From Rheinheimera lutimaris (GTDB lineage Bacteria > Pseudomonadota > Gammaproteobacteria > Enterobacterales > Alteromonadaceae), in contig NZ_JABSOD010000016.1 in NCBI RefSeq assembly GCF_013283795.1, positions 19,087-83,086 on the forward strand: a DNA stretch of 64,000 nt, written 5' to 3'. Positions 1 through 64,000 of the stretch are shown here, piece by piece. The notes beneath the pieces are model-generated. The model worked only from the letters and a program-made list of their open reading frames with translations. It made no database searches and was not told where the DNA came from. A program made the position numbers and the translations under genes. Every line of letters begins with the position of its first letter. Position 1 is the stretch's first letter.

Positions 1-148
1 CCCCCCCCGCTGGCTATTGTTTCAAAGATATATTTACTTAACAAAAAAATAATATAAAAAATTATTGCATATTCATTTATGGTTAAGTTAGTCTCAAATT
101 ATTGCAAATTTTGCTGTATTGTAAACACAATAGATTTTTGAGGTTGTT

Positions 149-1399
149 GTGGTAGAAAATGGATTGTTTCGCGTTAATGCTGTAAAGCAACAAAGCGCCC
201 GTTTAGATGGTGACGTTATTATTGCCCAGCCGGTAAGCAGTAGTTTGCTTACTATTGTTCTGCTGTGCGTAATCATTGCTATTGTGACGTTTCTCAGCCT
301 CACTTCATTTAACCGCAAAGAAACTGTTAGCGGCTATTTAAAGCCGGATATCGGCTTGGCTAAAGTCGTATCATCCCGCACCGGTGTTATTCAACAAGTT
401 TATGTCGATGATGGCCAGCAGGTACAAGCCGGCGACAGGTTAGCGCTGGTTACTATTCCGGAGCATTTGTCTGCCGGTGACAGCCTTACCGGCACCTTGT
501 TTCAGGGCCTGGTGCAGCAAACCGAGCTGGTTAATTTGCGTAAGCAGCAGGTAATTAACCAGTTTGTTCAGCAAGATGCCGAATTTACTACCCGGCTAAC
601 CTTAAGCCGTAATCTGCTTAACGATATTGCGGCGCAGCAACAGTTACTGCAGCAGCGGCTGCAGCTTAATCAGCAGCGTTATCAAAATTACCGCGATCTG
701 AATAACCGCGGTGCTATTTCCACCAATGAACTGCAACAGCAACACGAACTGGTACTGAATATTCAGCAGCAACTGGCCGAGTTAAATGCCAGCGAACAAA
801 GCCAAAAAGCCCAAATAGAGCAACTTAGCGGCCAGTTACATCGCCTGCCAGGTGAACAGCAACAACAACTGGCAGTGCTCGACAGCGATATTTCGCGGCT
901 TAAGCAACAACAAACCGAACTTAATGCCCGTGGCGAGCTGTTAATCACCGCCCCGATAGCCGGCCGGGTAACGAATCTAGTGGCAGAAATAGGCAACAAT
1001 GTGCAAATGGGCTTACCACTGCTAACCATAATGCCGGATAACGCAGAATTACAGGCCGTATTGTTGGTGCCTACCCGTGCTTATGGTTTTGTGATGCCGG
1101 GTCAGCAGACCCGCTTACGCTTTGATGCTTTTCCGTATCAGCGCTTTGGTTTATACGAAGGGGAAGTAATAAAAACGGCGCAGGCAATCGTACTTCCGAA
1201 CGAAGTAGATATGCCTGTCGCCGTACAGGAGCCGGTGTACCGGGTAGAGGTAGCACTGGCTTCACAACACATCCGCGCTTATGGCAACACAGTCCCGCTG
1301 CAATCGGGCATGCTGTTAAGCGCAGATATCGTGCTGGAACAACGCAGCCTGTTAGCCTGGTTGTTCGAGCCGGTTTTAAGCCTGAAAGGGCGGTTATAA
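149..1399 (+). CDS. HlyD/CvaA-family periplasmic adaptor of a bacteriocin exporter
   Basis: A 416-residue membrane-fusion protein of a type I secretion system. It has a short cytoplasmic N-terminus, one membrane helix at about residues 32-52, and a first half of the biotinyl-lipoyl-like domain at about 70-110 (VQAGDRLALV). A long glutamine-rich coiled coil follows at about 130-260, then the second lipoyl half and a beta-barrel domain (ITAPIAGRVTNL onward). The segment SFNRKETVSGYLKPD after the membrane helix is typical of CvaA-like microcin/colicin V adaptors. The start is GTG, chosen because TGAGG lies 5 bases upstream. It leads a same-strand cluster with a double-glycine precursor and a C39 peptidase-ABC transporter, so it should bridge that ABC protein to a TolC-type channel, which is not in this window. 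The 148 bases upstream are AT-rich and hold no gene I can support. Confidence 0.9.
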   Translation: MVENGLFRVNAVKQQSARLDGDVIIAQPVSSSLLTIVLLCVIIAIVTFLSLTSFNRKETVSGYLKPDIGLAKVVSSRTGVIQQVYVDDGQQVQAGDRLALVTIPEHLSAGDSLTGTLFQGLVQQTELVNLRKQQVINQFVQQDAEFTTRLTLSRNLLNDIAAQQQLLQQRLQLNQQRYQNYRDLNNRGAISTNELQQQHELVLNIQQQLAELNASEQSQKAQIEQLSGQLHRLPGEQQQQLAVLDSDISRLKQQQTELNARGELLITAPIAGRVTNLVAEIGNNVQMGLPLLTIMPDNAELQAVLLVPTRAYGFVMPGQQTRLRFDAFPYQRFGLYEGEVIKTAQAIVLPNEVDMPVAVQEPVYRVEVALASQHIRAYGNTVPLQSGMLLSADIVLEQRSLLAWLFEPVLSLKGRL

Positions 1400-1451
1400 C
1401 GCTCATAACGAGCAAACCTTTAAACTTAAAAACGTCTCAAGGAGAGATAGT

Positions 1452-1646
1452 ATGCAAGAGTTAACATTTGAGCAAGTTGAAGAAGTGAGTGGTGGTAGTC
1501 GAATTCGAGGCCTTTTAGATGCAGCCTCTTACACTGCAATGTTTATGGAAGCAAAGCAGCTTGTGCAATCGGGGGGTGGATACTTCTATGACAACGTTAT
1601 GCTTTCTAACAATTGGATAGATGATTTGAATTGGACCCAAAAATAA
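1452..1646 (+). CDS. Double-glycine-leader bacteriocin/microcin precursor peptide
   Basis: A 64-residue peptide. Its first 15 residues, MQELTFEQVEEVSGG, match the classic class II bacteriocin/microcin leader pattern (M-x-E-L-x2-E-x2-x2-VSGG). Cleavage after Gly15 by the C39 peptidase encoded downstream would release a 49-residue mature peptide. That peptide has no cysteine, so it is neither disulfide-bridged nor a lanthipeptide; it carries a GGGYFYDN stretch and an aromatic/Asn-rich C-terminus. An AAGGAG ribosome site lies 8 bases before the ATG. It sits between the adaptor and the exporter, as expected for a cargo. I do not recognise the mature sequence. An antimicrobial role is inferred from leader and context; a signalling peptide is the alternative. 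Confidence 0.85.
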   Translation: MQELTFEQVEEVSGGSRIRGLLDAASYTAMFMEAKQLVQSGGGYFYDNVMLSNNWIDDLNWTQK

Positions 1647-1676
1647 ATAAACTTTGACCAATACCAATATAGTTTC

Positions 1677-1704
1677 ATAGGCAAGCTACTAATGGCTTGC
1701 CTAT
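1677..1704 (+). terminator. Perfect 10-bp hairpin between precursor and CPBP gene (attenuator candidate)
   Basis: ATAGGCAAGC (1677-1686) and GCTTGCCTAT (1695-1704) are exact reverse complements around an 8-base loop. A short T run (1712-1716) follows after TCTGAGG, so it is not a textbook intrinsic terminator. Placed just after the precursor gene and just before the next ribosome site, it probably stabilises the precursor mRNA 3' end or causes partial termination. That would give more precursor than export machinery. Confidence 0.6.
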
Positions 1705-1717
1705 TCTGAGGTTTTTA

Positions 1718-2302
1718 ATGGTTTATTATAGCTTGAGAGATGTTATCGTTATCTATTTTGGTGGTGGCGCATTGTTCTTAATTTTTAGTAGTTTGCCACT
1801 TCCACAATACATAGATGAATACACTGTCATTATGATTTCAACTTTGTGTATTCTATTTTCTATAGATTCCATTAGGGTAAAATCTGTGGCTTCTATGAAT
1901 ATTAGCTTCGAAGATATCAATTTAAAGCTTTTTAACATTTTATTGATCGCCGGAATTTCTATTTTTACCATTACTTCTTGGCTAAGAGAAGGTGGTGGCT
2001 TTTCCTATACGTATTGGGATTTTTTTCGAGCAGTTTTTATTTCTCCCTTTTTCGAAGAGCTGATGTTCAGAGTGATTTTGCTGGGTTTCCTTGTGGGGCT
2101 ATTAAAAAATTTTTGGCTTTCAGCATTTATCGTTTCAACTGCCTTTGCTTTTTCTCATGACTCAGATATTTTCATTTACTCTTTCTTAATGTCTTTAATC
2201 TTTTGTTTTATCAGGCTATCGGCAAAGTCAGTATTGCCATGCATTGCTCTGCACGCTTTCCATAATTTGGCTATTTTATTTTTTGATGGAGATATTGTCT
2301 GA
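1718..2302 (+). CDS. CPBP-family intramembrane metalloprotease, possible immunity or processing protein
   Basis: A 194-residue, strongly hydrophobic protein with about six membrane helices. It carries the CPBP (CAAX protease / bacteriocin-processing) motifs: EE at residues 113-114 followed by R118 (EELMFR), a histidine in FAFSHD (about 147), and HAFHN (H179, H182). Family members cleave prenylated proteins or act in bacteriocin self-immunity and maturation. The ATG at 1718 is preferred over a TTG at 1697 because TGAGG sits 6 bases upstream and the TTG lies inside a hairpin. The gene is markedly richer in A/T than its neighbours, which suggests horizontal acquisition. Lying between cargo and exporter, it is a good candidate for the immunity or peptide-processing factor; this is inference from position. 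Confidence 0.8.
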   Translation: MVYYSLRDVIVIYFGGGALFLIFSSLPLPQYIDEYTVIMISTLCILFSIDSIRVKSVASMNISFEDINLKLFNILLIAGISIFTITSWLREGGGFSYTYWDFFRAVFISPFFEELMFRVILLGFLVGLLKNFWLSAFIVSTAFAFSHDSDIFIYSFLMSLIFCFIRLSAKSVLPCIALHAFHNLAILFFDGDIV

Positions 2303-2362
2303 CGCAATAATTAGCTGGATTAAATTTGAGATTACTTGAAAAATGATAAGTAGTAAAAACAT

Positions 2363-4444
2363 ATGATCTACCAATCCGAAGCAGCTGAATGCGGTCTGGC
2401 CTGTATTGCTATTGTGGCCAATCATCATGGCCATCAGCTGGACTTAACCACTTTACGCAATCGCTATAGCGTGTCACTTAAAGGCGCCAATTTACAGCAG
2501 CTAATGCAATTAGGTAACCAGCTGGGCTTAACACCGCGGGCGTTAAAGCTGGACTTAGACGACTTAAAAAACCTGCGTACACCCTGCATTCTGCACTGGG
2601 AAATGAACCACTTTGTGGTGCTGCAAAAAGTGCATCGCAACGGCATTACCATTCTCGACCCGGCCATGGGCGAGCGGCGTTTATCGCTGGATGAAGTCGA
2701 TAAAGCCTTTACTGGTGTAGCGCTGGAGCTAAGCCCTGGTAACGAATTTAAAAAAATAGACGAACGGGTGCGTTTAGGCTTAACAGCGTTTTGGACCAAA
2801 GTACAAGGCCTGGTGCCATCGCTGGTTAAGTTGTTTGTATTGTCGTTGCTGTTACAGGCATTTGTGCTGGCCGCCCCTTATTACACCCAGTTGGTGGTGG
2901 ATGAAGTGCTGGTAAGCCAGGATGAGCCGTTGTTGGTGGTATTAGCACTGGGCTTTGGCCTTATTATGCTGCTACAGGTGATTACCCAAACCTTGCGCGG
3001 CTGGGTGGTGCTGCATTTAGGCTCGGTAATGAGCGTACAAATGGCGGCCAATTTAATGCGCCACCTGCTGCATTTGCCACTTAGCTATTTTGAAAAACGC
3101 CATATGGGTGATGTGGTATCGCGCTTTGGTTCGTTAAATTCAGTACGTGAGTTGCTTACCAATAGCCTGGTGGAGGGTGTGATTGACGGCATTATGGCCA
3201 TAGCGGTGCTGGTAATGATGTATTTATACAGCCCGCAGCTGAGTCTGGTGGTAGGTATTGCGGTACTGCTCTATGCGCTTTTACGCTGGGCTTTGTACCG
3301 GCCATTACATCAGTTAACCGAGGCCAGCATAGTTGCGTCGGCTAAAGAGCAAAGCAACTTTATGGAAACCGTGCGCGGCATGCAAAGCATTAAGTTATTT
3401 GGCCTGCAAACCCAGCGCTTAAATATCTGGCAAAACCGCTTTGCCGATGCGGTAAACCAGAATTACCGCCTGGGTAAGTGGCAAATATCCTACAGCACCA
3501 TTAACCAGTTATTGTTTGGCATAGAAAACGTATTGGTAATTTACTTAGCTGCACTGGCTGTAATGGCCGGTGATATCAGCGTGGGTATGTTGTTTGCTTT
3601 TATCGCCTATAAAAACCAGTTTACCAGCCGTACAGCCGCCCTGATTGATAAAGTGGTCGAAATAAAAATGACCCGGCTACATCTGGATCGCCTGGCCGAT
3701 ATTGCCTTAACAGAGAAAGAAGACGAAGGCAGTGCCAGCGATAGCCGCGAGTTAAGTGGCCAATTAAGCCTGAGTAACATTAGCTTTCGTTATGCCAGTA
3801 ATGACCCGCTGTTGTTCAATAGCTTAAACCTGGAGGTAAAAGCCGGTGAAAACGTTGCCATTATTGGCCCTTCCGGCACCGGTAAAACCAGCCTGATGAA
3901 AATTATGCTGGGTTTACTGCCTGGCGAGAGCGGTAAAGTAGAAGTAGATGGCGTGGATATTCGCCATTTGGGTTTGCGGCATTACCGTAGCCAAATTGCT
4001 GCCGTAATGCAGGACGACCAGCTTATGTCCGGCACTCTGGCAGAGAATATCAGTTTCTTTGATAGCCAGATGGATATGCAACAAGTAGTAGAATGCGCCC
4101 AACTGGCGGGTATTCACCAGGATATATCGGCTATGCAAATGGGCTATAACGCCTTAGTGGGTGATATGGGCAGTTCGTTATCCGGCGGGCAAAAACAAAG
4201 GCTGTTATTGGCGCGGGCACTGTATCGTAAGCCAAAAATACTGTTTATGGACGAAGCCACCAGCCATTTAGATGTGCAGCTGGAGCACTATGTAAACCAG
4301 GCGATTAAGCAGCTGAATATGACACGGATTATTATCGCCCACCGGCCGGAAACCATAATAAACGCAGAGCGGATTATACAACTGCATAATGGCCAATTGC
4401 AGGATGTCACTGACGCTTATAAAGCACAATTTATGCGGGCATAA
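2363..4444 (+). CDS. C39 peptidase-containing bacteriocin ABC exporter (CvaB/LagD type)
   Basis: A 693-residue three-domain exporter. The N-terminal C39 cysteine protease (about 1-135) shows Cys10 (EAAECGLAC), His83 (NHFVVL) and Asp99 (LDP), the complete catalytic set for cutting after a double-glycine leader. A six-helix ABC membrane domain spans about 150-440. The C-terminal ATPase has Walker A GPSGTGKTS (about 502), signature LSGGQ (about 606) and Walker B ILFMDEA (about 626), so all ATPase motifs look intact. The ATG is fixed by an in-frame stop at 2354-2356; the ribosome site is weak, and the protein starts only 9 residues before the catalytic Cys, a little shorter than usual. It should process and export the 64-residue precursor together with the adaptor at 149-1399. 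Confidence 0.93.
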   Translation: MIYQSEAAECGLACIAIVANHHGHQLDLTTLRNRYSVSLKGANLQQLMQLGNQLGLTPRALKLDLDDLKNLRTPCILHWEMNHFVVLQKVHRNGITILDPAMGERRLSLDEVDKAFTGVALELSPGNEFKKIDERVRLGLTAFWTKVQGLVPSLVKLFVLSLLLQAFVLAAPYYTQLVVDEVLVSQDEPLLVVLALGFGLIMLLQVITQTLRGWVVLHLGSVMSVQMAANLMRHLLHLPLSYFEKRHMGDVVSRFGSLNSVRELLTNSLVEGVIDGIMAIAVLVMMYLYSPQLSLVVGIAVLLYALLRWALYRPLHQLTEASIVASAKEQSNFMETVRGMQSIKLFGLQTQRLNIWQNRFADAVNQNYRLGKWQISYSTINQLLFGIENVLVIYLAALAVMAGDISVGMLFAFIAYKNQFTSRTAALIDKVVEIKMTRLHLDRLADIALTEKEDEGSASDSRELSGQLSLSNISFRYASNDPLLFNSLNLEVKAGENVAIIGPSGTGKTSLMKIMLGLLPGESGKVEVDGVDIRHLGLRHYRSQIAAVMQDDQLMSGTLAENISFFDSQMDMQQVVECAQLAGIHQDISAMQMGYNALVGDMGSSLSGGQKQRLLLARALYRKPKILFMDEATSHLDVQLEHYVNQAIKQLNMTRIIIAHRPETIINAERIIQLHNGQLQDVTDAYKAQFMRA

Positions 4445-4450
4445 CAAGCA

Positions 4451-4490
4451 AATAAAAAAGCAGAGTTACACCGGGGAGTAGTAACTCTGC
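4451..4490 (-). terminator. Intrinsic terminator of the minus-strand repeat-protein gene
   Basis: On the plus strand an A-rich run (4451-4459) precedes GCAGAGTTAC (4460-4469), an 11-base loop and GTAACTCTGC (4481-4490), an exact 10-bp stem. Read on the minus strand this is a strong hairpin followed by TTTTTTATT. It ends the transcript of the gene at 4650-5177 and may also help stop the convergent exporter transcript. Confidence 0.8.
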
Positions 4491-4565
4491 AGACACACGG
4501 GGAGGTGTAATCTTAACTAAACCGGCGTGGGCGCTTACTCCACACCGGGTAACTCAGGTAACAGC

Positions 4566-4665
4566 AGGCGCTTACTCTGCAGCTACCTTTAACGCTGTAT
4601 CAACAGGCGCTTACTCTGTCGATACCTTTAACGTTGTATCAGCAGGTGTTTATTCTGCAGATACC
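4566..4665 (-). repeat. 39-bp tandem repeats duplicating the 3' end of the adjacent gene
   Basis: Units at 4566-4604 and 4605-4643 are 39 bp each and similar, and a third partial copy (4644-4665) contains the end of the minus-strand gene. A degenerate fourth fragment lies near 4529-4541. Each full unit carries an in-frame stop codon exactly 39 bases after the previous one (stops end at 4650, 4611 and 4572 on the minus strand). The last codons plus stop of the gene therefore appear to have been serially duplicated into its 3' untranslated region. The spacing is a multiple of three and the sequence is diverged, so the duplication is not very recent. Confidence 0.8.
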
Positions 4666-5177
4666 ATGGCAACATCCAGGCCGCTGTTAGCGTTGTTTAA
4701 CGCTAACTCTAAGCGTTGCAGGTTGTGCTGACTTACATCGCTGCGGTTTAATTCTGCCGCGCGTTTAAAGTCGGCCAGTGCCGCCAGGTTGTTGTTTTGT
4801 AACAAACGCAGTACGCCACGGTTAGTCAGGGCATAAGCGCGCATTTCGCGCTTGTCGCTGTTGCTGACATGGCTGAACTGCTGGGCAGCAGATACTGCGC
4901 TGTCGCATGCCGTTGTTGCCTGATCCAGCTTACCGCTTTTGGTAAAGCCTACGCACAGGCTCATTTGGCGGGAGAAGTTATCCACTTCTGCGCTGTTGCT
5001 GGCCAATGTTTCGCTGATACCCTGGTCAAATTGACCGGCCTGTAAGGCGGCTACACCAGGTGTATCTTCAATCAGTACCATTTTATAGCCGTTGGTGGTG
5101 GCTGATGCGAGGAATGAACCTGAGGCCATCAGCATCAACGCCAAAGAACTGCCTAATTTAATTGCTCTCGCTTTCAT
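4650..5177 (-). CDS. Secreted small TPR-like protein of unknown function
   Basis: A 175-residue protein with an N-terminal signal peptide (MKARAIKLGSSLALMLMASGSFLASA, cleavage near residue 26) and a compact helical region. In the second half, the stretch AYALTNRGVLRLLQNNNLAALADFKRAAELNRSD reads as one TPR hairpin. Two cysteines (in LCVGF and TACDSA) could form a disulfide in the periplasm. The ATG at 5177 is chosen over an in-frame ATG 40 codons upstream because GGAG lies 9 bases before it and the signal peptide starts there. It has its own intrinsic terminator. I do not recognise a specific family; it is probably periplasmic and protein-binding. Confidence 0.75.
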   Translation of the reverse strand: MKARAIKLGSSLALMLMASGSFLASATTNGYKMVLIEDTPGVAALQAGQFDQGISETLASNSAEVDNFSRQMSLCVGFTKSGKLDQATTACDSAVSAAQQFSHVSNSDKREMRAYALTNRGVLRLLQNNNLAALADFKRAAELNRSDVSQHNLQRLELALNNANSGLDVAMVSAE

Positions 5178-5340
5178 AATGTGTTGCTCCCAATTTCCCA
5201 TCCAGGCAGCCGCTATCGGTCTGCAGGTGTAAGTTTGAGCAAAAGCACTAAATCTGACAAACGATAAAAAAACACCTGATAAGTGAAAAAAATTCATTTA
5301 TCAGGCGCTAATGTCTTTCATATAAGGTGGTGTGGCGAAT

Positions 5341-6228
5341 TTACTTATCCAGATGAAAGCTTTGCAGTATCCAGTCAATCAGCAGCTGTATTTCATGCCG
5401 GTTTGGGTCTTCGTCGTGCCGCACCAGATAATAGCGGTCGCGACTGAGTAGTTCCTGCTCAAATAAACGCTGCAGGCTGCCGGTGCTGAACCAGCTGCTG
5501 CTGATCGGCAGCGGTATCAGTGCCACGCCCAGCCCTTGCTGTGCCGCGCGGGCCACACTGAACATGCTGTCGAGCTGCATAATTTGTTTCGGCTGAAAGT
5601 TGTGATAACCCACGTGCTCGGCCCATTGATGCCAGGCGTGCGGCCTGGCCTGGTGCAGTATCAGCGGTACCTGTTCCAGTATGCGGTAGCCTTTGCTGTG
5701 CCATTTGTTGTACTGGGCGGTGTTGCAGGCCGGTACATAGCTGATGGGGAACAGGTCATAAGCGATAACTTCTTCCGGCTTTTTACCGGATAGTATTATT
5801 GATAAATCGGTGTACTTCGGGCTGTCGCGGCGCGATTTTACCGTTTCCAACGTCAGGTTAATGTTGGGATATTGTTCTGACCAGCCAATTAACCTTGGCA
5901 CAAACAGCTCGCTGGCAAAAAACTCCGGCATCGAGATACTGACTTCCAGCATACGCTCAGCCTGGCTGAACTCGCCGATGGTGGTGGCCAATTGCTGCAT
6001 TAAGGGCGCTATGGCCTGATAAAAGCGTTTACCGGTTTCGGTTAGCACTATGGCGCGGGTTTTGCGCTCAAACAAGGCTAAATTGAGGTTATCTTCCAGC
6101 TGTTTTATCTGGTGGCTAACCGCAGACGGCGTTAAATACAGCTTTTTGGCTGTTTCTTTAAAACTTAAACATTCGGCAGCGACACAAAAGCAGCGCAGGC
6201 CGCGCATTGGTGTGTGCAGTGGTAACAT
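5341..6228 (-). CDS. LysR-family transcriptional regulator (GcvA-like)
   Basis: A 295-residue LysR regulator. The winged helix-turn-helix occupies about residues 8-66 (FKETAKKLYLTPSAVSHQIKQLEDNLNLALFERKT), followed by the linker helix and a periplasmic-binding-like effector domain from about 90 to the end. The N-terminus MRGLRCFCVAAECLSF resembles GcvA-type members. It is monocistronic: the flanking minus-strand genes are separated by more than 160 bases on each side. The target and effector are not visible from sequence; LysR proteins often control a neighbour, but neither neighbour is divergent from it. Confidence 0.9.
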   Translation of the reverse strand: MLPLHTPMRGLRCFCVAAECLSFKETAKKLYLTPSAVSHQIKQLEDNLNLALFERKTRAIVLTETGKRFYQAIAPLMQQLATTIGEFSQAERMLEVSISMPEFFASELFVPRLIGWSEQYPNINLTLETVKSRRDSPKYTDLSIILSGKKPEEVIAYDLFPISYVPACNTAQYNKWHSKGYRILEQVPLILHQARPHAWHQWAEHVGYHNFQPKQIMQLDSMFSVARAAQQGLGVALIPLPISSSWFSTGSLQRLFEQELLSRDRYYLVRHDEDPNRHEIQLLIDWILQSFHLDK

Positions 6229-6411
6229 AAATTATCCGCTTAACTGGCTAAAAGTGGCAGCTGTAGTGTTACAGCTGAATATGACAAGCTTAAGCAATAG
6301 TTACACCAGTGCAACTGCTGAGGGTAATTAATTGAAAATAAACTTGTTAATTAACGCTATTAGCCAGCCGTTATGGCCTGTTGCACGCTGTTGGTGCAAG
6401 GAAATAGCTGT

Positions 6412-6954
6412 TTACGTTAGCAATGGAAACCGTAAGGCAATATCACTGCCACTAAACTTAGCGACCCAACCGTCGGGGTTATTGAATAAACGTATGGCGC
6501 TGAATTCCGGTTCGCTGCCCATATCAAACCAATGGGTAGTGCCGGCGGGTACACTGATCAGGTCGTTTTGCTGGCACAGTACCTGATACACCTTGCCGGC
6601 AATATGCAGGCAAAACAAACCCTGACCGCGCACAAAAAAGCGCACTTCATCTTCACTGTGGGTATGCTCGGCGAGAAATTTTTGCCGCAATGCGGCCTTA
6701 TCCGGGTGATTAGCGCTAAGCGAAATAACATCAACCGTAATATAACCACGCTCGTGCTTTAAGCGCTGAATATCTGCTGCATATGCCTGCAGGATGTCGT
6801 CGTTGCTGCTGAGTGCGCTTAACGGCGCACCGGCTTGCCATTGCTCAAAGCGAATACCGGCGTTGGCCAGTACCGCACTGATTTCGCCGGCGTCACTGCT
6901 TTCAAGCAGCGGTTGTGTGGCATTATCAACCGCAAACAGACGTAGATGGCTCAT
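6412..6954 (-). CDS. mtnD: Acireductone dioxygenase
   Basis: A 180-residue cupin enzyme of methionine salvage. It oxidises 1,2-dihydroxy-5-(methylthio)pent-1-en-3-one to 4-methylthio-2-oxobutanoate plus formate (Fe form), or takes an off-pathway CO-releasing route (Ni form). The metal ligands are all visible: His97, His99 and Glu103 in EHTHSEDE, and His141 in GTTHWFD. Length and ligand spacing match the Klebsiella enzyme. It is the last gene of a mtnB-mtnC-mtnD operon, with only 2 bases between mtnC and mtnD. Its product feeds the aminotransferase encoded divergently at 8377. Confidence 0.96.
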   Translation of the reverse strand: MSHLRLFAVDNATQPLLESSDAGEISAVLANAGIRFEQWQAGAPLSALSSNDDILQAYAADIQRLKHERGYITVDVISLSANHPDKAALRQKFLAEHTHSEDEVRFFVRGQGLFCLHIAGKVYQVLCQQNDLISVPAGTTHWFDMGSEPEFSAIRLFNNPDGWVAKFSGSDIALRFPLLT

Positions 6955-6956
6955 GA

Positions 6957-7634
6957 CTACAGCTCCTCAATTTGGCTAAAACTGCTTACCGCCGGGTGGT
7001 CAGACGGGCTCTGGCCGTCACGAATTAACTGCACCGTAGCAATACCCAAGACTTTGGCGGCATCCAGCTCGGCGGTCACGTCGGATAAAAACAGCACTTG
7101 TTTAGGCGGCAACTGCAGCTGTTGCAAAATGGCGGCATAGGAGGATATATCGCGTTTGGCGCCAACGCGGGTGTCAAAATAGCCGCTAAATAAGGGCGTT
7201 ACATCGCCGAAATCACTGTAGCGGAATAGCAACTGCTGTGCCTGCACCGAGCCGGAGCTGTAAACGTACAGCTTTATACCTTGTTGCTGCCATTGCGTTA
7301 AGGTCGCAAACGCGTCCTGATACAGATGGCCGCGAAAGGCGCCGCTTTGATAACCCTGCTGCCATACCATGCCTTGCAGCGCTTTTAGCGGCGTGATTTT
7401 CTGATCTTCAGCTATCCATTGCTGCAGCCTGGCAATAATGGCGTCGACAGTGGCATCAGCTTGCTGCATCAGTGCGCGGCAAGCATCCAGCGCGGCGGCT
7501 ACTGCTGCATCGCTGAGATTGGCGCGGATAAAACCCGGCAATTCGCGGGCGGCGTAAGGAAACAACACCTCTGTGACAAAGCTGATACGGCTGGTAGTGC
7601 CTTCAATGTCGGTGATAATGGCAGAGTACTTCAC
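6957..7634 (-). CDS. mtnC: Enolase-phosphatase E1
   Basis: A 225-residue HAD-superfamily enzyme that both enolises and dephosphorylates 2,3-diketo-5-methylthiopentyl-1-phosphate, giving the acireductone used by MtnD. The first HAD motif is TDIEGTT (Asp9, Glu11). Motif II is YSSGS (VYSSGSVQAQ), and motif III/IV surrounds FLSDVTAELDAA near residue 180. The motifs and length fit MtnC rather than a generic HAD phosphatase. It lies 3 bases downstream of mtnB and 2 bases upstream of mtnD, so the three are almost certainly cotranscribed and translationally coupled. Confidence 0.96.
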   Translation of the reverse strand: MKYSAIITDIEGTTSRISFVTEVLFPYAARELPGFIRANLSDAAVAAALDACRALMQQADATVDAIIARLQQWIAEDQKITPLKALQGMVWQQGYQSGAFRGHLYQDAFATLTQWQQQGIKLYVYSSGSVQAQQLLFRYSDFGDVTPLFSGYFDTRVGAKRDISSYAAILQQLQLPPKQVLFLSDVTAELDAAKVLGIATVQLIRDGQSPSDHPAVSSFSQIEEL

Positions 7635-7637
7635 GGC

Positions 7638-8270
7638 TTACCTTGTTAGTTTTAACCTTTCAAGCTCGCAGTTTATAAGAAACTCCCAGCCTTCTAAATG
7701 CCTTTTTGCTTCATCCGGGCTGCGGCCCCAAACATAGAGACCATGGCCACGCACCAGTAAGCCCCAATTTAACGGTTGCTGTTGCCAGCGCTGTGCTACC
7801 TGCTGCGCCAGTAGCGGAATATCCTGGGTGTTGTCAAACAGCGCCAGGGCGCAGGGGATGTCATGGCTGCTATTGCCACTGATGGCTTTTTGCATTTCAT
7901 AGCCATGGAACAGGTAGCTGTCGTCGCTGATCAGCCGGGAAAACACCGTTGCCGGCACCGAATGAGTATGCAATACCGCTTTTATCGCCGGGTCGAGCTG
8001 ATACAGCCGGGCATGCAGCGCGGTTTCTGCCGACGGCGTGCCCGGGCAGCTTAACTTGCCATCCTGCCAGCTTACCGGCAGCAAGTCCTGCGGGCTTAGC
8101 TCGCCTTTATCTTTACCGGAGGCGGTTACCAGCGCACTGTACTCACCGCTTCGGATCGAAAAATTACCGCCGGTAGCCGGTACCCAATGCCGGTTGGCGA
8201 TCCAGCGCCCCAGCGCGCATAAGGCGATGGCGTTTGGATTAAGCTGATGCAGTTGGGCGGTGTTATTCAT
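7638..8270 (-). CDS. mtnB: Methylthioribulose-1-phosphate dehydratase
   Basis: A 210-residue class II aldolase/adducin-fold enzyme that dehydrates 5-methylthioribulose-1-phosphate. Zn-binding histidines are visible in VLHTHSVPATVFSRL and in VRGHGLYVWG. GNFSIR near residue 38 is the phosphate-binding loop typical of the fold. It is the first gene of mtnBCD. No mtnA/mtnK or mtnN is in the window, so the upstream steps must be encoded elsewhere. The ATG lies about 20 bases from a tandem array that looks like a MetJ operator, which suggests methionine repression. Confidence 0.95.
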   Translation of the reverse strand: MNNTAQLHQLNPNAIALCALGRWIANRHWVPATGGNFSIRSGEYSALVTASGKDKGELSPQDLLPVSWQDGKLSCPGTPSAETALHARLYQLDPAIKAVLHTHSVPATVFSRLISDDSYLFHGYEMQKAISGNSSHDIPCALALFDNTQDIPLLAQQVAQRWQQQPLNWGLLVRGHGLYVWGRSPDEAKRHLEGWEFLINCELERLKLTR

Positions 8271-8291
8271 AATAAGTTAAACCTGCTTGCT

Positions 8292-8323
8292 ATACGTTCA
8301 AACGTTTAGATGTCTATACATAA
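8292..8323. promoter_or_regulatory. Candidate MetJ operator (four tandem 8-bp boxes)
   Basis: Between divergent mtnB and mtnE, four contiguous 8-mers resemble the MetJ box AGACGTCT. The central pair AAACGTTT (8300-8307) and AGATGTCT (8308-8315) match at 6/8 and 7/8. The flanking 8-mers (8292-8299 and 8316-8323) match at 5/8 and 4/8. Tandem head-to-tail 8-bp boxes are the hallmark of MetJ-SAM binding. The position, in the only divergent promoter of a methionine salvage cluster, supports control of both arms by methionine/SAM status. Confidence 0.65.
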
Positions 8324-8376
8324 AACGGGCTAAATGATAGCATTCAAGCCGGTTTTAGCAACTTTTTCTTGCCGAT

Positions 8377-9522
8377 ATGATACTCAAAAGCAAACTGCCG
8401 GGCGTTGGCACTACTATCTTCAGCCAGATGTCGCAACTGGCAACTGAGCAGCAAGCCATTAATTTATCGCAGGGTTTTCCGGACTTTCCCGCCAGCCCGC
8501 AGTTGGTTTCAGCGCTGGCACAATACAGCGCGCAGGGCCTGAATCAATATGCACCGATGCCGGGAGTCATGGCATTGCGTGAGCAAATTGCTGCGCTGGT
8601 ACAGCATTGTTATGGCCGCATTATTTGCCCTGCAGCAGAGATTACCGTGACCAGCGGTGCCACTGAGGCACTGTTTGTTGCCATCGGCGCCACAGTAAAC
8701 CCCGGCGATGAGGTGATTATTTTTGACCCGGCGTACGACAGCTACGCACCAGCGATTGCGCTAAACGGCGGCAAAGCCGTGCATATTGCGCTGCATGCGC
8801 CGGATTACCGCGTTAACTGGCAGCAAGTAGCTGATGCGATAACGGCGCGCACCAGATTGATCATTGTTAACAGCCCGCATAACCCCAGCGGCATGGTGTT
8901 TAGCCACTCTGACTGGCTGGCGCTGCAGCAACTGGTGGCAGCGCATAACCTGTACTGTATCAGCGACGAAGTATATGAGCATATGGTGTTTGACGGCGCG
9001 ATGCAGCTTAGCGCTAACGGCTTTAGTGAGCTGGCAGCACGCAGTTTTATTGTGTCGTCGTTTGGCAAAACTTTTCATGTTACCGGCTGGAAGCTGGGCT
9101 ATTGTGTGGCGCCGGCGGCCCTGACGGCAGAGTTTCACAAAATTCATCAATACGTTACCTTTTCCAGCTTTACGCCGGCGCAATATGCCATCGCTGATAT
9201 GCTTAAGCTGCATAGTGAGCAGGTGCGCAGTTTGGCGGCGTTTTATCAGCAAAAACGCGACAGCTTCGCCACACTGTTGGCCAATAGTCGTTTTAAGTTG
9301 CTGAGTTGCCAGGGCACTTATTTTCAGCTGGCGGATTACAGCGCGATAAGTGAGTTGGATGATGTTGCCTTTTGCCGCTGGCTGGCCACTGAGCACAAGG
9401 TAGCGGCGATACCGTTGTCAGTGTTTTATCAAACGCCGCCACAAAGCCGTATTATCCGCTTCTGTTTTGCGAAGCAGCAAAGCACACTTGAGGCAGCAGC
9501 GGAGGCGTTATGTCAGATTTAA
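8377..9522 (+). CDS. mtnE: Methionine-salvage pyridoxal-phosphate aminotransferase (YbdL/MtnE type)
   Basis: A 381-residue fold type I aminotransferase. It probably transfers an amino group, typically from glutamine, to 4-methylthio-2-oxobutanoate to regenerate methionine. Visible landmarks are NLSQGFPDFP (substrate loop), TSGATEALF, NSPHNPSG, SDEVYEHMVF and the PLP lysine K231 in SSFGKTFHVTGWKLGY. It closely resembles E. coli YbdL, a methionine aminotransferase. It is transcribed away from mtnBCD and overlaps the next gene by 13 bases. Only a weak ribosome site precedes the ATG at 8377. A generic kynurenine/aromatic aminotransferase is possible by family, but the context makes the methionine role likely. 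Confidence 0.88.
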   Translation: MILKSKLPGVGTTIFSQMSQLATEQQAINLSQGFPDFPASPQLVSALAQYSAQGLNQYAPMPGVMALREQIAALVQHCYGRIICPAAEITVTSGATEALFVAIGATVNPGDEVIIFDPAYDSYAPAIALNGGKAVHIALHAPDYRVNWQQVADAITARTRLIIVNSPHNPSGMVFSHSDWLALQQLVAAHNLYCISDEVYEHMVFDGAMQLSANGFSELAARSFIVSSFGKTFHVTGWKLGYCVAPAALTAEFHKIHQYVTFSSFTPAQYAIADMLKLHSEQVRSLAAFYQQKRDSFATLLANSRFKLLSCQGTYFQLADYSAISELDDVAFCRWLATEHKVAAIPLSVFYQTPPQSRIIRFCFAKQQSTLEAAAEALCQI

Positions 9523-10286
9523 TGCTATTACAGGTTGCGGTGTTGCAAACTGCTTTGGTATGGCAAGACGCCGCGGCAAACCGCCGCCAACTGGCGCAGC
9601 AGATGCGACAGATTAGTGCTGATTTGATTGTGCTGCCGGAAATGTTCAGCAGTGGTTTTTCGATGCAAAGTGATGTTATCGCTGAGCCCGAAGGCGAAAC
9701 ACTTGCCTGGCTTAAACAGCAGGCAGCGCAATGCGGGGCGGCGTTGTGTGGCTCGGTGGCCACCCGCACCGGGCGTGGCTGTGTTAACCGCTGCTATTTT
9801 GTCACGCCGGATGGCAGCGTTAGCTATTACGATAAAAAGCACCTGTTTCGTATGGCCGGTGAACATCAGGCTTATATTGCCGGGGAACAGCGGGTGGTGG
9901 TGCAGTATCGCGGCTGGCGCTTGCTGCTGCAGGTATGTTATGACTTGCGCTTTCCGGTTTTCAGCCGTAACCGCAATGACTACGATGTGGCACTGTATGT
10001 TGCCAACTGGCCGGCTGCCCGCTCGCATGCCTGGCGTACCTTGTTGCAGGCGCGGGCGATAGAAAACCTGGCATTTGTACTGGGCTGTAACCGTGTTGGC
10101 ACAGATGGCAATGGGGTTGACTACAGCGGCGACAGCCTGATTGTCGATTATCGCGGCCAGCCCGTCGCAGAACTGGCCTCAGCAGCTGCCGGTGTGCTGC
10201 AGGCCGGGTTAGACTACGCCCAATTGATGCAGTACCGGCAACAGTTTCCGGCCCATCTGGACGCCGATCCGTTTCAACCGGGCTAA
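9510..10286 (+). CDS. mtnU: Nitrilase-superfamily omega-amidase (YafV/MtnU type)
   Basis: A 258-residue C-N hydrolase with the Glu-Lys-Cys triad visible: Glu44 (VLPEMFSSGF), Lys110 (YYDKKHLFRM) and Cys143 (LQVCYDLRFPVF). YafV-like enzymes hydrolyse 2-oxoglutaramate, the by-product when glutamine is the amino donor for methionine regeneration, and so pull the transamination forward. GGAGG sits 4 bases before the ATG, inside the 3' end of mtnE, and the two genes overlap by 13 bases. That indicates translational coupling and a shared pathway. Confidence 0.9.
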   Translation: MSDLMLLQVAVLQTALVWQDAAANRRQLAQQMRQISADLIVLPEMFSSGFSMQSDVIAEPEGETLAWLKQQAAQCGAALCGSVATRTGRGCVNRCYFVTPDGSVSYYDKKHLFRMAGEHQAYIAGEQRVVVQYRGWRLLLQVCYDLRFPVFSRNRNDYDVALYVANWPAARSHAWRTLLQARAIENLAFVLGCNRVGTDGNGVDYSGDSLIVDYRGQPVAELASAAAGVLQAGLDYAQLMQYRQQFPAHLDADPFQPG

Positions 10287-10336
10287 TCTTGTTCACTGCA
10301 GCAGGATAATTTTACCTGCCTTAACAAGGAGCGGCG

Positions 10337-11512
10337 ATGTCGCGCTTACACCCCACCGCAGTGATCTTCAGCGGGTTTTTCTTATTAGGTAACCTGATTA
10401 TTCTTTGGGGTATGTTACTGCCGGATATGGCAAAAAGCCTGAATATGGCGCCGGCCATCAGCGGCGTATTTTTCAGCTTAATGTCTGCCGGCACTATTAT
10501 CGGCGCCATTATCGGCGGCAAATATGTACAGAAGTTTCACTTTTTGCGCCTGTTTGCGTTGCTGGCTCTGAGCGAAACCATGCTGCTGTTGTTGCTGTCG
10601 CTGGTTAACAGCTGGCAGTGGTTACTGCCGCTGATTTTGCTGGTCGGTCTGACTTACTCCATCATGTTTACCATTGGCCATACGCTGATCGCACGGCTGT
10701 TTGCCAACAAACGCGCCGCTATGATGGGCCTGATGGATTTTATGTTCAGTTTGGGCACCTTAACGGCACCCTTGTGGGTCGTGATGCTGTATTGGCTGCT
10801 GGATGACTGGCGCTGGCCGGTGCGGATTATTGCGCTGGGCTTATTGCTGGTGGCGGCGTACAGCTGGCGCGTGGCGCAGCAGCAACCTGTGTTGGCGGCC
10901 AGCCACAGCAACAACGGCCGGAGCCTGTCGTATCTGACTGTGCTGCGCCAGCCGCTGTTCTTTATTATGCTGCTGGTGATGATAGGCTATGGTGCGGCAG
11001 AGTGGGGCCAGGGTAATTGGTTTGTCAGTTATGCGGTAGATGGCATGGGTTACCAGGCTGAGAGTGCACGGCTGCTGCTGGCCTGGTTTACCGGCGGTAT
11101 GGTGTTAAGCCGGCTGGGTTTTGCGCTATTGCTGCGCTGGCTCACACCCGGCCAACTGATGCTGTTACTGGGTAGCTTTGCACTTAGTGGTGCGGTATTG
11201 CTGGTGCTGACGCAGGGGTATTGGCCGATAGCGCTGGGCAATCTGGCTTTGGGTTTAGGTATCGGCGGTTTATTTCCGCTGATGTTATCTACCGCCATGG
11301 ATCTGGATGCCGACAATGGCCCGGTGTTATCCGGCCTGGCCAGCATTGGCACTTCTGTAGGCTTTCAGTTTGCCGGTTTGGCTACCGGCATCTGGGCGCA
11401 GCATGCCGGTATCGCGCAGGCTTTCTTGCTGGTGCCGCTGGCCTGTGGCTGGTTGCTGGCTATGTTGTGGCTGTTCAGCCTGCTGTTGCAGCGGCGCAAG
11501 CCGGTCCGGTAG
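10337..11512 (+). CDS. MFS transporter associated with methionine salvage
   Basis: A 391-residue, 12-helix major facilitator protein. The first helix pair has NLIILWGMLLPDMAKSLNM, and the loop 2-3 region reads GGKYVQKF in place of the usual GxLaDrxGRR pattern, as in FucP-like sugar/proton symporters. An AAGGAG site lies 6 bases before the ATG. It follows mtnU by 50 bases on the same strand, so it may carry a salvage metabolite such as methylthioribose or a methionine precursor. The substrate is inferred from context only. It converges on the metalloprotein gene at 11516 with a 3-base gap. Confidence 0.85.
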   Translation: MSRLHPTAVIFSGFFLLGNLIILWGMLLPDMAKSLNMAPAISGVFFSLMSAGTIIGAIIGGKYVQKFHFLRLFALLALSETMLLLLLSLVNSWQWLLPLILLVGLTYSIMFTIGHTLIARLFANKRAAMMGLMDFMFSLGTLTAPLWVVMLYWLLDDWRWPVRIIALGLLLVAAYSWRVAQQQPVLAASHSNNGRSLSYLTVLRQPLFFIMLLVMIGYGAAEWGQGNWFVSYAVDGMGYQAESARLLLAWFTGGMVLSRLGFALLLRWLTPGQLMLLLGSFALSGAVLLVLTQGYWPIALGNLALGLGIGGLFPLMLSTAMDLDADNGPVLSGLASIGTSVGFQFAGLATGIWAQHAGIAQAFLLVPLACGWLLAMLWLFSLLLQRRKPVR

Positions 11513-11515
11513 CGG

Positions 11516-12016
11516 TTATGCCGTGGCGGTGTAGTCGCGGCACAACAACCACAGCCGTGTATCCAGCTCGAGTTGATGGTAGGCCGGCTCCATATGCTGA
11601 CACAGTTTATAAAAGGCTTTGTTGTGGTCTTTTTCTTTAAAGTGGGCTAATTCATGTACCACGATCATGCGCAAAAAGGCTTCCGGTGCCTGCTTAAACA
11701 ATGCCGCTATGCTGATGCTGTTATGCGCTTTAAGCTTATTGCCCTGCACCCGGGAGGCAAAGGTATGCATGCCCAGCGCCTGCTTTATCACATTAAGTTT
11801 GCTGTCGTAACGTACCTGGCTAAGTGATGGCGTGTTGCGCATATAGTTGTTTTTCAGCTCATTAACATAGCCATACAGCGCTTTATCGCTTTGCACCTGA
11901 TGCACTGCGGGGTATTTTTCTGCCAGGTAGCTGCTTAGGCGGCCGCTTTGTAATAAACCGGTTGCCTGCTGCTGAATATGTTCCGGATAACCGGCAAGGT
12001 AATTAATGCTGTTCAC
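11516..12016 (-). CDS. YgjP-like (DUF45/WLM) zinc metalloprotein
   Basis: A 166-residue protein with the gluzincin motif HELAHFKEKDHNKAFYKL near residues 120-140 and a following ELDTRLWL segment. This is the layout of the YgjP/WLM family, distantly related to M48 peptidases. E. coli YgjP has been reported to have nucleotide pyrophosphatase activity, so whether this protein is a peptidase is uncertain. There is no signal peptide, so it is cytoplasmic. The start is GTG with no good ribosome site. It is convergent with the MFS gene and divergent from cdd. Confidence 0.8.
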   Translation of the reverse strand: MNSINYLAGYPEHIQQQATGLLQSGRLSSYLAEKYPAVHQVQSDKALYGYVNELKNNYMRNTPSLSQVRYDSKLNVIKQALGMHTFASRVQGNKLKAHNSISIAALFKQAPEAFLRMIVVHELAHFKEKDHNKAFYKLCQHMEPAYHQLELDTRLWLLCRDYTATA

Positions 12017-12164
12017 GTTTTAGCTGGTTAACAGGATAAAGCCGGCAGTATAGCGTCTGTTTGTCGCGACGTCAGCCGCCGCGGTCGCAGTTGCGTACAG
12101 CAGGCTTGACCAAAACCGCATTCGCAGTAACACTGTATGCCCATTACTAACATGAGTTTAACCA

Positions 12165-12590
12165 GTGAGCGAAATTAACTGGGCTGCCTTGCAACAGGCT
12201 GCGAAACAAGCCGCCGCACAGGCTTATGCGCCATACAGCAAATTCCCCGTCGGTGTGGCCGTGTTGGCCGACAGCGGCAAAATTTATACCGGCTGCAATG
12301 TTGAAAACGCCTCATACGGCGGCACAGTGTGCGCCGAGCGTAATGCCATAGGCGCTGCTGTGGTAGCCGGTGAGCGCAAATTTACCGCACTGCTGGTGTA
12401 TACACCGCAAGAGATGCTAACACCACCGTGCGGTATTTGCCGCCAGGTCATTGCCGAGTTTTTTACACCCGATGCCCCCATCGCCAGTTGTAATCACTTA
12501 CAGCAACAGCAAAATTGGACGCTGGGCGAGTTATTGCCGGCGGCCTTTACGCCAACCTATTTAGCCAACAGCACTAAAGTTGGAGCTTAA
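12165..12590 (+). CDS. cdd: Cytidine deaminase (homotetrameric type)
   Basis: A 141-residue enzyme that converts cytidine and deoxycytidine to uridine and deoxyuridine. The Zn site is complete: Cys56 and catalytic Glu58 in TVCAERNAIG, and Cys89 and Cys92 in TPPCGICRQV. NVENASYGG binds the ribose. The length is that of the short tetrameric type, not the roughly 294-residue dimer of E. coli. The start is GTG; no in-frame ATG nearby gives the conserved N-terminus. It lies 3 bases upstream of deoA, forming a pyrimidine nucleoside salvage operon. A weak promoter candidate (TTGACC at 12106, AACACT 17 bases later) precedes it. Confidence 0.95.
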   Translation: MSEINWAALQQAAKQAAAQAYAPYSKFPVGVAVLADSGKIYTGCNVENASYGGTVCAERNAIGAAVVAGERKFTALLVYTPQEMLTPPCGICRQVIAEFFTPDAPIASCNHLQQQQNWTLGELLPAAFTPTYLANSTKVGA

Positions 12591-12593
12591 TAC

Positions 12594-13904
12594 ATGATCC
12601 CGCAGGAAATTATTAAAACCAAACGTAACGGCGGCAACTTAAGCCAGGCCGAAATTCAGCAGTTTGTCCGTGGCTTGACTGACGACAGCTTCAGTGAAGG
12701 TCAGGTGGCAGCGCTGGCAATGGCGATTTATTTAAACGGTATGCATACCGATGAAATAGTCGCGCTAACGTTGGCGATGCGCGACAGCGGCACGGTATTA
12801 AACTGGCAGGGCAAGTTAAATGGCCCGGTGGTAGATAAACACAGCACCGGTGGTGTCGGCGACAAAGTAACGCTGATGTTGGCGCCGATGGTTGCGGCCT
12901 GTGGCGCTTATATGCCCAGCATTGCCGGCCGTGGTTTGGGCCATACCGGTGGCACAGTGGATAAGCTGGAGACCATCCCGGGTTACAGCTGTACCCAGCC
13001 ACTGGAAAAAATTCAGCAGTTATTACCACAATTGGGCTGCGTTATCGTTGGCCAAAGCAGCCAGTTGGCGCCGGCCGATCGGCGTTTATATGCAATTCGC
13101 GATGTGACCGCTACGGTAGAGTCTATACCGCTTATTACCGCCTCTATTTTGTCGAAAAAGCTGTCTGAGGGCTTAGATGCGCTGGTAATGGATGTGAAAA
13201 TTGGTAACGGCGCCATTATGCGTACCGTCGATGATGCCTCGGCGCTGGCCACCAGTATTGTTAACGTGGCCAACGGTGCCGGCGTACCCACCCGGGCACT
13301 GTTGAGCGATATGAACCAGATTTTAGGCAGTACCGCTGGCAACGCGCTGGAGGTGATGGAAACGCTGGATTACTTAACCGGCAAATACCGCGAGCCACGC
13401 TTGCACCAGATAACGCTGGAGCTGGGCGCCAATATGTTAATGCTGGGCGGCTTACACAAGGATAAAGCCAGCGCGGTGGCGGCGTTAGAGCAGAGTTTAA
13501 GTTCGGGCAAGGCGGCAGAAATTTTTGCCAAAATGGTAGCGGCACTGGGCGGCCCGGCCGACTTAATAGAAAAACCACAGCAGTATTTGGCTGGCGCGCC
13601 TGTGGTGCAGGACATTATTGCACCGCAAAGCGGCTATTTGCACTACCAGGATACTGTTGGTTTGGGCATGGCGGTAGTACGTTTAGGCGGTGGCCGTGCG
13701 CATCCCGGGCAGCAAATTGACCCTGCGGTAGGCTTTAGCCATATTCTGCCAACCGGTAGCCGGGTAGAGCAGGGCGATGTGCTTGCCAAAGTGCATGCTG
13801 CTACTACCGATGCTGCTGCAGTAGCGGCGAAGGAATACCAGGCGTCACTGCGTGTGGCAAATACCACAGCGTCTTATCCGTTGGTGCACCATACTATTGG
13901 TTAA
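12594..13904 (+). CDS. deoA: Thymidine phosphorylase
   Basis: A 436-residue class II nucleoside phosphorylase that converts thymidine plus phosphate to thymine and 2-deoxyribose-1-phosphate. The hallmark phosphate/nucleoside loop DKHSTGGVGDKVTLMLAPMVAACG is at about residues 81-104. It is followed by MPSIAGRGLGHTGGTVDKLETIPG and a C-terminal alpha/beta lobe containing the G-rich VVRLGGGRAHPGQQID. The length is close to E. coli DeoA (440). GGAG lies 8 bases before the ATG. It is paired with cdd; deoC, deoB and deoD are not in the window. Confidence 0.97.
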   Translation: MIPQEIIKTKRNGGNLSQAEIQQFVRGLTDDSFSEGQVAALAMAIYLNGMHTDEIVALTLAMRDSGTVLNWQGKLNGPVVDKHSTGGVGDKVTLMLAPMVAACGAYMPSIAGRGLGHTGGTVDKLETIPGYSCTQPLEKIQQLLPQLGCVIVGQSSQLAPADRRLYAIRDVTATVESIPLITASILSKKLSEGLDALVMDVKIGNGAIMRTVDDASALATSIVNVANGAGVPTRALLSDMNQILGSTAGNALEVMETLDYLTGKYREPRLHQITLELGANMLMLGGLHKDKASAVAALEQSLSSGKAAEIFAKMVAALGGPADLIEKPQQYLAGAPVVQDIIAPQSGYLHYQDTVGLGMAVVRLGGGRAHPGQQIDPAVGFSHILPTGSRVEQGDVLAKVHAATTDAAAVAAKEYQASLRVANTTASYPLVHHTIG

Positions 13905-13988
13905 ATGATTGACCGGCTAAGCTGGCGGCTGATTGAGTTGGGCCCCGTTATTGGCTACAGTTACAATAATTTATTTCGGGACGCCTCC

Positions 13989-14870
13989 ATGCTATTACGT
14001 TGTTTGCTACTGCTGCTGGCCGGCAGTGCTTACGCTAAACCACAACTGACCTGGTTACAAACCGACTGGCCGCCGCATCAGATTGTCAGTGGTCCGTTTC
14101 AGGGCCAGGGCACCTTTGACCTTTTGTTGCAGCAGCTCAGTACCGCCATGCCGCAGTTTGAACACCAAACGCGGCTGGTTAACCTCGCCCGGCTGGAACA
14201 GGCATTTTTGCTAAAGGAGCCGGCACTTTGTGCGCTGGGAACCTTATACTCTGAACAGCGCGCGCAAAACCGGCTGTTTTCGGCACCTTTGGCGGTAGGG
14301 CCGGCACTGGCTGTAGGTTATATCGCCGGTAAACTAACGACACATCCGGCAATGCAGGACGATGGTGCAGATATACAAAAGCTAGCACTGGATAAAGCCC
14401 TGACAGGCGCTTATCAACCCAACCGGCTTTACCCTGAGGTTATAGCAGCCTTGCTGCGCCATCCGGACAGTAATCTTAGCAGTCATGCTTTTACCAGCGA
14501 AATTAATGCTGCCGGTTTACTTGCCGGCAACCGCGTGGATTATGTGGTGGAGTATCCGGAGCGGATGCAATACTACAATCAGTTGTTGCCGCAGGCGGCA
14601 ATGCTGGAGCATCGGGCTATAGTGGGCGCCAATGTTGCCAGCGTGTCTTATATTACCTGTAGCACCGATGATGTGGGGCAGGCGGCAATAGCCGCCGTGA
14701 ATAAGCTGCTACCAGCGTTGTGGCAACAGCCGGAGTACAAAGACGCCATACAGCGCTGGCTGGATGACAGTGCCCGGCGCAGGCTGAGCACTGATCTGGA
14801 AAAACTGCAGCAGCAAGCGTTAATGCAGCTTGAGGCGCGGTCGCACGATACGGTTAATGCGGGCCACTAA
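13989..14870 (+). CDS. Periplasmic solute-binding-like protein (TIGR02285 type)
   Basis: About 293 residues. The start at 13989 gives a clean signal peptide [16 protein letters not shown]; the longer in-frame start directly abutting deoA (13905) adds 28 residues before it and is less likely. The mature part begins [32 protein letters not shown], resembling the first lobe of family 3 extracellular solute-binding proteins. No ABC permease or ATPase lies nearby, so it is an orphan sensor or binding protein rather than a proven transporter part. Its last 51 bases overlap the convergent ndh gene. Confidence 0.72.
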
Positions 14871-16115
14871 GCTGATCACCAGCATTTTCAGCCAGCCATG
14901 CAGCGCCACCTGATGCATACGGTACAGCGAAATGTAAGCCAGCCTGGCAATACGACCTTCAATCATCATGGCACCACCGACTAAGTTGCCCATTAAGCTG
15001 CCGACAGTACCAAAACGGCTGAGTGAAATTAATGAGCCGTGGTCTTTGTAGTTAAAATCCCGCAAGGCTTTGCCGTTTAACTCAGCCAAGATATTGGTGG
15101 CAACCAGGCTGGCCATCTGATGCGCCGATTGTGCGCGTGGCGGCACCCATTTATTATCTGCCAGCGGACAGCCGGTACAATCACCAATAGCATAAATACG
15201 GCTATCCAGCGTGGTTTGCAGTTTGCCGTTTACCAGCAATTGGTTTAGCCGGTTATTTTCCAGCCCGTCCAGTTTATGCAAAAAGTCCGGCGCTTTAATG
15301 CCGGCAGCCCATACCATAAGCTCAGCAGCCAAATGCTCATCCCCCAGTTGCAGGCCATACGCATCGGCGGCGGTCACTTTAGTGCTGGTACGTACCTGCA
15401 CGCCGAGCTTTTGCAGCTCTTTTAACGCCGCAGTGGCGATACGTTCCGGTAATGCCGGTAAAATACGCGGACCGGCTTCGATAACGCTGATATTCAGCCG
15501 GTCTTTGCGTAAATCGGCAAAGCCGTACAGATTAAGCTCCGCAGCAGCATGATACAGCTCGGCGGCCAGCTCCACCCCCGTAGCGCCAGCGCCCACTATA
15601 GCGATATTCAGTTTATCTTTCGGATGGCCGGGGGAGTTCATTTTTAAATAGGCATCGAGTAAATGGCGCTGAAAACGCTGCGCCTGAGCCGGGCTGTCTA
15701 AAAAGATGCAATGTTCTGCCACACCCGGCGTATTAAAGTGGTTAGACACACTGCCAATGGCCAGCACCAGGTAATCATAAGCCAGCTCACGCGCTGCTAA
15801 TACCTCTTCGCCATCATCGGCATATACCGGCGCCAGCGTGACGGTTTTCTGCTGCCGGTTAAGGCCGTAAAAACTGCCGAGCTGAAACTCAAAACCGTGC
15901 GTGGCGGCATGAGCGCGGTAACTCAGCTGATCAATTTCAACGTCCAGTGTGCCGGTGGCAACTTCATGTAACAGGGGTTTCCAGATGTGGGTATGGTTGC
16001 GGTCAATCAGGGTGATATGCGCTTTGCCTTGGCGGCCAAGCTTATTGCCTAAGCGGGTTGCCAGTTCGAGGCCGCCGGCCCCGCCGCCGATAACCACTAC
16101 GCGTGGGCGTGTCAT
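14820..16115 (-). CDS. ndh: Type II NADH dehydrogenase (non-proton-pumping)
   Basis: A 431-residue FAD flavoprotein that passes electrons from NADH to quinone at the inner membrane. An FAD Rossmann motif is at the N-terminus ([17 protein letters not shown]) and a second, NADH-binding one at about 160-190 ([17 protein letters not shown]). The quinone-site segment is [13 protein letters not shown], and an amphipathic C-terminus ([22 protein letters not shown]) anchors it to the membrane. The ATG at 16115 is preferred to one 25 codons upstream: AAGGA lies 8 bases before it and the FAD motif then starts at residue 4. Its 3' end overlaps the convergent gene by 51 bases. Confidence 0.93.
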
Positions 16116-16177
16116 ATGCTGGTTCCTTCTGTAAAAAATAAAGCGGTGCAACGTCTTGCCGGCAAACAACAGGCAAG

Positions 16178-16201
16178 AAAAAACCGGCACGAAGGCCGGC
16201 T
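16178..16201 (-). terminator. Intrinsic terminator of rho
   Basis: On the minus strand CCGGC, a 6-base loop (CTTCGT) and GCCGG are followed by a run of six T. It lies a few bases beyond the rho stop codon, between rho and ndh, which are on the same strand. It should therefore separate the two transcripts. Confidence 0.85.
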
Positions 16202-16208
16202 TGGTCGG

Positions 16209-17474
16209 TTAGCTTTTTTGCCGTTTCATGGCATCAAAGAACTCGTCGTTGGTTTTTGTCATCAACAGACGGTCTATTAAGAACTCCATACACTCGGTTT
16301 CATCCATCGGATGCAGGATTTTGCGCAGGATCCACATTTTCTGCAGCTCTTCCGGCGAAGCCAGCAACTCTTCGCGGCGGGTGCCAGAGCGGTTAAATTC
16401 GATAGCAGGGAACACGCGACGCTCAGCAATTTTACGCGACAGGTGCAGTTCCATATTACCTGTACCTTTAAATTCTTCGTAAATTACTTCGTCCATTTTT
16501 GAACCGGTATCCACCAGCGCGGTAGCGATAATGGTTAAGCTGCCGCCTTCTTCCACATTACGCGCCGCACCAAAGAAACGTTTGGGTTTATGCAGGGCGT
16601 TAGCGTCAACACCACCGGTTAATACCTTGCCTGAGCTTGGGATCACGGTGTTATAGGCACGGGCTAAACGGGTAATAGAGTCCAGCAGAATAATAACGTC
16701 TTTTTTGTGCTCAACCAGGCGTTTGGCTTTTTCGATAACCATTTCAGCTACCTGCACGTGGCGGCTGGCCGGCTCGTCGAAGGTAGAGGCGATAACTTCG
16801 CCTTTAACCAAGCGCTGCATTTCGGTTACTTCTTCCGGGCGCTCGTCTATCAGCAGCACCATTAATACGCAATCCGGATGGTTGGCAGCGATAGATTGGG
16901 CGATATTTTGCAGCAAAATGGTTTTACCGGCTTTTGGCGGCGCCACGATCAAACCGCGCTGGCCTTTACCGATAGGCGAAGCTAAATCCAGTACCCGGGC
17001 GGTGATATCTTCACGGCTACCGTTACCACGTTCCATGCGTAACCGTGAGTTAGCATGCAGCGGGGTTAAGTTTTCAAACAGAATTTTGTTACGCGCCTGC
17101 TCCGGCCGGCCGAAGTTAACTTCGTTTACTTTTAACAGTGCAAAGTAACGCTCGCCTTCTTTTGGCGGACGAATTAAGCCGGAAATGCTGTCACCGGTAC
17201 GCAGGTTAAAGCGGCGGATCTGGCTGGGTGACACATAAATGTCGTCCGGACCGGCTAAGTAAGAGCTGTCGCTGGAGCGCAGAAAACCGAAACCGTCCTG
17301 CAGAATTTCCAGCACACCATCACCGAAAATTTCTTCGCCGTTTTTGGCGTGGGATTTTAAAATGGCGAAAATAATGTCTTGTTTACGCAGGCGGGCCATA
17401 TTTTCCTGGCCCATAGACTCAGCCAATTCAACCAGCTCGCTAATTGGCTTCAGTTTCAGTTCTGTTAAATGCAT
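16209..17474 (-). CDS. rho: Transcription termination factor Rho
   Basis: A 421-residue hexameric RNA helicase that ends transcription at Rho-dependent sites. The N-terminal helical and cold-shock RNA-binding domain contains [39 protein letters not shown]. Walker A is PPKAGKT near residue 180 and Walker B is [16 protein letters not shown]. The Q/R-loop region includes [26 protein letters not shown]. The sequence is nearly canonical and the length matches E. coli (419). The 190-base leader before the ATG is long, consistent with the autoregulated leader known for rho. It lies downstream of trxA on the same strand, as in E. coli, but separated by a terminator. Confidence 0.98.
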
Positions 17475-17631
17475 ATTGATTGGGTTTCTTGTTGATATAT
17501 AAACAGGGCAATGCTTATCGGTTCGATAGTATAAGGTTTGGAAGTGGTTTTTCGACAGACAAGCGTGGTTTAGAACGTTTTATTGGCTACACAATAGCAG
17601 TTGACTACATGTGCGTCCAGCGATGAAACAG

Positions 17632-17660
17632 AAAAAGGCGTATAAAAATACGCCTTTTTT
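17632..17660 (-). terminator. Bidirectional-looking intrinsic terminator after trxA
   Basis: GGCGTA (17637-17642) and TACGCC (17649-17654) pair around a TAAAAA loop. Five A precede and six T follow, so it reads as a U-tailed hairpin on both strands. It lies 9 bases past the trxA stop and should isolate trxA from rho. Confidence 0.85.
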
Positions 17661-17668
17661 CAGTTTAT

Positions 17669-17995
17669 TCAGATGTTACCGTCTAAAAACTCTTTCAATT
17701 GCGTTTTAGACAGTGCGCCAACCTTAGTGGCGGCAACCTGGCCATTCTTAAACAACAACAGTGTAGGAATGCCACGAATACCAAATTTTGGCGGCGTATT
17801 CGGGTTGTGGTCAATGTTAACTTTGGCCACGGTTACTTTACCGGCATACTCTTTTGCCACGTCTTCCAGAATAGGAGCGATCATTTTACATGGACCACAC
17901 CATTCCGCCCAGAAGTCGACTAAAACCGGTGCGTCGGCTTTCAGTACGTCGGTTTCAAAACTGTCGTCAGAAACCTGTAAAATTTGTTCGCTCAT
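17669..17995 (-). CDS. trxA: Thioredoxin 1
   Basis: A 108-residue cytosolic disulfide reductase with the redox-active WCGPC at Cys33/Cys36 ([17 protein letters not shown]), the buried Asp (LVDFW) and the cis-proline loop [11 protein letters not shown]. The length is identical to E. coli TrxA. GGAG lies 7 bases before the ATG. It is divergent from rhlB across a 102-base intergenic region that must hold both promoters. Confidence 0.98.
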
Positions 17996-18097
17996 TTATG
18001 TCTCCGCTAGTGCTATGCAGCCTTGCTGCAAAAAAGTGTTATCAATTTAAACGTGGCTGTTCCTTATTGCAAGCGTAACGGTTATGCTTAGCGCCGT

Positions 18098-19384
18098 ATG
18101 AATAAAACACACTTAACTTCGCATAAATTCGCCGATTTCGCATTGGCGCCACAGGTTCTTGACGCGTTAACCGCGCAAGGTTACGGCTATTGTACGCCCA
18201 TTCAGGCGCAATGTTTACCACTGGCTCTCGCCGGGAAAGATATTGCCGGCCAGGCCCAAACGGGTACGGGTAAAACATTGGCGTTCTTAACAGCCACTTT
18301 CCACCATTTGCTTACCCATGAGCCCAAAGGTTCTGGTCAGCCGCGCGCCATCATCATGGCACCTACGCGTGAGCTGGCGGTACAGATCCATCAGGACGCA
18401 AAAATATTGGCCGATAAAGCCGGTTTACGTCTTGGTTTAATTTATGGGGGCGAGGGCTACGATACTCAACGCCAGTTGCTGGAAAATGGCGTAGATATTT
18501 TAATTGGTACCACAGGCCGTTTAATCGACTATTTAAAACAAGGCCTGTACGACTTATCACAAATTCAGGTAGTGGTGCTGGACGAAGCTGATCGCATGTT
18601 CGATTTGGGCTTTATTAAAGACATCCGCTTTATGTTTAACCGTATGCCGCCGGCGACAGAGCGCTTAAGCTTGTTGTTCTCAGCTACCTTGTCTTATAAG
18701 GTACAGGAACTGGCGTTTGAAAAAATGAACCAACCGGTGCACATCCATATTGCACCGGAAGAAATGACCGGCAGCCGTATCAGTGAAGAGCTGTTTTATC
18801 CGTCAGACGAACATAAACTGCCATTGCTGTTAACGCTGATGGAAGAAGAATGGCCGGATAAGGCTATTGTATTTGCTAACACCAAACACTGGTGTGAAGA
18901 AGTCCATGCCTGGCTTGAGGCTGACGGCCATCGTGTAGGTTTGCTTACCGGTGATGTGATCCAGAAAAAGCGTCTGCGCATTTTAGAGGATTTCACCAGT
19001 GGCAAGCTGGATATTCTGGTGGCAACAGACGTAGCCGCCCGTGGCTTGCACATTCCTAAAGTAAGCCATGTATTCAACTATGACTTACCGGACGATTGTG
19101 AAGATTACGTGCACCGTATCGGCCGCACCGGTCGGGCTGGTGAGAGCGGTAAAGCTATCAGCTTTGCCTGCGAGCGTTATGCACTGAACCTGACGGCGAT
19201 TGAAGACTATATTCGTCATCCGGTACCGGTAAGCCAGTATGATGCCAGTGCACTGCTGGACGATATAAAAACGCCTAAACCACGGGTGCGCCGGCGTGCC
19301 GGCCAGGCCAGAACCGGCAGTCGTAGTGGCCCGGGTGGACGTAGCAGTAATGGCGCAAGAGCTCCTCGCAACCGTCCTCGTTAA
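18098..19384 (+). CDS. rhlB: ATP-dependent RNA helicase RhlB
   Basis: A 428-residue DEAD-box helicase, the helicase of the RNA degradosome in gammaproteobacteria. Visible in order: Q motif ([28 protein letters not shown]), Walker A QTGTGKT (K59), APTRELA, DEAD at 162-165 ([14 protein letters not shown]), SAT (FSATLS), and the C-lobe motifs [14 protein letters not shown] and [10 protein letters not shown]. The basic Gly/Arg/Ser-rich tail ([21 protein letters not shown]) probably binds RNA or RNase E. It overlaps gppA by 35 bases, the same rhlB-gppA pairing as in E. coli. Confidence 0.96.
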
Positions 19385-20891
19385 TCCGGCCTTAACGACC
19401 GGCCAATCACCGCATCAGGATATCTATGCGGTGATTGATCTTGGCTCAAACAGCTTCCATATGCTGATGGTCAAGGTTGTTGGTGGCTCGGTGCAGGTTA
19501 TAGGCCGGGTAAAACGCAAAGTTCGCCTGGCCGCCGGCTTAAATGAAAATCTGGTATTAAGCCGCAAAGCGATGAAACGCGGTTGGGAATGCCTGGCATT
19601 ATTTGCTGAGCGTTTACAGGATATCCCGCCGCAAAACATCCGTATTGTCGGTACCGCTACACTGCGGCTGGCAAAAAATGTCAAAACCTTCCTCAAAGAA
19701 GCCGAAGCCATTCTGGGCCAGAAAGTGACCGTGATCAGCGGTGAAGACGAAGCCCGCATTATTTATCTCGGTGTCGCGCACACCTCTAACAGTGACAGTA
19801 ACCGTTTAGTTATCGATATCGGTGGTGCCAGTACGGAAGTAGTAATTGGCGCCGGTTTTACGCCATTGTTGTTATCCAGTCTGAATATGGGTTGTGTTAC
19901 TTATCTGGAAAAATATTTCAGCGATGACGAGCTGAGCGAAGACAATTTTAACCGCGCGATTGCTGCGGCGGAGCAGCAAACTCTGGCTATAGCGCAGCAA
20001 TATCAGCAAACCGGCTGGCAACTGGCTGTTGGTGCATCCGGCACAGTGCAGGCAATGCAGGAATGCCTGGTCGCTCAGGGAAAAGATGAAGTCATTACAC
20101 TTAGCCGGCTGGAAGACATTATGCAGCAGGCACTGGCGTGTGGGCGCATGGAACAGTTGAACATAGTGGGTTTGGCGCAGGAGCGCAAACAAGTGTTCCC
20201 GTCCGGGCTGGCGATTTTAATTGCGTTGTTTCGTCGGTTAAATATCAGCGGCATGACCTTGTCCGGCGGCGCGCTGCGCGAAGGTGTGCTGTACAGCATG
20301 CTACCGCAACTGCAAAACAACGATGTGCGCAACCGCACAGTAAACAGCCTGATGGTGCGCTATTTTATTGACCAGCGCCATGCTGAGCGGGTGGCTGAGA
20401 TGGCGTGTGAGTTGGCCAATCAGTTGCAAAGCCGCTGGGATTTACAAAAATTTGAAGGCCACAGCATGCTAAGAAGCGGCGCTTTGCTGCATGAGCTGGG
20501 CCTGTTAATTGAGTATAAAAACCACCATCACCACGGCGCCTATATTATTAACCACTCTGATTTACCCGGCTTTACCCGTGCTCAGCAGCAGTTAGTTATG
20601 GCGTTGGTGCATAACCACCGTGCTGATATCAGTCGTGAAATTATCGCCCGCCAAACCATGACATCAGTGCTGCTAACGGTGCGTCTAACTCGTATTTTGC
20701 GGCTGGCGGTGATTTTATCGATGCGCCGGCGCCACGAAGTGCTGCCGCAGGTAAATATCAGCAGCAAAGGCGAGCAATTAACGCTGAGCATGCCGCAAGG
20801 CTGGCTGGAACAGCACCCGCTGATGCGGGCCGAGTTGGAGCAGGAAGTACAGTATCAGCAGCAAACCGGTTGGGAGCTGCTGATCAAATAA
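19350..20891 (+). CDS. gppA: Guanosine pentaphosphate phosphatase / exopolyphosphatase
   Basis: About 513 residues. Ppx/GppA enzymes hydrolyse pppGpp to ppGpp and also degrade polyphosphate. The ASKHA fold shows [18 protein letters not shown] at about 27-44, [23 protein letters not shown] and [17 protein letters not shown]-terminal HD-like domain follows ([16 protein letters not shown] and the histidine-rich [10 protein letters not shown]). The start at 19350 lies inside the rhlB tail and fits the usual N-terminus; an upstream in-frame ATG at 19296 would add 18 residues from out-of-frame rhlB sequence. The overlap suggests translational coupling to rhlB and a link between RNA decay and the stringent response. 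Confidence 0.94.
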
Positions 20892-20902
20892 GGATGCTAC
20901 GG

Positions 20903-21001
20903 AGAAGCAGTGCGTTCTAAAGCAACCGTTGAACGCAGGGACGCGTGAATCGAGTCCCCACGGAAGGGTTTACGGCGTGTTGCTGTGGACGCACTGCTTC
21001 T
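20903..21001. repeat. Structured intergenic palindromic element
   Basis: AGAAGCAGTGCGT (20903-20915) and ACGCACTGCTTCT (20989-21001) are exact 13-bp inverted repeats that close a 99-base element between convergent gppA and hemB. Nested inside are AGCAAC/GTTGCT (20921-20926, 20979-20984) and GGGAC/GTCCC (20938-20942, 20954-20958), so the whole unit can fold into one long branched hairpin. It ends 13 bases before the hemB stop. It may be a dispersed palindromic repeat or miniature mobile element; it could equally be a structured RNA or bidirectional terminator. No T run follows. Confidence 0.7.
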
Positions 21002-21014
21002 GCGTTGATGGGTC

Positions 21015-22750
<1,736 letters not shown>

Positions 22751-22758
<8 letters not shown>

Positions 22759-23566
22759 GGTGCAGGCTCCTGTGCAACAGATTATCCGGCCCGGTGTTAA
22801 ACAAGCGTTGGCAATTTTGCCACTGTTGTTCGGCCAGTTGCTTGATATCAGCTTGTTTTAACTGCGCGACCATGGCAGCAATAGCTGGTAAGAACGCCGG
22901 TTCGTTGCGCCGGCCTGCTGGTTTAGGGTTAAGGTTGCGTGGCAGTAAATAGGGCGCATCGGTTTCCAGCAGCAGCCGGTCGGCCGGAATGTAAGCTACC
23001 GCTTCACGCAATACTGCACCACGGCGCTCATCGCACAGCCAGCCGGTGATACCGATATACAGGTCAAGATCCAGCCAGGCCTTTAACTGCGCAGTATCGC
23101 CGGTAAAGCAATGCGCTACGCCTTTCGCCGGTGGCTGTTCCTGCAGCATTGCCAACTGGGTATCAAAGGCGTCACGTTCGTGCAAATACACCGGCTTGTT
23201 AAATTGGCTTGCCAGCTGCAATTGTTCGGCAAATACCTGTTGCTGCTGCGGTCGCGGCGAAAAATCGCGGTTAAAATCCAGACCACATTCACCAATGGCG
23301 ACGACTTCGTTTGCGTGAATCAGTTCAGACAACTGCGATAGCCAATCAGCTTCAACGTTTGCGGCCCGGTGTGGATGGACACCGGCGCTGCTGAAACAAC
23401 CACTGTGTTGCCGGCAAAACGCTGTGTTAAGTTTGCTTTCGCTGATATCACTGCCAATTAACAGCAACTGGCCTATGCCGGCCTGCGCTGCGCGTTCAAC
23501 CACCTCTGCCCGATCCTGATCGAACTGATTGCTGAACAAATTGACACCGATATCGCACCAGATCAT
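22751..23566 (-). CDS. tatD: TatD-family metal-dependent DNase
   Basis: A 271-residue TIM-barrel hydrolase of the TatD family (3'-5' exonuclease activity in E. coli TatD; not needed for Tat transport). Metal ligands are visible in the barrel: IGECGLDFNRD (Glu), PVYLHERDA (His), VAHCFTG (His) and LLETDAPYLLP (Asp). The usual first-strand HxH is altered: the N-terminus reads [15 protein letters not shown], as in the TatD subgroup proper, which has DIGVNL. It overlaps the upstream gene by 4 bases (ATGA) and the downstream GGDEF gene by 8. Confidence 0.94.
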
Positions 23567-24078
23567 TTTTCTCGCCGTACGCGGATAGTGCGGTTGTTGT
23601 TGTCGTTACCAAGGAAGAACGAGTTTAATACGCCGCGTTTGACATAGTGTTGTTCACCGGCGGCAATTTTATAGTAGTCAGTGCCGTTTTGGCGCCACAC
23701 CTGGCCGTTATCAAACTCGACAATCAGTTCTTTGCGCGGGCTATACTGTACACTCTTAACCAGCAGGTAAATTTGCTCCGCTGCGCCTTCAACTGTTTTA
23801 CGGTGTTCGATACCAAAGTCGGCTTCAGCCGTGGTTGGTGCATCAGCTACGGCTGCAACATGCGCTGCAGTTGCCGGAGTGTCGGGTGCTGCCGGCTTAG
23901 CGCTGCTTGCAGTCGGGACAGCGGCTTCTGTGGCAGTAATAGCATCGTAACAAGTAAGACGGTGCAGTGCGTTTTGTTCGGCGCGACATAACTCCAATGC
24001 TTGCTCAAGCGGGATGGCGGCGCCGGCATTCAGTGGCAGGGCAGTGATAACAACACAAGCGGCCAGAAAATATTTCAT
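23563..24078 (-). CDS. Secreted hypothetical protein in the tat operon
   Basis: 171 residues with a signal peptide ([20 protein letters not shown], cleavage near residue 20). A short conserved-looking [15 protein letters not shown] segment follows, whose two cysteines could pair. Next comes an Ala/Pro/Thr-rich low-complexity linker (about 50-85), then a beta-rich C-terminal domain ([32 protein letters not shown]...[11 protein letters not shown]...TIRVRRE). The C-terminal part resembles small SH3-like periplasmic domains. It overlaps tatC and tatD by 4 bases each (ATGA), so it is translationally coupled. I do not recognise a named family. Confidence 0.75.
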
Positions 24079-24833
24079 AATTGCTCTTCCTGTTCTTCGG
24101 TTTCTTCTGCAGGGCGGGGTTGGTAAAACCGGCTTAACATTAAACCCAACTCAAACAGCAACCACATTGGCACTGCTAATAAGGTCTGCGACAACACATC
24201 CGGCGGGGTTAACAGCATACCAAGGATAAAAGCACCGACTACGATATAGGGTCGCTTTTCTGCCAACGCATCACGGGTGGTTACGCCGGTCCAGACCATC
24301 AGTAAAATAGCGACCGGAATTTCAAACGATAAACCAAAAGCAAAAAACAGCTTGAGGACAAAATCTAAATAGTTGCTGATGTCAGTTGCGACAGTAACAC
24401 CTTCCGGGGCCACACTGGTAAAGAAACCGAAAATAATCGGGAACACTACAAAATAGGCAAAGGCTATGCCGCTGTAAAACAAAAGGGTGCTGCTGATGAC
24501 CAAAGGCGCCATCAGGCGCTTTTCCCGTTTATACAACGCCGGTGCGACAAATTGCCACACTTGATACAGTACATAAGGAATAGCCAGACAGATAGCGACA
24601 ATAAAGGTAAGCTTAAACGGCGCGAAAAACGGTGCAGCCACGTCTGTGGCAATCATGCTGCTGTTTTCCGGTAGCACAGCCATCAGTGGTTTTGCCAAAA
24701 GGTGATAAAGCTCTTGCGCAAACGACGCCAGCGCAGCAAATACAATGATTACTGCGATAACGCAGCGCAACAAGCGGTTACGCAGTTCAATTAAATGCCC
24801 GAGCAGGCTGTCGGGGCTGGCGTTAAGACTCAT
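24075..24833 (-). CDS. tatC: Twin-arginine translocase subunit TatC
   Basis: About 252 residues. TatC forms the substrate receptor of the Tat pathway, recognising the twin-arginine signal peptide of folded proteins. It has six membrane helices and the conserved N-terminal segment [17 protein letters not shown], with the Glu and Arg of the LxELRxRL signature. Later landmarks are [34 protein letters not shown] and the loop with LSFEIPVAI. The ATG at 24833 is chosen over one 14 codons upstream because it gives the usual N-terminus [18 protein letters not shown]; it overlaps tatB by 11 bases. Confidence 0.97.
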
Positions 24834-25137
24834 GTTTCTTTTCGTTACCGGTAGAGGATAAAGGCGCATTGACATCTGCTGCGGCCTGCTTTAATTCATC
24901 CAGAGCCGCTTGTTCCTGCGCGGTAAGATTAAGTAAGCCCTTGGCTTCAGCATCTTTCAGTTTTTGGTGCAGCTCGTGAGCCCGTAAATCGGAATTAAGC
25001 TCGGCCTGCATTTGCTGGCCGAATTGCTTCACACTGCGCACCGTTTTGTGCACCGAGCGGATAGCGCCGGGCAGCCGTTCGGGCCCCAGCACTAACAGGG
25101 CGACTACGCCAATAACGACCAGCTCCCAAAAGCCCAT
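24823..25137 (-). CDS. tatB: Sec-independent translocase protein TatB
   Basis: 104 residues. One N-terminal membrane helix begins with the TatB hallmark [24 protein letters not shown], with Glu at position 5 and the GPERLP hinge. It is followed by an amphipathic helix ([21 protein letters not shown]) and a charged cytoplasmic tail. It partners TatC in the substrate-recognition complex. It starts 3 bases after the tatA stop and overlaps tatC. Confidence 0.96.
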
Positions 25138-25140
25138 AAT

Positions 25141-25389
25141 TTACACTTTATCTTTTGGTGCAGTTTGTTTAGTCGCAGACTTATCAGCGTCAGCTTTGGC
25201 GTGTTCAGATAATTGTGCCGGTGTCTCATCGCTGTCTTTGTCGTCGGCGTCATCTTTAACCGAGTTGCGAAAGCCCTTGATGGCTGAGCCAAGATCAGAG
25301 CCGATGCCGCGCAGCTTTTTGGTGCCAAACAACAGCACGATAATCGCTAAAACAATAAGTAACTGCCAAATACTGATATTACCGAACAT
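25141..25389 (-). CDS. tatA: Sec-independent translocase protein TatA
   Basis: 82 residues: a short membrane helix ([21 protein letters not shown]), the [14 protein letters not shown] hinge and amphipathic helix typical of TatA, then an acidic/polar tail. TatA oligomers form the translocation pore. It is the first gene of tatABC, 74 bases downstream of ubiB. That gap may hold a promoter, but I see no clear consensus. Confidence 0.96.
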
Positions 25390-25463
25390 GGTTTATCCTC
25401 GTTGAATAGTAAATAACGGCGACGTTGCCACCGCTACAGTATGTCTTTATTGTTACAATCCGG

Positions 25464-27092
25464 TTATTTTCCCGCAGCTTTAATACCACACAGCACGCTA
25501 AAAATCAGTAAAGCCGCAGCAATAAACGGGTTGCTATGCATGAACACTATACTAGCACTGATCAGGCCGGCGGCAGCAAAGGTTGCCGCAACTATTTGTG
25601 CTTTTGCCTGTTGTTGTTGTTGCGCCAGCTGCTGCAGCTGTTGCAGCAACTGGCGCTGTTGTTTCGGGCCTTGTTCCAGATATTGATGCAACAGGTTGGG
25701 CATCTGCGGCAACTTTTCTGCCCAGAACGGCAAGTTGTCTTTTACCTGACGCCATACAGCCGGCAAACCTACCTGCTGCTTAACCCAGTTTTCTAAAAAG
25801 GGTTTAGCTGTTTTCCATAAATCCAGCTGCGGATACAGCTGGCGGCCCAGGCCTTCGATATACAGCAGGGTTTTTTGCAGTAATACCAGTTGCGGCTGTA
25901 CCTGCATATCAAAGCGTCTGGCAGTGCTGAACAGATTCAGCAGCACATTACCAAAGGAGATCTCAGCCAGTGGCTTTTGAAAAATCGGCTCGCATACGGT
26001 GCGAATAGCACTTTCAAATTCTTCCACCTTGGTATGCGCCGGCACCCAGCCTGAGTCAACATGTAATTGGGCTACTTTTTTATAATCACGGTTAAAAAAG
26101 GCGACAAAGTTCTCCGCCAGGTAACGTTTATCTTCTGCGTTCAGCGTGCCGACAATGCCGCAGTCAATGCCGATATACTTAGGGTTGGCAGGGGTTTCGC
26201 GTGATACGAAGATATTACCGGGGTGCATATCAGCATGAAAAAAGCTGTCGCGAAAAACCTGGGTAAAAAAGACTTCTACACCGCGTTTGGCCAGCAGTTC
26301 CATATCAGTGCCTTGCGCTTGCAGGGCAGCAATATCCGATACCGGAATACCGTAAATGCGCTCCATTACCATCACATTGCTGCGGCTGTAGTCACTGTAA
26401 ACAAAGGGAATATACAACGAGTCTGAGCCGTCGAAGTTGCGCCGCAGTTGAATGGCGTTGGCGGCTTCGCGTTGCAAATCCAGCTCATCGAGAATGGTTT
26501 TGCGATATTCCTGCACCACTTCACGTGGTCGCAGCCGTTTACCATCGGGCAAAAAGCGCGCTGCGGCATCGGCCAGGGTTTCCATCAGGGCTAAATCGGC
26601 GAGGATTTGCCGCTCTATATCCGGCCGGATCACCTTAATGACTACATCTGCCATGCTGCCGTCGGCCAGCGGCAATTGCGCGGTGTGCACCTGAGCAATA
26701 GAAGCGGAAGCCAGGGCCGTTTGCTCAAAGCCGACGAACAGCTGGGCAATATTATCCAGCTCCAGCGCTTGCTCAATCAGTTTTTGTGCCAGTTTGCCGT
26801 CAAATGGCGGTACCTTGTCCTGCAATTTGGCGAGCTCATCTGCCAGATGCGCCGGAAACAAATCCCGTCTGGTGGACAGCATCTGGCCAAACTTCACCCA
26901 TACCGGGCCTAAGCTTTGCAAGGCTAACCGTAAGCGTTCGCCAACGGTTTTATCCTTGTGGCGGTTACGCAGCCAAAACAGGCTGTGACGTAATACCTTG
27001 CCATACCATGGCTGCCACTGCGGCGGAATTAACTCGTCCAGGCCATATTGCAGCAAGGTTTTTTGAATGTGGTAAAAACGGCTGATACGCAC
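25464..27092 (-). CDS. ubiB: Ubiquinone biosynthesis ATPase/kinase-like UbiB
   Basis: A 542-residue atypical kinase of the ABC1/ADCK (UbiB) family, needed for coenzyme Q synthesis. The family-specific KxGQ motif is present ([16 protein letters not shown]), as are the Ala-rich loop ([13 protein letters not shown]), the VKVIRPDI lysine and the catalytic [12 protein letters not shown] and GIDCGIVG motifs. Two C-terminal membrane helices (about 490-540) follow a glutamine-rich coiled coil. The start codon is GTG, and the upstream ubiJ stop overlaps it by one base (TAGTG), so the two are coupled. The order ubiE-ubiJ-ubiB is as in E. coli. Confidence 0.96.
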
Positions 27093-27700
27093 TATAACTC
27101 CTGAAACTGTTGCCAGCGTTGCAGCAATACATCAACTTGTGCCGATAACTGACTGACTTGCATGCTAAATTGCGCCATTTCAACCGGTGCAGGGCTCAGT
27201 TTCAGCTCGTCTACCGCCAGTTCTGAGCCCAGCTGCTGCAAAGCGCCGCTTTTATTTGCCAGGTACTGCTGCAGTTGGCGCAGGCTAAGAGCAATTTTAT
27301 GTGCGGCGGCATCACCGATATATCCGGACAAGCTTTGTTGCCAGTCGGGGTCAAGCTGTTGAAAAAAATAGCTGTAATATTGGGCAACCTGAATATCACC
27401 GTTTATCTGCAGTGCATCGGCTTTAATCAACCTGGTTAGCTGGGCAGGGTCGCGCAACAGACGCAGGCTGGCAAGATCGGTTTGAATAGCACAGTCAACC
27501 GGGTTGTCGTGCTGATTAAATAAAATACTGTCGGCGGTTGCGCTGAGTACCAGTGTCAACGGCCACTCACGTAAGCGAAAAGATAACTGCTTACCTTGTA
27601 ACCGCGCCAAACCGGATGCGGCTTGCGGGTCCATGGCTATCAGGCGTGCCACGGCTTTTTCAGCCGCTGCGCACAGCAGCTGAGGCAGCAGTGGCAGCAT
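27092..27700 (-). CDS. ubiJ: Ubiquinone biosynthesis accessory factor UbiJ (SCP2 domain)
   Basis: 202 residues with an N-terminal SCP2-like lipid-binding domain (about 10-120, [26 protein letters not shown]) and a C-terminal coiled coil (about 155-195, [22 protein letters not shown]). UbiJ binds polyprenyl intermediates and scaffolds the Ubi complex with UbiK. Identification rests on the domain layout and the conserved place between ubiE and ubiB. ATG overlaps the ubiE stop (TGATG) and its own stop overlaps the ubiB start. Confidence 0.93.
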
Positions 27701-28455
27701 CAGAATTTATAGCCCCGGTGCAGCGCGACTATACCACCGGTCAGGTTATGGTAGCTGACTTCTGCAAAACCGGCGTCCTGCATCATGGCTTTTAAGGTGT
27801 CCTGGTCCGGATGCATGCGAATAGACTCCGCCAGATACTGATAGCTTTCTTTATCATTGGCGACTAACTGGCCCATTGCCGGCAGCAGTTTAAAAGAATA
27901 CAAATCATATACTTTGCTCAGCCACTGTTGTTCCGGTTTGGAGAATTCCAGCACCAGTAAACGGCCGCCGGGTTTTAACACGCGAAACATCGAGCGCAGC
28001 GCAGCGTCCTTATCGGTGACATTACGCAGGCCAAAGCCGATGCTGATAATATCAAAACTGTTATCGGCAAAGGGCAGTGCTTCGGCATTGGCTTGTACGT
28101 ATTCAATATTGCTCACTAAGCCTGAATCCCGCAGTTTGTCGCGGCCCACATTCAGCATAGAGGCGTTAATGTCTGCTAAGACTACCTTACCGGTTGGCCC
28201 AACCCGTTTGGAGAATAATGCCGTGATATCGCCAGTGCCGCCTGCTAAATCAAGTACCTGCTGGCCCGGTCGTACGCCGCTGCAGTCGATAGTAAAGCGT
28301 TTCCATAAGCGGTGAATACCCAGCGACATCAAGTCGTTCATCAGATCATATCTGGCGGCTACAGAATGAAATACGTCTGCTACCATCGACACCTTTTGCT
28401 TAGCATCAATGGTTTTAAAACCAAAGTGGGTAGTATTGTTGTTCTGCTCTGTCAT
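27700..28455 (-). CDS. ubiE: Ubiquinone/menaquinone C-methyltransferase
   Basis: 251 residues, exactly the E. coli length, when started at 28455 ([33 protein letters not shown]). A SAM-dependent methyltransferase acting on demethoxy-quinol and demethylmenaquinol. The SAM-binding motif is [27 protein letters not shown] and LLVLEFSKP are UbiE signatures. An ATG 20 codons upstream is less likely. It is the first gene of ubiE-ubiJ-ubiB, 84 bases after a same-strand GGDEF gene. Confidence 0.97.
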
Positions 28456-28539
28456 GCGACTGGCCTGTAGGCAAATAAATGCGGCTAGTGTAAAAGATAA
28501 CGGCGCAGTCGCCAACTTATCTGTTGGCTTTTACCACGT

Positions 28540-29568
28540 TTAGCTTGTCAGCATTGCTTCACTGGTTACCTGATTACGGCCCAATTGCTTGGCCAGTTGC
28601 AGCACTTGTGCCGTGCGGCCAAGAAACTGATACCAATTCTCACTATGCTGATACAGTGAGACGCCAAGTGAAATAGTAACTTTGGGTAAGGTTTTTTTAC
28701 TGCGGGATGACACAAAGCGCAGTTTCTCAACGCCGCGGCGCACTTGCTCGGCAATTTCACCTGCGGTGCGCAGGTCGACATCAGGCAGTAAGATCAAAAA
28801 TTCTTCTCCGCCGGAACGTACCGGCAGGCCACTGCTTTGTACATAACTGCTGATTTTTCGCGCCACTTTCGACAAAATAACATCGCCAATGGCATTGCCG
28901 TAATCGCGGTTAAAACTACTGAAATGGTCCAAATCTACTGCGATAGCAGCAATCTGCCGCTGTGGTTGCTCGCTGAACCAGATATCTAACTGATTTTGCA
29001 TGGCCAGCCGGTTATACAAACCGGTAAGCGGGTCCAGTAAGCGTTGTTGTTTTAACTGTTCCAGTTCATGCCGTAGTTGGTGGCTTTGCTGGTGGGTTTG
29101 CTGTAATTGCTGCAACAGTTGCTGTTGGCTCAGACGAAACGCAGCAGTGTGCTGCTGCAATTGCTCCAGTGCACGCCCGGCTTGTTCGTCATGCGTAACG
29201 CAATGTTGTAGCTGTGTAGCGCTGTTATCTAATTGCTGCAGGTAATCATCCAATTGCTCGGCGGCGATATCGCTGTAGCCTGCCATGCGGCTTACCATGC
29301 CGGCGGCGTCTTGTAACAATTGTTCCTGTTGCACATTGGCCGGTGTCAGAAAGCGGCTGTATAAATCCGCCATCACAAAATCGTCCAGCGGCACATTCGC
29401 CTGTAGTTTTTGTTCAATGGTCTGGCACAAGGCTGTGTTATGGCCACTGATATATTCATAGCATACGGCATAATTAACCGGGTGAGCGGCCAGCGCAGCA
29501 CGCTGCAAAAACGCTTTTACCTTAAGCGCCTTTTCGCCCGCCTGTTGCAGTGAATCCTGGTACTTCAT
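28540..29568 (-). CDS. Soluble diguanylate cyclase with N-terminal coiled-coil domain
   Basis: 342 residues from the ATG at 29568 (the in-frame upstream ATG adds 49 residues of uncharacteristic sequence). There is no membrane helix. The N-terminal half is helical (VNYAVCYEYISGHNTALC, then a long glutamine/leucine coiled coil at about 100-180); this cytosolic sensor region is found in several gammaproteobacterial cyclases. The C-terminal GGDEF domain (about 185-340) has DPLTGLYNRLAMQ, AVDLDHFSSFN and an intact RSGGEEFLILL. Cyclic di-GMP synthesis is expected. The trigger is unknown. Confidence 0.9.
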   Translation of the reverse strand: MKYQDSLQQAGEKALKVKAFLQRAALAAHPVNYAVCYEYISGHNTALCQTIEQKLQANVPLDDFVMADLYSRFLTPANVQQEQLLQDAAGMVSRMAGYSDIAAEQLDDYLQQLDNSATQLQHCVTHDEQAGRALEQLQQHTAAFRLSQQQLLQQLQQTHQQSHQLRHELEQLKQQRLLDPLTGLYNRLAMQNQLDIWFSEQPQRQIAAIAVDLDHFSSFNRDYGNAIGDVILSKVARKISSYVQSSGLPVRSGGEEFLILLPDVDLRTAGEIAEQVRRGVEKLRFVSSRSKKTLPKVTISLGVSLYQHSENWYQFLGRTAQVLQLAKQLGRNQVTSEAMLTS

Positions 29569-29705
29569 AAGACCACTTATAACTCCGCTTGCCGGCACAA
29601 AAAACTGCGGCCGGCATGATGTTAAGCTGTATAGACAACGCCATAGTACGCGAATATTTATTACTGGCAACCGCTCTGTAGCGGCAGTTAGATAAAGCGG
29701 TGAAA

Positions 29706-29783
29706 ATGCAGGCAAAACGCCGGCTTTATCAGCACGGCAAAGGTTGTAAAGCAGAAAAGCAGCGGCGGGAAAAGCAAGATTAA
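29706..29783 (+). CDS. Possible 25-residue basic small protein
   Basis: The 285-base gap between the divergent GGDEF and DUF885 genes contains ATG...TAA coding for 25 residues, MQAKRRLYQHGKGCKAEKQR and five more. About a third of the residues are Lys/Arg. GGTG lies just upstream, and a GTG two codons earlier is an alternative start. The composition is unusual for random sequence, but at this length coding cannot be shown without conservation. The rest of the gap holds no recognisable gene. Confidence 0.25.
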   Translation: MQAKRRLYQHGKGCKAEKQRREKQD

Positions 29784-29853
29784 CGGTTATATTGACCGGT
29801 TAAGTCTGCTGTACTCAGTTTGCAAAGCGGTTACAATCGACTGAGGTTTAACC

Positions 29854-31620
29854 GTGGAAATAACCAAAATGAAAAACACTGGTACAACACCGATATTAAT
29901 ACTTAACCTGGCATTTGCTTTGCTGTTAACCGGCTGTGCGCTCAGCCGGCAAAGTGCCGACCAGAGTTTTACTGAATTGGCGCAACAATTATGGCAGGCA
30001 GAGCAGCAGTTGAGTGACGCAGGGCCGGGTGAGCTGACGGACATGTCAGAGGCCGCGTTGGCGCGACGCCAACAGCAGCGGCTGGGATGGCAAGCTAAGT
30101 TGCAGCAGCTGGACGTAACAACCTTGTCTGAACAGAACCGTATCAATTACGCCATTTTACAATACCGCCTGGCCGATGCTATTGACGAGTATCGTTTTGG
30201 TGCACATTTAATGCCGTTAACCTCAGAGTCGGGTTTTCACACCAATTTGGGCTTTTTGCCGCAGCGTTCGGTGTTTCGTAACGCGGAAGATTACCGGCTA
30301 TATATTCAAAAACTAGCCGCGATACCGCGTTATATGCAGCAGCAAACTCATTGGATGCAGCAGGGGTTGGCCAGCGGTGTTACACAGCCAAAAGCCGTGC
30401 TTAAAGGTTTTGAGCAAAGCATTATTTCTTATGTGGTGGCTGATGCTACGCAAAGTGTGTTTTACCGGCCATTTTTGCGCCAGCCGGCCTATATCAATGA
30501 TGCAGACTGGCAGCAACTGACTACACAGGCGGCAGAACAAATTCGTACTGCAGTAAATCCGGCGTATCAGGATTTTTATGAGTTTATGCTGCAACAGTAT
30601 CTGCCGGGGGCGCGTGACAGCATCGCCGCCTCTGATTTGCCCAACGGTGTCGCCTGGTATCAAAACCGGCTTGAACATTACACCACCTTGGCGCTGACGC
30701 CACAGCAGGTGCATGATATCGGCCTGAGCGAGGTTAAGCGTATCCGCAGCGAAATGCAGCAGGTAATTGATGAGCTTGGCTTTGACGGCAGTTTTGCTGA
30801 ATTTGTACAGTTTTTACGCACTGATGCGCAATTCTATGCCAAAACGCCGGACGAGCTGATGCGTTATGCCGCTTACTTATCAAAAAAAGCTGATGCGCAA
30901 TTGCCTAAACTGTTTAAAACCTTGCCGCGCACGCCCTATGGCGTGGTGCCAGTGCCGGCAGAAATTGCACCTAAATACACCACCGGGCGCTATTCCGGTG
31001 CTTCGCGTGATGATCAGGCTGGTTTCTATTGGGTAAATACCTACCGGTTAGACCGGCGGCCGTTGTATGAAATGGAAGCCTTAACACTGCACGAAGCAGT
31101 GCCCGGCCACCATTTACAAATTTCGTTGTCACGCGAGCACAGCGAGCTGCCGGATTACCGGCGCAGCTTTTATACTTCGGCATTTGGCGAGGGCTGGGGC
31201 TTGTATGCGGAATATTTAGGCCTGGAAATGGGATTTTATCAGCAGCCATACAGTAATTTTGGTCGCTTAACTTATGAGATGTGGCGTGCTGCGCGTTTGG
31301 TGGTCGATACCGGTATGCACAGCATGGGCTGGACAAGGCAGCAAGCAATCGATTTTCTTGCCGCTAACACCGCCTTGTCTATGCACAACGTAACCACTGA
31401 GATTGACCGTTATATCAGTTGGCCGGCTCAGGCGCTGTCTTACAAGTTGGGTGAGATCACCATTAAGCGTTTAAGAGCAGAAGCGCAGACGGCATTGGGT
31501 GAGCGCTTTGATATTCGTGAGTTTCACGATGTGGTGCTGAGTAACGGTAGCTTGCCGTTGGCGGTACTGGAGCAGCAAGTGCGCGCTTATATTGCCCGGC
31601 AACAAGGGTCAGATAAATAA
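29854..31620 (+). CDS. DUF885-family lipoprotein, putative metallopeptidase-like
   Basis: 588 residues. Signal peptide with a lipobox (LLLTGCALS; lipidated Cys near residue 28), so it is an outer-membrane or periplasmic lipoprotein. DUF885 proteins resemble M32/M3-like gluzincins; the key motif is HEAVPGHHLQIS near residues 413-424, with a later Glu in GEGWGLYAEYLGLEMG. The GTG at 29854 has TGAGG 7 bases upstream; an ATG at 29869 is an equally workable start that leaves the signal peptide intact. Substrate unknown, probably peptides. Divergent from the GGDEF gene. Confidence 0.85.
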   Translation: MEITKMKNTGTTPILILNLAFALLLTGCALSRQSADQSFTELAQQLWQAEQQLSDAGPGELTDMSEAALARRQQQRLGWQAKLQQLDVTTLSEQNRINYAILQYRLADAIDEYRFGAHLMPLTSESGFHTNLGFLPQRSVFRNAEDYRLYIQKLAAIPRYMQQQTHWMQQGLASGVTQPKAVLKGFEQSIISYVVADATQSVFYRPFLRQPAYINDADWQQLTTQAAEQIRTAVNPAYQDFYEFMLQQYLPGARDSIAASDLPNGVAWYQNRLEHYTTLALTPQQVHDIGLSEVKRIRSEMQQVIDELGFDGSFAEFVQFLRTDAQFYAKTPDELMRYAAYLSKKADAQLPKLFKTLPRTPYGVVPVPAEIAPKYTTGRYSGASRDDQAGFYWVNTYRLDRRPLYEMEALTLHEAVPGHHLQISLSREHSELPDYRRSFYTSAFGEGWGLYAEYLGLEMGFYQQPYSNFGRLTYEMWRAARLVVDTGMHSMGWTRQQAIDFLAANTALSMHNVTTEIDRYISWPAQALSYKLGEITIKRLRAEAQTALGERFDIREFHDVVLSNGSLPLAVLEQQVRAYIARQQGSDK

Positions 31621-31681
31621 TAAAGCAGAACATGGCGCTACAAGGGCATGTTCCGAACAAAAATGAAGGAATATATACAGC

Positions 31682-32176
31682 ATGATCTGGATGTTGTTGA
31701 TCGGTTTGATTGTGGTAGCCATGTTGTACATCCTGTGGCAGATGGAGCAAATTGGTAAAACCAATAAAGGCTTACAGGCAAAATTGCGTATACGGGAACA
31801 GGAACTGCTGAAGTTGCAGCAAGCAGCATTTCAGCTGGCGGAGCAGCAAAAATCCATGCTGGAGCAGCAGTTACCGCAATCTGAAGCGGTTTCAGTATTG
31901 AATAAAGCCGAGCTGGAGGCGGTACGCGTGCTGTGTCAAACCTTGCCGCTGGTGGTTAAAGAATGTTGCAGCCGGCCGGCAAGCCCACAGCAGGTGCTGA
32001 ACAACCAGTTGCGGCGGCAAAAAGGTATAGAACCGGCGCAGATAGAGCTGATGATGAAAAAACACAGCCGGCTAACGCCGTTGTGGCAAAACAACAGCTT
32101 AATGTCGTATTTGCAGCTTTGTATTGTAGCAGCGACTTTGGCCGCTGAGCAGCCAGCCAAAGTCAGTAGTTTGTAG
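31682..32176 (+). CDS. Single-pass membrane hypothetical protein
   Basis: 164 residues. An N-terminal membrane helix (MIWMLLIGLIVVAMLYILWQM) is followed by a Gln/Glu/Leu-rich coiled coil (about 25-75) and a helical C-terminal domain with two adjacent cysteines (VKECCSRP). AAGGAA lies 10 bases before the ATG. It follows the DUF885 gene by 61 bases and may share its transcript. I do not recognise the family; the layout suggests an inner-membrane protein with a cytoplasmic coiled coil. Confidence 0.7.
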   Translation: MIWMLLIGLIVVAMLYILWQMEQIGKTNKGLQAKLRIREQELLKLQQAAFQLAEQQKSMLEQQLPQSEAVSVLNKAELEAVRVLCQTLPLVVKECCSRPASPQQVLNNQLRRQKGIEPAQIELMMKKHSRLTPLWQNNSLMSYLQLCIVAATLAAEQPAKVSSL

Positions 32177-32183
32177 GTATTTG

Positions 32184-32414
32184 TCAGTGCCGCAGCACGA
32201 CGGCAGGCTCTATATCTATCTGACCTTCCATATCAATGGCGGCCATTTTGGCTCCGGCCGCGAGCACAGCAATGCTGCCATTGGAAATGTGACGAACAAA
32301 TAACAAGTCGTAACCGAACCGTTGCAGTTCAGCGACGGAAAATTTTTGTGCCAGATTAAGATCGTCCCAGAAAAAGTGTATATCCTTATCCATCTGGCGC
32401 CTTTCGTTTGTCAT
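32184..32414 (-). CDS. Small acidic hypothetical protein
   Basis: About 76 residues (MTNERRQMDKDIHFFWDDLN...). The ATG at 32414 is chosen because GGAG lies 8 bases before it; a second ATG at 32393 has AAAGG upstream and cannot be excluded. The sequence is a compact alpha/beta pattern (AELQRFGYDLLFVRHISNGSIAVLAAGAKMAAIDMEGQIDIEP) without cysteine or membrane helix. Convergent with the preceding gene. No family recognised. Confidence 0.6.
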   Translation of the reverse strand: MTNERRQMDKDIHFFWDDLNLAQKFSVAELQRFGYDLLFVRHISNGSIAVLAAGAKMAAIDMEGQIDIEPAVVLRH

Positions 32415-32467
32415 AACAGGCTCCAACCATCAGGGATAACAGGTTTCAGGCGCAATCGGTTTGCCGC

Positions 32468-32926
32468 TTAGCTAAGCTCCAGTATGAGGTGCCACTGGGC
32501 TGACGTTACCGGCATAACTGAAAGTCTGTTGCCTTTTTGTACTAAAGGCAGCTCATTGAGCTTAGCCTGGCTTTTCAGTTTGTCCAGTGCCAGTAATGCA
32601 GGTAGTTTTTCGACAAATACCAGGTCTACCGCGACCCAGCGCGGCTTTTCCATGTTAGATTTTGCGTCAAAATAAGGACTTGCGCTGTCAAATTGGCTTG
32701 GATCAGGATAGGCTTCCCGCACCACTTTAGCGATGCCGGCGATGCCAATCAGCTTGCAACTGGAATGGTAAATAAACACCAGATCATCTTGTTTCACATT
32801 ATCACGCAGCATATTGCGCGCCTGGTAATTACGCACGCCTTCCCATACTACCGGTGTATGCGGCGCGCGGGCAAAGTCATCAATACTGCACTCGGACGGT
32901 TCTGTTTTAAATAACCAATATGCCAT
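32468..32926 (-). CDS. EVE-domain protein
   Basis: 152 residues from the ATG at 32926 ([18 protein letters not shown]), with GGAG 10 bases upstream. The EVE domain, a PUA-like fold that binds modified bases, fills the protein: [37 protein letters not shown] and [13 protein letters not shown] are its core strands. The upstream extension of the frame (39 codons) lies in the divergent promoter of tesB and is not used. Role in the cell unproven; it is conserved next to housekeeping genes in many proteobacteria. Confidence 0.9.
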
Positions 32927-32996
32927 CTTTGCTGATCTCCGTAGTTTGCGGCAGAATAGCATTATATTTCCGCCAAACGAAACAGAGGGCTCAGCC

Positions 32997-33863
32997 ATGC
33001 AGGTACTACAAAATTTACTGGCGTTATTAAAGCTGGAAACCATAGAGCAGGGGTTATACCGCGGCCAGAGTCAAGACTTAGGCTTTAAAGCGGTGTTTGG
33101 TGGCCAGGTCATGGGTCAGGCGTTGTCTGCAGCTAAAGAAACCATTGCTGAAGATCGTAAAGTACACTCGTTTCACTCGTACTTTTTACGACCAGGAGAT
33201 GCCGCCAAGCCGATAGTGTATGAGGTGGAAAATATCCGTGACGGTAAAAGCTTCAGCACACGCCGCGTTAGTGCTATTCAGTTTGGTAAACCGATATTCT
33301 ATTTAACGGCTTCGTTTCAGGCCGAAGAAACCGGTTTTGAGCATCAGGACGTTATGCCACAAGTGCCGGGGCCGGAACAATTGGTATCCGACCTGGAGTT
33401 TTATCAGCAACATGCTGAGCTTATTCCTGAAAGCCTGCGCAGCAAATTTATTTGCGAAAAGCCGATTGAAATGCGCCCGGTAGACTTTCAAAACCCGTTT
33501 AAAGCTCAGGTAAGCGCGGCAAAACGCTATGTTTGGTTTAAAGCCAATGGCGCCATGCCGGATGATTTACGTGTACACAAGTACTTGCTGGCGTATGCAT
33601 CAGATTTTAATTTTTTGCCCACGGCGTTGCAGCCGCACGGTAAGTCATTTATGGCGCCGAATATGCAGGTAGCAACCATCGACCACGCCATGTGGTTTCA
33701 TCAGGATTTTCGCTTTGATGACTGGCTGCTGTATGCGGTAGACAGCCCCAGCGCATCAGGTGGCAGGGGCTTAGTTCGGGGCCAGTTTTACAGCCGTGAC
33801 GGCAAGCTGGTGGCTTCTACTATTCAGGAAGGTGTGATCCGCTCTTACCCCACCAGCCGCTAA
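32997..33863 (+). CDS. tesB: Acyl-CoA thioesterase II
   Basis: 288 residues from the ATG at 32997, preceded by GAGGG. A double-hotdog thioesterase that hydrolyses medium- and long-chain acyl-CoA. It matches TesB in sequence flow: [32 protein letters not shown], the C-terminal hotdog [21 protein letters not shown] with its catalytic Asp region, and the terminal [28 protein letters not shown]. Its stop overlaps the convergent plsB stop by 4 bases. Confidence 0.96.
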
Positions 33864-36301
33864 GACGCGGTGGCTGGTAAGATACTGTGGATACTTTGCA
33901 CCACCTCATTGCGCAGCAGCTGACTGACCGTATCATTCAGCTGATGTAGCTGTGCAGTCGCACTGACGCGGCTATGCTCGTCAGTGTGAGTGTAGCCATT
34001 GTCCTTCAACGCATTAACCAGAGTGGCAAACAGCTGTTTGTCGTAATATTCCGGCGCGGTAATGCCGTGTAGCTGCAACAGGCGCTGGGCTAATTCGTGG
34101 CTGTGTTTTTCCAACTCGCTGCGGCTTTGCGGCCCCTGGCTGGTAACCAGTTGTAACACCATAGCGTAACGCTGCAGTGTGTGTTCGGCATTATGTGCCA
34201 GTAAGCTCAGCATAAAGTAACCCTTGCTGTGCTGCACCGGAGCACGGTAGTTGTCGCCGTGTTGCTCGGCCAGACCGCTGGCAGTAAGCTGCTGCAGTAT
34301 GGCGGCACAGTACGTTTCCACCGAGCTGATTTGCAGAAACAACTCCTGCTGTAGCAACGGATACAATTGCTGCACTATAGCGGTCAGTTGCGCCAGGCTC
34401 AGATTGCGTTGATGCAGGATAGCGCTGGCGATAATGGCCGGCAGCATAAAGACATGCAAAATATTGTTGCGGTAGTAACTGAGCAAAATAGCATTGTCGT
34501 CATTCAGGCTGATTAACTGGCCGAAACTGTCGTTGTGCTGCCCTACCTTCCGCAGGCTAAGGGCATGGTCAATAAGCTGCTCAGCAGTGTCTTGCGGTTG
34601 TGTTATCTGATGATGGTAGGGCACTGAGCGTTGCAGCTCGAGATAAAAACTGATTTGCTCTGCCAGCTCAGCGCGGGTCAGAGTGTGTTTATCTGTTGCC
34701 AGCAAGCACAGCGCAATCAGGTTGATGCTGTTTAATGCCGCGGCCTGATTAATACGCTGCATCATCTGCTCAGCCAGTTGCGCTACCACCGGGTTAAGCC
34801 ACTGTGGCTTTTGTACTTCCAGCGGGTGAATGTTTTGTTTCCAGTCGGGTACCTGCTGACTTAAATAGTTATTCAGCGTAACAGGCTCACCGAAATTGAC
34901 ATAACCATAGCCATAATCCCGCAAATTGCGGATCGCTTTTAGTACGCCCCACGCTGACTCTTTCTGCTTGCCGGAGCCTTTTAATTCGCGCAGGTAAGTG
35001 TTCACTTCCATTACATGCTCGTAGCCAAGATACACCGGCACTAAGGTTACCGGGCGTTCGATACCGCGCAGCATGGACTGTAATGTCATCGCCAGCATGC
35101 CGGTTTTCGGCTGCAGTAAACGACCGGTGCGGCTGCGGCCACCCTCGCTGTAGTATTTTATCGAATAGCCTTTACTGAACAGCTGACACAGATATTCGCG
35201 AAACACCGCAGAATACAGTTTATTACCACTGAAACTACGACGGATAAAAAAGGCGCCGCCGCGGCGGAAAATAGGCCCGGCCGGCCAGAAATTCAGGTTA
35301 ATACCGGCAGCGATATGCGGTGGTGCCAAGCCTTGCTGGTAAATAACATAGCTTAGCAACAGGTAATCCATGTGGCTGCGATGGCAGGGCACATAAACGA
35401 TTTCGTGGCCTTTCTGCGCTAAATCCCGCAGCATATCGGCATTGTTAACCTTAATACCGGTATAAAGTTTGTGCCAAAGCCAGCGCAATACTCTGTCGCC
35501 AACCCGCAGCGTAGAGGCGCGGTAATCAGCGGCTATTTCCAGCAATAGTTTACGCGCTTCCAGCCGTGCAGCTTTTACAGAGATGCGCTTACTTTTGGCT
35601 TCATCATCGATGGCTTTCTTCAACGCCGGCGCTGCCAGCAGGGAGTTAAACAACTGGGCCCGGTTTACCAGCTTGGGCCCGGTAGCCGCCAGGCGTTGCC
35701 GGTAAAAGTGAAAGCGCGACATACGCAGCAGTTTATGTGCCGTAGCTGTTTCGGCACCAAACTGAGCCGCCATTTGCTGCAACGATACGGCACGGCTGAA
35801 GCGCACCAGGCTATGCCGGCCGGAGATCAGAACAATTAATAACTTAGCCAACCAGTTTGGCGCATGTGCTTCGCCGAGCAACCATTTGATACTGTTTTCT
35901 TTGCCCGGAGCCCGGCCCCACAACAGCGCTACCGGCACTAACTGCGCATTTAACGCTGGATCTTGCAGGTGCGCCTGCAACAATTCACGGCCTTGTTCTA
36001 ATGCTGTGGTCTTGCCGCGTTTAAACACTAAGGTGTGCGGCTTTTCCAGAAACAAAGTACGCGGGTGTTCAGTGCCATTCAGGTTAACATTAGCAGCCGG
36101 GTCCGGTAAATCCAGTGCGGCGCAAACACGGCGTATGGCGGCTAAATCGGCGGCAGATTCTGTGGTACAGACATAAAACAGCGGGCGGTTTTTATCCAGT
36201 GCCAGTTCTTCTACCGGCTGCTCCGGCACCACTTTATACTTTAATAATGGCCACAACGGCCATTTTAATAAAGCTGCAAACAATTTTACCGGCTGCAACA
36301 T
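33860..36301 (-). CDS. plsB: Glycerol-3-phosphate 1-acyltransferase
   Basis: 813 residues from the ATG at 36301 (GGGGA 8 bases upstream; a start 12 codons earlier is less likely). This peripheral inner-membrane enzyme makes lysophosphatidic acid from glycerol-3-phosphate and acyl-CoA/acyl-ACP. The acyltransferase blocks are clear: [16 protein letters not shown] (HX4D, block I), [10 protein letters not shown] (block II), [21 protein letters not shown] (block III) and [11 protein letters not shown] (block IV). The length is that of the PlsB family (about 807). Divergent from lexA, the same neighbourhood as in E. coli, but dgkA is absent from between them. Confidence 0.97.
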
Positions 36302-36381
36302 CGCTTTATCCCCCACCACAAAAAAGGTGCTAAGCATAGCACGGCAAAACAGAACGGAAAATTACCGTGCTGCAGAGAAAC

Positions 36382-36409
36382 TTGCAATTGTAATACGCCT
36401 GTATATACT
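36382..36409 (+). promoter_or_regulatory. lexA sigma-70 promoter
   Basis: TTGCAA (36382-36387) and TATACT (36404-36409) are separated by 16 bases. The -10 hexamer lies inside the first SOS box, so LexA binding would block RNA polymerase directly. Confidence 0.7.
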
Positions 36410-36414
36410 CACAG
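36399..36414 (+). promoter_or_regulatory. SOS box 1 (LexA operator)
   Basis: CTGTATATACTCACAG fits the gammaproteobacterial LexA consensus CTGT-N8-ACAG, with a TA-rich core. It overlaps the -10 element of lexA. Confidence 0.92.
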
Positions 36415-36420
36415 TATTCA

Positions 36421-36436
36421 CTGTACAGGTAAACAG
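36421..36436 (+). promoter_or_regulatory. SOS box 2 (LexA operator)
   Basis: CTGTACAGGTAAACAG is a second CTGT-N8-ACAG site starting 22 bases after the first and ending 4 bases before the lexA ATG. Tandem boxes about two helical turns apart are also found at E. coli lexA and imply cooperative autorepression. Confidence 0.88.
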
Positions 36437-36440
36437 CACT

Positions 36441-37058
36441 ATGAGACCACTAACGCCACGACAAGCGGAAATTTTGCAGTTGATAAAAGACTACCAGCTG
36501 GATACCGGTATGCCGCCAACCCGTGCTGAAATTGCACAGCAATTGGGTTTTAAATCGGCCAACGCGGCGGAAGAGCACTTAAAGGCGTTGGCAAAAAAAG
36601 GTGTGATTGAAATGATGCCCGGTACCTCCCGTGGTATCCGCTTGATGGACAACGATGTGCCGGAACAATTGGGCCTGCCGTTGATTGGTAAAGTGGCGGC
36701 CGGCCAACCGATATTGGCGGCAGAGCATGTGCAGGACCATTATCAGGTAGATGCCAACCTGTTTAAACCACATGCCGACTTTTTGCTGCGGGTACAAGGT
36801 ATGAGCATGCAGGATATCGGTATTTTAGACGGCGATTTGTTGGCGGTACATAAAACCAGTCAGGCGCAACCGGGCCAGGTCGTAGTGGCACGGGTAGATG
36901 AAGATGTAACCGTAAAACGTTTCCGGCGTGACGGCGATACCGTGTTGCTACACCCGGAAAATAAAGATTTCGATGTGATTAAAGTTGATTTACGGGAGCA
37001 GCATTTTGCCATTGAAGGCTTGGCTGTAGGCGTGATCCGCAATGGAAGTTGGTTATAA
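36441..37058 (+). CDS. lexA: SOS repressor LexA
   Basis: 205 residues from the ATG at 36441 ([19 protein letters not shown]), just after two SOS boxes. A winged-helix DNA-binding domain spans about 1-70 ([34 protein letters not shown]). The self-cleavage site is Ala87-Gly88 (GKVAAGQP), and the Ser122 (GMSMQDIG) / Lys159 (DVTVKRF) dyad is intact. It represses DNA-damage genes and is inactivated by RecA-stimulated autocleavage. The longer in-frame extension upstream reads through its own promoter and is rejected. Confidence 0.98.
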
Positions 37059-37091
37059 TTTGTACTAACCTCAATAGGTTAATTGTTAACG

Positions 37092-37128
37092 AGCGCTGGT
37101 ATGACCACTAAGGTTTGCCGGCGCTTTT
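37092..37128 (+). terminator. Intrinsic terminator after lexA
   Basis: AGCGCTGG (37092-37099) pairs with CCGGCGCT (37118-37125), with one G-T wobble, and runs into TTTT. It lies 34 bases past the lexA stop and separates lexA from the oxidase operon. Confidence 0.7.
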
Positions 37129-37364
37129 GCTATTTAGGGGTTTACACTGACCACAATTTGGATGATTCTTAGACTGAAACTGATTAAAAAATAACAACAG
37201 GGTCAGTTTTGGTTTCAGCGCTAGCCCCGAAACCACAGGTAATAATAACAATAATAAACTGGTGAAACTTCAGACATAGGTTCGGTGTGGGTGAGTAAGA
37301 GCCGTGTAGTACTGTGTACTTAGTTTCTGCAGTTTGCTTTGCAAAATGACAGAGGAGAAGTCCA
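37129..37364 (+). promoter_or_regulatory. Leader/promoter region of the cytochrome oxidase operon
   Basis: This 236-base gene-free stretch must contain the promoter of coxB. I see no convincing -35/-10 pair (TTTACA at 37141 has no good partner). A 6-bp hairpin GGTTTC/GAAACC (37211-37216, 37229-37234) lies in the middle, and a strong GAGGAG ribosome site at its end. No open reading frame or known RNA motif is recognised. Confidence 0.4.
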
Positions 37365-38507
37365 GTGACGAAAACGCGTAGTCTTCGTTGGTCGCTGCCA
37401 ACCCTGCTTTTAGCTGCGACAGCTAATGCAACGGATATGCCCCTGAATATGACCAAAGGGGTAACAGAGATCAGTCAGCAGGTTTACCACTTGCACATGA
37501 CGATATTCTGGATTTGTTGTGCTATTGGTGCAGTGGTGTTCGGGATCATGTTTTGGTCTATCGTTCGCCATCGAAAAGCGCGTGGGGTGCAGCCAGCCCA
37601 ATTTCATGAAAGTACCAAAGTAGAAATACTCTGGACCGCTATACCGGTAATCATTCTGATTATTATGGCCATTCCGGCCACCAAAACCCTGATTGCAATG
37701 GAAGACACTACAGAGGCTGACGTTACTGTATTGGTTACCGGCTCGCAGTGGAAATGGCATTACAAATACCTTGAGCACGATGTTGAGTTTTATTCGCTGC
37801 TGGCAACACCGAAAGAGCAGATCATCAACAAATTTGCCAAAGGTGAAAACTACCTGCTGGAAGTAGACCGGCCTTTGGTGATCCCCACCGGTAAAAAAGT
37901 GCGTTTTCTGATGACGTCAGATGATGTTATCCACTCGTGGTGGGTACCGGCTTTTGCGGTTAAAAAAGATGCTAACCCAGGCTTTATTAACGAAGCCTGG
38001 ACCCGCGTTGACGAGCCTGGTACTTACCGTGGCCAATGCGCTGAGCTGTGCGGTAAAGATCATGGCTATATGCCGATAGTGGTTATTGCCAAAAGCCCTG
38101 CTGACTTTGAAAGCTGGGTAAACGGTGAAGCTGAGCGTATTGCCAAAGCGAAAGCGGAAGAGCAAGAGCTACTGGCGATGAATATGGGCATGGATGAGCT
38201 GATGAGCGTAGGCGAGCGCACCTATACTGCTTACTGCGCGGCTTGCCACCAACCTAATGGCGAAGGCTTACCTGGTATTTTCCCTGCGCTGAAAGGCAGT
38301 AGCATGGCGCTGAATGATATGCCTGGCCACATTAATATTGTGCTGAACGGTAAAGCCGGCACCGCTATGCAGGCCTATGCCAAACAGCTGAGTTTAAAAG
38401 AAATTGCTGCGGTAATTACCTATGAACGTAATGCCTGGGGCAACAATACCGGTGAACTGGTGCAGGCGGCTGATGTGCATGCTGTGCTGCAAGGTAAAGG
38501 GGAATAA
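37365..38507 (+). CDS. coxB: Cytochrome c oxidase subunit II fused to cytochrome c (caa3 type)
   Basis: 380 residues. Signal peptide (about 1-22), two membrane helices (about 45-67 and 88-108), then the CuA cupredoxin domain with all ligands: His190, Cys225, Glu227, Cys229, His233 and Met236 (CAELCGKDHGYM). A C-terminal class I cytochrome c domain (about 275-360) has a heme site C291-A-A-C-H295. That fusion makes this a caa3-type oxidase able to take electrons from soluble cytochrome or HiPIP donors. The GTG start is supported by GAGGAG. It is first in the operon. Confidence 0.97.
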   Translation: MTKTRSLRWSLPTLLLAATANATDMPLNMTKGVTEISQQVYHLHMTIFWICCAIGAVVFGIMFWSIVRHRKARGVQPAQFHESTKVEILWTAIPVIILIIMAIPATKTLIAMEDTTEADVTVLVTGSQWKWHYKYLEHDVEFYSLLATPKEQIINKFAKGENYLLEVDRPLVIPTGKKVRFLMTSDDVIHSWWVPAFAVKKDANPGFINEAWTRVDEPGTYRGQCAELCGKDHGYMPIVVIAKSPADFESWVNGEAERIAKAKAEEQELLAMNMGMDELMSVGERTYTAYCAACHQPNGEGLPGIFPALKGSSMALNDMPGHINIVLNGKAGTAMQAYAKQLSLKEIAAVITYERNAWGNNTGELVQAADVHAVLQGKGE

Positions 38508-38510
38508 CGG

Positions 38511-40100
38511 ATGAGCGCAGTAGTTACCGATCATGACCATGATCACGAGCATCATGACCACAAGCCAAGCGGCATAAAGCGCTGGTTCTATACCACTAAC
38601 CATAAAGATATCGGCACCATGTATCTGGTGTTTGCGCTGATAATGTTTTTTATCGGCGGCGCCATGGCGATGGTGATCCGTGCCGAGCTGTTTCAGCCTG
38701 GTATGCAGTTTGTCGAGCCGAACTTTTTTAATCAAATGACCACAGTACATGGCCTGATTATGGTGTTCGGTGCTGTGATGCCGGCCTTTACCGGGCTGGC
38801 GAACTGGATGATCCCGATGATGATAGGGGCGCCGGATATGGCGTTGCCGCGGATGAACAACTGGAGTTTCTGGATCCTGCCGTTCGCATTCCTGATTCTG
38901 CTGATTTCGCTGTTTATGCCTGGCGGCGGTCCAAGCTTTGGCTGGACCTTTTATGCGCCGTTATCTACGACCTATAGCGGTGACAGTACAGCACTGTTCG
39001 TGTTTTCTGTGCATATTATGGGTATTTCGTCGATCATGGGCGCGATAAACGTAATCGTCACTATTTTTAACCTGCGTGCGCCGGGTATGACATGGATGAA
39101 AATGCCGTTATTCGTCTGGACCTGGTTAATTACCGCCTTCCTGCTGATTATGGTAATGCCGGTGTTAGCCGGTGCAGTAACTATGGTACTGACCGACAAA
39201 TACTTCGGCACCAGCTTTTTTGATGCTGCCGGTGGTGGCGACCCGGTGCTGTTTCAGCATATTTTCTGGTTCTTCGGTCATCCTGAAGTGTACATCATGA
39301 TTTTGCCGGCCTTTGGTATTGTGTCCAGCATAGTGCCTACCTTCGCCCGCAAGCCATTATTTGGCTATGCCTCTATGGTATATGCCACCTCCAGTATCGC
39401 TCTGCTGTCATTTTTGGTGTGGGCGCATCACATGTTTACCACCGGCATGCCGGTAGCCGGGGCATTATTTTTTATGTACTGCACCATGCTGATTGCCGTG
39501 CCGACCGGGGTGAAAGTGTTTAACTGGGTAGCCACCATGTGGCGCGGTGCAATGACCTTTGAAGTGCCGATGATGTTCGCACTGGCCTTTATTGTGCTGT
39601 TCACCATTGGTGGTTTTTCCGGTCTGATGCTGGCGATTACCCCGGCGGATTTTCAATATCACGATACCTATTTTGTCGTAGCGCATTTTCATTATGTATT
39701 AGTAACCGGAGCGGTGTTTTCGATTATTGCTGCTGCCTATTACTGGCTACCGAAATGGACCGGGCATATGTATGACGAAAAACTGGGGCAATGGCATTTC
39801 TGGTGCTCGTTGATTTCCGTCAACCTGTTGTTTTTCCCGATGCACTTCGTCGGTTTGGCGGGTATGCCGCGGCGTATTCCGGATTATGCACTGCAGTTTG
39901 CTGATTTTAATGCTTTTATCAGTATTGGCGGCTTTTTGTTCGGTGCATCGCAGCTAATCTTTGTCTGGCTGCTGGTGAAATGTGCCCGTGGCGGTGAAAA
40001 AGCTACCGCACAGGTGTGGGAAGGGGCCGAGGGTCTGGAATGGGAAGTGCCTTCACCGGCGCCTTACCATACCTTTGAAACACCACCAGTGATTAAGTAG
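38511..40100 (+). CDS. coxA: Cytochrome c oxidase subunit I
   Basis: 529 residues, 12 membrane helices, carrying heme a, heme a3 and CuB. The CuB/Tyr cross-link segment WFFGHPEVYIMILPAFG, the CuB histidine pair WAHHMFTTGM, and the heme ligand pair VVAHFHYVLVTGAVF are intact. The N-terminus is histidine/aspartate-rich (TDHDHDHEHHDHKPS), an unusual metal-chelating-like tail. It lies 3 bases after coxB. Homologous to mitochondrial COX1 (A-type heme-copper oxidase). Confidence 0.98.
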   Translation: MSAVVTDHDHDHEHHDHKPSGIKRWFYTTNHKDIGTMYLVFALIMFFIGGAMAMVIRAELFQPGMQFVEPNFFNQMTTVHGLIMVFGAVMPAFTGLANWMIPMMIGAPDMALPRMNNWSFWILPFAFLILLISLFMPGGGPSFGWTFYAPLSTTYSGDSTALFVFSVHIMGISSIMGAINVIVTIFNLRAPGMTWMKMPLFVWTWLITAFLLIMVMPVLAGAVTMVLTDKYFGTSFFDAAGGGDPVLFQHIFWFFGHPEVYIMILPAFGIVSSIVPTFARKPLFGYASMVYATSSIALLSFLVWAHHMFTTGMPVAGALFFMYCTMLIAVPTGVKVFNWVATMWRGAMTFEVPMMFALAFIVLFTIGGFSGLMLAITPADFQYHDTYFVVAHFHYVLVTGAVFSIIAAAYYWLPKWTGHMYDEKLGQWHFWCSLISVNLLFFPMHFVGLAGMPRRIPDYALQFADFNAFISIGGFLFGASQLIFVWLLVKCARGGEKATAQVWEGAEGLEWEVPSPAPYHTFETPPVIK

Positions 40101-40109
40101 GAGCGCGTT

Positions 40110-40670
40110 ATGGCACTGAAACATAAGCCGTTAACCTTTAAGTTAGCCGTCACCGCCCTGGCGATGTTTGGTTTTGGTTTTGCTTTAGTGCCCTTGTATG
40201 ACGTGTTCTGTGACCTGACCGGTTTAAATGGTAAAACCGCAGTAACTGCCGCCTCGGCGGAGGCTGCACAAATTGATATCAGCCGTGAAATTGTGATTGA
40301 GTTTATAGCCAGGCCGAATAAGCAAATGCCGTGGCTGTTTGAGCCCGAGGTGCGCCGTATGACGGTGCATCCGGGTGAAATTCATATCATGAATTATCTG
40401 GCGCAGAACCCGACCAGCCGCATGATAGTGGGGCAGGCGGTGCCGTCGGTATCACCAGGTCAGGCTGCATTATACTTTCACAAAATAGAGTGTTTTTGCT
40501 TTACCCAGCAGAAGTTAGCCGGGGGCAAAGACATGCTGATGCCGTTACAGTTTTATGTGGATCCGGCACTGCCGAGCCAGTTTAGTACCATTACGCTGTC
40601 TTATACTTTATATGACGTAACCAGCGCATGGACCGGCGACAGCGCAGAGTCATCCCAACCCGGGGAATAA
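40110..40670 (+). CDS. ctaG: Cytochrome c oxidase assembly protein (Cox11/CtaG)
   Basis: 186 residues: one N-terminal membrane helix (LAVTALAMFGFGFALVPLYDVFCDLTGLNG) and a periplasmic immunoglobulin-like copper chaperone domain. Its copper-binding CFCF motif is visible in FHKIECFCFTQQ. It delivers copper to CuB of subunit I. Located between coxA and coxC, as in most proteobacterial operons; 1 base separates it from coxC. Confidence 0.96.
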   Translation: MALKHKPLTFKLAVTALAMFGFGFALVPLYDVFCDLTGLNGKTAVTAASAEAAQIDISREIVIEFIARPNKQMPWLFEPEVRRMTVHPGEIHIMNYLAQNPTSRMIVGQAVPSVSPGQAALYFHKIECFCFTQQKLAGGKDMLMPLQFYVDPALPSQFSTITLSYTLYDVTSAWTGDSAESSQPGE

Positions 40671-40671
40671 C

Positions 40672-41550
40672 ATGAATAAAACCTATGAAAAATATTATGT
40701 TCCCGCCCAAAGCCCATGGCCTATTGTGGGTGCGGTGGCGTTATTTTTAATTGCCTTTGGCGCAGGCAACTATGTCAACGAAGTAACCAAACAACAACCC
40801 GGTTTTGGCGGCTATATGCTGGCAGCCGGTTTTGTGGTGCTGATTTTTATGCTGTTTGGTTGGTTTAAAAACGTTATTGATGAATCGATGAGCGGCTTAT
40901 ACAGCGCGCAAATGGACCGCTCGTTCCGCCAGGGCATGAGCTGGTTTATTTTATCCGAAGTGATGTTTTTTATGGCGTTCTTTGGTGCGCTGTTCTACGG
41001 CCGCGTAATAGCGCTAAACTGGCTCAGCGGTGGCAGCAATAACGCCATGACCTTTGAAATACTTTGGCCGGGCTTTGAAGCCATGTGGCCATTACTGAAA
41101 ACACCCGGCGGTATTGAAACCCAGGCCATGCCTGCTACCGGTTTGCCGCTGATTAACACCGCAATTCTGGTGATTTCCTCTATTACACTGCACTTTGCCC
41201 ACACCGGATTAGAGCAAAATAAACGCAGCCAACTTAAGTTGATGCTATTGGTTACCTTGCTGTTGGGGGCCACTTTCCTAAGCTTGCAGGTGTATGAGTA
41301 TATCCATGCTTATCGTGACCTTGGCTTAACCCTGGCTTCCGGCTTTTATGGTAATACCTTTTTCCTGCTTACCGGCTTTCACGGTATGCACGTAACATTG
41401 GGTGCCATTATTTTGCTGTTTGTGTTCTTCCGTGTGTTAAAAGGCCATTTTACCCCTGAAAAGCACTTTGCGTTTCAGGCTGCAGCCTGGTATTGGCACT
41501 TTGTTGATGTAGTGTGGTTGTGTTTGTATGTGTTTGTTTATGTGATTTAA
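40672..41550 (+). CDS. coxC: Cytochrome c oxidase subunit III
   Basis: 292 residues with seven membrane helices. Family landmarks: YYVPAQSPWPIVG at the N-terminus, SEVMFFMAFFGALFYGR, the conserved HAYRDLGLTLASGFYGNTFFLLTGFHGMHVTLG and the C-terminal YWHFVDVVWLCLYVFVYV. It stabilises subunit I and its proton uptake. Confidence 0.97.
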   Translation: MNKTYEKYYVPAQSPWPIVGAVALFLIAFGAGNYVNEVTKQQPGFGGYMLAAGFVVLIFMLFGWFKNVIDESMSGLYSAQMDRSFRQGMSWFILSEVMFFMAFFGALFYGRVIALNWLSGGSNNAMTFEILWPGFEAMWPLLKTPGGIETQAMPATGLPLINTAILVISSITLHFAHTGLEQNKRSQLKLMLLVTLLLGATFLSLQVYEYIHAYRDLGLTLASGFYGNTFFLLTGFHGMHVTLGAIILLFVFFRVLKGHFTPEKHFAFQAAAWYWHFVDVVWLCLYVFVYVI

Positions 41551-41553
41551 CGC

Positions 41554-41763
41554 TCAGTATGGTCTGGGGTTCGGTTCAATGAGCCCCAGCACCTGCGCGA
41601 TAAAGATCAGTATTAGTGCAATGGCTGAGAACAACACACGTCGGCCAAGATAGCGTGACATTTTTACCCCCGGCTGAGGTTGCCTGACCATCACCAGCCC
41701 GGCGCGGAATAAATTAATAACAATAAAAAGTAGTAGTGCGATGACAATAAGTTTAATTAACAT
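41554..41763 (-). CDS. DUF2909-like two-helix membrane protein, antisense within the oxidase cluster
   Basis: 69 residues from the ATG at 41763. Two membrane helices (MLIKLIVIALLLFIVINLFRAGLVMV and RVLFSAIALILIFIAQVLGLI) flank a short basic loop (RQPQPGVKMSRYLGRR), the layout of twin-transmembrane DUF2909 proteins that occur next to oxidase genes. It is on the strand opposite to its neighbours and ends 3 bases from the coxC stop. Function unknown; an assembly or stability factor is plausible by context. Confidence 0.8.
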   Translation of the reverse strand: MLIKLIVIALLLFIVINLFRAGLVMVRQPQPGVKMSRYLGRRVLFSAIALILIFIAQVLGLIEPNPRPY

Positions 41764-41789
41764 CTGCAACAGGCTCCGGAGTTTGATTG

Positions 41790-42521
41790 ATGCGCATTAA
41801 GCTGGCGCAGCAGATTTTTGCGTTCAATACGCTGTGGGTAATACTCACTTTGACTGCTTTTGCCATATTAATCAACTTGTCCTGGTGGCAGTTAAACCGC
41901 GCTGCTGATAAGACAGCACAACTCGCCCGTGTCGCTCAACTGCAGGCTGCCGGCGCGCTGCAACCATCACAGTTAGCATTATTGCCGGCCGCCGATATTG
42001 ATGCCGCGCCCCTGCAAGGGCATGGCCGCTGGTTAGCACCTTATGTCTGGCTGCTGGATAACCAGATTGTGCAGGGCCGCGTTGGTTATGACGTAATAAT
42101 ACCGGTACAGGCAGCAGGTTTGGCACAGCCACTGCTGGTGAACTTAGGTTGGTTAGCCGCGCCGGAGCGACGCGACAGCTTGCCCGAAGTGACGATAACG
42201 CCACAAATTGCTCTCGATGGTCTGCTGCGTACTAAAGTGGATGGTTTGCTGTTGTTGGGGCAGAATGCCGAAATCAGCGGCCAATGGCCGATGCGCATTC
42301 AACAAGTTAATTATGCTCAGCTGTCAGAACACAGTGCGCTGCAATTGTATCCGGCGCTGCTGTATCAACAAAACGACAGTGATTTTACACCGCATTATCA
42401 GCCGGTCGTGTTGTCACCGGAAAAACACCGCGGTTATGCATTGCAATGGTTTTTACTGGGTATTGCAGTGCTGGGCGTTGCACTGGCGGCCAGTCATCAG
42501 GGAAAAGCGAATTATGAATAA
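41790..42521 (+). CDS. SURF1-family cytochrome oxidase assembly protein
   Basis: 243 residues with the SURF1 layout: an N-terminal membrane helix (WVILTLTAFAILINLSWWQLNRA), a periplasmic domain, and a C-terminal helix preceded by KHRGYALQWFLLGIAVLG. SURF1 helps insert heme a into subunit I. The ATG at 41790 is preferred to a TTG one codon earlier; GGAG lies 8 bases upstream. Overlaps the next gene by 8 bases. Confidence 0.9.
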   Translation: MRIKLAQQIFAFNTLWVILTLTAFAILINLSWWQLNRAADKTAQLARVAQLQAAGALQPSQLALLPAADIDAAPLQGHGRWLAPYVWLLDNQIVQGRVGYDVIIPVQAAGLAQPLLVNLGWLAAPERRDSLPEVTITPQIALDGLLRTKVDGLLLLGQNAEISGQWPMRIQQVNYAQLSEHSALQLYPALLYQQNDSDFTPHYQPVVLSPEKHRGYALQWFLLGIAVLGVALAASHQGKANYE

Positions 42522-43026
42522 GAAAAAGTTTCTGTGGTTATTTGTGCTGTGCTGCGCTTTACCATTGTTGGCGGCTAAATTGGTGCTGGAATTCGGTTGG
42601 TTCAATCGTGGGGTATCAAGTCAGGGCGAATGGCAACAAAACGAGGTGTTTTTGCTGGCGGCTACGGCCGAAAAAGCGCATTGGCGTATCGGCGTAATGC
42701 CATCTGCTGAGTGCACACAATTGTGCCTTGCGGCGTTGCATACCGTGCAGCAACTCTATGTTGGCCTGGGCCGTAAGCAGGTGCAGGTGCAGCCGGTATT
42801 TATCAGCGCAGAGCCGGCGGCAACAGCGTTTTCTGCTTTTACGCAGCAGCCGGCCATAGCCGGCGCACCGCAAAGCTTGCAAGACAAAATACTACTGATT
42901 GATCAGCAAGGCCTGGTGTTACTCAGCTATCCGATGCCGGTGGTTGAAGCCGATATGGCAAGCACTGCCAGAGCTATCCGTCAGGATTTACTTAAACTGC
43001 TTAACTATGACCGGACCAGCGTATGA
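42514..43026 (+). CDS. Membrane-anchored hypothetical protein of the oxidase operon
   Basis: 170 residues. Starts at the ATG at 42514, inside the SURF1 3' end (MNKKKFLWLFVLCCALPLLAAKLVLEFGWFNRG), giving one N-terminal membrane anchor. The periplasmic part includes a Cys pair (SAECTQLCLAALHTVQQLYVGLGRKQ) in an alpha/beta pattern that could be a divergent thioredoxin-like/SCO-like fold. It overlaps ctaA by 4 bases (ATGA). A protein in this slot is common in gammaproteobacterial oxidase operons; I assign no function beyond likely assembly. Confidence 0.8.
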   Translation: MNKKKFLWLFVLCCALPLLAAKLVLEFGWFNRGVSSQGEWQQNEVFLLAATAEKAHWRIGVMPSAECTQLCLAALHTVQQLYVGLGRKQVQVQPVFISAEPAATAFSAFTQQPAIAGAPQSLQDKILLIDQQGLVLLSYPMPVVEADMASTARAIRQDLLKLLNYDRTSV

Positions 43027-44048
43027 ACACACCTGACCAGCGTATAAAAACGCAACAGTGGCTGGCGACTATCGCTATCTTTCTCACTATGGGCGTTATT
43101 CTACTCGGCGCTTATACCCGGTTAACTGATGCCGGCCTGGGTTGCCCGGATTGGCCTGGTTGTTACGGCTTTTTAAAAGTACCGCAGCAAGAACATCACG
43201 TTGCAGCTGCGCTGGAAGCCTTTCCGGAGCGGCCACTGGAGCCGCATAAAGCCTGGAACGAAATGGTGCACCGTTATTTCGCCGGCAGTTTAGGTTTGTT
43301 AATTGCGGCAATATTTTTTATCGCGGTGTTTACCCGGCATAGTGGCAAAGTTGTACCCGCGGTATTGCTGGCGCTGGTGGTGTTTCAGGCTGCACTTGGT
43401 ATGTGGACAGTCACATTAAACTTGTTGCCGCTGGTGGTAATGGGGCATTTGCTGGGCGGTTTTACGCTACTGAGTTTATTGGCTTTGCATTGGTTGCGTT
43501 TGCACCCGCAATACTATGCGCAGGAGCCGCAGCTGGTGTCGTTAAAGCCTTTTGCCGCACTGGCTATTGCTGTGCTGATTGGGCAAATAGCGCTGGGCGG
43601 TTGGACTGCAGCTAACTATGCGGCACTGGCCTGCATTGATTTACCTGTTTGTGAAGCCGGTTGGCAGCAGCGCTTAAATGTCAGCGAGGCGTTCGATTTA
43701 CATCTGGGCCATGATGATTACGAATACGGCGTGATGTCGGCAGAGGCGCGGCAAACGGTGCATGTTTTTCACCGTTTCGGCGCTGCGATCACCTTGGTGC
43801 TGCTGGCCAGCTTTCTACTGCAACTATGGCGCCGTGCCGGCAGCAAAATCTTAAAACGCCTGACGCTCGGTGCTGCGGCGTTATTACTGCTACAGTTTAG
43901 TTTGGGTGTGCTGAATGTCGTGCTGCATTTACCGTTGGCCAATGCGGTGGCACATAATTTTGTTGCAGCAAACTTGTTAATGCTACTGGTGGTGATTTAT
44001 TTGCAACTGCGCCACAGCGGCAAAACGACAAGCAAGGAGAGCCTATGA
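43023..44048 (+). CDS. ctaA: Heme A synthase (Cox15/CtaA)
   Basis: 341 residues, eight membrane helices in two pseudo-repeats. It oxidises the C8 methyl of heme O to the formyl of heme A. Landmarks: [23 protein letters not shown] with its conserved Asp/Trp/Pro, [16 protein letters not shown] (His ligand), [14 protein letters not shown] (His) and [14 protein letters not shown] (His). ATG overlaps the upstream stop, and its own stop overlaps ctaB by 4 bases. Confidence 0.95.
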
Positions 44049-44956
44049 CCGCCATAGTAAGATCACAAACCGGTATCAGCCGTGCGCGGGATTATCTCGA
44101 GCTAACCAAACCCAAAGTCGTGGCATTACTGGTGCTGACAGCCTGGGTTGGCATGATGCTGGCTGTGCCTGGCTTACCGGATTTAGCCACCTTATTAGCA
44201 GCAACCGTTGGTATCGGTTTGTTATCAGCGGCGGCAGCGGCAATGAACCATGTAGTAGATCAGCGTATCGACGCGCAAATGGCCCGCACTTACAGCCGAC
44301 CGGTAGCCAAAGGCCGCATAAGCACGGCGCAGGCTACCACCTTTGCATTTAGCCTGGCGTTGTGTGGTTTTGTACTGCTGTATCTTACGGTTAATGCGTT
44401 AACGGCCTGGTTAACTCTGGCCAGTTTATTCGGCTATGCCGTGGTGTACACCATGTTTTTAAAACGTGCTACACCGCAAAATATTGTCATTGGTGGTCTG
44501 GCGGGGGCCATGCCACCGTTGTTAGGCTGGACTGCGATTACCGGCGAGATACACGGCCATGCATTACTGTTGGTGATGATTATTTTCGCCTGGACACCGC
44601 CGCATTTCTGGGCGCTGGCTATCCACCGGCGCGATGACTATGCCAAAGTGAATATGCCGATGCTGCCGGTAACCCACGGTATAGAATTTACCAAAAGCGT
44701 GATCTGTCTGTACACGGTGTTATTATTTATTGTCTGTTTAATGCCGTATCTGGTGGGTATGAGCGGGGCTATATATTTGGTTGGCAGCGCGTTGTTAAAT
44801 CTGCGCTTTATGCAATATGCCTGGAAACTGAAGTTTAACGCCGATGCAGGTACGGCGATGGCGACTTTTAAATTTTCTATTGTGCATTTAATGCTATTGT
44901 TCCTGTTATTGCTGGTTGATCATTACTTTAAGGTGTCGCCGATTTATGTTCCGTAA
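44045..44956 (+). CDS. ctaB: Protoheme IX farnesyltransferase (heme O synthase)
   Basis: 303 residues, a UbiA-type prenyltransferase with about nine helices that converts heme B to heme O for CtaA. The first Asp-rich motif NHVVDQRID (NxxxDxxxD) lies in [22 protein letters not shown]; the second region is [21 protein letters not shown]. Also known as cyoE/cox10. It is positioned between ctaA and SCO, overlapping both. Confidence 0.96.
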
Positions 44957-45587
44957 CCTGAATATTATCCTGCTTGCAGCTGCCGCGTTGATCGCTGGTG
45001 TGCTGTTGTTTCGTGTCACGCAATATAATGCTGAACCAAAACTGGCGCTGGTGTATCCGCAAGCGCGGGTGCTGGCAGATTTTAACCTGACCGATCAATA
45101 CGGCGATGCGGTAAACCGTGAGCGTCTGTACGGCCAGTGGACACTGGCATTCGTCGGTTATACCCATTGCCCGGATATTTGTCCGCTTACGTTGGCTAAG
45201 CTGGCTGGCGTGCAACCGGAGTTGGCCGCTATGGTAGAGCAGCCGCTAAAAGTCTGGTTTATTTCGGTTGACCCGAAGCGCGACAGCACAGAGCAGCTGA
45301 ATAACTATGTCAGCTATTTTGACCAGGAAAATGTGCTGGGTATGACAGCCGGACATGAGCAACTGTTTCCGTTTGTGCGTCAGTTGGGGCTGATGTATGC
45401 GTTAAGCAGCACCACGGCAGAGGATTATCTGGTTGATCACAGTGCTTCTGTGGTGCTAATCAATCCGCAAGGCCAGCTGGTAGCGATGTTCAAACCGCCG
45501 ATGCAACCGGGCGAGCTGCCGGTAATTGATACCGAACAGCTGTTGGCCGATTTCCCGCTGGTGCTCAACAAGCTTAAGGCTGGTTAA
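44946..45587 (+). CDS. SCO1/SenC copper chaperone
   Basis: 213 residues from the ATG at 44946 ([22 protein letters not shown] anchor), overlapping ctaB by 11 bases. The thioredoxin-like periplasmic domain has the copper-binding CPDIC (Cys75, Cys79) in [17 protein letters not shown] and a distal His165 (VDHSAS). It delivers copper to CuA of subunit II. It is the last gene of the oxidase operon and overlaps the convergent deacetylase gene by 14 bases. Confidence 0.95.
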
Positions 45588-46596
45588 GCCACGGTTGGGA
45601 ATACCAGTAGTAATACCCTTTTTTCCCGATAGAGGGCGCGGTGCAGTTATAGCGGCTGCGGCCTTTGGCCAGGGCTTTTGTTGCTGTAACGCTAAAAGTG
45701 TTGTCGTTCAGCCATGTTGGTTTTATGACCTCCGCGCCGGCAAAACACTGCAATTGCGCCGGGCGGAAATCGGCTACTTGTACCGACAAGGTTAATGTCG
45801 GCGGGTTAGCTGTGCTAATTACCGGGTCAACCTGATGGTAGTCAGTAATATTGAACGCCAGGGTGCGTAGTTTTTGCGCCAGATCTTTTAAATCGGCATA
45901 TTGGCCTGCTGCCGGAAAGCGCGGAATGCGGGTTAAAACGGTGTGTTTACCAATGGCACCGGATTGCTGGCCAATACCGACAAAGCCCAGCTCACTGACT
46001 AACTGCTCCAGCTCACGGCTATATTCGCCATAGGGATAAGCCAACCACTGATGGCGCTGGCCGGTATGCTGTTCTATGGCATCTTCGGCCTGCAAAATGC
46101 TTTGTTTCATCCGTTCACGCCACTGCTGCCTACTTTCACCGGCATCCGGCTTGGCCATATGCTCATGCCACATGGCATGGTTGGCTACCAGTACACCATC
46201 GTCTGACATTTGCTTTACCTGCGCCCAGCTTAACAGCGGGCCGTCACGTTTATCTATGCTGCCCGGGCTGATAAAGATGGTGTAGGGGTAGCCGAATTCC
46301 TGCAGTATGGGGTGGGCGGTGGTGAAGTTATTTTCATAGCTGTCATCAAAGGTAATTACCAGCGCATTGTCGGCCACGGGCTCGCCGGTTTGCAGCTGGC
46401 GCATTAATACATCCAGGCCAATAACCTGAAAGTTATTGTCTTTAAAATACTGTAAATGGCCGCGTAGTTCTGCGGCGCTGACACTGCTTACCCGCGGTGT
46501 GTCGCTGGCAACATGGTGATAAATCAGCATAACAGCAGCTTGTGCCGGCAGCAGCAGGCTAAAGAATATTGAACACAGTAGGGTGCTAACTTTCAT
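45574..46596 (-). CDS. Secreted polysaccharide deacetylase-family protein
   Basis: 340 residues from the ATG at 46596; signal peptide MKVSTLLCSIFFSLLLPAQA. NodB-homology domain at about 20-230: MLIYHHVA, the metal-binding Asp pair in VITFDDSYENN, VANHAMWHEH and the WLAYPYGEY motif. A C-terminal beta domain (about 240-340) may bind glycan or peptide. Carbohydrate esterase family 4-type enzymes remove N-acetyl groups from peptidoglycan or exopolysaccharide such as poly-GlcNAc; which one cannot be told here. Confidence 0.88.
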   Translation of the reverse strand: MKVSTLLCSIFFSLLLPAQAAVMLIYHHVASDTPRVSSVSAAELRGHLQYFKDNNFQVIGLDVLMRQLQTGEPVADNALVITFDDSYENNFTTAHPILQEFGYPYTIFISPGSIDKRDGPLLSWAQVKQMSDDGVLVANHAMWHEHMAKPDAGESRQQWRERMKQSILQAEDAIEQHTGQRHQWLAYPYGEYSRELEQLVSELGFVGIGQQSGAIGKHTVLTRIPRFPAAGQYADLKDLAQKLRTLAFNITDYHQVDPVISTANPPTLTLSVQVADFRPAQLQCFAGAEVIKPTWLNDNTFSVTATKALAKGRSRYNCTAPSIGKKGYYYWYSQPWLNQP

Positions 46597-46692
46597 TGGC
46601 AGGGTACCCGCAAGGTAATAAAACAACGTGGTTTTATAACACAAGCGGGCACTAAACGCAGCTTTAGTCAGGTATAACAGTGTTGTAACAGC

Positions 46693-47271
46693 TTAGTAGT
46701 AAGAATGTTCGCCGCGCTGATGTTCGGTAATATCGCGCACGCCGTTTAACTCACCGCTGAAGCGGTTAAGCAGCTCTTTTTCGATACCTTCTTTCAAGGT
46801 TAAGTCGACCTGAGAACAGCCGTTACAACCACCACCAAACTGCAGTACTGCCACGCCATCCGGCGTCAGCTCCATTACCGATACGCGTCCGCCGTGGTTG
46901 GCCAACTGCGGGTTAATTTCACTGTCGATGACATACTGGACGCGCTCAATTAACGAAGCGTCGTCGTTGACCTTGCGCACTTTGGCATTCGGCGCTTTTA
47001 ACGTCAGCTGCGAACCCATCTGATCGGTAACAAAGTCAATTTCAGCATCAACTAAAAATGGCTGACTTTCCTGATCGATTACAGCGTCGAAGCCGGAAAA
47101 ATTCAAGGTTAAGTCGGTGTCTTCTTTGGCATCCGGCGGGCAGTAAGATACGCCACACTCAGCTTGTGCCGTGCCGGGGTTAACCACAAACACCCGAATG
47201 TGAGTGCCTGCAGGTTGCTTTGACAGCAGCTTGGCAAAATGTTGCTGCGCCTGTTCAGAAATCGTAATCAT
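46693..47271 (-). CDS. nfuA: Fe-S cluster biogenesis/repair protein NfuA
   Basis: 192 residues with two domains: an N-terminal degenerate A-type carrier domain (about 1-95) and a C-terminal NifU-like domain whose CxxC (Cys149, Cys152 in [22 protein letters not shown]) binds a 4Fe-4S cluster. Length and layout match E. coli NfuA (191). It delivers clusters under oxidative stress or iron limitation. In E. coli it lies beside gntX(comF)-bioH; here a carboxypeptidase gene is inserted between them. Confidence 0.96.
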
Positions 47272-47280
47272 AAGAGTACC

Positions 47281-47310
47281 TGACTAAATTACTAGGTTAA
47301 TGGCTATAAT
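47281..47310 (+). promoter_or_regulatory. Promoter candidate for the M14 carboxypeptidase gene
   Basis: A perfect -10 TATAAT at 47305-47310 with a poor -35 (TGACTA, 47281-47286, 18-base spacer), in the region divergent from nfuA. It would give a 5' untranslated region of about 80 bases. Confidence 0.4.
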
Positions 47311-47395
47311 ACTCCTCCTGTTTCGTTGAAGCCAGTCCCGCTTGAGTTTTGCGCGTGATCTGGCTAACTTAGCGGCAGCTCAGAGGAATTAAACT

Positions 47396-49933
47396 ATGAA
47401 ATTTGGTATTTCGGCAGCGTTGTTGCTGCTTAGCTGTTTTGCTGCTGCAGACATTACATATGTGCCGCAGGTGAAAGATTCAACCCTGCCGTCACCGCAA
47501 CAGGTATTGGGGTTCCCGGTAGGTGAATGGCATGCGCGGCATGATCAGATCCAACGCTATTTTGAATTGTTAGCAAACAGCTCAAAAAAGGCACAGCTCG
47601 ATATTATCGGGTACAGTCATCAACAACGACCACTGTTGCAGTTGGTGATCTCATCAGAACGCAATTTACAGCGGTTAGAGCATATTCGCAGCCAGCATCT
47701 GGCGGCCGCCCGCGACGGTGCACAACGTCAGGCTGATGCACCGGTAATTATCTGGTTAGGTTACAGTGTGCACGGCAATGAACCCAGCGGCGCCAATGCT
47801 GCGCTGTTGTTAGCGCATTACCTGGCGGCGGCCGATAATGACGAAGTCCGGCAATGGCTGGATAACGCGGTGATTTTGTTGCAACCGGTGTTGAATCCGG
47901 ATGGGCACGATCGTTTTGCCAACTGGGTCAATATGCATAAAGGCACCACAGCGGTGGCCGACCCACAGCATCGTGAACACAATGAACCCTGGCCTAATGG
48001 CCGACCAAACCATTACTGGTTTGATTTAAACCGCGACTGGTTATTGTTGCAGCACCCGGAAAGCCGTGCCCGCATTGCGCAATACCAGCAATGGTTGCCA
48101 AACGTCGTGGGTGATTATCACGAAATGGGTACTAACAGCAGCTATTTTTTTCAGCCTGGTATTCCAAGCCGCAATTACCCGCTGACACCGCAACGTAACT
48201 TTGAGTTAACGGCAAAGCTGGCCGGTTACCATGCAGCTGCTTTTGACCAGGCACAGCAGCTGTACTACACCGAAGAAAGCTTTGATGATTTTTATGTCGG
48301 CAAGGGTTCGACTTATCCGGATGTACAGGGCAGCGTCGGTATTTTGTTCGAGCAAGCCAGTAGCCGCGGCCATTTGCAAGACAGTATTAACGGCCCGCTG
48401 AGTTTTGCGGCAACTATCCAAAACCAACTGACAGCGTCACTGTCGACTATTCGCGGCGCGGTGACAGAGCGTGAAGCGCTGCTCAGCTACCAGCAGGATT
48501 TTTATCGCAGTGCCCGACAGCAGGCGCGCAGTGATAAAATTAAAGGCTATATGCTGACAGAAACAGCAGACAGCACCCGGTTGGCCGCATTGCTTGATGT
48601 ACTGCAACGCCACCATGTTGAAGTACTGCAATTAAGCCGCGACTGGCAGGATGACGATAAAAAGTTTGCTGCAGGCAGTAGCTATTATGTGCCGTTGCAA
48701 CAAGCGCAGTATCGTCTGATTAAAGCGATGTTCAGTACAGAAACAACCTTTGGGGATAACACCTTTTATGATGTGTCAGCGTGGACATTGCCTTACGCCT
48801 ACAACATTGCCTTTACCGCACTTAACCGCGAGCCGGCAAAAAGCCAGTTGAAGGCACAATGGTTGCCGGCAACGGTGAATCAGGCTTTGCCGGCCGGTGC
48901 CTATGCCTACGCCTTTGACTGGCGGGACCAGCAGGCGCCATTGTTGTTGCAAGCGTTATTAGCGGAGCAGTTGCAGGTGCGTGCTGCGCTGGATGATTTT
49001 ACTGCGAAGACCGCTGCGGGGAGTATCAACCTTGCGGCCGGTGCTATGGTGATCCCCGCCGGATTGCAGCAGCACGCCGATTGGTTTGCCAGGTTACAGC
49101 GGGTGCAACAACAATTTAGTTTACCGGTATATGCCATCAGCAGCGGCTTAACACCCAAAGGCAGTGACTTGGGCAGCCATAATTTTGCTGTCATTACCTT
49201 ACCCCGCGTGCTGTTAATGGCAGGCCCCGGAATCAACTCCACCGAAGCCGGTGAAGTTTGGTATAACCTGGAACGGCTGGCCGGTATAGCACCGTCATTG
49301 GCAGAGCCACAACGTCTGCGTCAGCTCGACCTGAGCCGCTATAGCCATATTGTGTTGCCGGACGGCAACTATAGTCACTGGCAGGATAGCGAAATTAACC
49401 AGCTGAAAGCCTGGCTGGAACAAGGTGGTGTACTGTGGGGACATAAGCGGGGGGCCGCCTGGTTGGCAACTGCCGGCTTATTAAAAGCAGCATTGTGGCA
49501 GCCGGAAGAGATGAGCAGCTTGATCAGCAGCGACAACCTGCGTTATGCCGACAAAGAACGCTTAGCCGGCAAGCAGCGCATTGCCGGGGCGATTTATCAG
49601 GCTGAACTTGACCTTAGCCACCCGCTGACATTTGGCATTACCGATGCCAAATTGCCGGTATTTAAAAACGGCACCTTATTATTACAACCGGCCACTGCTG
49701 CTTTTGTTAACGTTGGCTTATACAGCCGCGCGCCGCAACTGGCCGGTTACACGGCGGCAGAATACATCCCACGTATTAGCCAAAGTGCGGTATTGCTGGC
49801 GCACAACGTTGGCCGTGGCCGGGTTATCGGCATGACCGACAACCCGGTATTTCGCGGCTATTTTTATGGCTCCAGCCGCTTGTTGGTTAATGCGCTTTAC
49901 CTGGGCAGCAGTTTCAGCACTAAAGCTGATTAA
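47396..49933 (+). CDS. Large secreted M14-family zinc carboxypeptidase
   Basis: 845 residues with a signal peptide (MKFGISAALLLLSCFAAA). The M14 catalytic domain (about 35-360) shows the Zn motif HGNE (His126, Glu129 in YSVHGNEPSGANAALL), LLQPVLNPDGHDRFANW, a FDLNRDW substrate-binding segment and GDYHEMG. The C-terminal half (about 600-845) looks like a class I glutamine-amidotransferase-like/flavodoxin fold (RYSHIVLPDGNYSHW...LKAWLEQGGVLWGHKRGAAWLA), seen in related secreted carboxypeptidases of Alteromonadales. Probably a periplasmic or extracellular protein-degrading enzyme. Ends 4 bases inside comF. Confidence 0.9.
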   Translation: MKFGISAALLLLSCFAAADITYVPQVKDSTLPSPQQVLGFPVGEWHARHDQIQRYFELLANSSKKAQLDIIGYSHQQRPLLQLVISSERNLQRLEHIRSQHLAAARDGAQRQADAPVIIWLGYSVHGNEPSGANAALLLAHYLAAADNDEVRQWLDNAVILLQPVLNPDGHDRFANWVNMHKGTTAVADPQHREHNEPWPNGRPNHYWFDLNRDWLLLQHPESRARIAQYQQWLPNVVGDYHEMGTNSSYFFQPGIPSRNYPLTPQRNFELTAKLAGYHAAAFDQAQQLYYTEESFDDFYVGKGSTYPDVQGSVGILFEQASSRGHLQDSINGPLSFAATIQNQLTASLSTIRGAVTEREALLSYQQDFYRSARQQARSDKIKGYMLTETADSTRLAALLDVLQRHHVEVLQLSRDWQDDDKKFAAGSSYYVPLQQAQYRLIKAMFSTETTFGDNTFYDVSAWTLPYAYNIAFTALNREPAKSQLKAQWLPATVNQALPAGAYAYAFDWRDQQAPLLLQALLAEQLQVRAALDDFTAKTAAGSINLAAGAMVIPAGLQQHADWFARLQRVQQQFSLPVYAISSGLTPKGSDLGSHNFAVITLPRVLLMAGPGINSTEAGEVWYNLERLAGIAPSLAEPQRLRQLDLSRYSHIVLPDGNYSHWQDSEINQLKAWLEQGGVLWGHKRGAAWLATAGLLKAALWQPEEMSSLISSDNLRYADKERLAGKQRIAGAIYQAELDLSHPLTFGITDAKLPVFKNGTLLLQPATAAFVNVGLYSRAPQLAGYTAAEYIPRISQSAVLLAHNVGRGRVIGMTDNPVFRGYFYGSSRLLVNALYLGSSFSTKAD

Positions 49934-50643
49934 TCAGACAAGGTGACGGCTACTGTCCATAAACTGATATGGCGGGCACCGTGCCGTCGCAGCAAACGGC
50001 ATATTTCGTTTGCTGTGGCGCCGGTGGTAACGACGTCATCCACCAACGCAATGTGTGTTGGCAGCACTGTTGTCAAAGGCAGGCTAAAAGCCGCTTTAAG
50101 ATTACGTTGACGTTGTTTGCGGTTCAGGCCCACTTGCGCTGCCTGATACTGTTTGCGCTGCAACAGGGGTAGCAGCGGTAATTGCAACTGTTGCGCCGCC
50201 GCTTTGGCTAATAACTCTGCCTGATTAAAGCCGCGTTGCCGCTGTTTGCGACGGTGCATCGGCACGTAAAGGATTGCCTGTGGCAGCTTATGTGCTTGCT
50301 GTTGATACTGCTGTAGCAACTCAACAAACTGCCGTTGCAGCAAATCGCCGGCGCTGTAGTCCCGCGCAAATTTCCAGCGTTGTAACCAATGCTGATAAGG
50401 TTGCCGGTAGTAGCCCACACTCAGCAATTCGTCAAAACGTGGCTTGGTTAAACCGCGGGCAACCTGCGGCAGCCACAACAGGTTGTAATGGCACAAGGCC
50501 AGTGGCAATTGCGGCAGAGCTTGCTGGCAAGCATCGCATAGCTGGCGGTCAAACCTTTGCACCGGTAAACTGCACCACAGACACGGAGTGGGCAATAAGA
50601 GATGCCACAATTGTTGCAACTGACGCACTAAAACGCTGAGCAA
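49930..50643 (-). CDS. comF: ComF/GntX-family phosphoribosyltransferase-like protein
   Basis: 237 residues. An N-terminal zinc-finger-like segment (PTPCLWCSLPVQRFDRQLCDACQQ, CxxC...CxxC) and a C-terminal type I PRTase domain with the PRPP loop VALVDDVVTTGATANEI. RQRGFNQAELLAKA is the family signature. Homologues are needed for DNA uptake (ComFC) or for using DNA as food (GntX); the natural substrate is unknown. It is divergent from bioH across 46 bases, the usual comF/bioH pairing. Confidence 0.93.
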   Translation of the reverse strand: MLSVLVRQLQQLWHLLLPTPCLWCSLPVQRFDRQLCDACQQALPQLPLALCHYNLLWLPQVARGLTKPRFDELLSVGYYRQPYQHWLQRWKFARDYSAGDLLQRQFVELLQQYQQQAHKLPQAILYVPMHRRKQRQRGFNQAELLAKAAAQQLQLPLLPLLQRKQYQAAQVGLNRKQRQRNLKAAFSLPLTTVLPTHIALVDDVVTTGATANEICRLLRRHGARHISLWTVAVTLSD

Positions 50644-50689
50644 ATCAAAATCCGTTTTAATTTACATTTTTGTAACTATGGCAGGAAAA

Positions 50690-51451
50690 ATGAGTTCCGA
50701 CAAACCAACACTGGTATTATTGCATGGCTGGGGCGTAAACCACGGTGTGTGGCAAGGTATTACAGAACAAATAGCTGCCCGGGTGCAGCTGTTGACGCCG
50801 GATTTGCCGGGCTTTGGTATGCAGCAAAGCTACCCGCAGCCTTACCGGTTGGACGCGGTGGTTGATGAGTTGGCGGCGAACATCCCACCACACAGCTATG
50901 TGTGCGGTTGGTCATTAGGCGGGCTGCTGGCGCTTGCTATCGCTACACGTTATCCGGACAAGGTACAGCAGTTGGGCCTGGTAGCGGCTTCGCCCTGCTT
51001 TTTAACGCAGCCCGGCTGGCCGGGGATGGCAGAGCCGGTAATGCAGCAGTTTGCCCGCTCCCTAAGCGAAAATCTGCAACAAACTATAGAGCGCTTTTTG
51101 GCTATCCAGGCGATGGGCAGCAGCAGTGCCCGTGCTGATACCAAATTGTTGAAGCAAGCCATTATGGCCTATCCCATGGCACAACCGGCGGCAGTAGCCG
51201 GCGCGTTGCAGTTGCTCAGCCAGTGTGATTTACGTGCAGAGTTTGCTGCGTTAAAGCAGCCGGTTAGCGGCATTTTTGGCCGGCTGGACTCGTTGGTGCC
51301 GGCGGCTGTTGTCGCGCAGCTGCAACAATTGCAACCCAGCGCCGGCTTTACGGTACTGCCGCATGCCTCACATGCACCTTTTATCTCGCATCCGGCAGAG
51401 TTTGGCCAATGGTTGCAGCAGTGGTTAGGTCTGTCCGGGCAACAAAGTTAA
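50690..51451 (+). CDS. bioH: Pimeloyl-ACP methyl ester carboxylesterase BioH
   Basis: 253 residues from the ATG at 50690, which has AGGA 5 bases upstream; an ATG at 50678 four codons earlier is possible. Alpha/beta hydrolase that frees pimeloyl-ACP for biotin synthesis. The triad is visible: nucleophile in CGWSLGGLLAL, Asp in FGRLDSLVP and His in LPHASHAPF. LLHGWGVNHGVW carries the oxyanion region. Length close to E. coli BioH (256). No other bio genes in the window. Confidence 0.93.
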   Translation: MSSDKPTLVLLHGWGVNHGVWQGITEQIAARVQLLTPDLPGFGMQQSYPQPYRLDAVVDELAANIPPHSYVCGWSLGGLLALAIATRYPDKVQQLGLVAASPCFLTQPGWPGMAEPVMQQFARSLSENLQQTIERFLAIQAMGSSSARADTKLLKQAIMAYPMAQPAAVAGALQLLSQCDLRAEFAALKQPVSGIFGRLDSLVPAAVVAQLQQLQPSAGFTVLPHASHAPFISHPAEFGQWLQQWLGLSGQQS

Positions 51452-51547
51452 GGCCGTTACAACCTTTTAGCCTAAGGCGGCGCTTCCATTTTGCGGTGTT
51501 TTGGTTAATAATTGACCAGTGTTTGCTAAGATTACCGGAGTTGTATC

Positions 51548-51853
51548 ATGGATATTCAATCTGCTTTATATTCTGGTGTGCAGGGTTTTGCCCGTGCCAG
51601 TGCCGGTGTAACAGAGGCTACGCTGGACATAAACCGCCAGACCCGTGCCAACCGGCAAAATGAAACTGAGCAAGCGGTAGCACAAACTGCCGCCGCAGAG
51701 CAGCCCCGTACTGCGCAAACTGCAGAGCAACCGGGGTCATTAACCAACAGCCTGGTGCAGTTGGGGCAGGAGCAGCGCAATGCCCAGGCGAATGTTAAAA
51801 GCATTCAAACTGCTGATGATGTGCTTGGCAGTGTGATAGATATTCGCGTCTGA
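51548..51853 (+). CDS. Orphan flagellar-rod-like small protein
   Basis: 101 residues. The N-terminus (MDIQSALYSGVQGFARASAGVTEATLDINRQT) and the C-terminus (RNAQANVKSIQTADDVLGSVIDIRV) look like the two ends of flagellar rod/hook proteins such as FlgC/FlgG, where ANVKVIKTADEMLGTLLDI-type sequence closes the coiled coil. The middle is a short Ala/Gln/Thr-rich linker in place of the usual domains. No flagellar genes are nearby. Its stop overlaps the ATG of the next gene (ATGA-like), so the pair is coupled. Confidence 0.7.
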   Translation: MDIQSALYSGVQGFARASAGVTEATLDINRQTRANRQNETEQAVAQTAAAEQPRTAQTAEQPGSLTNSLVQLGQEQRNAQANVKSIQTADDVLGSVIDIRV

Positions 51854-52833
51854 TGACTATGCTGGTATCAAACTATCCGAATGTCAGTATCAATACGGCG
51901 AACCCGCCGACTGAAATGGCGCGGCGTGATGCGCTGCGCCGGGATCTGTTTGAGCCGGTAAAAGAGCTTGAGAAGTCATCGGCGGAAAAGCCGCTGGTTA
52001 CCGACGAAAAGGTGCGTAGTGCGAACGGTGCTCAGTCACAGGTAAATTTGTATGGCGCCAATGGCAAAGAAACTGAAACTCAGCAAGCGATAGAGGGTCG
52101 GGGCGAGGAGTCATCTCAGCAAAATGCTGAAGGCGAACAGCAGCAAGCCGGCCCTGAGCAACAGGAAGCAAAACAGCAGCAAGAAGCAAAACAGCAAGCC
52201 GAACAGCAAGAGCAGGCGGACGTACGTGAGCTGAAGGCGCGTGATCAGGAAGTTAAAACCCATGAACAAGCACATGCAGCGGTGGGTGGCCGTTATGCCG
52301 GCGCGCCGTCTTACTCTTATGAGTTAGGCCCTGACGGCAAGCAATATGCTGTCGGTGGTGAAGTGTCGATTGATATCTCGCCGATTCCGGGTGATCCGCA
52401 GGCTACAGTGCAAAAAATGCAGCAGGTGCGTGCCGCGGCATTGGCACCGGCAGAGCCGTCTGCAGCAGACCGGCGCATTGCCGCTGAAGCGGCAATGCGG
52501 CAAATTCAGGCGCAGGCTGAGCTGGTGCAGCAAGCATCGGCTATAGCACAAACTAAACCGGCTGAGACTGAATCTGCTGAGCCTGCATCCGCCGCGGCTG
52601 AGCCAACGGGCACAACTGACGGTGCAAGTGGCCGTGCCGGTTTTGCTGAGCAACTGCAGCAAACCGAAATAAGCTATCGTGTGTCAGACGACAGCGGCAG
52701 TAATGCCATCGTTTACCCGCAACGTGATACTCTTGCCATCAGTGCGCAAATGCAGCTGCGCCGCGATGTTATCGCCGGGTTTTATCAACGCGCAACTGAA
52801 CCGCAAGTCAGGCAATCACTGCAGCAAGCTTAA
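51853..52833 (+). CDS. SprA-related putative metalloprotease
   Basis: 326 residues. Residues 75-125 are a Gln/Glu-rich low-complexity stretch. The conserved core follows: an HEQAH zinc-protease-like motif (His137-His141) in VKTHEQAHAAVGGRYAGAPSYSYELGPDGKQYAVGGEVSIDISPIPGDP, the signature of the SprA-related family (CJM1_0395-like putative metalloproteases). The C-terminus is helical and Ala/Gln-rich. No signal peptide. It overlaps the rod-like gene, and the pair may be exported or polar-structure associated; that is inference. Confidence 0.78.
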   Translation: MTMLVSNYPNVSINTANPPTEMARRDALRRDLFEPVKELEKSSAEKPLVTDEKVRSANGAQSQVNLYGANGKETETQQAIEGRGEESSQQNAEGEQQQAGPEQQEAKQQQEAKQQAEQQEQADVRELKARDQEVKTHEQAHAAVGGRYAGAPSYSYELGPDGKQYAVGGEVSIDISPIPGDPQATVQKMQQVRAAALAPAEPSAADRRIAAEAAMRQIQAQAELVQQASAIAQTKPAETESAEPASAAAEPTGTTDGASGRAGFAEQLQQTEISYRVSDDSGSNAIVYPQRDTLAISAQMQLRRDVIAGFYQRATEPQVRQSLQQA

Positions 52834-52863
52834 CCGTCGCTGCAGTGTGTTGTACCCGCTACT

Positions 52864-55194
52864 TTACTTCTTCAGTTTGGCAAAAGCTTCCGCAAAGGCA
52901 TTACCCATAGCGGCATTGTTGTCTGCTGCCTTGGCCGGGCGTGGCGCTGAGTTTTTGCCCTGTTGCTGACGCGGTGTGGTTTTGTCGGCATTTCTGTTTG
53001 CGGTTTTGTCGGCATTTTTCGGCGCCGGCTGTTCGTCCATTCGCATGGTAAGGGCAATACGCTTGCGCTCAATGTCTACGTCCAGTACTTTTACTTTTAC
53101 CACATCACCGGCTTTTACTACCTGATGCGGATCGCTGACAAATTTATCGGTCAGTGATGAAATATGCACCAAACCATCCTGATGTACGCCAATATCGACA
53201 AAGGCACCAAAGTTGGTGACATTGGTTACCACGCCTTCGAGCAACATGCCGCCGGTTAAATCTTTTAAGGTTTCTACGCCGTCTTTAAAGCTGGCTGTTT
53301 TAAATTCCGGCCTTGGGTCGCGGCCTGGCTTATCCAGCTCTTTTAAGATATCCGTAATGGTAGGCACACCAAAATGCTCATCAGCAAAGGCTTTGGCATC
53401 AACACTGTTTAAAAAACTGCTGTTGCCGATGATTTGCTCAACGCTTTTTTGATGCGTGCTGAGTATTTTTTCCACCAGTGGGTAGGCTTCCGGGTGAACA
53501 CCAGAGGCATCCAAAGGGTTTTTGCCATTATTAATGCGTAAGAAGCCGGCGGCCTGTTCAAAGGCTTTTGGTCCCAAACGCGGCACTTTAAGCAGTTCTT
53601 TACGCTCATTAAAGCGGCCATTGCTGTCACGGTGGAACACAATATTTTGTGCCAGGGTTTTATTTAACCCGGCTACCCGCGCCAGCAGCGGTACTGAGGC
53701 AGTATTTAAATCTACACCAACGGCGTTTACGCAGTCTTCCACTACGCCATCGAGCGACTTAGTTAACAGGCTTTGGTTTACATCATGCTGGTATTGTCCT
53801 ACGCCAATGGCTTTAGGTTCAATTTTTACCAGCTCTGCTAACGGGTCCTGTAAGCGGCGGCCAATCGATACCGCACCGCGCAGCGACACATCCAGATCCG
53901 GAAACTCCAGCGCCGCCAGCTCAGAGGCGGAATAGATGGATGCGCCGGCTTCCGACACCATGATTTTTTGTATTTGTTGATCCGGCAGCGCTTTTATTAC
54001 TTCAGCGGCCAGTTTGTCGGTTTCACGCGAGGCCGTACCATTGCCGATAGCAATCAGTTCCACTTTATGTTGTTGGCACAGTGCTACCAGGGTACGTACC
54101 GACTTGTCCCAGGCGTTTTGTGGCGCATGCGGGAAAATAGTGTTTTGGCTTAACAGCTTGCCGGTTTCATCTATCGCCGTTACTTTAACGCCGGTGCGCA
54201 GGCCCGGATCCAGCGCCAGCGTAGTGCGCATGCCGGCCGGTGCCGCCATCAGTAAGTCTTTTAAGTTGCGGGCAAACACTTTAATTGCTTCTTCTTCAGA
54301 GCGCTCGCGTAGTTCACTTAACAGGTCGTTTTCCAGCTGCAGGTGCAGTTTTACCTTCCAGGTCCATTGCACTGCGGTGCGTAAAAAGCCATCAGCGGCG
54401 CGACCTTCGTCTTTAATATTAAAGTGACCGGCGACCATTTGCTCGCACACGCTGTGTGCTGTGGTCTCGTCGGCATCCGGCAACAACTGCAACTGCAGGA
54501 AGCCCTCATTGCGGCCGCGGAACATTGCCAGGGCGCGATGCGACGGTGTGGTTTTCCAGCTTTCGCTGTGGGCAAAATAATCACGGAATTTGGCGCCGTC
54601 CTGTTCCTTACCGGCCACCACTGTGCTTTTTAACATGGCATTTTCTGCCAGATGGCGGCGTAAGCGTGCCAGCAGGTTGGCGTCTTCGGCAAAACGCTCC
54701 ATTAAAATATATTTGGTGCCATCTAACACCGCTTTGGTATCAGCAAAGCCGGCATCGGCGTTAATATAAGCCGCCGCTTCTGTTTCCGGGTTTAATGTCG
54801 GGTTGGCTTGCAATGCATCTGCTAACGGCAATAAACCGGCTTCAATCGCAATTTGGCCTTTAGTGCGGCGCTTGGCTTTATACGGCAGGTATAAGTCTTC
54901 CAGCCGGGTTTTGTTGTCGGCAGCAAGAATGTCATTTTTCAGCTCAGGCGTTAATTTACCCTGCTCGTCGATGGTTTTTAATATTACCAACCGGCGCTCT
55001 TCCAGCTCGCGCAAATACGTTAAACGCTGATCCAGATGGCGCAATTGCGTATCGTCCAGGCCGCCGGTAATTTCTTTGCGGTAACGGGCGATAAAAGGCA
55101 CTGTTGCACCTTCGTCCAGCAGCGCTATGGTAGCGGCAACCTGTTCCGGACGGGCAGCAATCTCTGCAGCAATTTGCTTAATAATGATAGACAT
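52864..55194 (-). CDS. tex: RNA-binding transcriptional accessory protein Tex
   Basis: 776 residues from the ATG at 55194. Domains in order: Tex N-terminal helical domain ([37 protein letters not shown]), YqgF/RuvC-like domain ([13 protein letters not shown], about 330-450), helix-hairpin-helix pair ([28 protein letters not shown]), and an S1 RNA-binding domain at about 640-720 ([31 protein letters not shown]). The Lys/Asn-rich tail is basic. E. coli homologue YhgF. The tex-greB-ompR-envZ neighbourhood is conserved. A short CACCC-GTAG-GGGGTG hairpin lies in its leader near 55221. Confidence 0.96.
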
Positions 55195-55302
55195 AGAAAA
55201 AAAGTTCCTGATAAAAGGCACCCGTAGGGGGTGATAAACGTCAGTCGGAAAACAATACAATAAGCTGATTGTCCACTTTAAGCGGCAAAAAATCCAATTT
55301 GC

Positions 55303-55791
55303 TTAACGTGCCGCCGGTTCCGCGGCATAGCTGATATGGTTTACAAACCACAGTTTGGTGCCGGTAGGGGTGGCCACCAATACTTCATCATCCACTGCTT
55401 TTTTTAACAGCGCCCGCGCCATCGGCGAGTCGATAGAGATGTAATCTTTGCGGCCATAAATTTCATCCGGCCCGACAATACGAAAACTCAGCTGTTCGCC
55501 CTGTTCGTTTTCAATTTCAACCCGGGCACCAAAAAACACCCTGCCGTCTTGCTGCGGTGAATAATCGACAATTTTCAGCACTTCCAGCCGTTTGCGTAAA
55601 AAGCGAATACGCCGGTCGGTTTCGCGCAGCAGTTTTTTATTGTACTGATAATCGGCATTTTCGCTGCGATCACCCAAGCTGGCGGCCCAGGCGACTTTAG
55701 CGGTAACGTCGGGGCGCTTTTCGCGCCATAAATAGTTCAGCTCGTGCTGCAGGGCTTCAAAGCCTTCGCGGGTAATTAAATCTGTGCGCAT
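55303..55791 (-). CDS. greB: Transcript cleavage factor GreB
   Basis: 162 residues from the ATG at 55791 (MRTDLITREGFEALQHELNYLWREKRP). The N-terminal coiled coil carries the acidic tip (LGDRSENADYQYNKK, with the catalytic Asp/Glu) that enters the RNA polymerase secondary channel to cleave backtracked RNA. The C-terminal FKBP-like domain contains FRIVGPDEIYGRKDYISIDSPMARALL. The RxK-rich stretch and RKRLEVLKIV favour GreB over GreA. An upstream in-frame ATG (40 codons earlier) is rejected. Divergent from ompR. Confidence 0.95.
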   Translation of the reverse strand: MRTDLITREGFEALQHELNYLWREKRPDVTAKVAWAASLGDRSENADYQYNKKLLRETDRRIRFLRKRLEVLKIVDYSPQQDGRVFFGARVEIENEQGEQLSFRIVGPDEIYGRKDYISIDSPMARALLKKAVDDEVLVATPTGTKLWFVNHISYAAEPAAR

Positions 55792-55968
55792 TATCCGGCA
55801 AGTATCCGTAAATTCTGGCTGCAGATGGTAGCAGCTTTTACGGTCAAATCGCCAGCGGTAGCACGCTGTAGTTGCGCCGACAAACTTTGTAACACAAACA
55901 ACCGCCACAGCTTTACGCCCCGGCGGTTTTTTCGTTTATAGTGGAGCAAATATCGTGGAGGCTTCGCT

Positions 55969-56694
55969 ATGGCAAGTTCGGAAACGCCAAAAATTCTTGT
56001 GGTTGATGATGATATGCGCTTGCGCGCTTTACTGGAGCGTTATCTGGTTGAGCAAGGTTATATAGTGCGCAGTGTCGCCAACTATGAACAAATGCAGCGG
56101 CTGATGGAGCGGGAGAACTTTCATCTGGTGGTGCTCGATCTTATGCTGCCGGGCGAGGATGGTTTGTCTATTTGCCGCCGCCTGCGCCAGCAGGAAAACG
56201 AAATCCCTATTATTATGCTGACGGCAAAAGGCGATGAAGTCGACCGCATTATCGGCCTGGAAATGGGTGCCGACGACTACCTGCCAAAACCCTTTAACCC
56301 GCGCGAATTACTGGCGCGTATTCGTGCCGTAATGCGGCGCAAAAGTAAAGAATTGCCGGGCGCCCCCAGCCAGGCCGAGGGTAGCGTAGAATTTGGCCCG
56401 TTTAAATTTAACCTGGCCACACGCGAGATGCGCAAAGGCGATGAATTGTTGCCGCTAACCAGCGGTGAATATGCGGTGCTCAAAGTGCTGGTTAGCCATC
56501 CGCGTGAGCCGTTATCGCGTGATAAACTGATGAACCAGGCGCGTGGCCGTGATTACTCGGCCATGGAGCGCAGTATCGACGTGCAGGTATCGCGCTTGCG
56601 CCGGATGCTGGAGGACGACGCCGCTAACCCGCGCTATATTCAAACAGTATGGGGCCTGGGTTATGTATTTGTGCCGGATGGCAGCGTCAGCTAG
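55969..56694 (+). CDS. ompR: Two-component response regulator OmpR
   Basis: 241 residues: a receiver domain with phospho-acceptor Asp57 (LVVLDLMLPGEDG) and Lys in LPKPFNPRELLARI, and a winged-helix DNA-binding domain at about 135-235 (LTSGEYAVLKVLVSHPREPLSRDKLMNQARGRDYSAMERSIDVQVSRLRRML). Controls porins and envelope functions in response to osmolarity through EnvZ. Stop and envZ start are directly adjacent (TAG-ATG). Confidence 0.97.
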   Translation: MASSETPKILVVDDDMRLRALLERYLVEQGYIVRSVANYEQMQRLMERENFHLVVLDLMLPGEDGLSICRRLRQQENEIPIIMLTAKGDEVDRIIGLEMGADDYLPKPFNPRELLARIRAVMRRKSKELPGAPSQAEGSVEFGPFKFNLATREMRKGDELLPLTSGEYAVLKVLVSHPREPLSRDKLMNQARGRDYSAMERSIDVQVSRLRRMLEDDAANPRYIQTVWGLGYVFVPDGSVS

Positions 56695-57999
56695 ATGCGT
56701 TGCTTCCCGCGCAGTGCCTTTGGCCAAACCGTATTCCTGATTGGTTTGTTGTTACTGATCAACCAACTGGTGTCTTACCTGTCGGTGGCATTTTATGTGA
56801 TAAAACCCACTACGCAGCAAATTAACCACCTTATTGCCAAGCAAATTAAAGTGGTGTTTATTGACGTTGGCCATCAGCAGTCAGTGCTGTCAACTGAGTT
56901 GACAGAGCGTTTTCAGCAAGCCACCGGCATTGAAGTGTATACCGAGCAGCAAGCATTACAGCAGGGGTTGGCAGAGGCCAGTTACTACGCCTACTTTTCT
57001 GATCTGATGTCACGCGAATTAGGCGGCGAAGCTGAGGTGCGGGTAGCCCAGGGTGCCAGCTATGCGTTTTGGGTGCGGCCACCTCAGGCACCGCAATACT
57101 GGGTAAAGGTGCCGTTAACCGGGCTGGATGAAACTGACTTCTCGCCACTGACCTTTTACTTGTTGCTAATCGGCGTGCTGAGCGTCAGCGGCGGCTGGCT
57201 GTTTGCGCGGCAGTTAAACCGACCGCTGAAAAGCCTGCAACAGGCCGCCTTGCAGGTGGGGCGCGGCGAGTTTCCGCCGCCACTGGCCGAGCACAAAGGC
57301 TCTACCGAAATTATTGCCGTAACCAAAGCCTTTAATTATATGGCGCGCGGTATTCGTCAGTTAGAGCAGGACAGGGCGCTGCTAATGGCCGGGGTGTCGC
57401 ATGACTTACGCACGCCGCTCACGCGTATCCGTTTAGCATCGGAAATGATGCAGGAGCCGGACAACTGGATCCGCGAAGGCATTATTAACGATATTGACGA
57501 TATGAACGCCATTATCGACCAGTTTATTGACTACCTGCGCCATCATAAAGAAGAGCCCGGCCAGAAAGAGAACCTCAATACCTTAGTGCAGGAGTTGATA
57601 CAGGCCGAGCATTTACAACAGCGGCATATTTCTGCTGAATTGGCAAAAAACCTGCCTGATACCATGCTGCGGCGTATAGCCATTAAACGCGTATTGAATA
57701 ATTTGCTGGAAAACGCACTGCGTTACAGCGATGGTGATATTGAAATATCCACCGGCTATGAGCGCAACCGCAAGCGGATTTACCTGCAAATTCGTGATCA
57801 TGGCCCTGGCATTCCGGATGAACAGATGAAAGCCATGTTCGAGCCTTTCACTCAGGGCGATATAGCCCGCGGCAGTGGTGGGTCGGGCTTGGGGCTGGCA
57901 ATTATTAAGAAAATTGTCGATATGCATCATGGCGATATTACTTTGCATAATCATGCCTACGGCGGCTTAGTGGTAACAGTGTATTTGCCGCTGCGGTAG
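56695..57999 (+). CDS. envZ: Osmosensor histidine kinase EnvZ
   Basis: 434 residues: two membrane helices (about 10-35 and 150-172) around a periplasmic domain, HAMP domain, the dimerisation/phospho-acceptor H-box with His236 ([20 protein letters not shown]), and a HATPase domain with N box ([11 protein letters not shown]), G1 (DHGPGIPDE), F (FEPFTQGD) and G2 ([11 protein letters not shown]). Immediately follows ompR. The stop is followed by a 7-bp TTTGTAA/TTACAAA stem (58007-58026) without a T run. Confidence 0.96.
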
Positions 58000-58042
58000 A
58001 GCTTTATTTGTAAACATTGTTACAAAATTGGCCGGAAATAAC

Positions 58043-58071
58043 TTGTCAGTTTGTAATTAGTTGTATATCTT
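58043..58071 (+). promoter_or_regulatory. Promoter candidate for the riboswitch-tpsBA transcript
   Basis: TTGTCA (58043-58048) and TATCTT (58066-58071) with a 17-base spacer. Transcription would begin near 58078, about 37 bases before the riboswitch aptamer. Confidence 0.45.
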
Positions 58072-58114
58072 GCTTTTGTTCAGCTTGTGTTTAATTTCTC
58101 AACACTTCTCACAG

Positions 58115-58218
58115 GCTAAGACAATTAAAGGGCAAACTGCACCGAAAGGGCAGGACGCAAAGCCGCTGGTCTAATAACGTTCGTTATGAATGTTAATGAC
58201 GGCAGTGGTTGCATTAGC
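58115..58218 (+). ncRNA. Cyclic-di-GMP-I (GEMM-I) riboswitch aptamer
   Basis: The conserved GEMM-I core is present almost letter for letter. GGGCAAAC (58130-58137) opens a hairpin CTGC-A-CC with GAAA tetraloop (58144-58147) and GG-GCAG. This is followed by GGACGCAAAGCC (58153-58164) and the GGTCTAA segment. A second hairpin ends in ATGACGGCAGTGGTTGC (58196-58212). Pairings hold: CCGCTG with CAGTGG, GCAA (58132-58135) with TTGC (58209-58212), and an outer GCTAA (58115-58119) with TTAGC (58214-58218). The GAAA tetraloop and the separate receptor stem are class I features. It lies in the leader of the TpsB gene, 142 bases before its GTG. Confidence 0.95.
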
Positions 58219-58310
58219 TTAGTCGCATTCGTTTGTTGTACTTCCCGTTGCCAGTTAGCAACAGTACGCCATTGCGCTTTTCTATGCTGTTTGCCGGTAT
58301 ATAGTTACGG

Positions 58311-58327
58311 CGCCGGTTTTGCCGGCG
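58311..58327 (+). promoter_or_regulatory. Hairpin between riboswitch and TpsB start (possible expression platform)
   Basis: CGCCGG (58311-58316) and CCGGCG (58322-58327) are exact complements around TTTTG. No T run follows, so it is not an intrinsic terminator. Lying 33 bases before the GTG, it could influence ribosome access or pause polymerase, but the actual switching mechanism is not visible. Confidence 0.35.
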
Positions 58328-58359
58328 GCTGTGTGGTAAATGCCAGGGAAGATGCCTCA

Positions 58360-60051
58360 GTGAAGTATTTAACAACCGCCCGGCTATTATGGCTGCTACT
58401 GTATGTGGCAGGCTTTGGCGTGCAGGCGCAAAGCTTGTCTGAGCACGAAAAACAGCTTAAACAGGGCTTAGACCGGCTGGAGCAGCAAATAGCACCGCTG
58501 CAACAGCGGCCTGAAGTGCGTTTGCAGCGGCCTGAGGCTGTTATTACTGATTTCTCTGCGCTGGAAAACACAGAGCAGTGTTTTGCTGTTAACGCTATTA
58601 ATGTACAAGGCAGCGTTAAACTTAGCCCGAAACAGATCACTCAGATCACGCAGCCTTTTGTCGGGCAATGTTTGGGCCTGGCGCATATCAACGCTCTGGT
58701 GGGCGCCATCTCCAATTTGTATCTTGAACAAGGCTATGTCACCAGCCGCGCTTATATCGCCCCGCAAGATTTATCTGACGGCAGCTTAGACCTGGTGGTG
58801 GTCGAAGGCGTGATTGAAGGTTTTGATTCTGTTGACGGCAGTATTACGCCGCAGCAGCTGAAGTGGGCCTTTCCGGCACAGCCCGGTGAGGTGTTGAATA
58901 TCCGCGCGCTGGAGCACGGTATTGAGAACCTTAATAGCGTGGCCCGGAACAATGCCAAAGTAGACCTGACGCCGGGTGCAGAGCAGGGCGGCACCCTGGT
59001 GGGTATCGCCAATCAGACTGCCAGGCCGTGGCGCGGCTCGTTGGGCGTTAATAATAACGGTGTGGCCAGTACCGGTGAGTATCAGTTAGATGGCAACCTG
59101 GTATTTGACAATGTGTTTGGCCTGAACGACACCGCCTTTCTATCGGCATCTACCAACATTGGCGGTCATGAGTTACCGCACGCCGAGTCACGCAGTTACG
59201 CTGCGTCCTGGTCATTGCCGTTTGGTTACTGGCAGTTTTCCCTGAGTAATAACTACTATGCCTATGAGCAAACGGTAGTAGGTAATGTGATAGATTTTTC
59301 CATTTCCGGCTCCTCACTTAACAGCGGCATGCAACTGGGCCGCAATCTGTATCGCAGCCAAACCGGCAAGCTTGACTTTACACTCGGCTTTACCCGCAAA
59401 GACAGCAAAAACTACATTGAAGACATCTTTTTAGAAACCTCGTCCAGAACCTTGTATGTTTGGGATCTGGCTGCCGGTTACCGGCATTTTCTGCCGCAGG
59501 GTACTCTCAGCTTCAATGCCGGCATTATCAAAAGTGTGGCCTGGTTTGATGCTAAGCGGCAAGTGGTGGCGGCTGAGGATGATTTTCAGTTCACCAAGTA
59601 CCGGCTGAATGTTGGTTATAACACGCAACTGGAGTTGGCCGGGCAGCCGTTGCTTTATGCCGCCTCGGCGGAACTACTTTATTCGCCTAAGGTGATCCTG
59701 GCGTCTGAAGGTCTCACCGTCGGCGGGCGTTACTCGGTGCGCGGTTTATCACAAAGCAGCTTGTTTGGTTATAAAGGCGGTTACTTGCGCAACGATATCA
59801 GCCTGCCACTGCAAACCGATTGGGCAGAGCTGAACCAGTTGCACTATTTCTTTGGTGTAGATGCCGGCTGGTCTAACTTGCCTGAATACCCGGATAAGCG
59901 CCGCGAGTGGGTCGCCGGCTCGGTGGTTGGCGTCAAACTGTTTGATCGCAACCTCAGTATCACAATTTCTTACGCCCGTGCGCTCAGAGTGCCGGATTTT
60001 CTGCAGCAAAAGCAGCAGGAAATCGATGTCTCTGTCAGATTAAATTTTTAA
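58360..60051 (+). CDS. TpsB two-partner secretion outer-membrane transporter (ShlB/FhaC/HecB family)
   Basis: 563 residues from the GTG at 58360, which has AGGGAA upstream and begins a good signal peptide (KYLTTARLLWLLLYVAGFGVQAQS). An in-frame ATG at 58186 lies inside the riboswitch and is rejected. An N-terminal helix and linker (about 25-75), two POTRA domains (about 80-235, with FAVNAINVQGSVKLSPKQI and GYVTSRAYIAPQDLSDGSLDLVVVEGVIEGF), then a 16-strand barrel ending in an aromatic residue (VSVRLNF). The barrel motif LTVGGRYSVRGLSQSSLFG is the conserved VRGY/F-type loop. It should secrete the TpsA encoded 16 bases downstream. Confidence 0.94.
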   Translation: MKYLTTARLLWLLLYVAGFGVQAQSLSEHEKQLKQGLDRLEQQIAPLQQRPEVRLQRPEAVITDFSALENTEQCFAVNAINVQGSVKLSPKQITQITQPFVGQCLGLAHINALVGAISNLYLEQGYVTSRAYIAPQDLSDGSLDLVVVEGVIEGFDSVDGSITPQQLKWAFPAQPGEVLNIRALEHGIENLNSVARNNAKVDLTPGAEQGGTLVGIANQTARPWRGSLGVNNNGVASTGEYQLDGNLVFDNVFGLNDTAFLSASTNIGGHELPHAESRSYAASWSLPFGYWQFSLSNNYYAYEQTVVGNVIDFSISGSSLNSGMQLGRNLYRSQTGKLDFTLGFTRKDSKNYIEDIFLETSSRTLYVWDLAAGYRHFLPQGTLSFNAGIIKSVAWFDAKRQVVAAEDDFQFTKYRLNVGYNTQLELAGQPLLYAASAELLYSPKVILASEGLTVGGRYSVRGLSQSSLFGYKGGYLRNDISLPLQTDWAELNQLHYFFGVDAGWSNLPEYPDKRREWVAGSVVGVKLFDRNLSITISYARALRVPDFLQQKQQEIDVSVRLNF

Positions 60052-60067
60052 GTCAGGAAGAACCGGT

Positions 60068-63000
60068 ATGTTTAGCATGAAATGGCGCCTTGTTGTAGCA
60101 CGCACGTTAGTCATCGTTTTAGCAGGTAACCCGCTGCTTATGGCGGCGCATGGCATTGAGCGCTCACACAGACCCCCTGCAGATTTTGAGCTGACAGAGC
60201 GGCGTGAGCAGTTGCGCTTGCAATTACAGGCCACAGCCGCAGCCAGGGCGGCCGCGCAAGCTGCTAACAACACCGCACAACTGGCCGCCGGGCAACAGGC
60301 CGCGCAAAAGCACTCGGCTAACGGTACTGACGTGATTGATATTGCAGCGCCAGGCCAAAGCGGCGTGTCGCACAATCAGTTTATGCAGTTTAACGTTACT
60401 GCAGACGGTTTAATTTTAAATAACAGCCAGGGGCCGGCGTTATCTGCACTGGGTGGCTGGACCGACGGTAACCGCCGTTTAGCTGCCGGCACCGCCAGGC
60501 TTATTCTGGCCGAAGTTACCGGTAGCGGCCGTTCAAGTTTACTGGGTTATACCGAAGTGCTGGGTGACTCCGCTGAGTTTGTGTTAGCCAACCCTAATGG
60601 TATCAGCTGTAACGGTTGTGGCTTTATCAATACACCACGGGTGGTGTTGGCTACCGGTATTCCGGATTTACTTAACGGCAACCTGTTGGGCATTAACATC
60701 AGCGGCGGCGATGTGGCTATCGACGGCGCCGGCCTTAACGCGTCCAATGTAAACAAGTTCGACATTCTTACCCGCGCCATGACATTAAATGCCGCCCTGT
60801 ATGCTAACGAGCTGAATATCCGCACCGGCAGCAATTATTACGATTACCAGTCGCTGCAAGCGCAGGCTAATGCTAATCAACCGGACAGCAACCCGGCTTA
60901 TCAGTTTGCCTTAGATGCCTCGGCGCTGGGTGCCATGTATGCCAACAGCATTAGTTTAATTGGTACCGAAGCCGGTTTGGGGGTGCGCAGTAAGGGGCTT
61001 ATTTCTTCGGTAGACAGCCTGCAGCTAACGGCGGATGGCCGGTTAGAATTAAAAGATACTATCGCCGGTGGCGAGCTGGCGCTGCGCTCACAGCGCTCAG
61101 ATATTATTACCAACGGCAGCACTTATGGTCAAACCGTCAATATTGCCGCGGCTGGTACGCTGCAAAACAGCGGGTTAATTGCCGCCGCCGATACTATGCA
61201 GCTTAGTGCCGCACAGTTACAGCAAAGTGGTGATGTTATCGCCGGTATTAATCAGCAGGGGCAATGGCAGGACAGCGCAGCGCAGCAGCTGAATATCAGC
61301 GGCACTGCGGTTAATCAGGGCCGTATCATCAGCCGTGGCACTCAGCAACTGACAGCAAAAGAATTACAGAACAGCGCCGGGGCACTGCTGCAAGGCGATA
61401 GCAGCACCCTTACAACCACGGTGTTTAACAACAGCGGCACCCTTAACAGCAGTGCACTGACCTTAGATAGCGCCACAGTTAGCAACGCCGGGCATATTCA
61501 GGCACAGCAACTTAGCATCAATGCTGAGCAATTTAGCCAAACTGCCGGAGCGGTGTATCAAACCGGCGCAGACGGCCGGTTAAGTGTAACCGGCCGCGAG
61601 CTGCAGCTGGATGGTGGCGTCTTAGTGGCAGAAGGCAGCGCACAGCTTGAGGCAACCGGGCAACTTCACAACAGTGCGGACTGGTTAATCACCGGTGACA
61701 GTACCATTAGCACGGCAGAGCTGAGTAACAGTGGCACTGTGCAACTGCAAGGTGCTGCTGATTTAACCGCAGATAGTTTAAACAACAGCGGCAATATGCT
61801 GTTTACAGCAGAGCAGGCAACGGCACTAAACATAAAAAATACGCTGGATAACCAGGGCGGATTACTGCAGTTTGGCAACGCTGCCGTAGTTACTGCCGCT
61901 GAGATTAACAACGACAGTGGCCAAATCAGCCATACCGGCAGTGGCACTATGTCGCTGCAAGCCACACAGCAGCTGAATAATGCAGCTGGCCAAATTCTCA
62001 GCAACGGCACTATGCAGGTATCAGCCGCAGAGCTCAACAACCAACAAGGCATACTCAGCGCTGAGCAGCTTACGTTAACCGTTGGCGGTGATGTTAATAA
62101 TCAGGCCGGGACTATCCGCGGCACAACACTGAGTCTGGATGCGCAGCAGTTGAATAACGGCAGTGGCATTATTGCTGCTGCGGGGCAGTTGCAAATTAAT
62201 GCCGTAGCGTTACATAACAACGCCGGCGAAATCTACAGCGCCGGCCGGCTGAATATCAGCGGCGGTAATATCAGCAACGCCGGCGGTGCACTAATTTCGC
62301 AGTCAGATTTGCAGCTTAACGTGGCAGAGCTGGACAATAGCGGCGGTACGGTGCAAAGCGCAGGCGCTATGTTGCTGCACACTACCGCACTGGATAACCG
62401 GCAGGGGCGGATAGCGGCAGAAGCCGATATGCAACTGGCCGGCACCGTTATCAACAATCACGCCGGTACTATCCTCGGCAACACTCAGTTGGATATCAGT
62501 GCGCTGCAGCTGAACAATGATAACGGCAACCTGATAGCTGATACTGTTGACGTGCAACTCAGTGGAGTGCTCAGCAATAACACTGGTTTATTGCAGGCGA
62601 CGAATACTTTAACAGCCAATGCGGCGCAAATTGATAACAGCGGTGGCAGCATTCAGGCCACATCCGCACTGTTAAGCAGTCAACAAAGTCTGAATAACAG
62701 CGGCGGCACCATTAATGCGCAAGCCCTGGCATTAAGTACTGCCGCGCTGGATAACAGCTACGGCGTGATCCTGGCCAGCGACAGCGGCGACAATGCGCTG
62801 CAGCTAACCGGTATCAGCCAGCTGACGAACGACAACGGCACAGTTGCCAGCCACGGCAATAACTGGCAGCTGGTACTGGACAACCTGAGCAACGACAACG
62901 GCAAATTGCTGCATCTGGGCAGCGGCACCTTTACCTTGTCGCAGGCCGGCACCTTAAGCAACAGCGGTACTATCGCCGCAAACGTCAACCTGGTACTGAA

Positions 63001-64000
63001 TGCCACCGATGTGGTAAACAGCGGTACTTTGCAGGCGCAGCAACACCTGCAGCTTAATGCAGGGCTGAGCAACCAGGCCGGTGCGGTATTGGTAGCCAAT
63101 GATATTACAGTCAATGCGCCGGACCGGGCTATCAGCAATGCCGGCAGCGTGTCGGCAAACAATAGCCTGCAACTGGCCGGCGCCAGCCTGCATAACAGCC
63201 ATTTACTGTACGGCGGCAATAGTGCGGTAATAACGGCAGCCGATGTGGAAAACAGCGGCACTCTGTCGGCAGCTAATCTGGATGTAGCCGGCTTTAGCCT
63301 GCTGCAAAACAGCGGCCGTATCGAAAGTAACGCTGCCGCTTACAGTGGTGACATTCTGGACAACCAAAGTGGTGCCGTGCTGATTAATGCCGGCAATAGC
63401 GCTAATGGCTTGCAACTTAACGTGGCACAGCTGAGCAACAGCGGTACTGTGCATAACAGCAGCCTGGATATGAGCCTGGGCGGTAATTTAAGCAACAGCG
63501 GCAGCATTATTCACGCCGGTTTGGGCAGCTTGTTGTTGGGTAACAACGGCAGCATCAACAATGCCGGTGGCAGTATTGCCAGCGCCGGTACGGCAAATAT
63601 TCAAAACAGTATTGCCGGTGCCGGTACTGTGTACGCAGAACAAGGCATGCAACTGAGCAGCAGCGGCACCTTTGTTAATAACAGCCAGCTGTACAGCAAG
63701 GGCGATATCCTGGTAACCAGTGCACTGCATAACCAGGGCGGCAGCCTGTTAAGCGACGCCAACCTGACCATTGATACCAGCGGCAACGTGACCAACAGCG
63801 GTACCCTGCAGGGGCAAAACCTTAGCCTGACCAGCGCTGTGTTAAATAATAACGCCGGCACTATTACATCAACGGGTACTGATAATGCGCAAATCAGTGC
63901 TACCAGCCTGAGCAATAACAGTGGCGTTATTCAGGCCACTAATAACAACTTCAGCATAATTACCCGCAGTGGTGAGTTAAACAACAGCAACGGCCAAATT
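60068..64000 (+). CDS. Filamentous haemagglutinin-like TpsA adhesin/CdiA-like exoprotein (5' part, runs off window)
   Basis: Open for 1,311 codons from the ATG at 60068 to the window edge. A signal peptide (about 1-27, ending PLLMAAHG) precedes an unusual Ala/Gln-rich charged stretch (about 30-85). The TPS secretion domain follows: GVSHNQFMQFNVTADGLILNNS, then NPNGI (175-179) with Cys181/Cys184 in NGISCNGCGF. From about residue 350 it is FHA-type beta-helix repeats (L-x-N-x-G-x-I/L patterns). It is cotranscribed with tpsB. The C-terminus is not visible, so it may be an adhesin or a contact-dependent inhibition toxin carrier. Confidence 0.93.
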   Translation, partial: MFSMKWRLVVARTLVIVLAGNPLLMAAHGIERSHRPPADFELTERREQLRLQLQATAAARAAAQAANNTAQLAAGQQAAQKHSANGTDVIDIAAPGQSGVSHNQFMQFNVTADGLILNNSQGPALSALGGWTDGNRRLAAGTARLILAEVTGSGRSSLLGYTEVLGDSAEFVLANPNGISCNGCGFINTPRVVLATGIPDLLNGNLLGINISGGDVAIDGAGLNASNVNKFDILTRAMTLNAALYANELNIRTGSNYYDYQSLQAQANANQPDSNPAYQFALDASALGAMYANSISLIGTEAGLGVRSKGLISSVDSLQLTADGRLELKDTIAGGELALRSQRSDIITNGSTYGQTVNIAAAGTLQNSGLIAAADTMQLSAAQLQQSGDVIAGINQQGQWQDSAAQQLNISGTAVNQGRIISRGTQQLTAKELQNSAGALLQGDSSTLTTTVFNNSGTLNSSALTLDSATVSNAGHIQAQQLSINAEQFSQTAGAVYQTGADGRLSVTGRELQLDGGVLVAEGSAQLEATGQLHNSADWLITGDSTISTAELSNSGTVQLQGAADLTADSLNNSGNMLFTAEQATALNIKNTLDNQGGLLQFGNAAVVTAAEINNDSGQISHTGSGTMSLQATQQLNNAAGQILSNGTMQVSAAELNNQQGILSAEQLTLTVGGDVNNQAGTIRGTTLSLDAQQLNNGSGIIAAAGQLQINAVALHNNAGEIYSAGRLNISGGNISNAGGALISQSDLQLNVAELDNSGGTVQSAGAMLLHTTALDNRQGRIAAEADMQLAGTVINNHAGTILGNTQLDISALQLNNDNGNLIADTVDVQLSGVLSNNTGLLQATNTLTANAAQIDNSGGSIQATSALLSSQQSLNNSGGTINAQALALSTAALDNSYGVILASDSGDNALQLTGISQLTNDNGTVASHGNNWQLVLDNLSNDNGKLLHLGSGTFTLSQAGTLSNSGTIAANVNLVLNATDVVNSGTLQAQQHLQLNAGLSNQAGAVLVANDITVNAPDRAISNAGSVSANNSLQLAGASLHNSHLLYGGNSAVITAADVENSGTLSAANLDVAGFSLLQNSGRIESNAAAYSGDILDNQSGAVLINAGNSANGLQLNVAQLSNSGTVHNSSLDMSLGGNLSNSGSIIHAGLGSLLLGNNGSINNAGGSIASAGTANIQNSIAGAGTVYAEQGMQLSSSGTFVNNSQLYSKGDILVTSALHNQGGSLLSDANLTIDTSGNVTNSGTLQGQNLSLTSAVLNNNAGTITSTGTDNAQISATSLSNNSGVIQATNNNFSIITRSGELNNSNGQI

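Follow-up and report, generated by a model that had tools for sequence, protein, structure and literature searches.

A cyclic di-GMP-I riboswitch aptamer in the leader of a probable CDI-like two-partner secretion locus, and a candidate strand for its switching

The tpsB leader and its aptamer

A c-di-GMP-I (GEMM-I) aptamer lies upstream of the two-partner secretion (TPS) gene tpsB, on the same strand, with 143 bases from the aptamer end at 58216 to the GTG at 58360. The features, numbered within the window (the whole 64-kb stretch of DNA analysed), are:

58043..58071 (+), promoter-like site TTGTCA-17-TATCTT, 5′ of the aptamer
58114..58120 (+), GGCTAAG, which may extend P1 as its 5′ strand, paired to 58218-58224 when aptamer P2 is forced in the fold
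58121..58216 (+), c-di-GMP-I riboswitch aptamer, Rfam RF01051 match
58131..58149 (+), aptamer 5′ half GGCAAACTGCA, then GAAAGG at 58144-58149; can pair with the element at 58277-58295
58218..58224 (+), CTTAGTC, 3′ partner of 58114-58120 in this possible P1 extension, from the same forced-P2 fold
58241..58246 (+), possible anti-Shine-Dalgarno CUUCCC, pairing with GGGAAG at 58346-58351
58277..58295 (+), CUUUUCUAUGCUGUUUGCC, complement of the aptamer 5′ half and candidate switching element
58307..58331 (+), GC-rich hairpin region, not conserved, from folds and alignment
58346..58351 (+), tpsB Shine-Dalgarno-like GGGAAG, from the sequence
58360..60051 (+), tpsB, a CdiB-like TPS transporter with ShlB barrel and POTRA domains
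60068..64000 (+), start of tpsA, with TPS secretion domain and haemagglutinin repeats, continuing beyond the window

The aptamer had been recognized in the initial annotation, and a covariance search with the c-di-GMP-I model bears this out. The match to RF01051 at 58121-58216 (+) spans model positions 1-87 of 87 at 59.3 bits (E 4.5e-9; the gathering cut-off is 35 bits), and it is the sole Rfam match at gathering score within the window. The GAAA tetraloop and GGACGCAAAGCC form the aptamer consensus core, its pairs intact and, in the RF01051 alignment, without a non-standard pair. In Vc2, the position of G20 has been described as a selectivity factor (PMC9262584). By its sequence this is almost certainly a genuine c-di-GMP-I aptamer, one of four copies in the genome. 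The window does encode the two GGDEF proteins ascribed to it, at 22012-22758 (−; E 2.7e-44) and 28540-29715 (−; E 7.2e-36).

The promoter-like site is weak taken alone, one being found and 2.0 expected in shuffles. The stretch from TTGTCA to TATATCTTGC is kept in four other tps leaders of the genus and, slightly changed, is also present in lipoprotein-like and p121 leaders. Nothing terminator-like stands between the aptamer and the tpsB start, as had been stated, and an intrinsic terminator in the leader was therefore rejected; the five terminator-like sites in 57950-60120 are all outside that interval (shuffles average 3.1). The hairpin reported at 58311-58327 is present, but instead of 6 bp it has 12 pairs with a bulge in the predicted fold. 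It has no counterpart in an alignment of four Rheinheimera-group relatives and so is unlikely to be a common switch, for which role it was rejected.

The secretion locus and its relatives

TpsB has ShlB (8e-82), POTRA_2 (6e-27) and POTRA_3 (3.5e-14) domains. GTG 58360 is its most plausible start, since a signal-peptide-like stretch comes next, and on the same grounds a longer in-frame start at 58186, within the aptamer, was rejected. With the tpsB stop at 60049-60051 and the TpsA ATG at 60068, the gap between the genes is the 16 bases originally given. TpsA is 3670 aa at full length, and a 101-aa ORF overlaps the tpsA stop by 4 bases.

In CdiB-CdiA-CdiI loci a TpsB transporter is accompanied by a large TpsA with a TPS domain and repeats, a variable C-end and a small ORF behind. 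As read from sequence, tpsBA resembles them in its transporter, large TpsA, variable C-end and small ORF. At all seven loci read to the tpsA end, the TpsA C-ends are mutually unrelated and a small ORF follows, of 75-191 aa and with its first base between −59 and +2 relative to the stop (the loosest, at −59, is in G014). Among the 21 pairs of these seven TpsA, 8 align in the last 600 residues, and all 8 alignments stop 98-465 residues before the end. The C-ends of two relatives carry Pfam toxin domains, PF21111 in G024 and PF14021 in G021. That of the window TpsA has no Pfam or PDB-sequence match, and it resembles the C-end of an RHS protein (33% identity, E 9e-6). A VENN or (E/Q)LYN motif before the toxin is a feature of CDI proteins, though not one known from all of them. 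The present loci differ here, the seven TpsA C-terminal parts (605 to 3678 residues) having neither motif.

Because of the unrelated C-ends and small ORF at 7/7 loci, and the toxin domains in two relatives, tpsBA is very probably a CDI-like locus, a contact-dependent toxin system. TpsA is probably a CdiA-type carrier of polymorphic toxins and not merely a surface filament, and the small ORF behind it is a candidate immunity-like gene. The description of TpsA as a filamentous surface protein is incomplete, leaving out the variable toxin-like C-end and the immunity-like ORF. A plain filamentous adhesin is likewise weakened by the variable C-ends, the small ORFs and the toxin domains in two relatives.

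The association of aptamer and TpsB recurs. TpsB of this kind is present in 15 of the 395 family genomes searched; an aptamer of this clan is upstream at 11 of the 15 loci, and an Rfam search detected none at the other four. The 11 comprise 5/5 within the genus and six identified by Rfam, two of these matching RF01051 and four the sister family RF03167; at the latter four loci a short ORF is between aptamer and tpsB. Several genera are represented. Since near-identical aptamer copies exist elsewhere in the same genomes, the similarity may partly be due to recent duplication. The same copies could be taken to mean that the aptamer is a functionless relic; with a full-length match in the window, no broken pair, and an aptamer at 11 of 15 TpsB loci across several genera, this is very improbable. 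The window aptamer is a full-length match to the known class, and four relatives match its sister family; the target here, a CDI-like two-partner secretion locus, sets it apart from that class. Searches of a collection of open-access papers, judged by title and abstract start, listed none on a c-di-GMP-I riboswitch before a CDI-like locus. That c-di-GMP controls the tpsBA locus is likely.

A candidate switching element

The initial annotation had called the switching mechanism not obvious. This stands in that there is no terminator, but candidates are now available at 58277-58295 and at 58241-58246, which can cover the Shine-Dalgarno. The C. difficile Cd1 and Geobacter pilM riboswitches likewise have a switching strand downstream that is in competition with the aptamer; this strand, T, is described as pairing with strand A and working through terminators (PMC9262584). 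The tpsB leader is similar in having a downstream strand, here a candidate, that would compete with the aptamer; it differs in that the element complements the aptamer 5′ half and in that no terminator was found.

The element is pyrimidine-rich, and a related one is present in all five leader classes. When a 21-nt aptamer segment is matched without gaps, the element proves to be its best complement, at the same offset (149-161), in 14/14 leaders of the window's type (a subset of the 27 in the leader layout); the element's score is reached by at most 10 of 500 shuffles in 10 of the 14, the window having exactly 10. With a 14-nt segment, 18 of 26 leaders of the window's type have a score that no more than 4 of 200 shuffles attain, the comparison set of other leaders of the genus giving 7 of 36. 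With a 16-nt segment the element was found in none of 28 leaders from other genera (the closest at 13 and 14 of 200 shuffles), these being the ones with a usable motif among the 30 best-matching loci, not a random sample, two of which had none. The idea that class I leaders in general carry the element was accordingly rejected.

Most relatives have a stronger element than the window does. One position of its pairing with the aptamer is A-U in 19 of 27 leaders and G-C in 6 of 27, whereas in the window it is G-G, making the window element imperfect. With the 14-nt segment another site scores best in the window, and 139 of 200 shuffles reach that best score; a duplex-energy test, strong for some relatives but not for the window, picks another site there (86 of 200 shuffles). 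Overall, 58277-58295 is probably the switch strand. The CUUCCC/GGGAAG pairing appears both in the fold of the downstream part only and in that with aptamer pairs forced. GGGAAGA is invariant in 6/6 aligned tps leaders, and the four congeneric relatives in the alignment do not share CUUCCC at 58241-58246.

Direction of the switch and its meaning

By model the window leader is bistable: forcing the P2 pairs takes 2.1 kcal/mol and yields a fold in which the Shine-Dalgarno is paired (the fold energies, z −1.48 and −1.17, are not unusual). The corresponding Shewanella value, 16.5 kcal/mol, stems from a one-base offset and is disregarded. The element predicts mutually exclusive bound and unbound folds. 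Without c-di-GMP it would invade the aptamer, as in the predicted minimum-energy fold. With c-di-GMP, the aptamer would retain its own 5′ half and the element would be set free. The leader could then fold anew, the tpsB Shine-Dalgarno being masked by a pyrimidine stretch, which is 58241-58246 in the window and, in relatives, the element itself. High c-di-GMP would thereby lower translation of the secretion locus, as in the modelled flagellar and small lipoprotein-like leaders.

As a control, real aptamers were compared with 40 shuffled ones for how far their unfolding opens the Shine-Dalgarno. Shuffles matched the real aptamer in 0, 0, 2, 1 and 4 of 40 cases for five flagellar leaders, in 0 of 40 for each of four p121 leaders and in 3 of 40 for the G340 tps leader. 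The sister leaders of the flagellar operon and of a small lipoprotein-like gene are thus predicted to be translational OFF switches, though OFF was not supported for the larger lipoprotein-like leaders, six in number, with 8 to 29 of 40. The Shewanella tps leader gave 9 of 40. The control failed for all five tps leaders from the genus, the window's included, 28, 16, 15, 17 and 35 of 40 shuffles equalling the real aptamer. The energy argument for OFF in tps leaders was rejected on this account.

The failed control leaves room for an ON switch, with c-di-GMP raising tpsBA as for a biofilm adhesin and bound ligand freeing the element so that the ribosome site opens. Bound-minus-free opening energies in tps leaders are mixed (5/7 positive, range −3.0 to +6.4), the bound model lowering them in two of seven (−0.2, −3.0), and ON behaviour has been reported for a class I element, V. 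cholerae Vc1 (gbpA), the authors stating in 2016 that neither terminator nor anti-Shine-Dalgarno was apparent and the mechanism unclear (PMC4744006). Yet the Shine-Dalgarno is paired in the window fold with aptamer pairs forced, the models of the G340 tps, flagellar and p121 leaders that share the element point to OFF, and the adhesin argument is weakened by the locus being CDI-like; an ON switch seems unlikely. Rho-dependent termination or RNA decay in place of an effect on translation initiation would suit a leader with no terminator-like site and a pyrimidine-rich element presumed single-stranded in one state, but the flagellar and p121 leaders model as Shine-Dalgarno-directed, and this is a good deal less likely still. 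OFF at high c-di-GMP is the output that we consider likeliest for tpsB, by a moderate margin, and a tpsB-leader c-di-GMP-I riboswitch governing a CDI-like locus, OFF by strand exchange, is the explanation that we favour on balance.

V. cholerae Vc2 (tfoY), of class I like the tpsB aptamer, is described as masking the ribosome-binding site and blocking translation, so that low c-di-GMP permits TfoY and type VI secretion (PMC10482370 and PMC6618264; Inuzuka 2018 is the work cited). Vc2 reaches its weapon via a regulator, whereas in the tpsB leader the switch would be placed directly before the weapon genes. More tentatively, a cassette of promoter, aptamer and platform may have been copied, within one bacterium, before the flagellar operon, lipoprotein-like genes and the CDI-like weapon. 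One messenger would then silence motility and contact-dependent killing together by acting on RNA, and the platform, specific to this lineage, would invade the aptamer from the 5′ side.

If the favoured explanation is true, class I switches without a terminator gain a testable platform, and the direct target of c-di-GMP would be the mRNA for an antibacterial two-partner secretion system. The decision between motile and sessile life would then be tied to competition with no intervening transcription factor, and a lifestyle signal may set when a weapon between bacteria is made.

The c-di-GMP-I aptamer and its distribution

The initial annotation had proposed a c-di-GMP-I riboswitch in the leader of tpsB and an Rfam covariance search as its check; that search confirms the aptamer upstream of the gene, at 59.3 bits (E 4.5e-9) against a gathering cut-off of 35 bits for family RF01051. 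The alignment spans positions 1-87 of the 87 in the model with no non-standard pairs marked, and c-di-GMP-I is the single Rfam family at gathering score across the whole 64 kb window. By its sequence, the aptamer is a genuine new member of the class. The 16-base gap between tpsB and tpsA, two GGDEF proteins encoded in the window and a leader without a terminator, all noted initially, also held. The setting is as follows.

55969-57999, + strand: response regulator with a Trans_reg_C domain and histidine kinase, directly upstream of the tps leader
58121-58216, + strand: c-di-GMP-I aptamer
58241-58246, + strand: CUUCCC, possible anti-Shine-Dalgarno
58277-58295, + strand: candidate switching element, complementary to 58131-58149 in the aptamer 5′ half
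58346-58351, + strand: GGGAAG, Shine-Dalgarno-like sequence of tpsB
58360-60051, + strand: tpsB, with a GTG start 143 bases from the aptamer
60068 to beyond the window end, + strand: tpsA

Within the genus RF01051 is present in all 31 genomes searched (62 copies, four of them in the genome of the window), and in the family it was found in 92 of 147 genomes sampled. TpsB occurs in five of the 31 genus genomes, with the aptamer just upstream in all five, and in 15 of 395 family genomes (matches at E up to 1e-40), 11 of which have an aptamer upstream of it. The aptamer is RF01051 in the five genus genomes, G254 and G340, and its sister family RF03167 (c-di-GMP-I-GGC) in G043, G090, G123 and G151; at the TpsB loci of G072, G073, G110 and G357 none was found upstream at E up to 0.5. 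Relatives of TpsB were seen in eight named loci, of Rheinheimera hassiensis, R. oceanensis, Rheinheimera sp. EpRS3, a gammaproteobacterial MAG, Shewanella salipaludis (83%), Idiomarina tyrosinivorans, Aestuariibacter sp. and Alteromonas sp. The Idiomarina locus has an RF01051 match, the Shewanella locus scores 48.8 bits with RF03167, under that family's cut-off of 59, and no aptamer match was found at the Aestuariibacter and Alteromonas loci.

In the four RF03167 loci the start of tpsB is 422-469 bases past that of the aptamer, and between the two lies an ORF of 34-41 aa that has a good Shine-Dalgarno, so direct control of tpsB is less certain there. The short ORFs resemble one another in these four relatives with large genomes (L103-L106).

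The locus behind the aptamer

TpsB has ShlB and POTRA domains. TpsA, 3670 aa in total and extending beyond the window, has a TPS domain and haemagglutinin repeats, and its stop is overlapped by 4 bases by an ORF of 101 aa. Ten tps loci were inspected and the end of TpsA was readable in seven (window, G021, G024, G005, G014, G043 and G254), G340 running off its contig and the sequences retrieved for G072 and Shewanella stopping short. When the last 600 residues of the seven proteins were compared, eight of the 21 pairs gave alignments, and all eight break off 98 to 465 residues before the end. In 7/7 loci tpsA is followed by an ORF of 75-191 aa, starting -59 to +2 bases relative to the stop. 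The C-end of TpsA matches PF21111 (CDI toxin EC869-like, 6e-25) in G024 and PF14021 (TNT, 3e-30) in G021; the Pfam scan, covering all of the seven except G254, gave no match above the curated cut-off for the window and three others. The window C-end resembles that of a Sphingomonas RHS protein (33% identity, E 9e-6), behind which a small gene begins after 15 bases; four plasmid records in all match it. It also resembles a frame in one distant genome (42%, E 6.5e-20), which with the window's own genome makes up the two matched among 274 searched. A search of the seven C-terminal parts turned up no VENN motif. In its anatomy, as read from sequence, the locus matches a polymorphic toxin locus of the contact-dependent inhibition (CDI) type; we infer toxicity of the TpsA C-end and an immunity role for the small ORF. 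Beyond the window (L063, 14467-14941), the contig end behind the 101-aa ORF holds what may, judged by eye, be a fragment of a TpsA repeat, an arrangement like that of orphan toxin-immunity arrays.

Sister leaders and a candidate switching element

Near-identical aptamers in the genus precede other genes.

Flagellar operon: MotY-like, sigma-54 regulator, FliE, FliF and FliG (Pfam check in one locus); one such leader is L064 (G000 contig 50, aptamer 100219-100313, - strand)
lipo490 and lipo470: two kinds of larger lipoprotein-like genes
p121: a small lipoprotein-like gene

There are ten flagellar leaders in ten genomes, nine of them assigned because leader and first ORF are similar. A DUF3718 gene (checked in one locus) is led by an aptamer of a more distant type. 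The aptamer-led, lipoprotein-like genes at L043 5215-6618 (468 aa) and L049 5152-5493 (114 aa) have no Pfam matches and are candidate further members of the same c-di-GMP regulon. The region ahead of the window aptamer (58043-58093) was compared with those in L034 and L064. A direct repeat resembling GTTCAG-TT--GTTCA (58078-58093, its second half reading GTTTA here) is seen again ahead of the paralogous aptamers, and a TTGTCA...TATATCTTGC stretch is found in most leader classes, not the flagellar; their recurrence suggests joint copying of promoter and aptamer.

Leader alignments by class reveal a shared element, UUUCUAUGYNGUUUNCC, whose core lies 155-168 bases past the start of the aptamer. 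In a comparison of 27 leaders, 17 to 23 of 28 positions complement the aptamer 5′ half, a count for which the site was picked as best among pattern matches. A test free of that choice searched the stretch from aptamer to start codon for the ungapped sequence that best complements a 21-nt segment of the aptamer: in 14/14 leaders tested from the 27 this fell on the element (offset 149-161), the observed score being reached by 0 to 51 of 500 shuffles and by no more than 10 in 10 of the 14 (window exactly 10, Shewanella 42, G340 23, two lipo490 leaders 32 and 51). With a 14-nt segment and 200 shuffles in all 62 leaders of the genus, at most four shuffles reached the score in 18 of 26 leaders of the tps-flagellar type, compared with seven of the 36 others (L016, L019, L026, L027, L030, L033 and L055); those seven may mean that this kind of platform extends past the tps-flagellar type. 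The window is among the eight of 26 above that threshold (139/200), and a duplex-energy test favoured another site there (86/200); its four tps relatives gave 1 to 3 of 200. One pair position between element and aptamer is A-U in 19 leaders, G-C in six and G-U in one, the window being the exception with G-G. In other genera (30 loci chosen as best matches, 28 with a usable motif) a 16-nt segment had a complement reached by four or fewer of 200 shuffles in none of the 28. In the Shewanella leader (L110, about 2880-2980) the GUUUGCC part of the element is present in two copies. The candidate switching element is plausible and lineage-specific.

The predicted minimum-energy fold of the window leader contains the element-aptamer pairing. 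Forcing aptamer P2 and adjoining GC pairs would cost 2.1 kcal/mol, and in the resulting model P1 is extended (58114-58120 with 58218-58224) and the Shine-Dalgarno pairs with CUUCCC. This last helix crosses the element-aptamer helix, so that nested pairing does not allow the two together. When the pair positions of the window were imposed on 13 further leaders whose offset was valid, the cost was approximately 0.7 to 10.1 kcal/mol, the P2 letters differing in some.

Predicted direction of control

Class I switches can act in either direction: according to a review, those functional in C. difficile turn expression off and B. thuringiensis Bc2 turns it on, and V. cholerae has two of opposite sign, neither acting by termination (PMC6366702). 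Vc2 is described as masking the ribosome-binding site, so that low c-di-GMP raises TfoY and type VI secretion (PMC10482370, PMC6618264). In Cd1 and pilM, strand A is the described partner of the switching strand (PMC9262584).

Direction was modelled from the opening energy of the ribosome site, computed for the whole leader (unbound) and for its portion past the aptamer on its own (bound). Binding is predicted to raise it in 10/10 flagellar leaders (mean 5.3 kcal/mol), 4/4 p121 (4.7), 2/2 lipo470 (3.6), 4/4 lipo490 (1.4) and 5/7 tps leaders (1.4). As a control, the aptamer block of 22 leaders was swapped for 40 shuffled versions. Those that did no worse than the real aptamer at opening the site numbered 0, 0, 2, 1 and 4 in five flagellar leaders, 0 in each of four p121 leaders and 3 in the G340 tps leader; they numbered 28, 16, 15, 17 and 35 in the window and its four genus tps relatives, 9 in the Shewanella tps leader, where the effect is not clear, and 8 to 29 in six lipo490 and lipo470 leaders. 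The control therefore leaves the flagellar and p121 leaders as off switches supported by modelling, and for tpsB we infer an off switch from shared anatomy alone. In the bound model of L064 the element pairs with the Shine-Dalgarno, and this flagellar leader is predicted to be a translational off switch.

Open-access full-text searches on c-di-GMP riboswitches with two-partner secretion, filamentous hemagglutinin or lateral flagella, and on riboswitches with Rheinheimera or, in that wording, 'contact-dependent inhibition', judged by titles and abstract starts, returned no report of a switch of this kind. The c-di-GMP-I class and translational control are already known; within the literature searched, the CDI-like target and the predicted strand exchange on the 5′ side appear new. 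The position of the aptamer in front of a CDI-like locus is repeated and unexpected.
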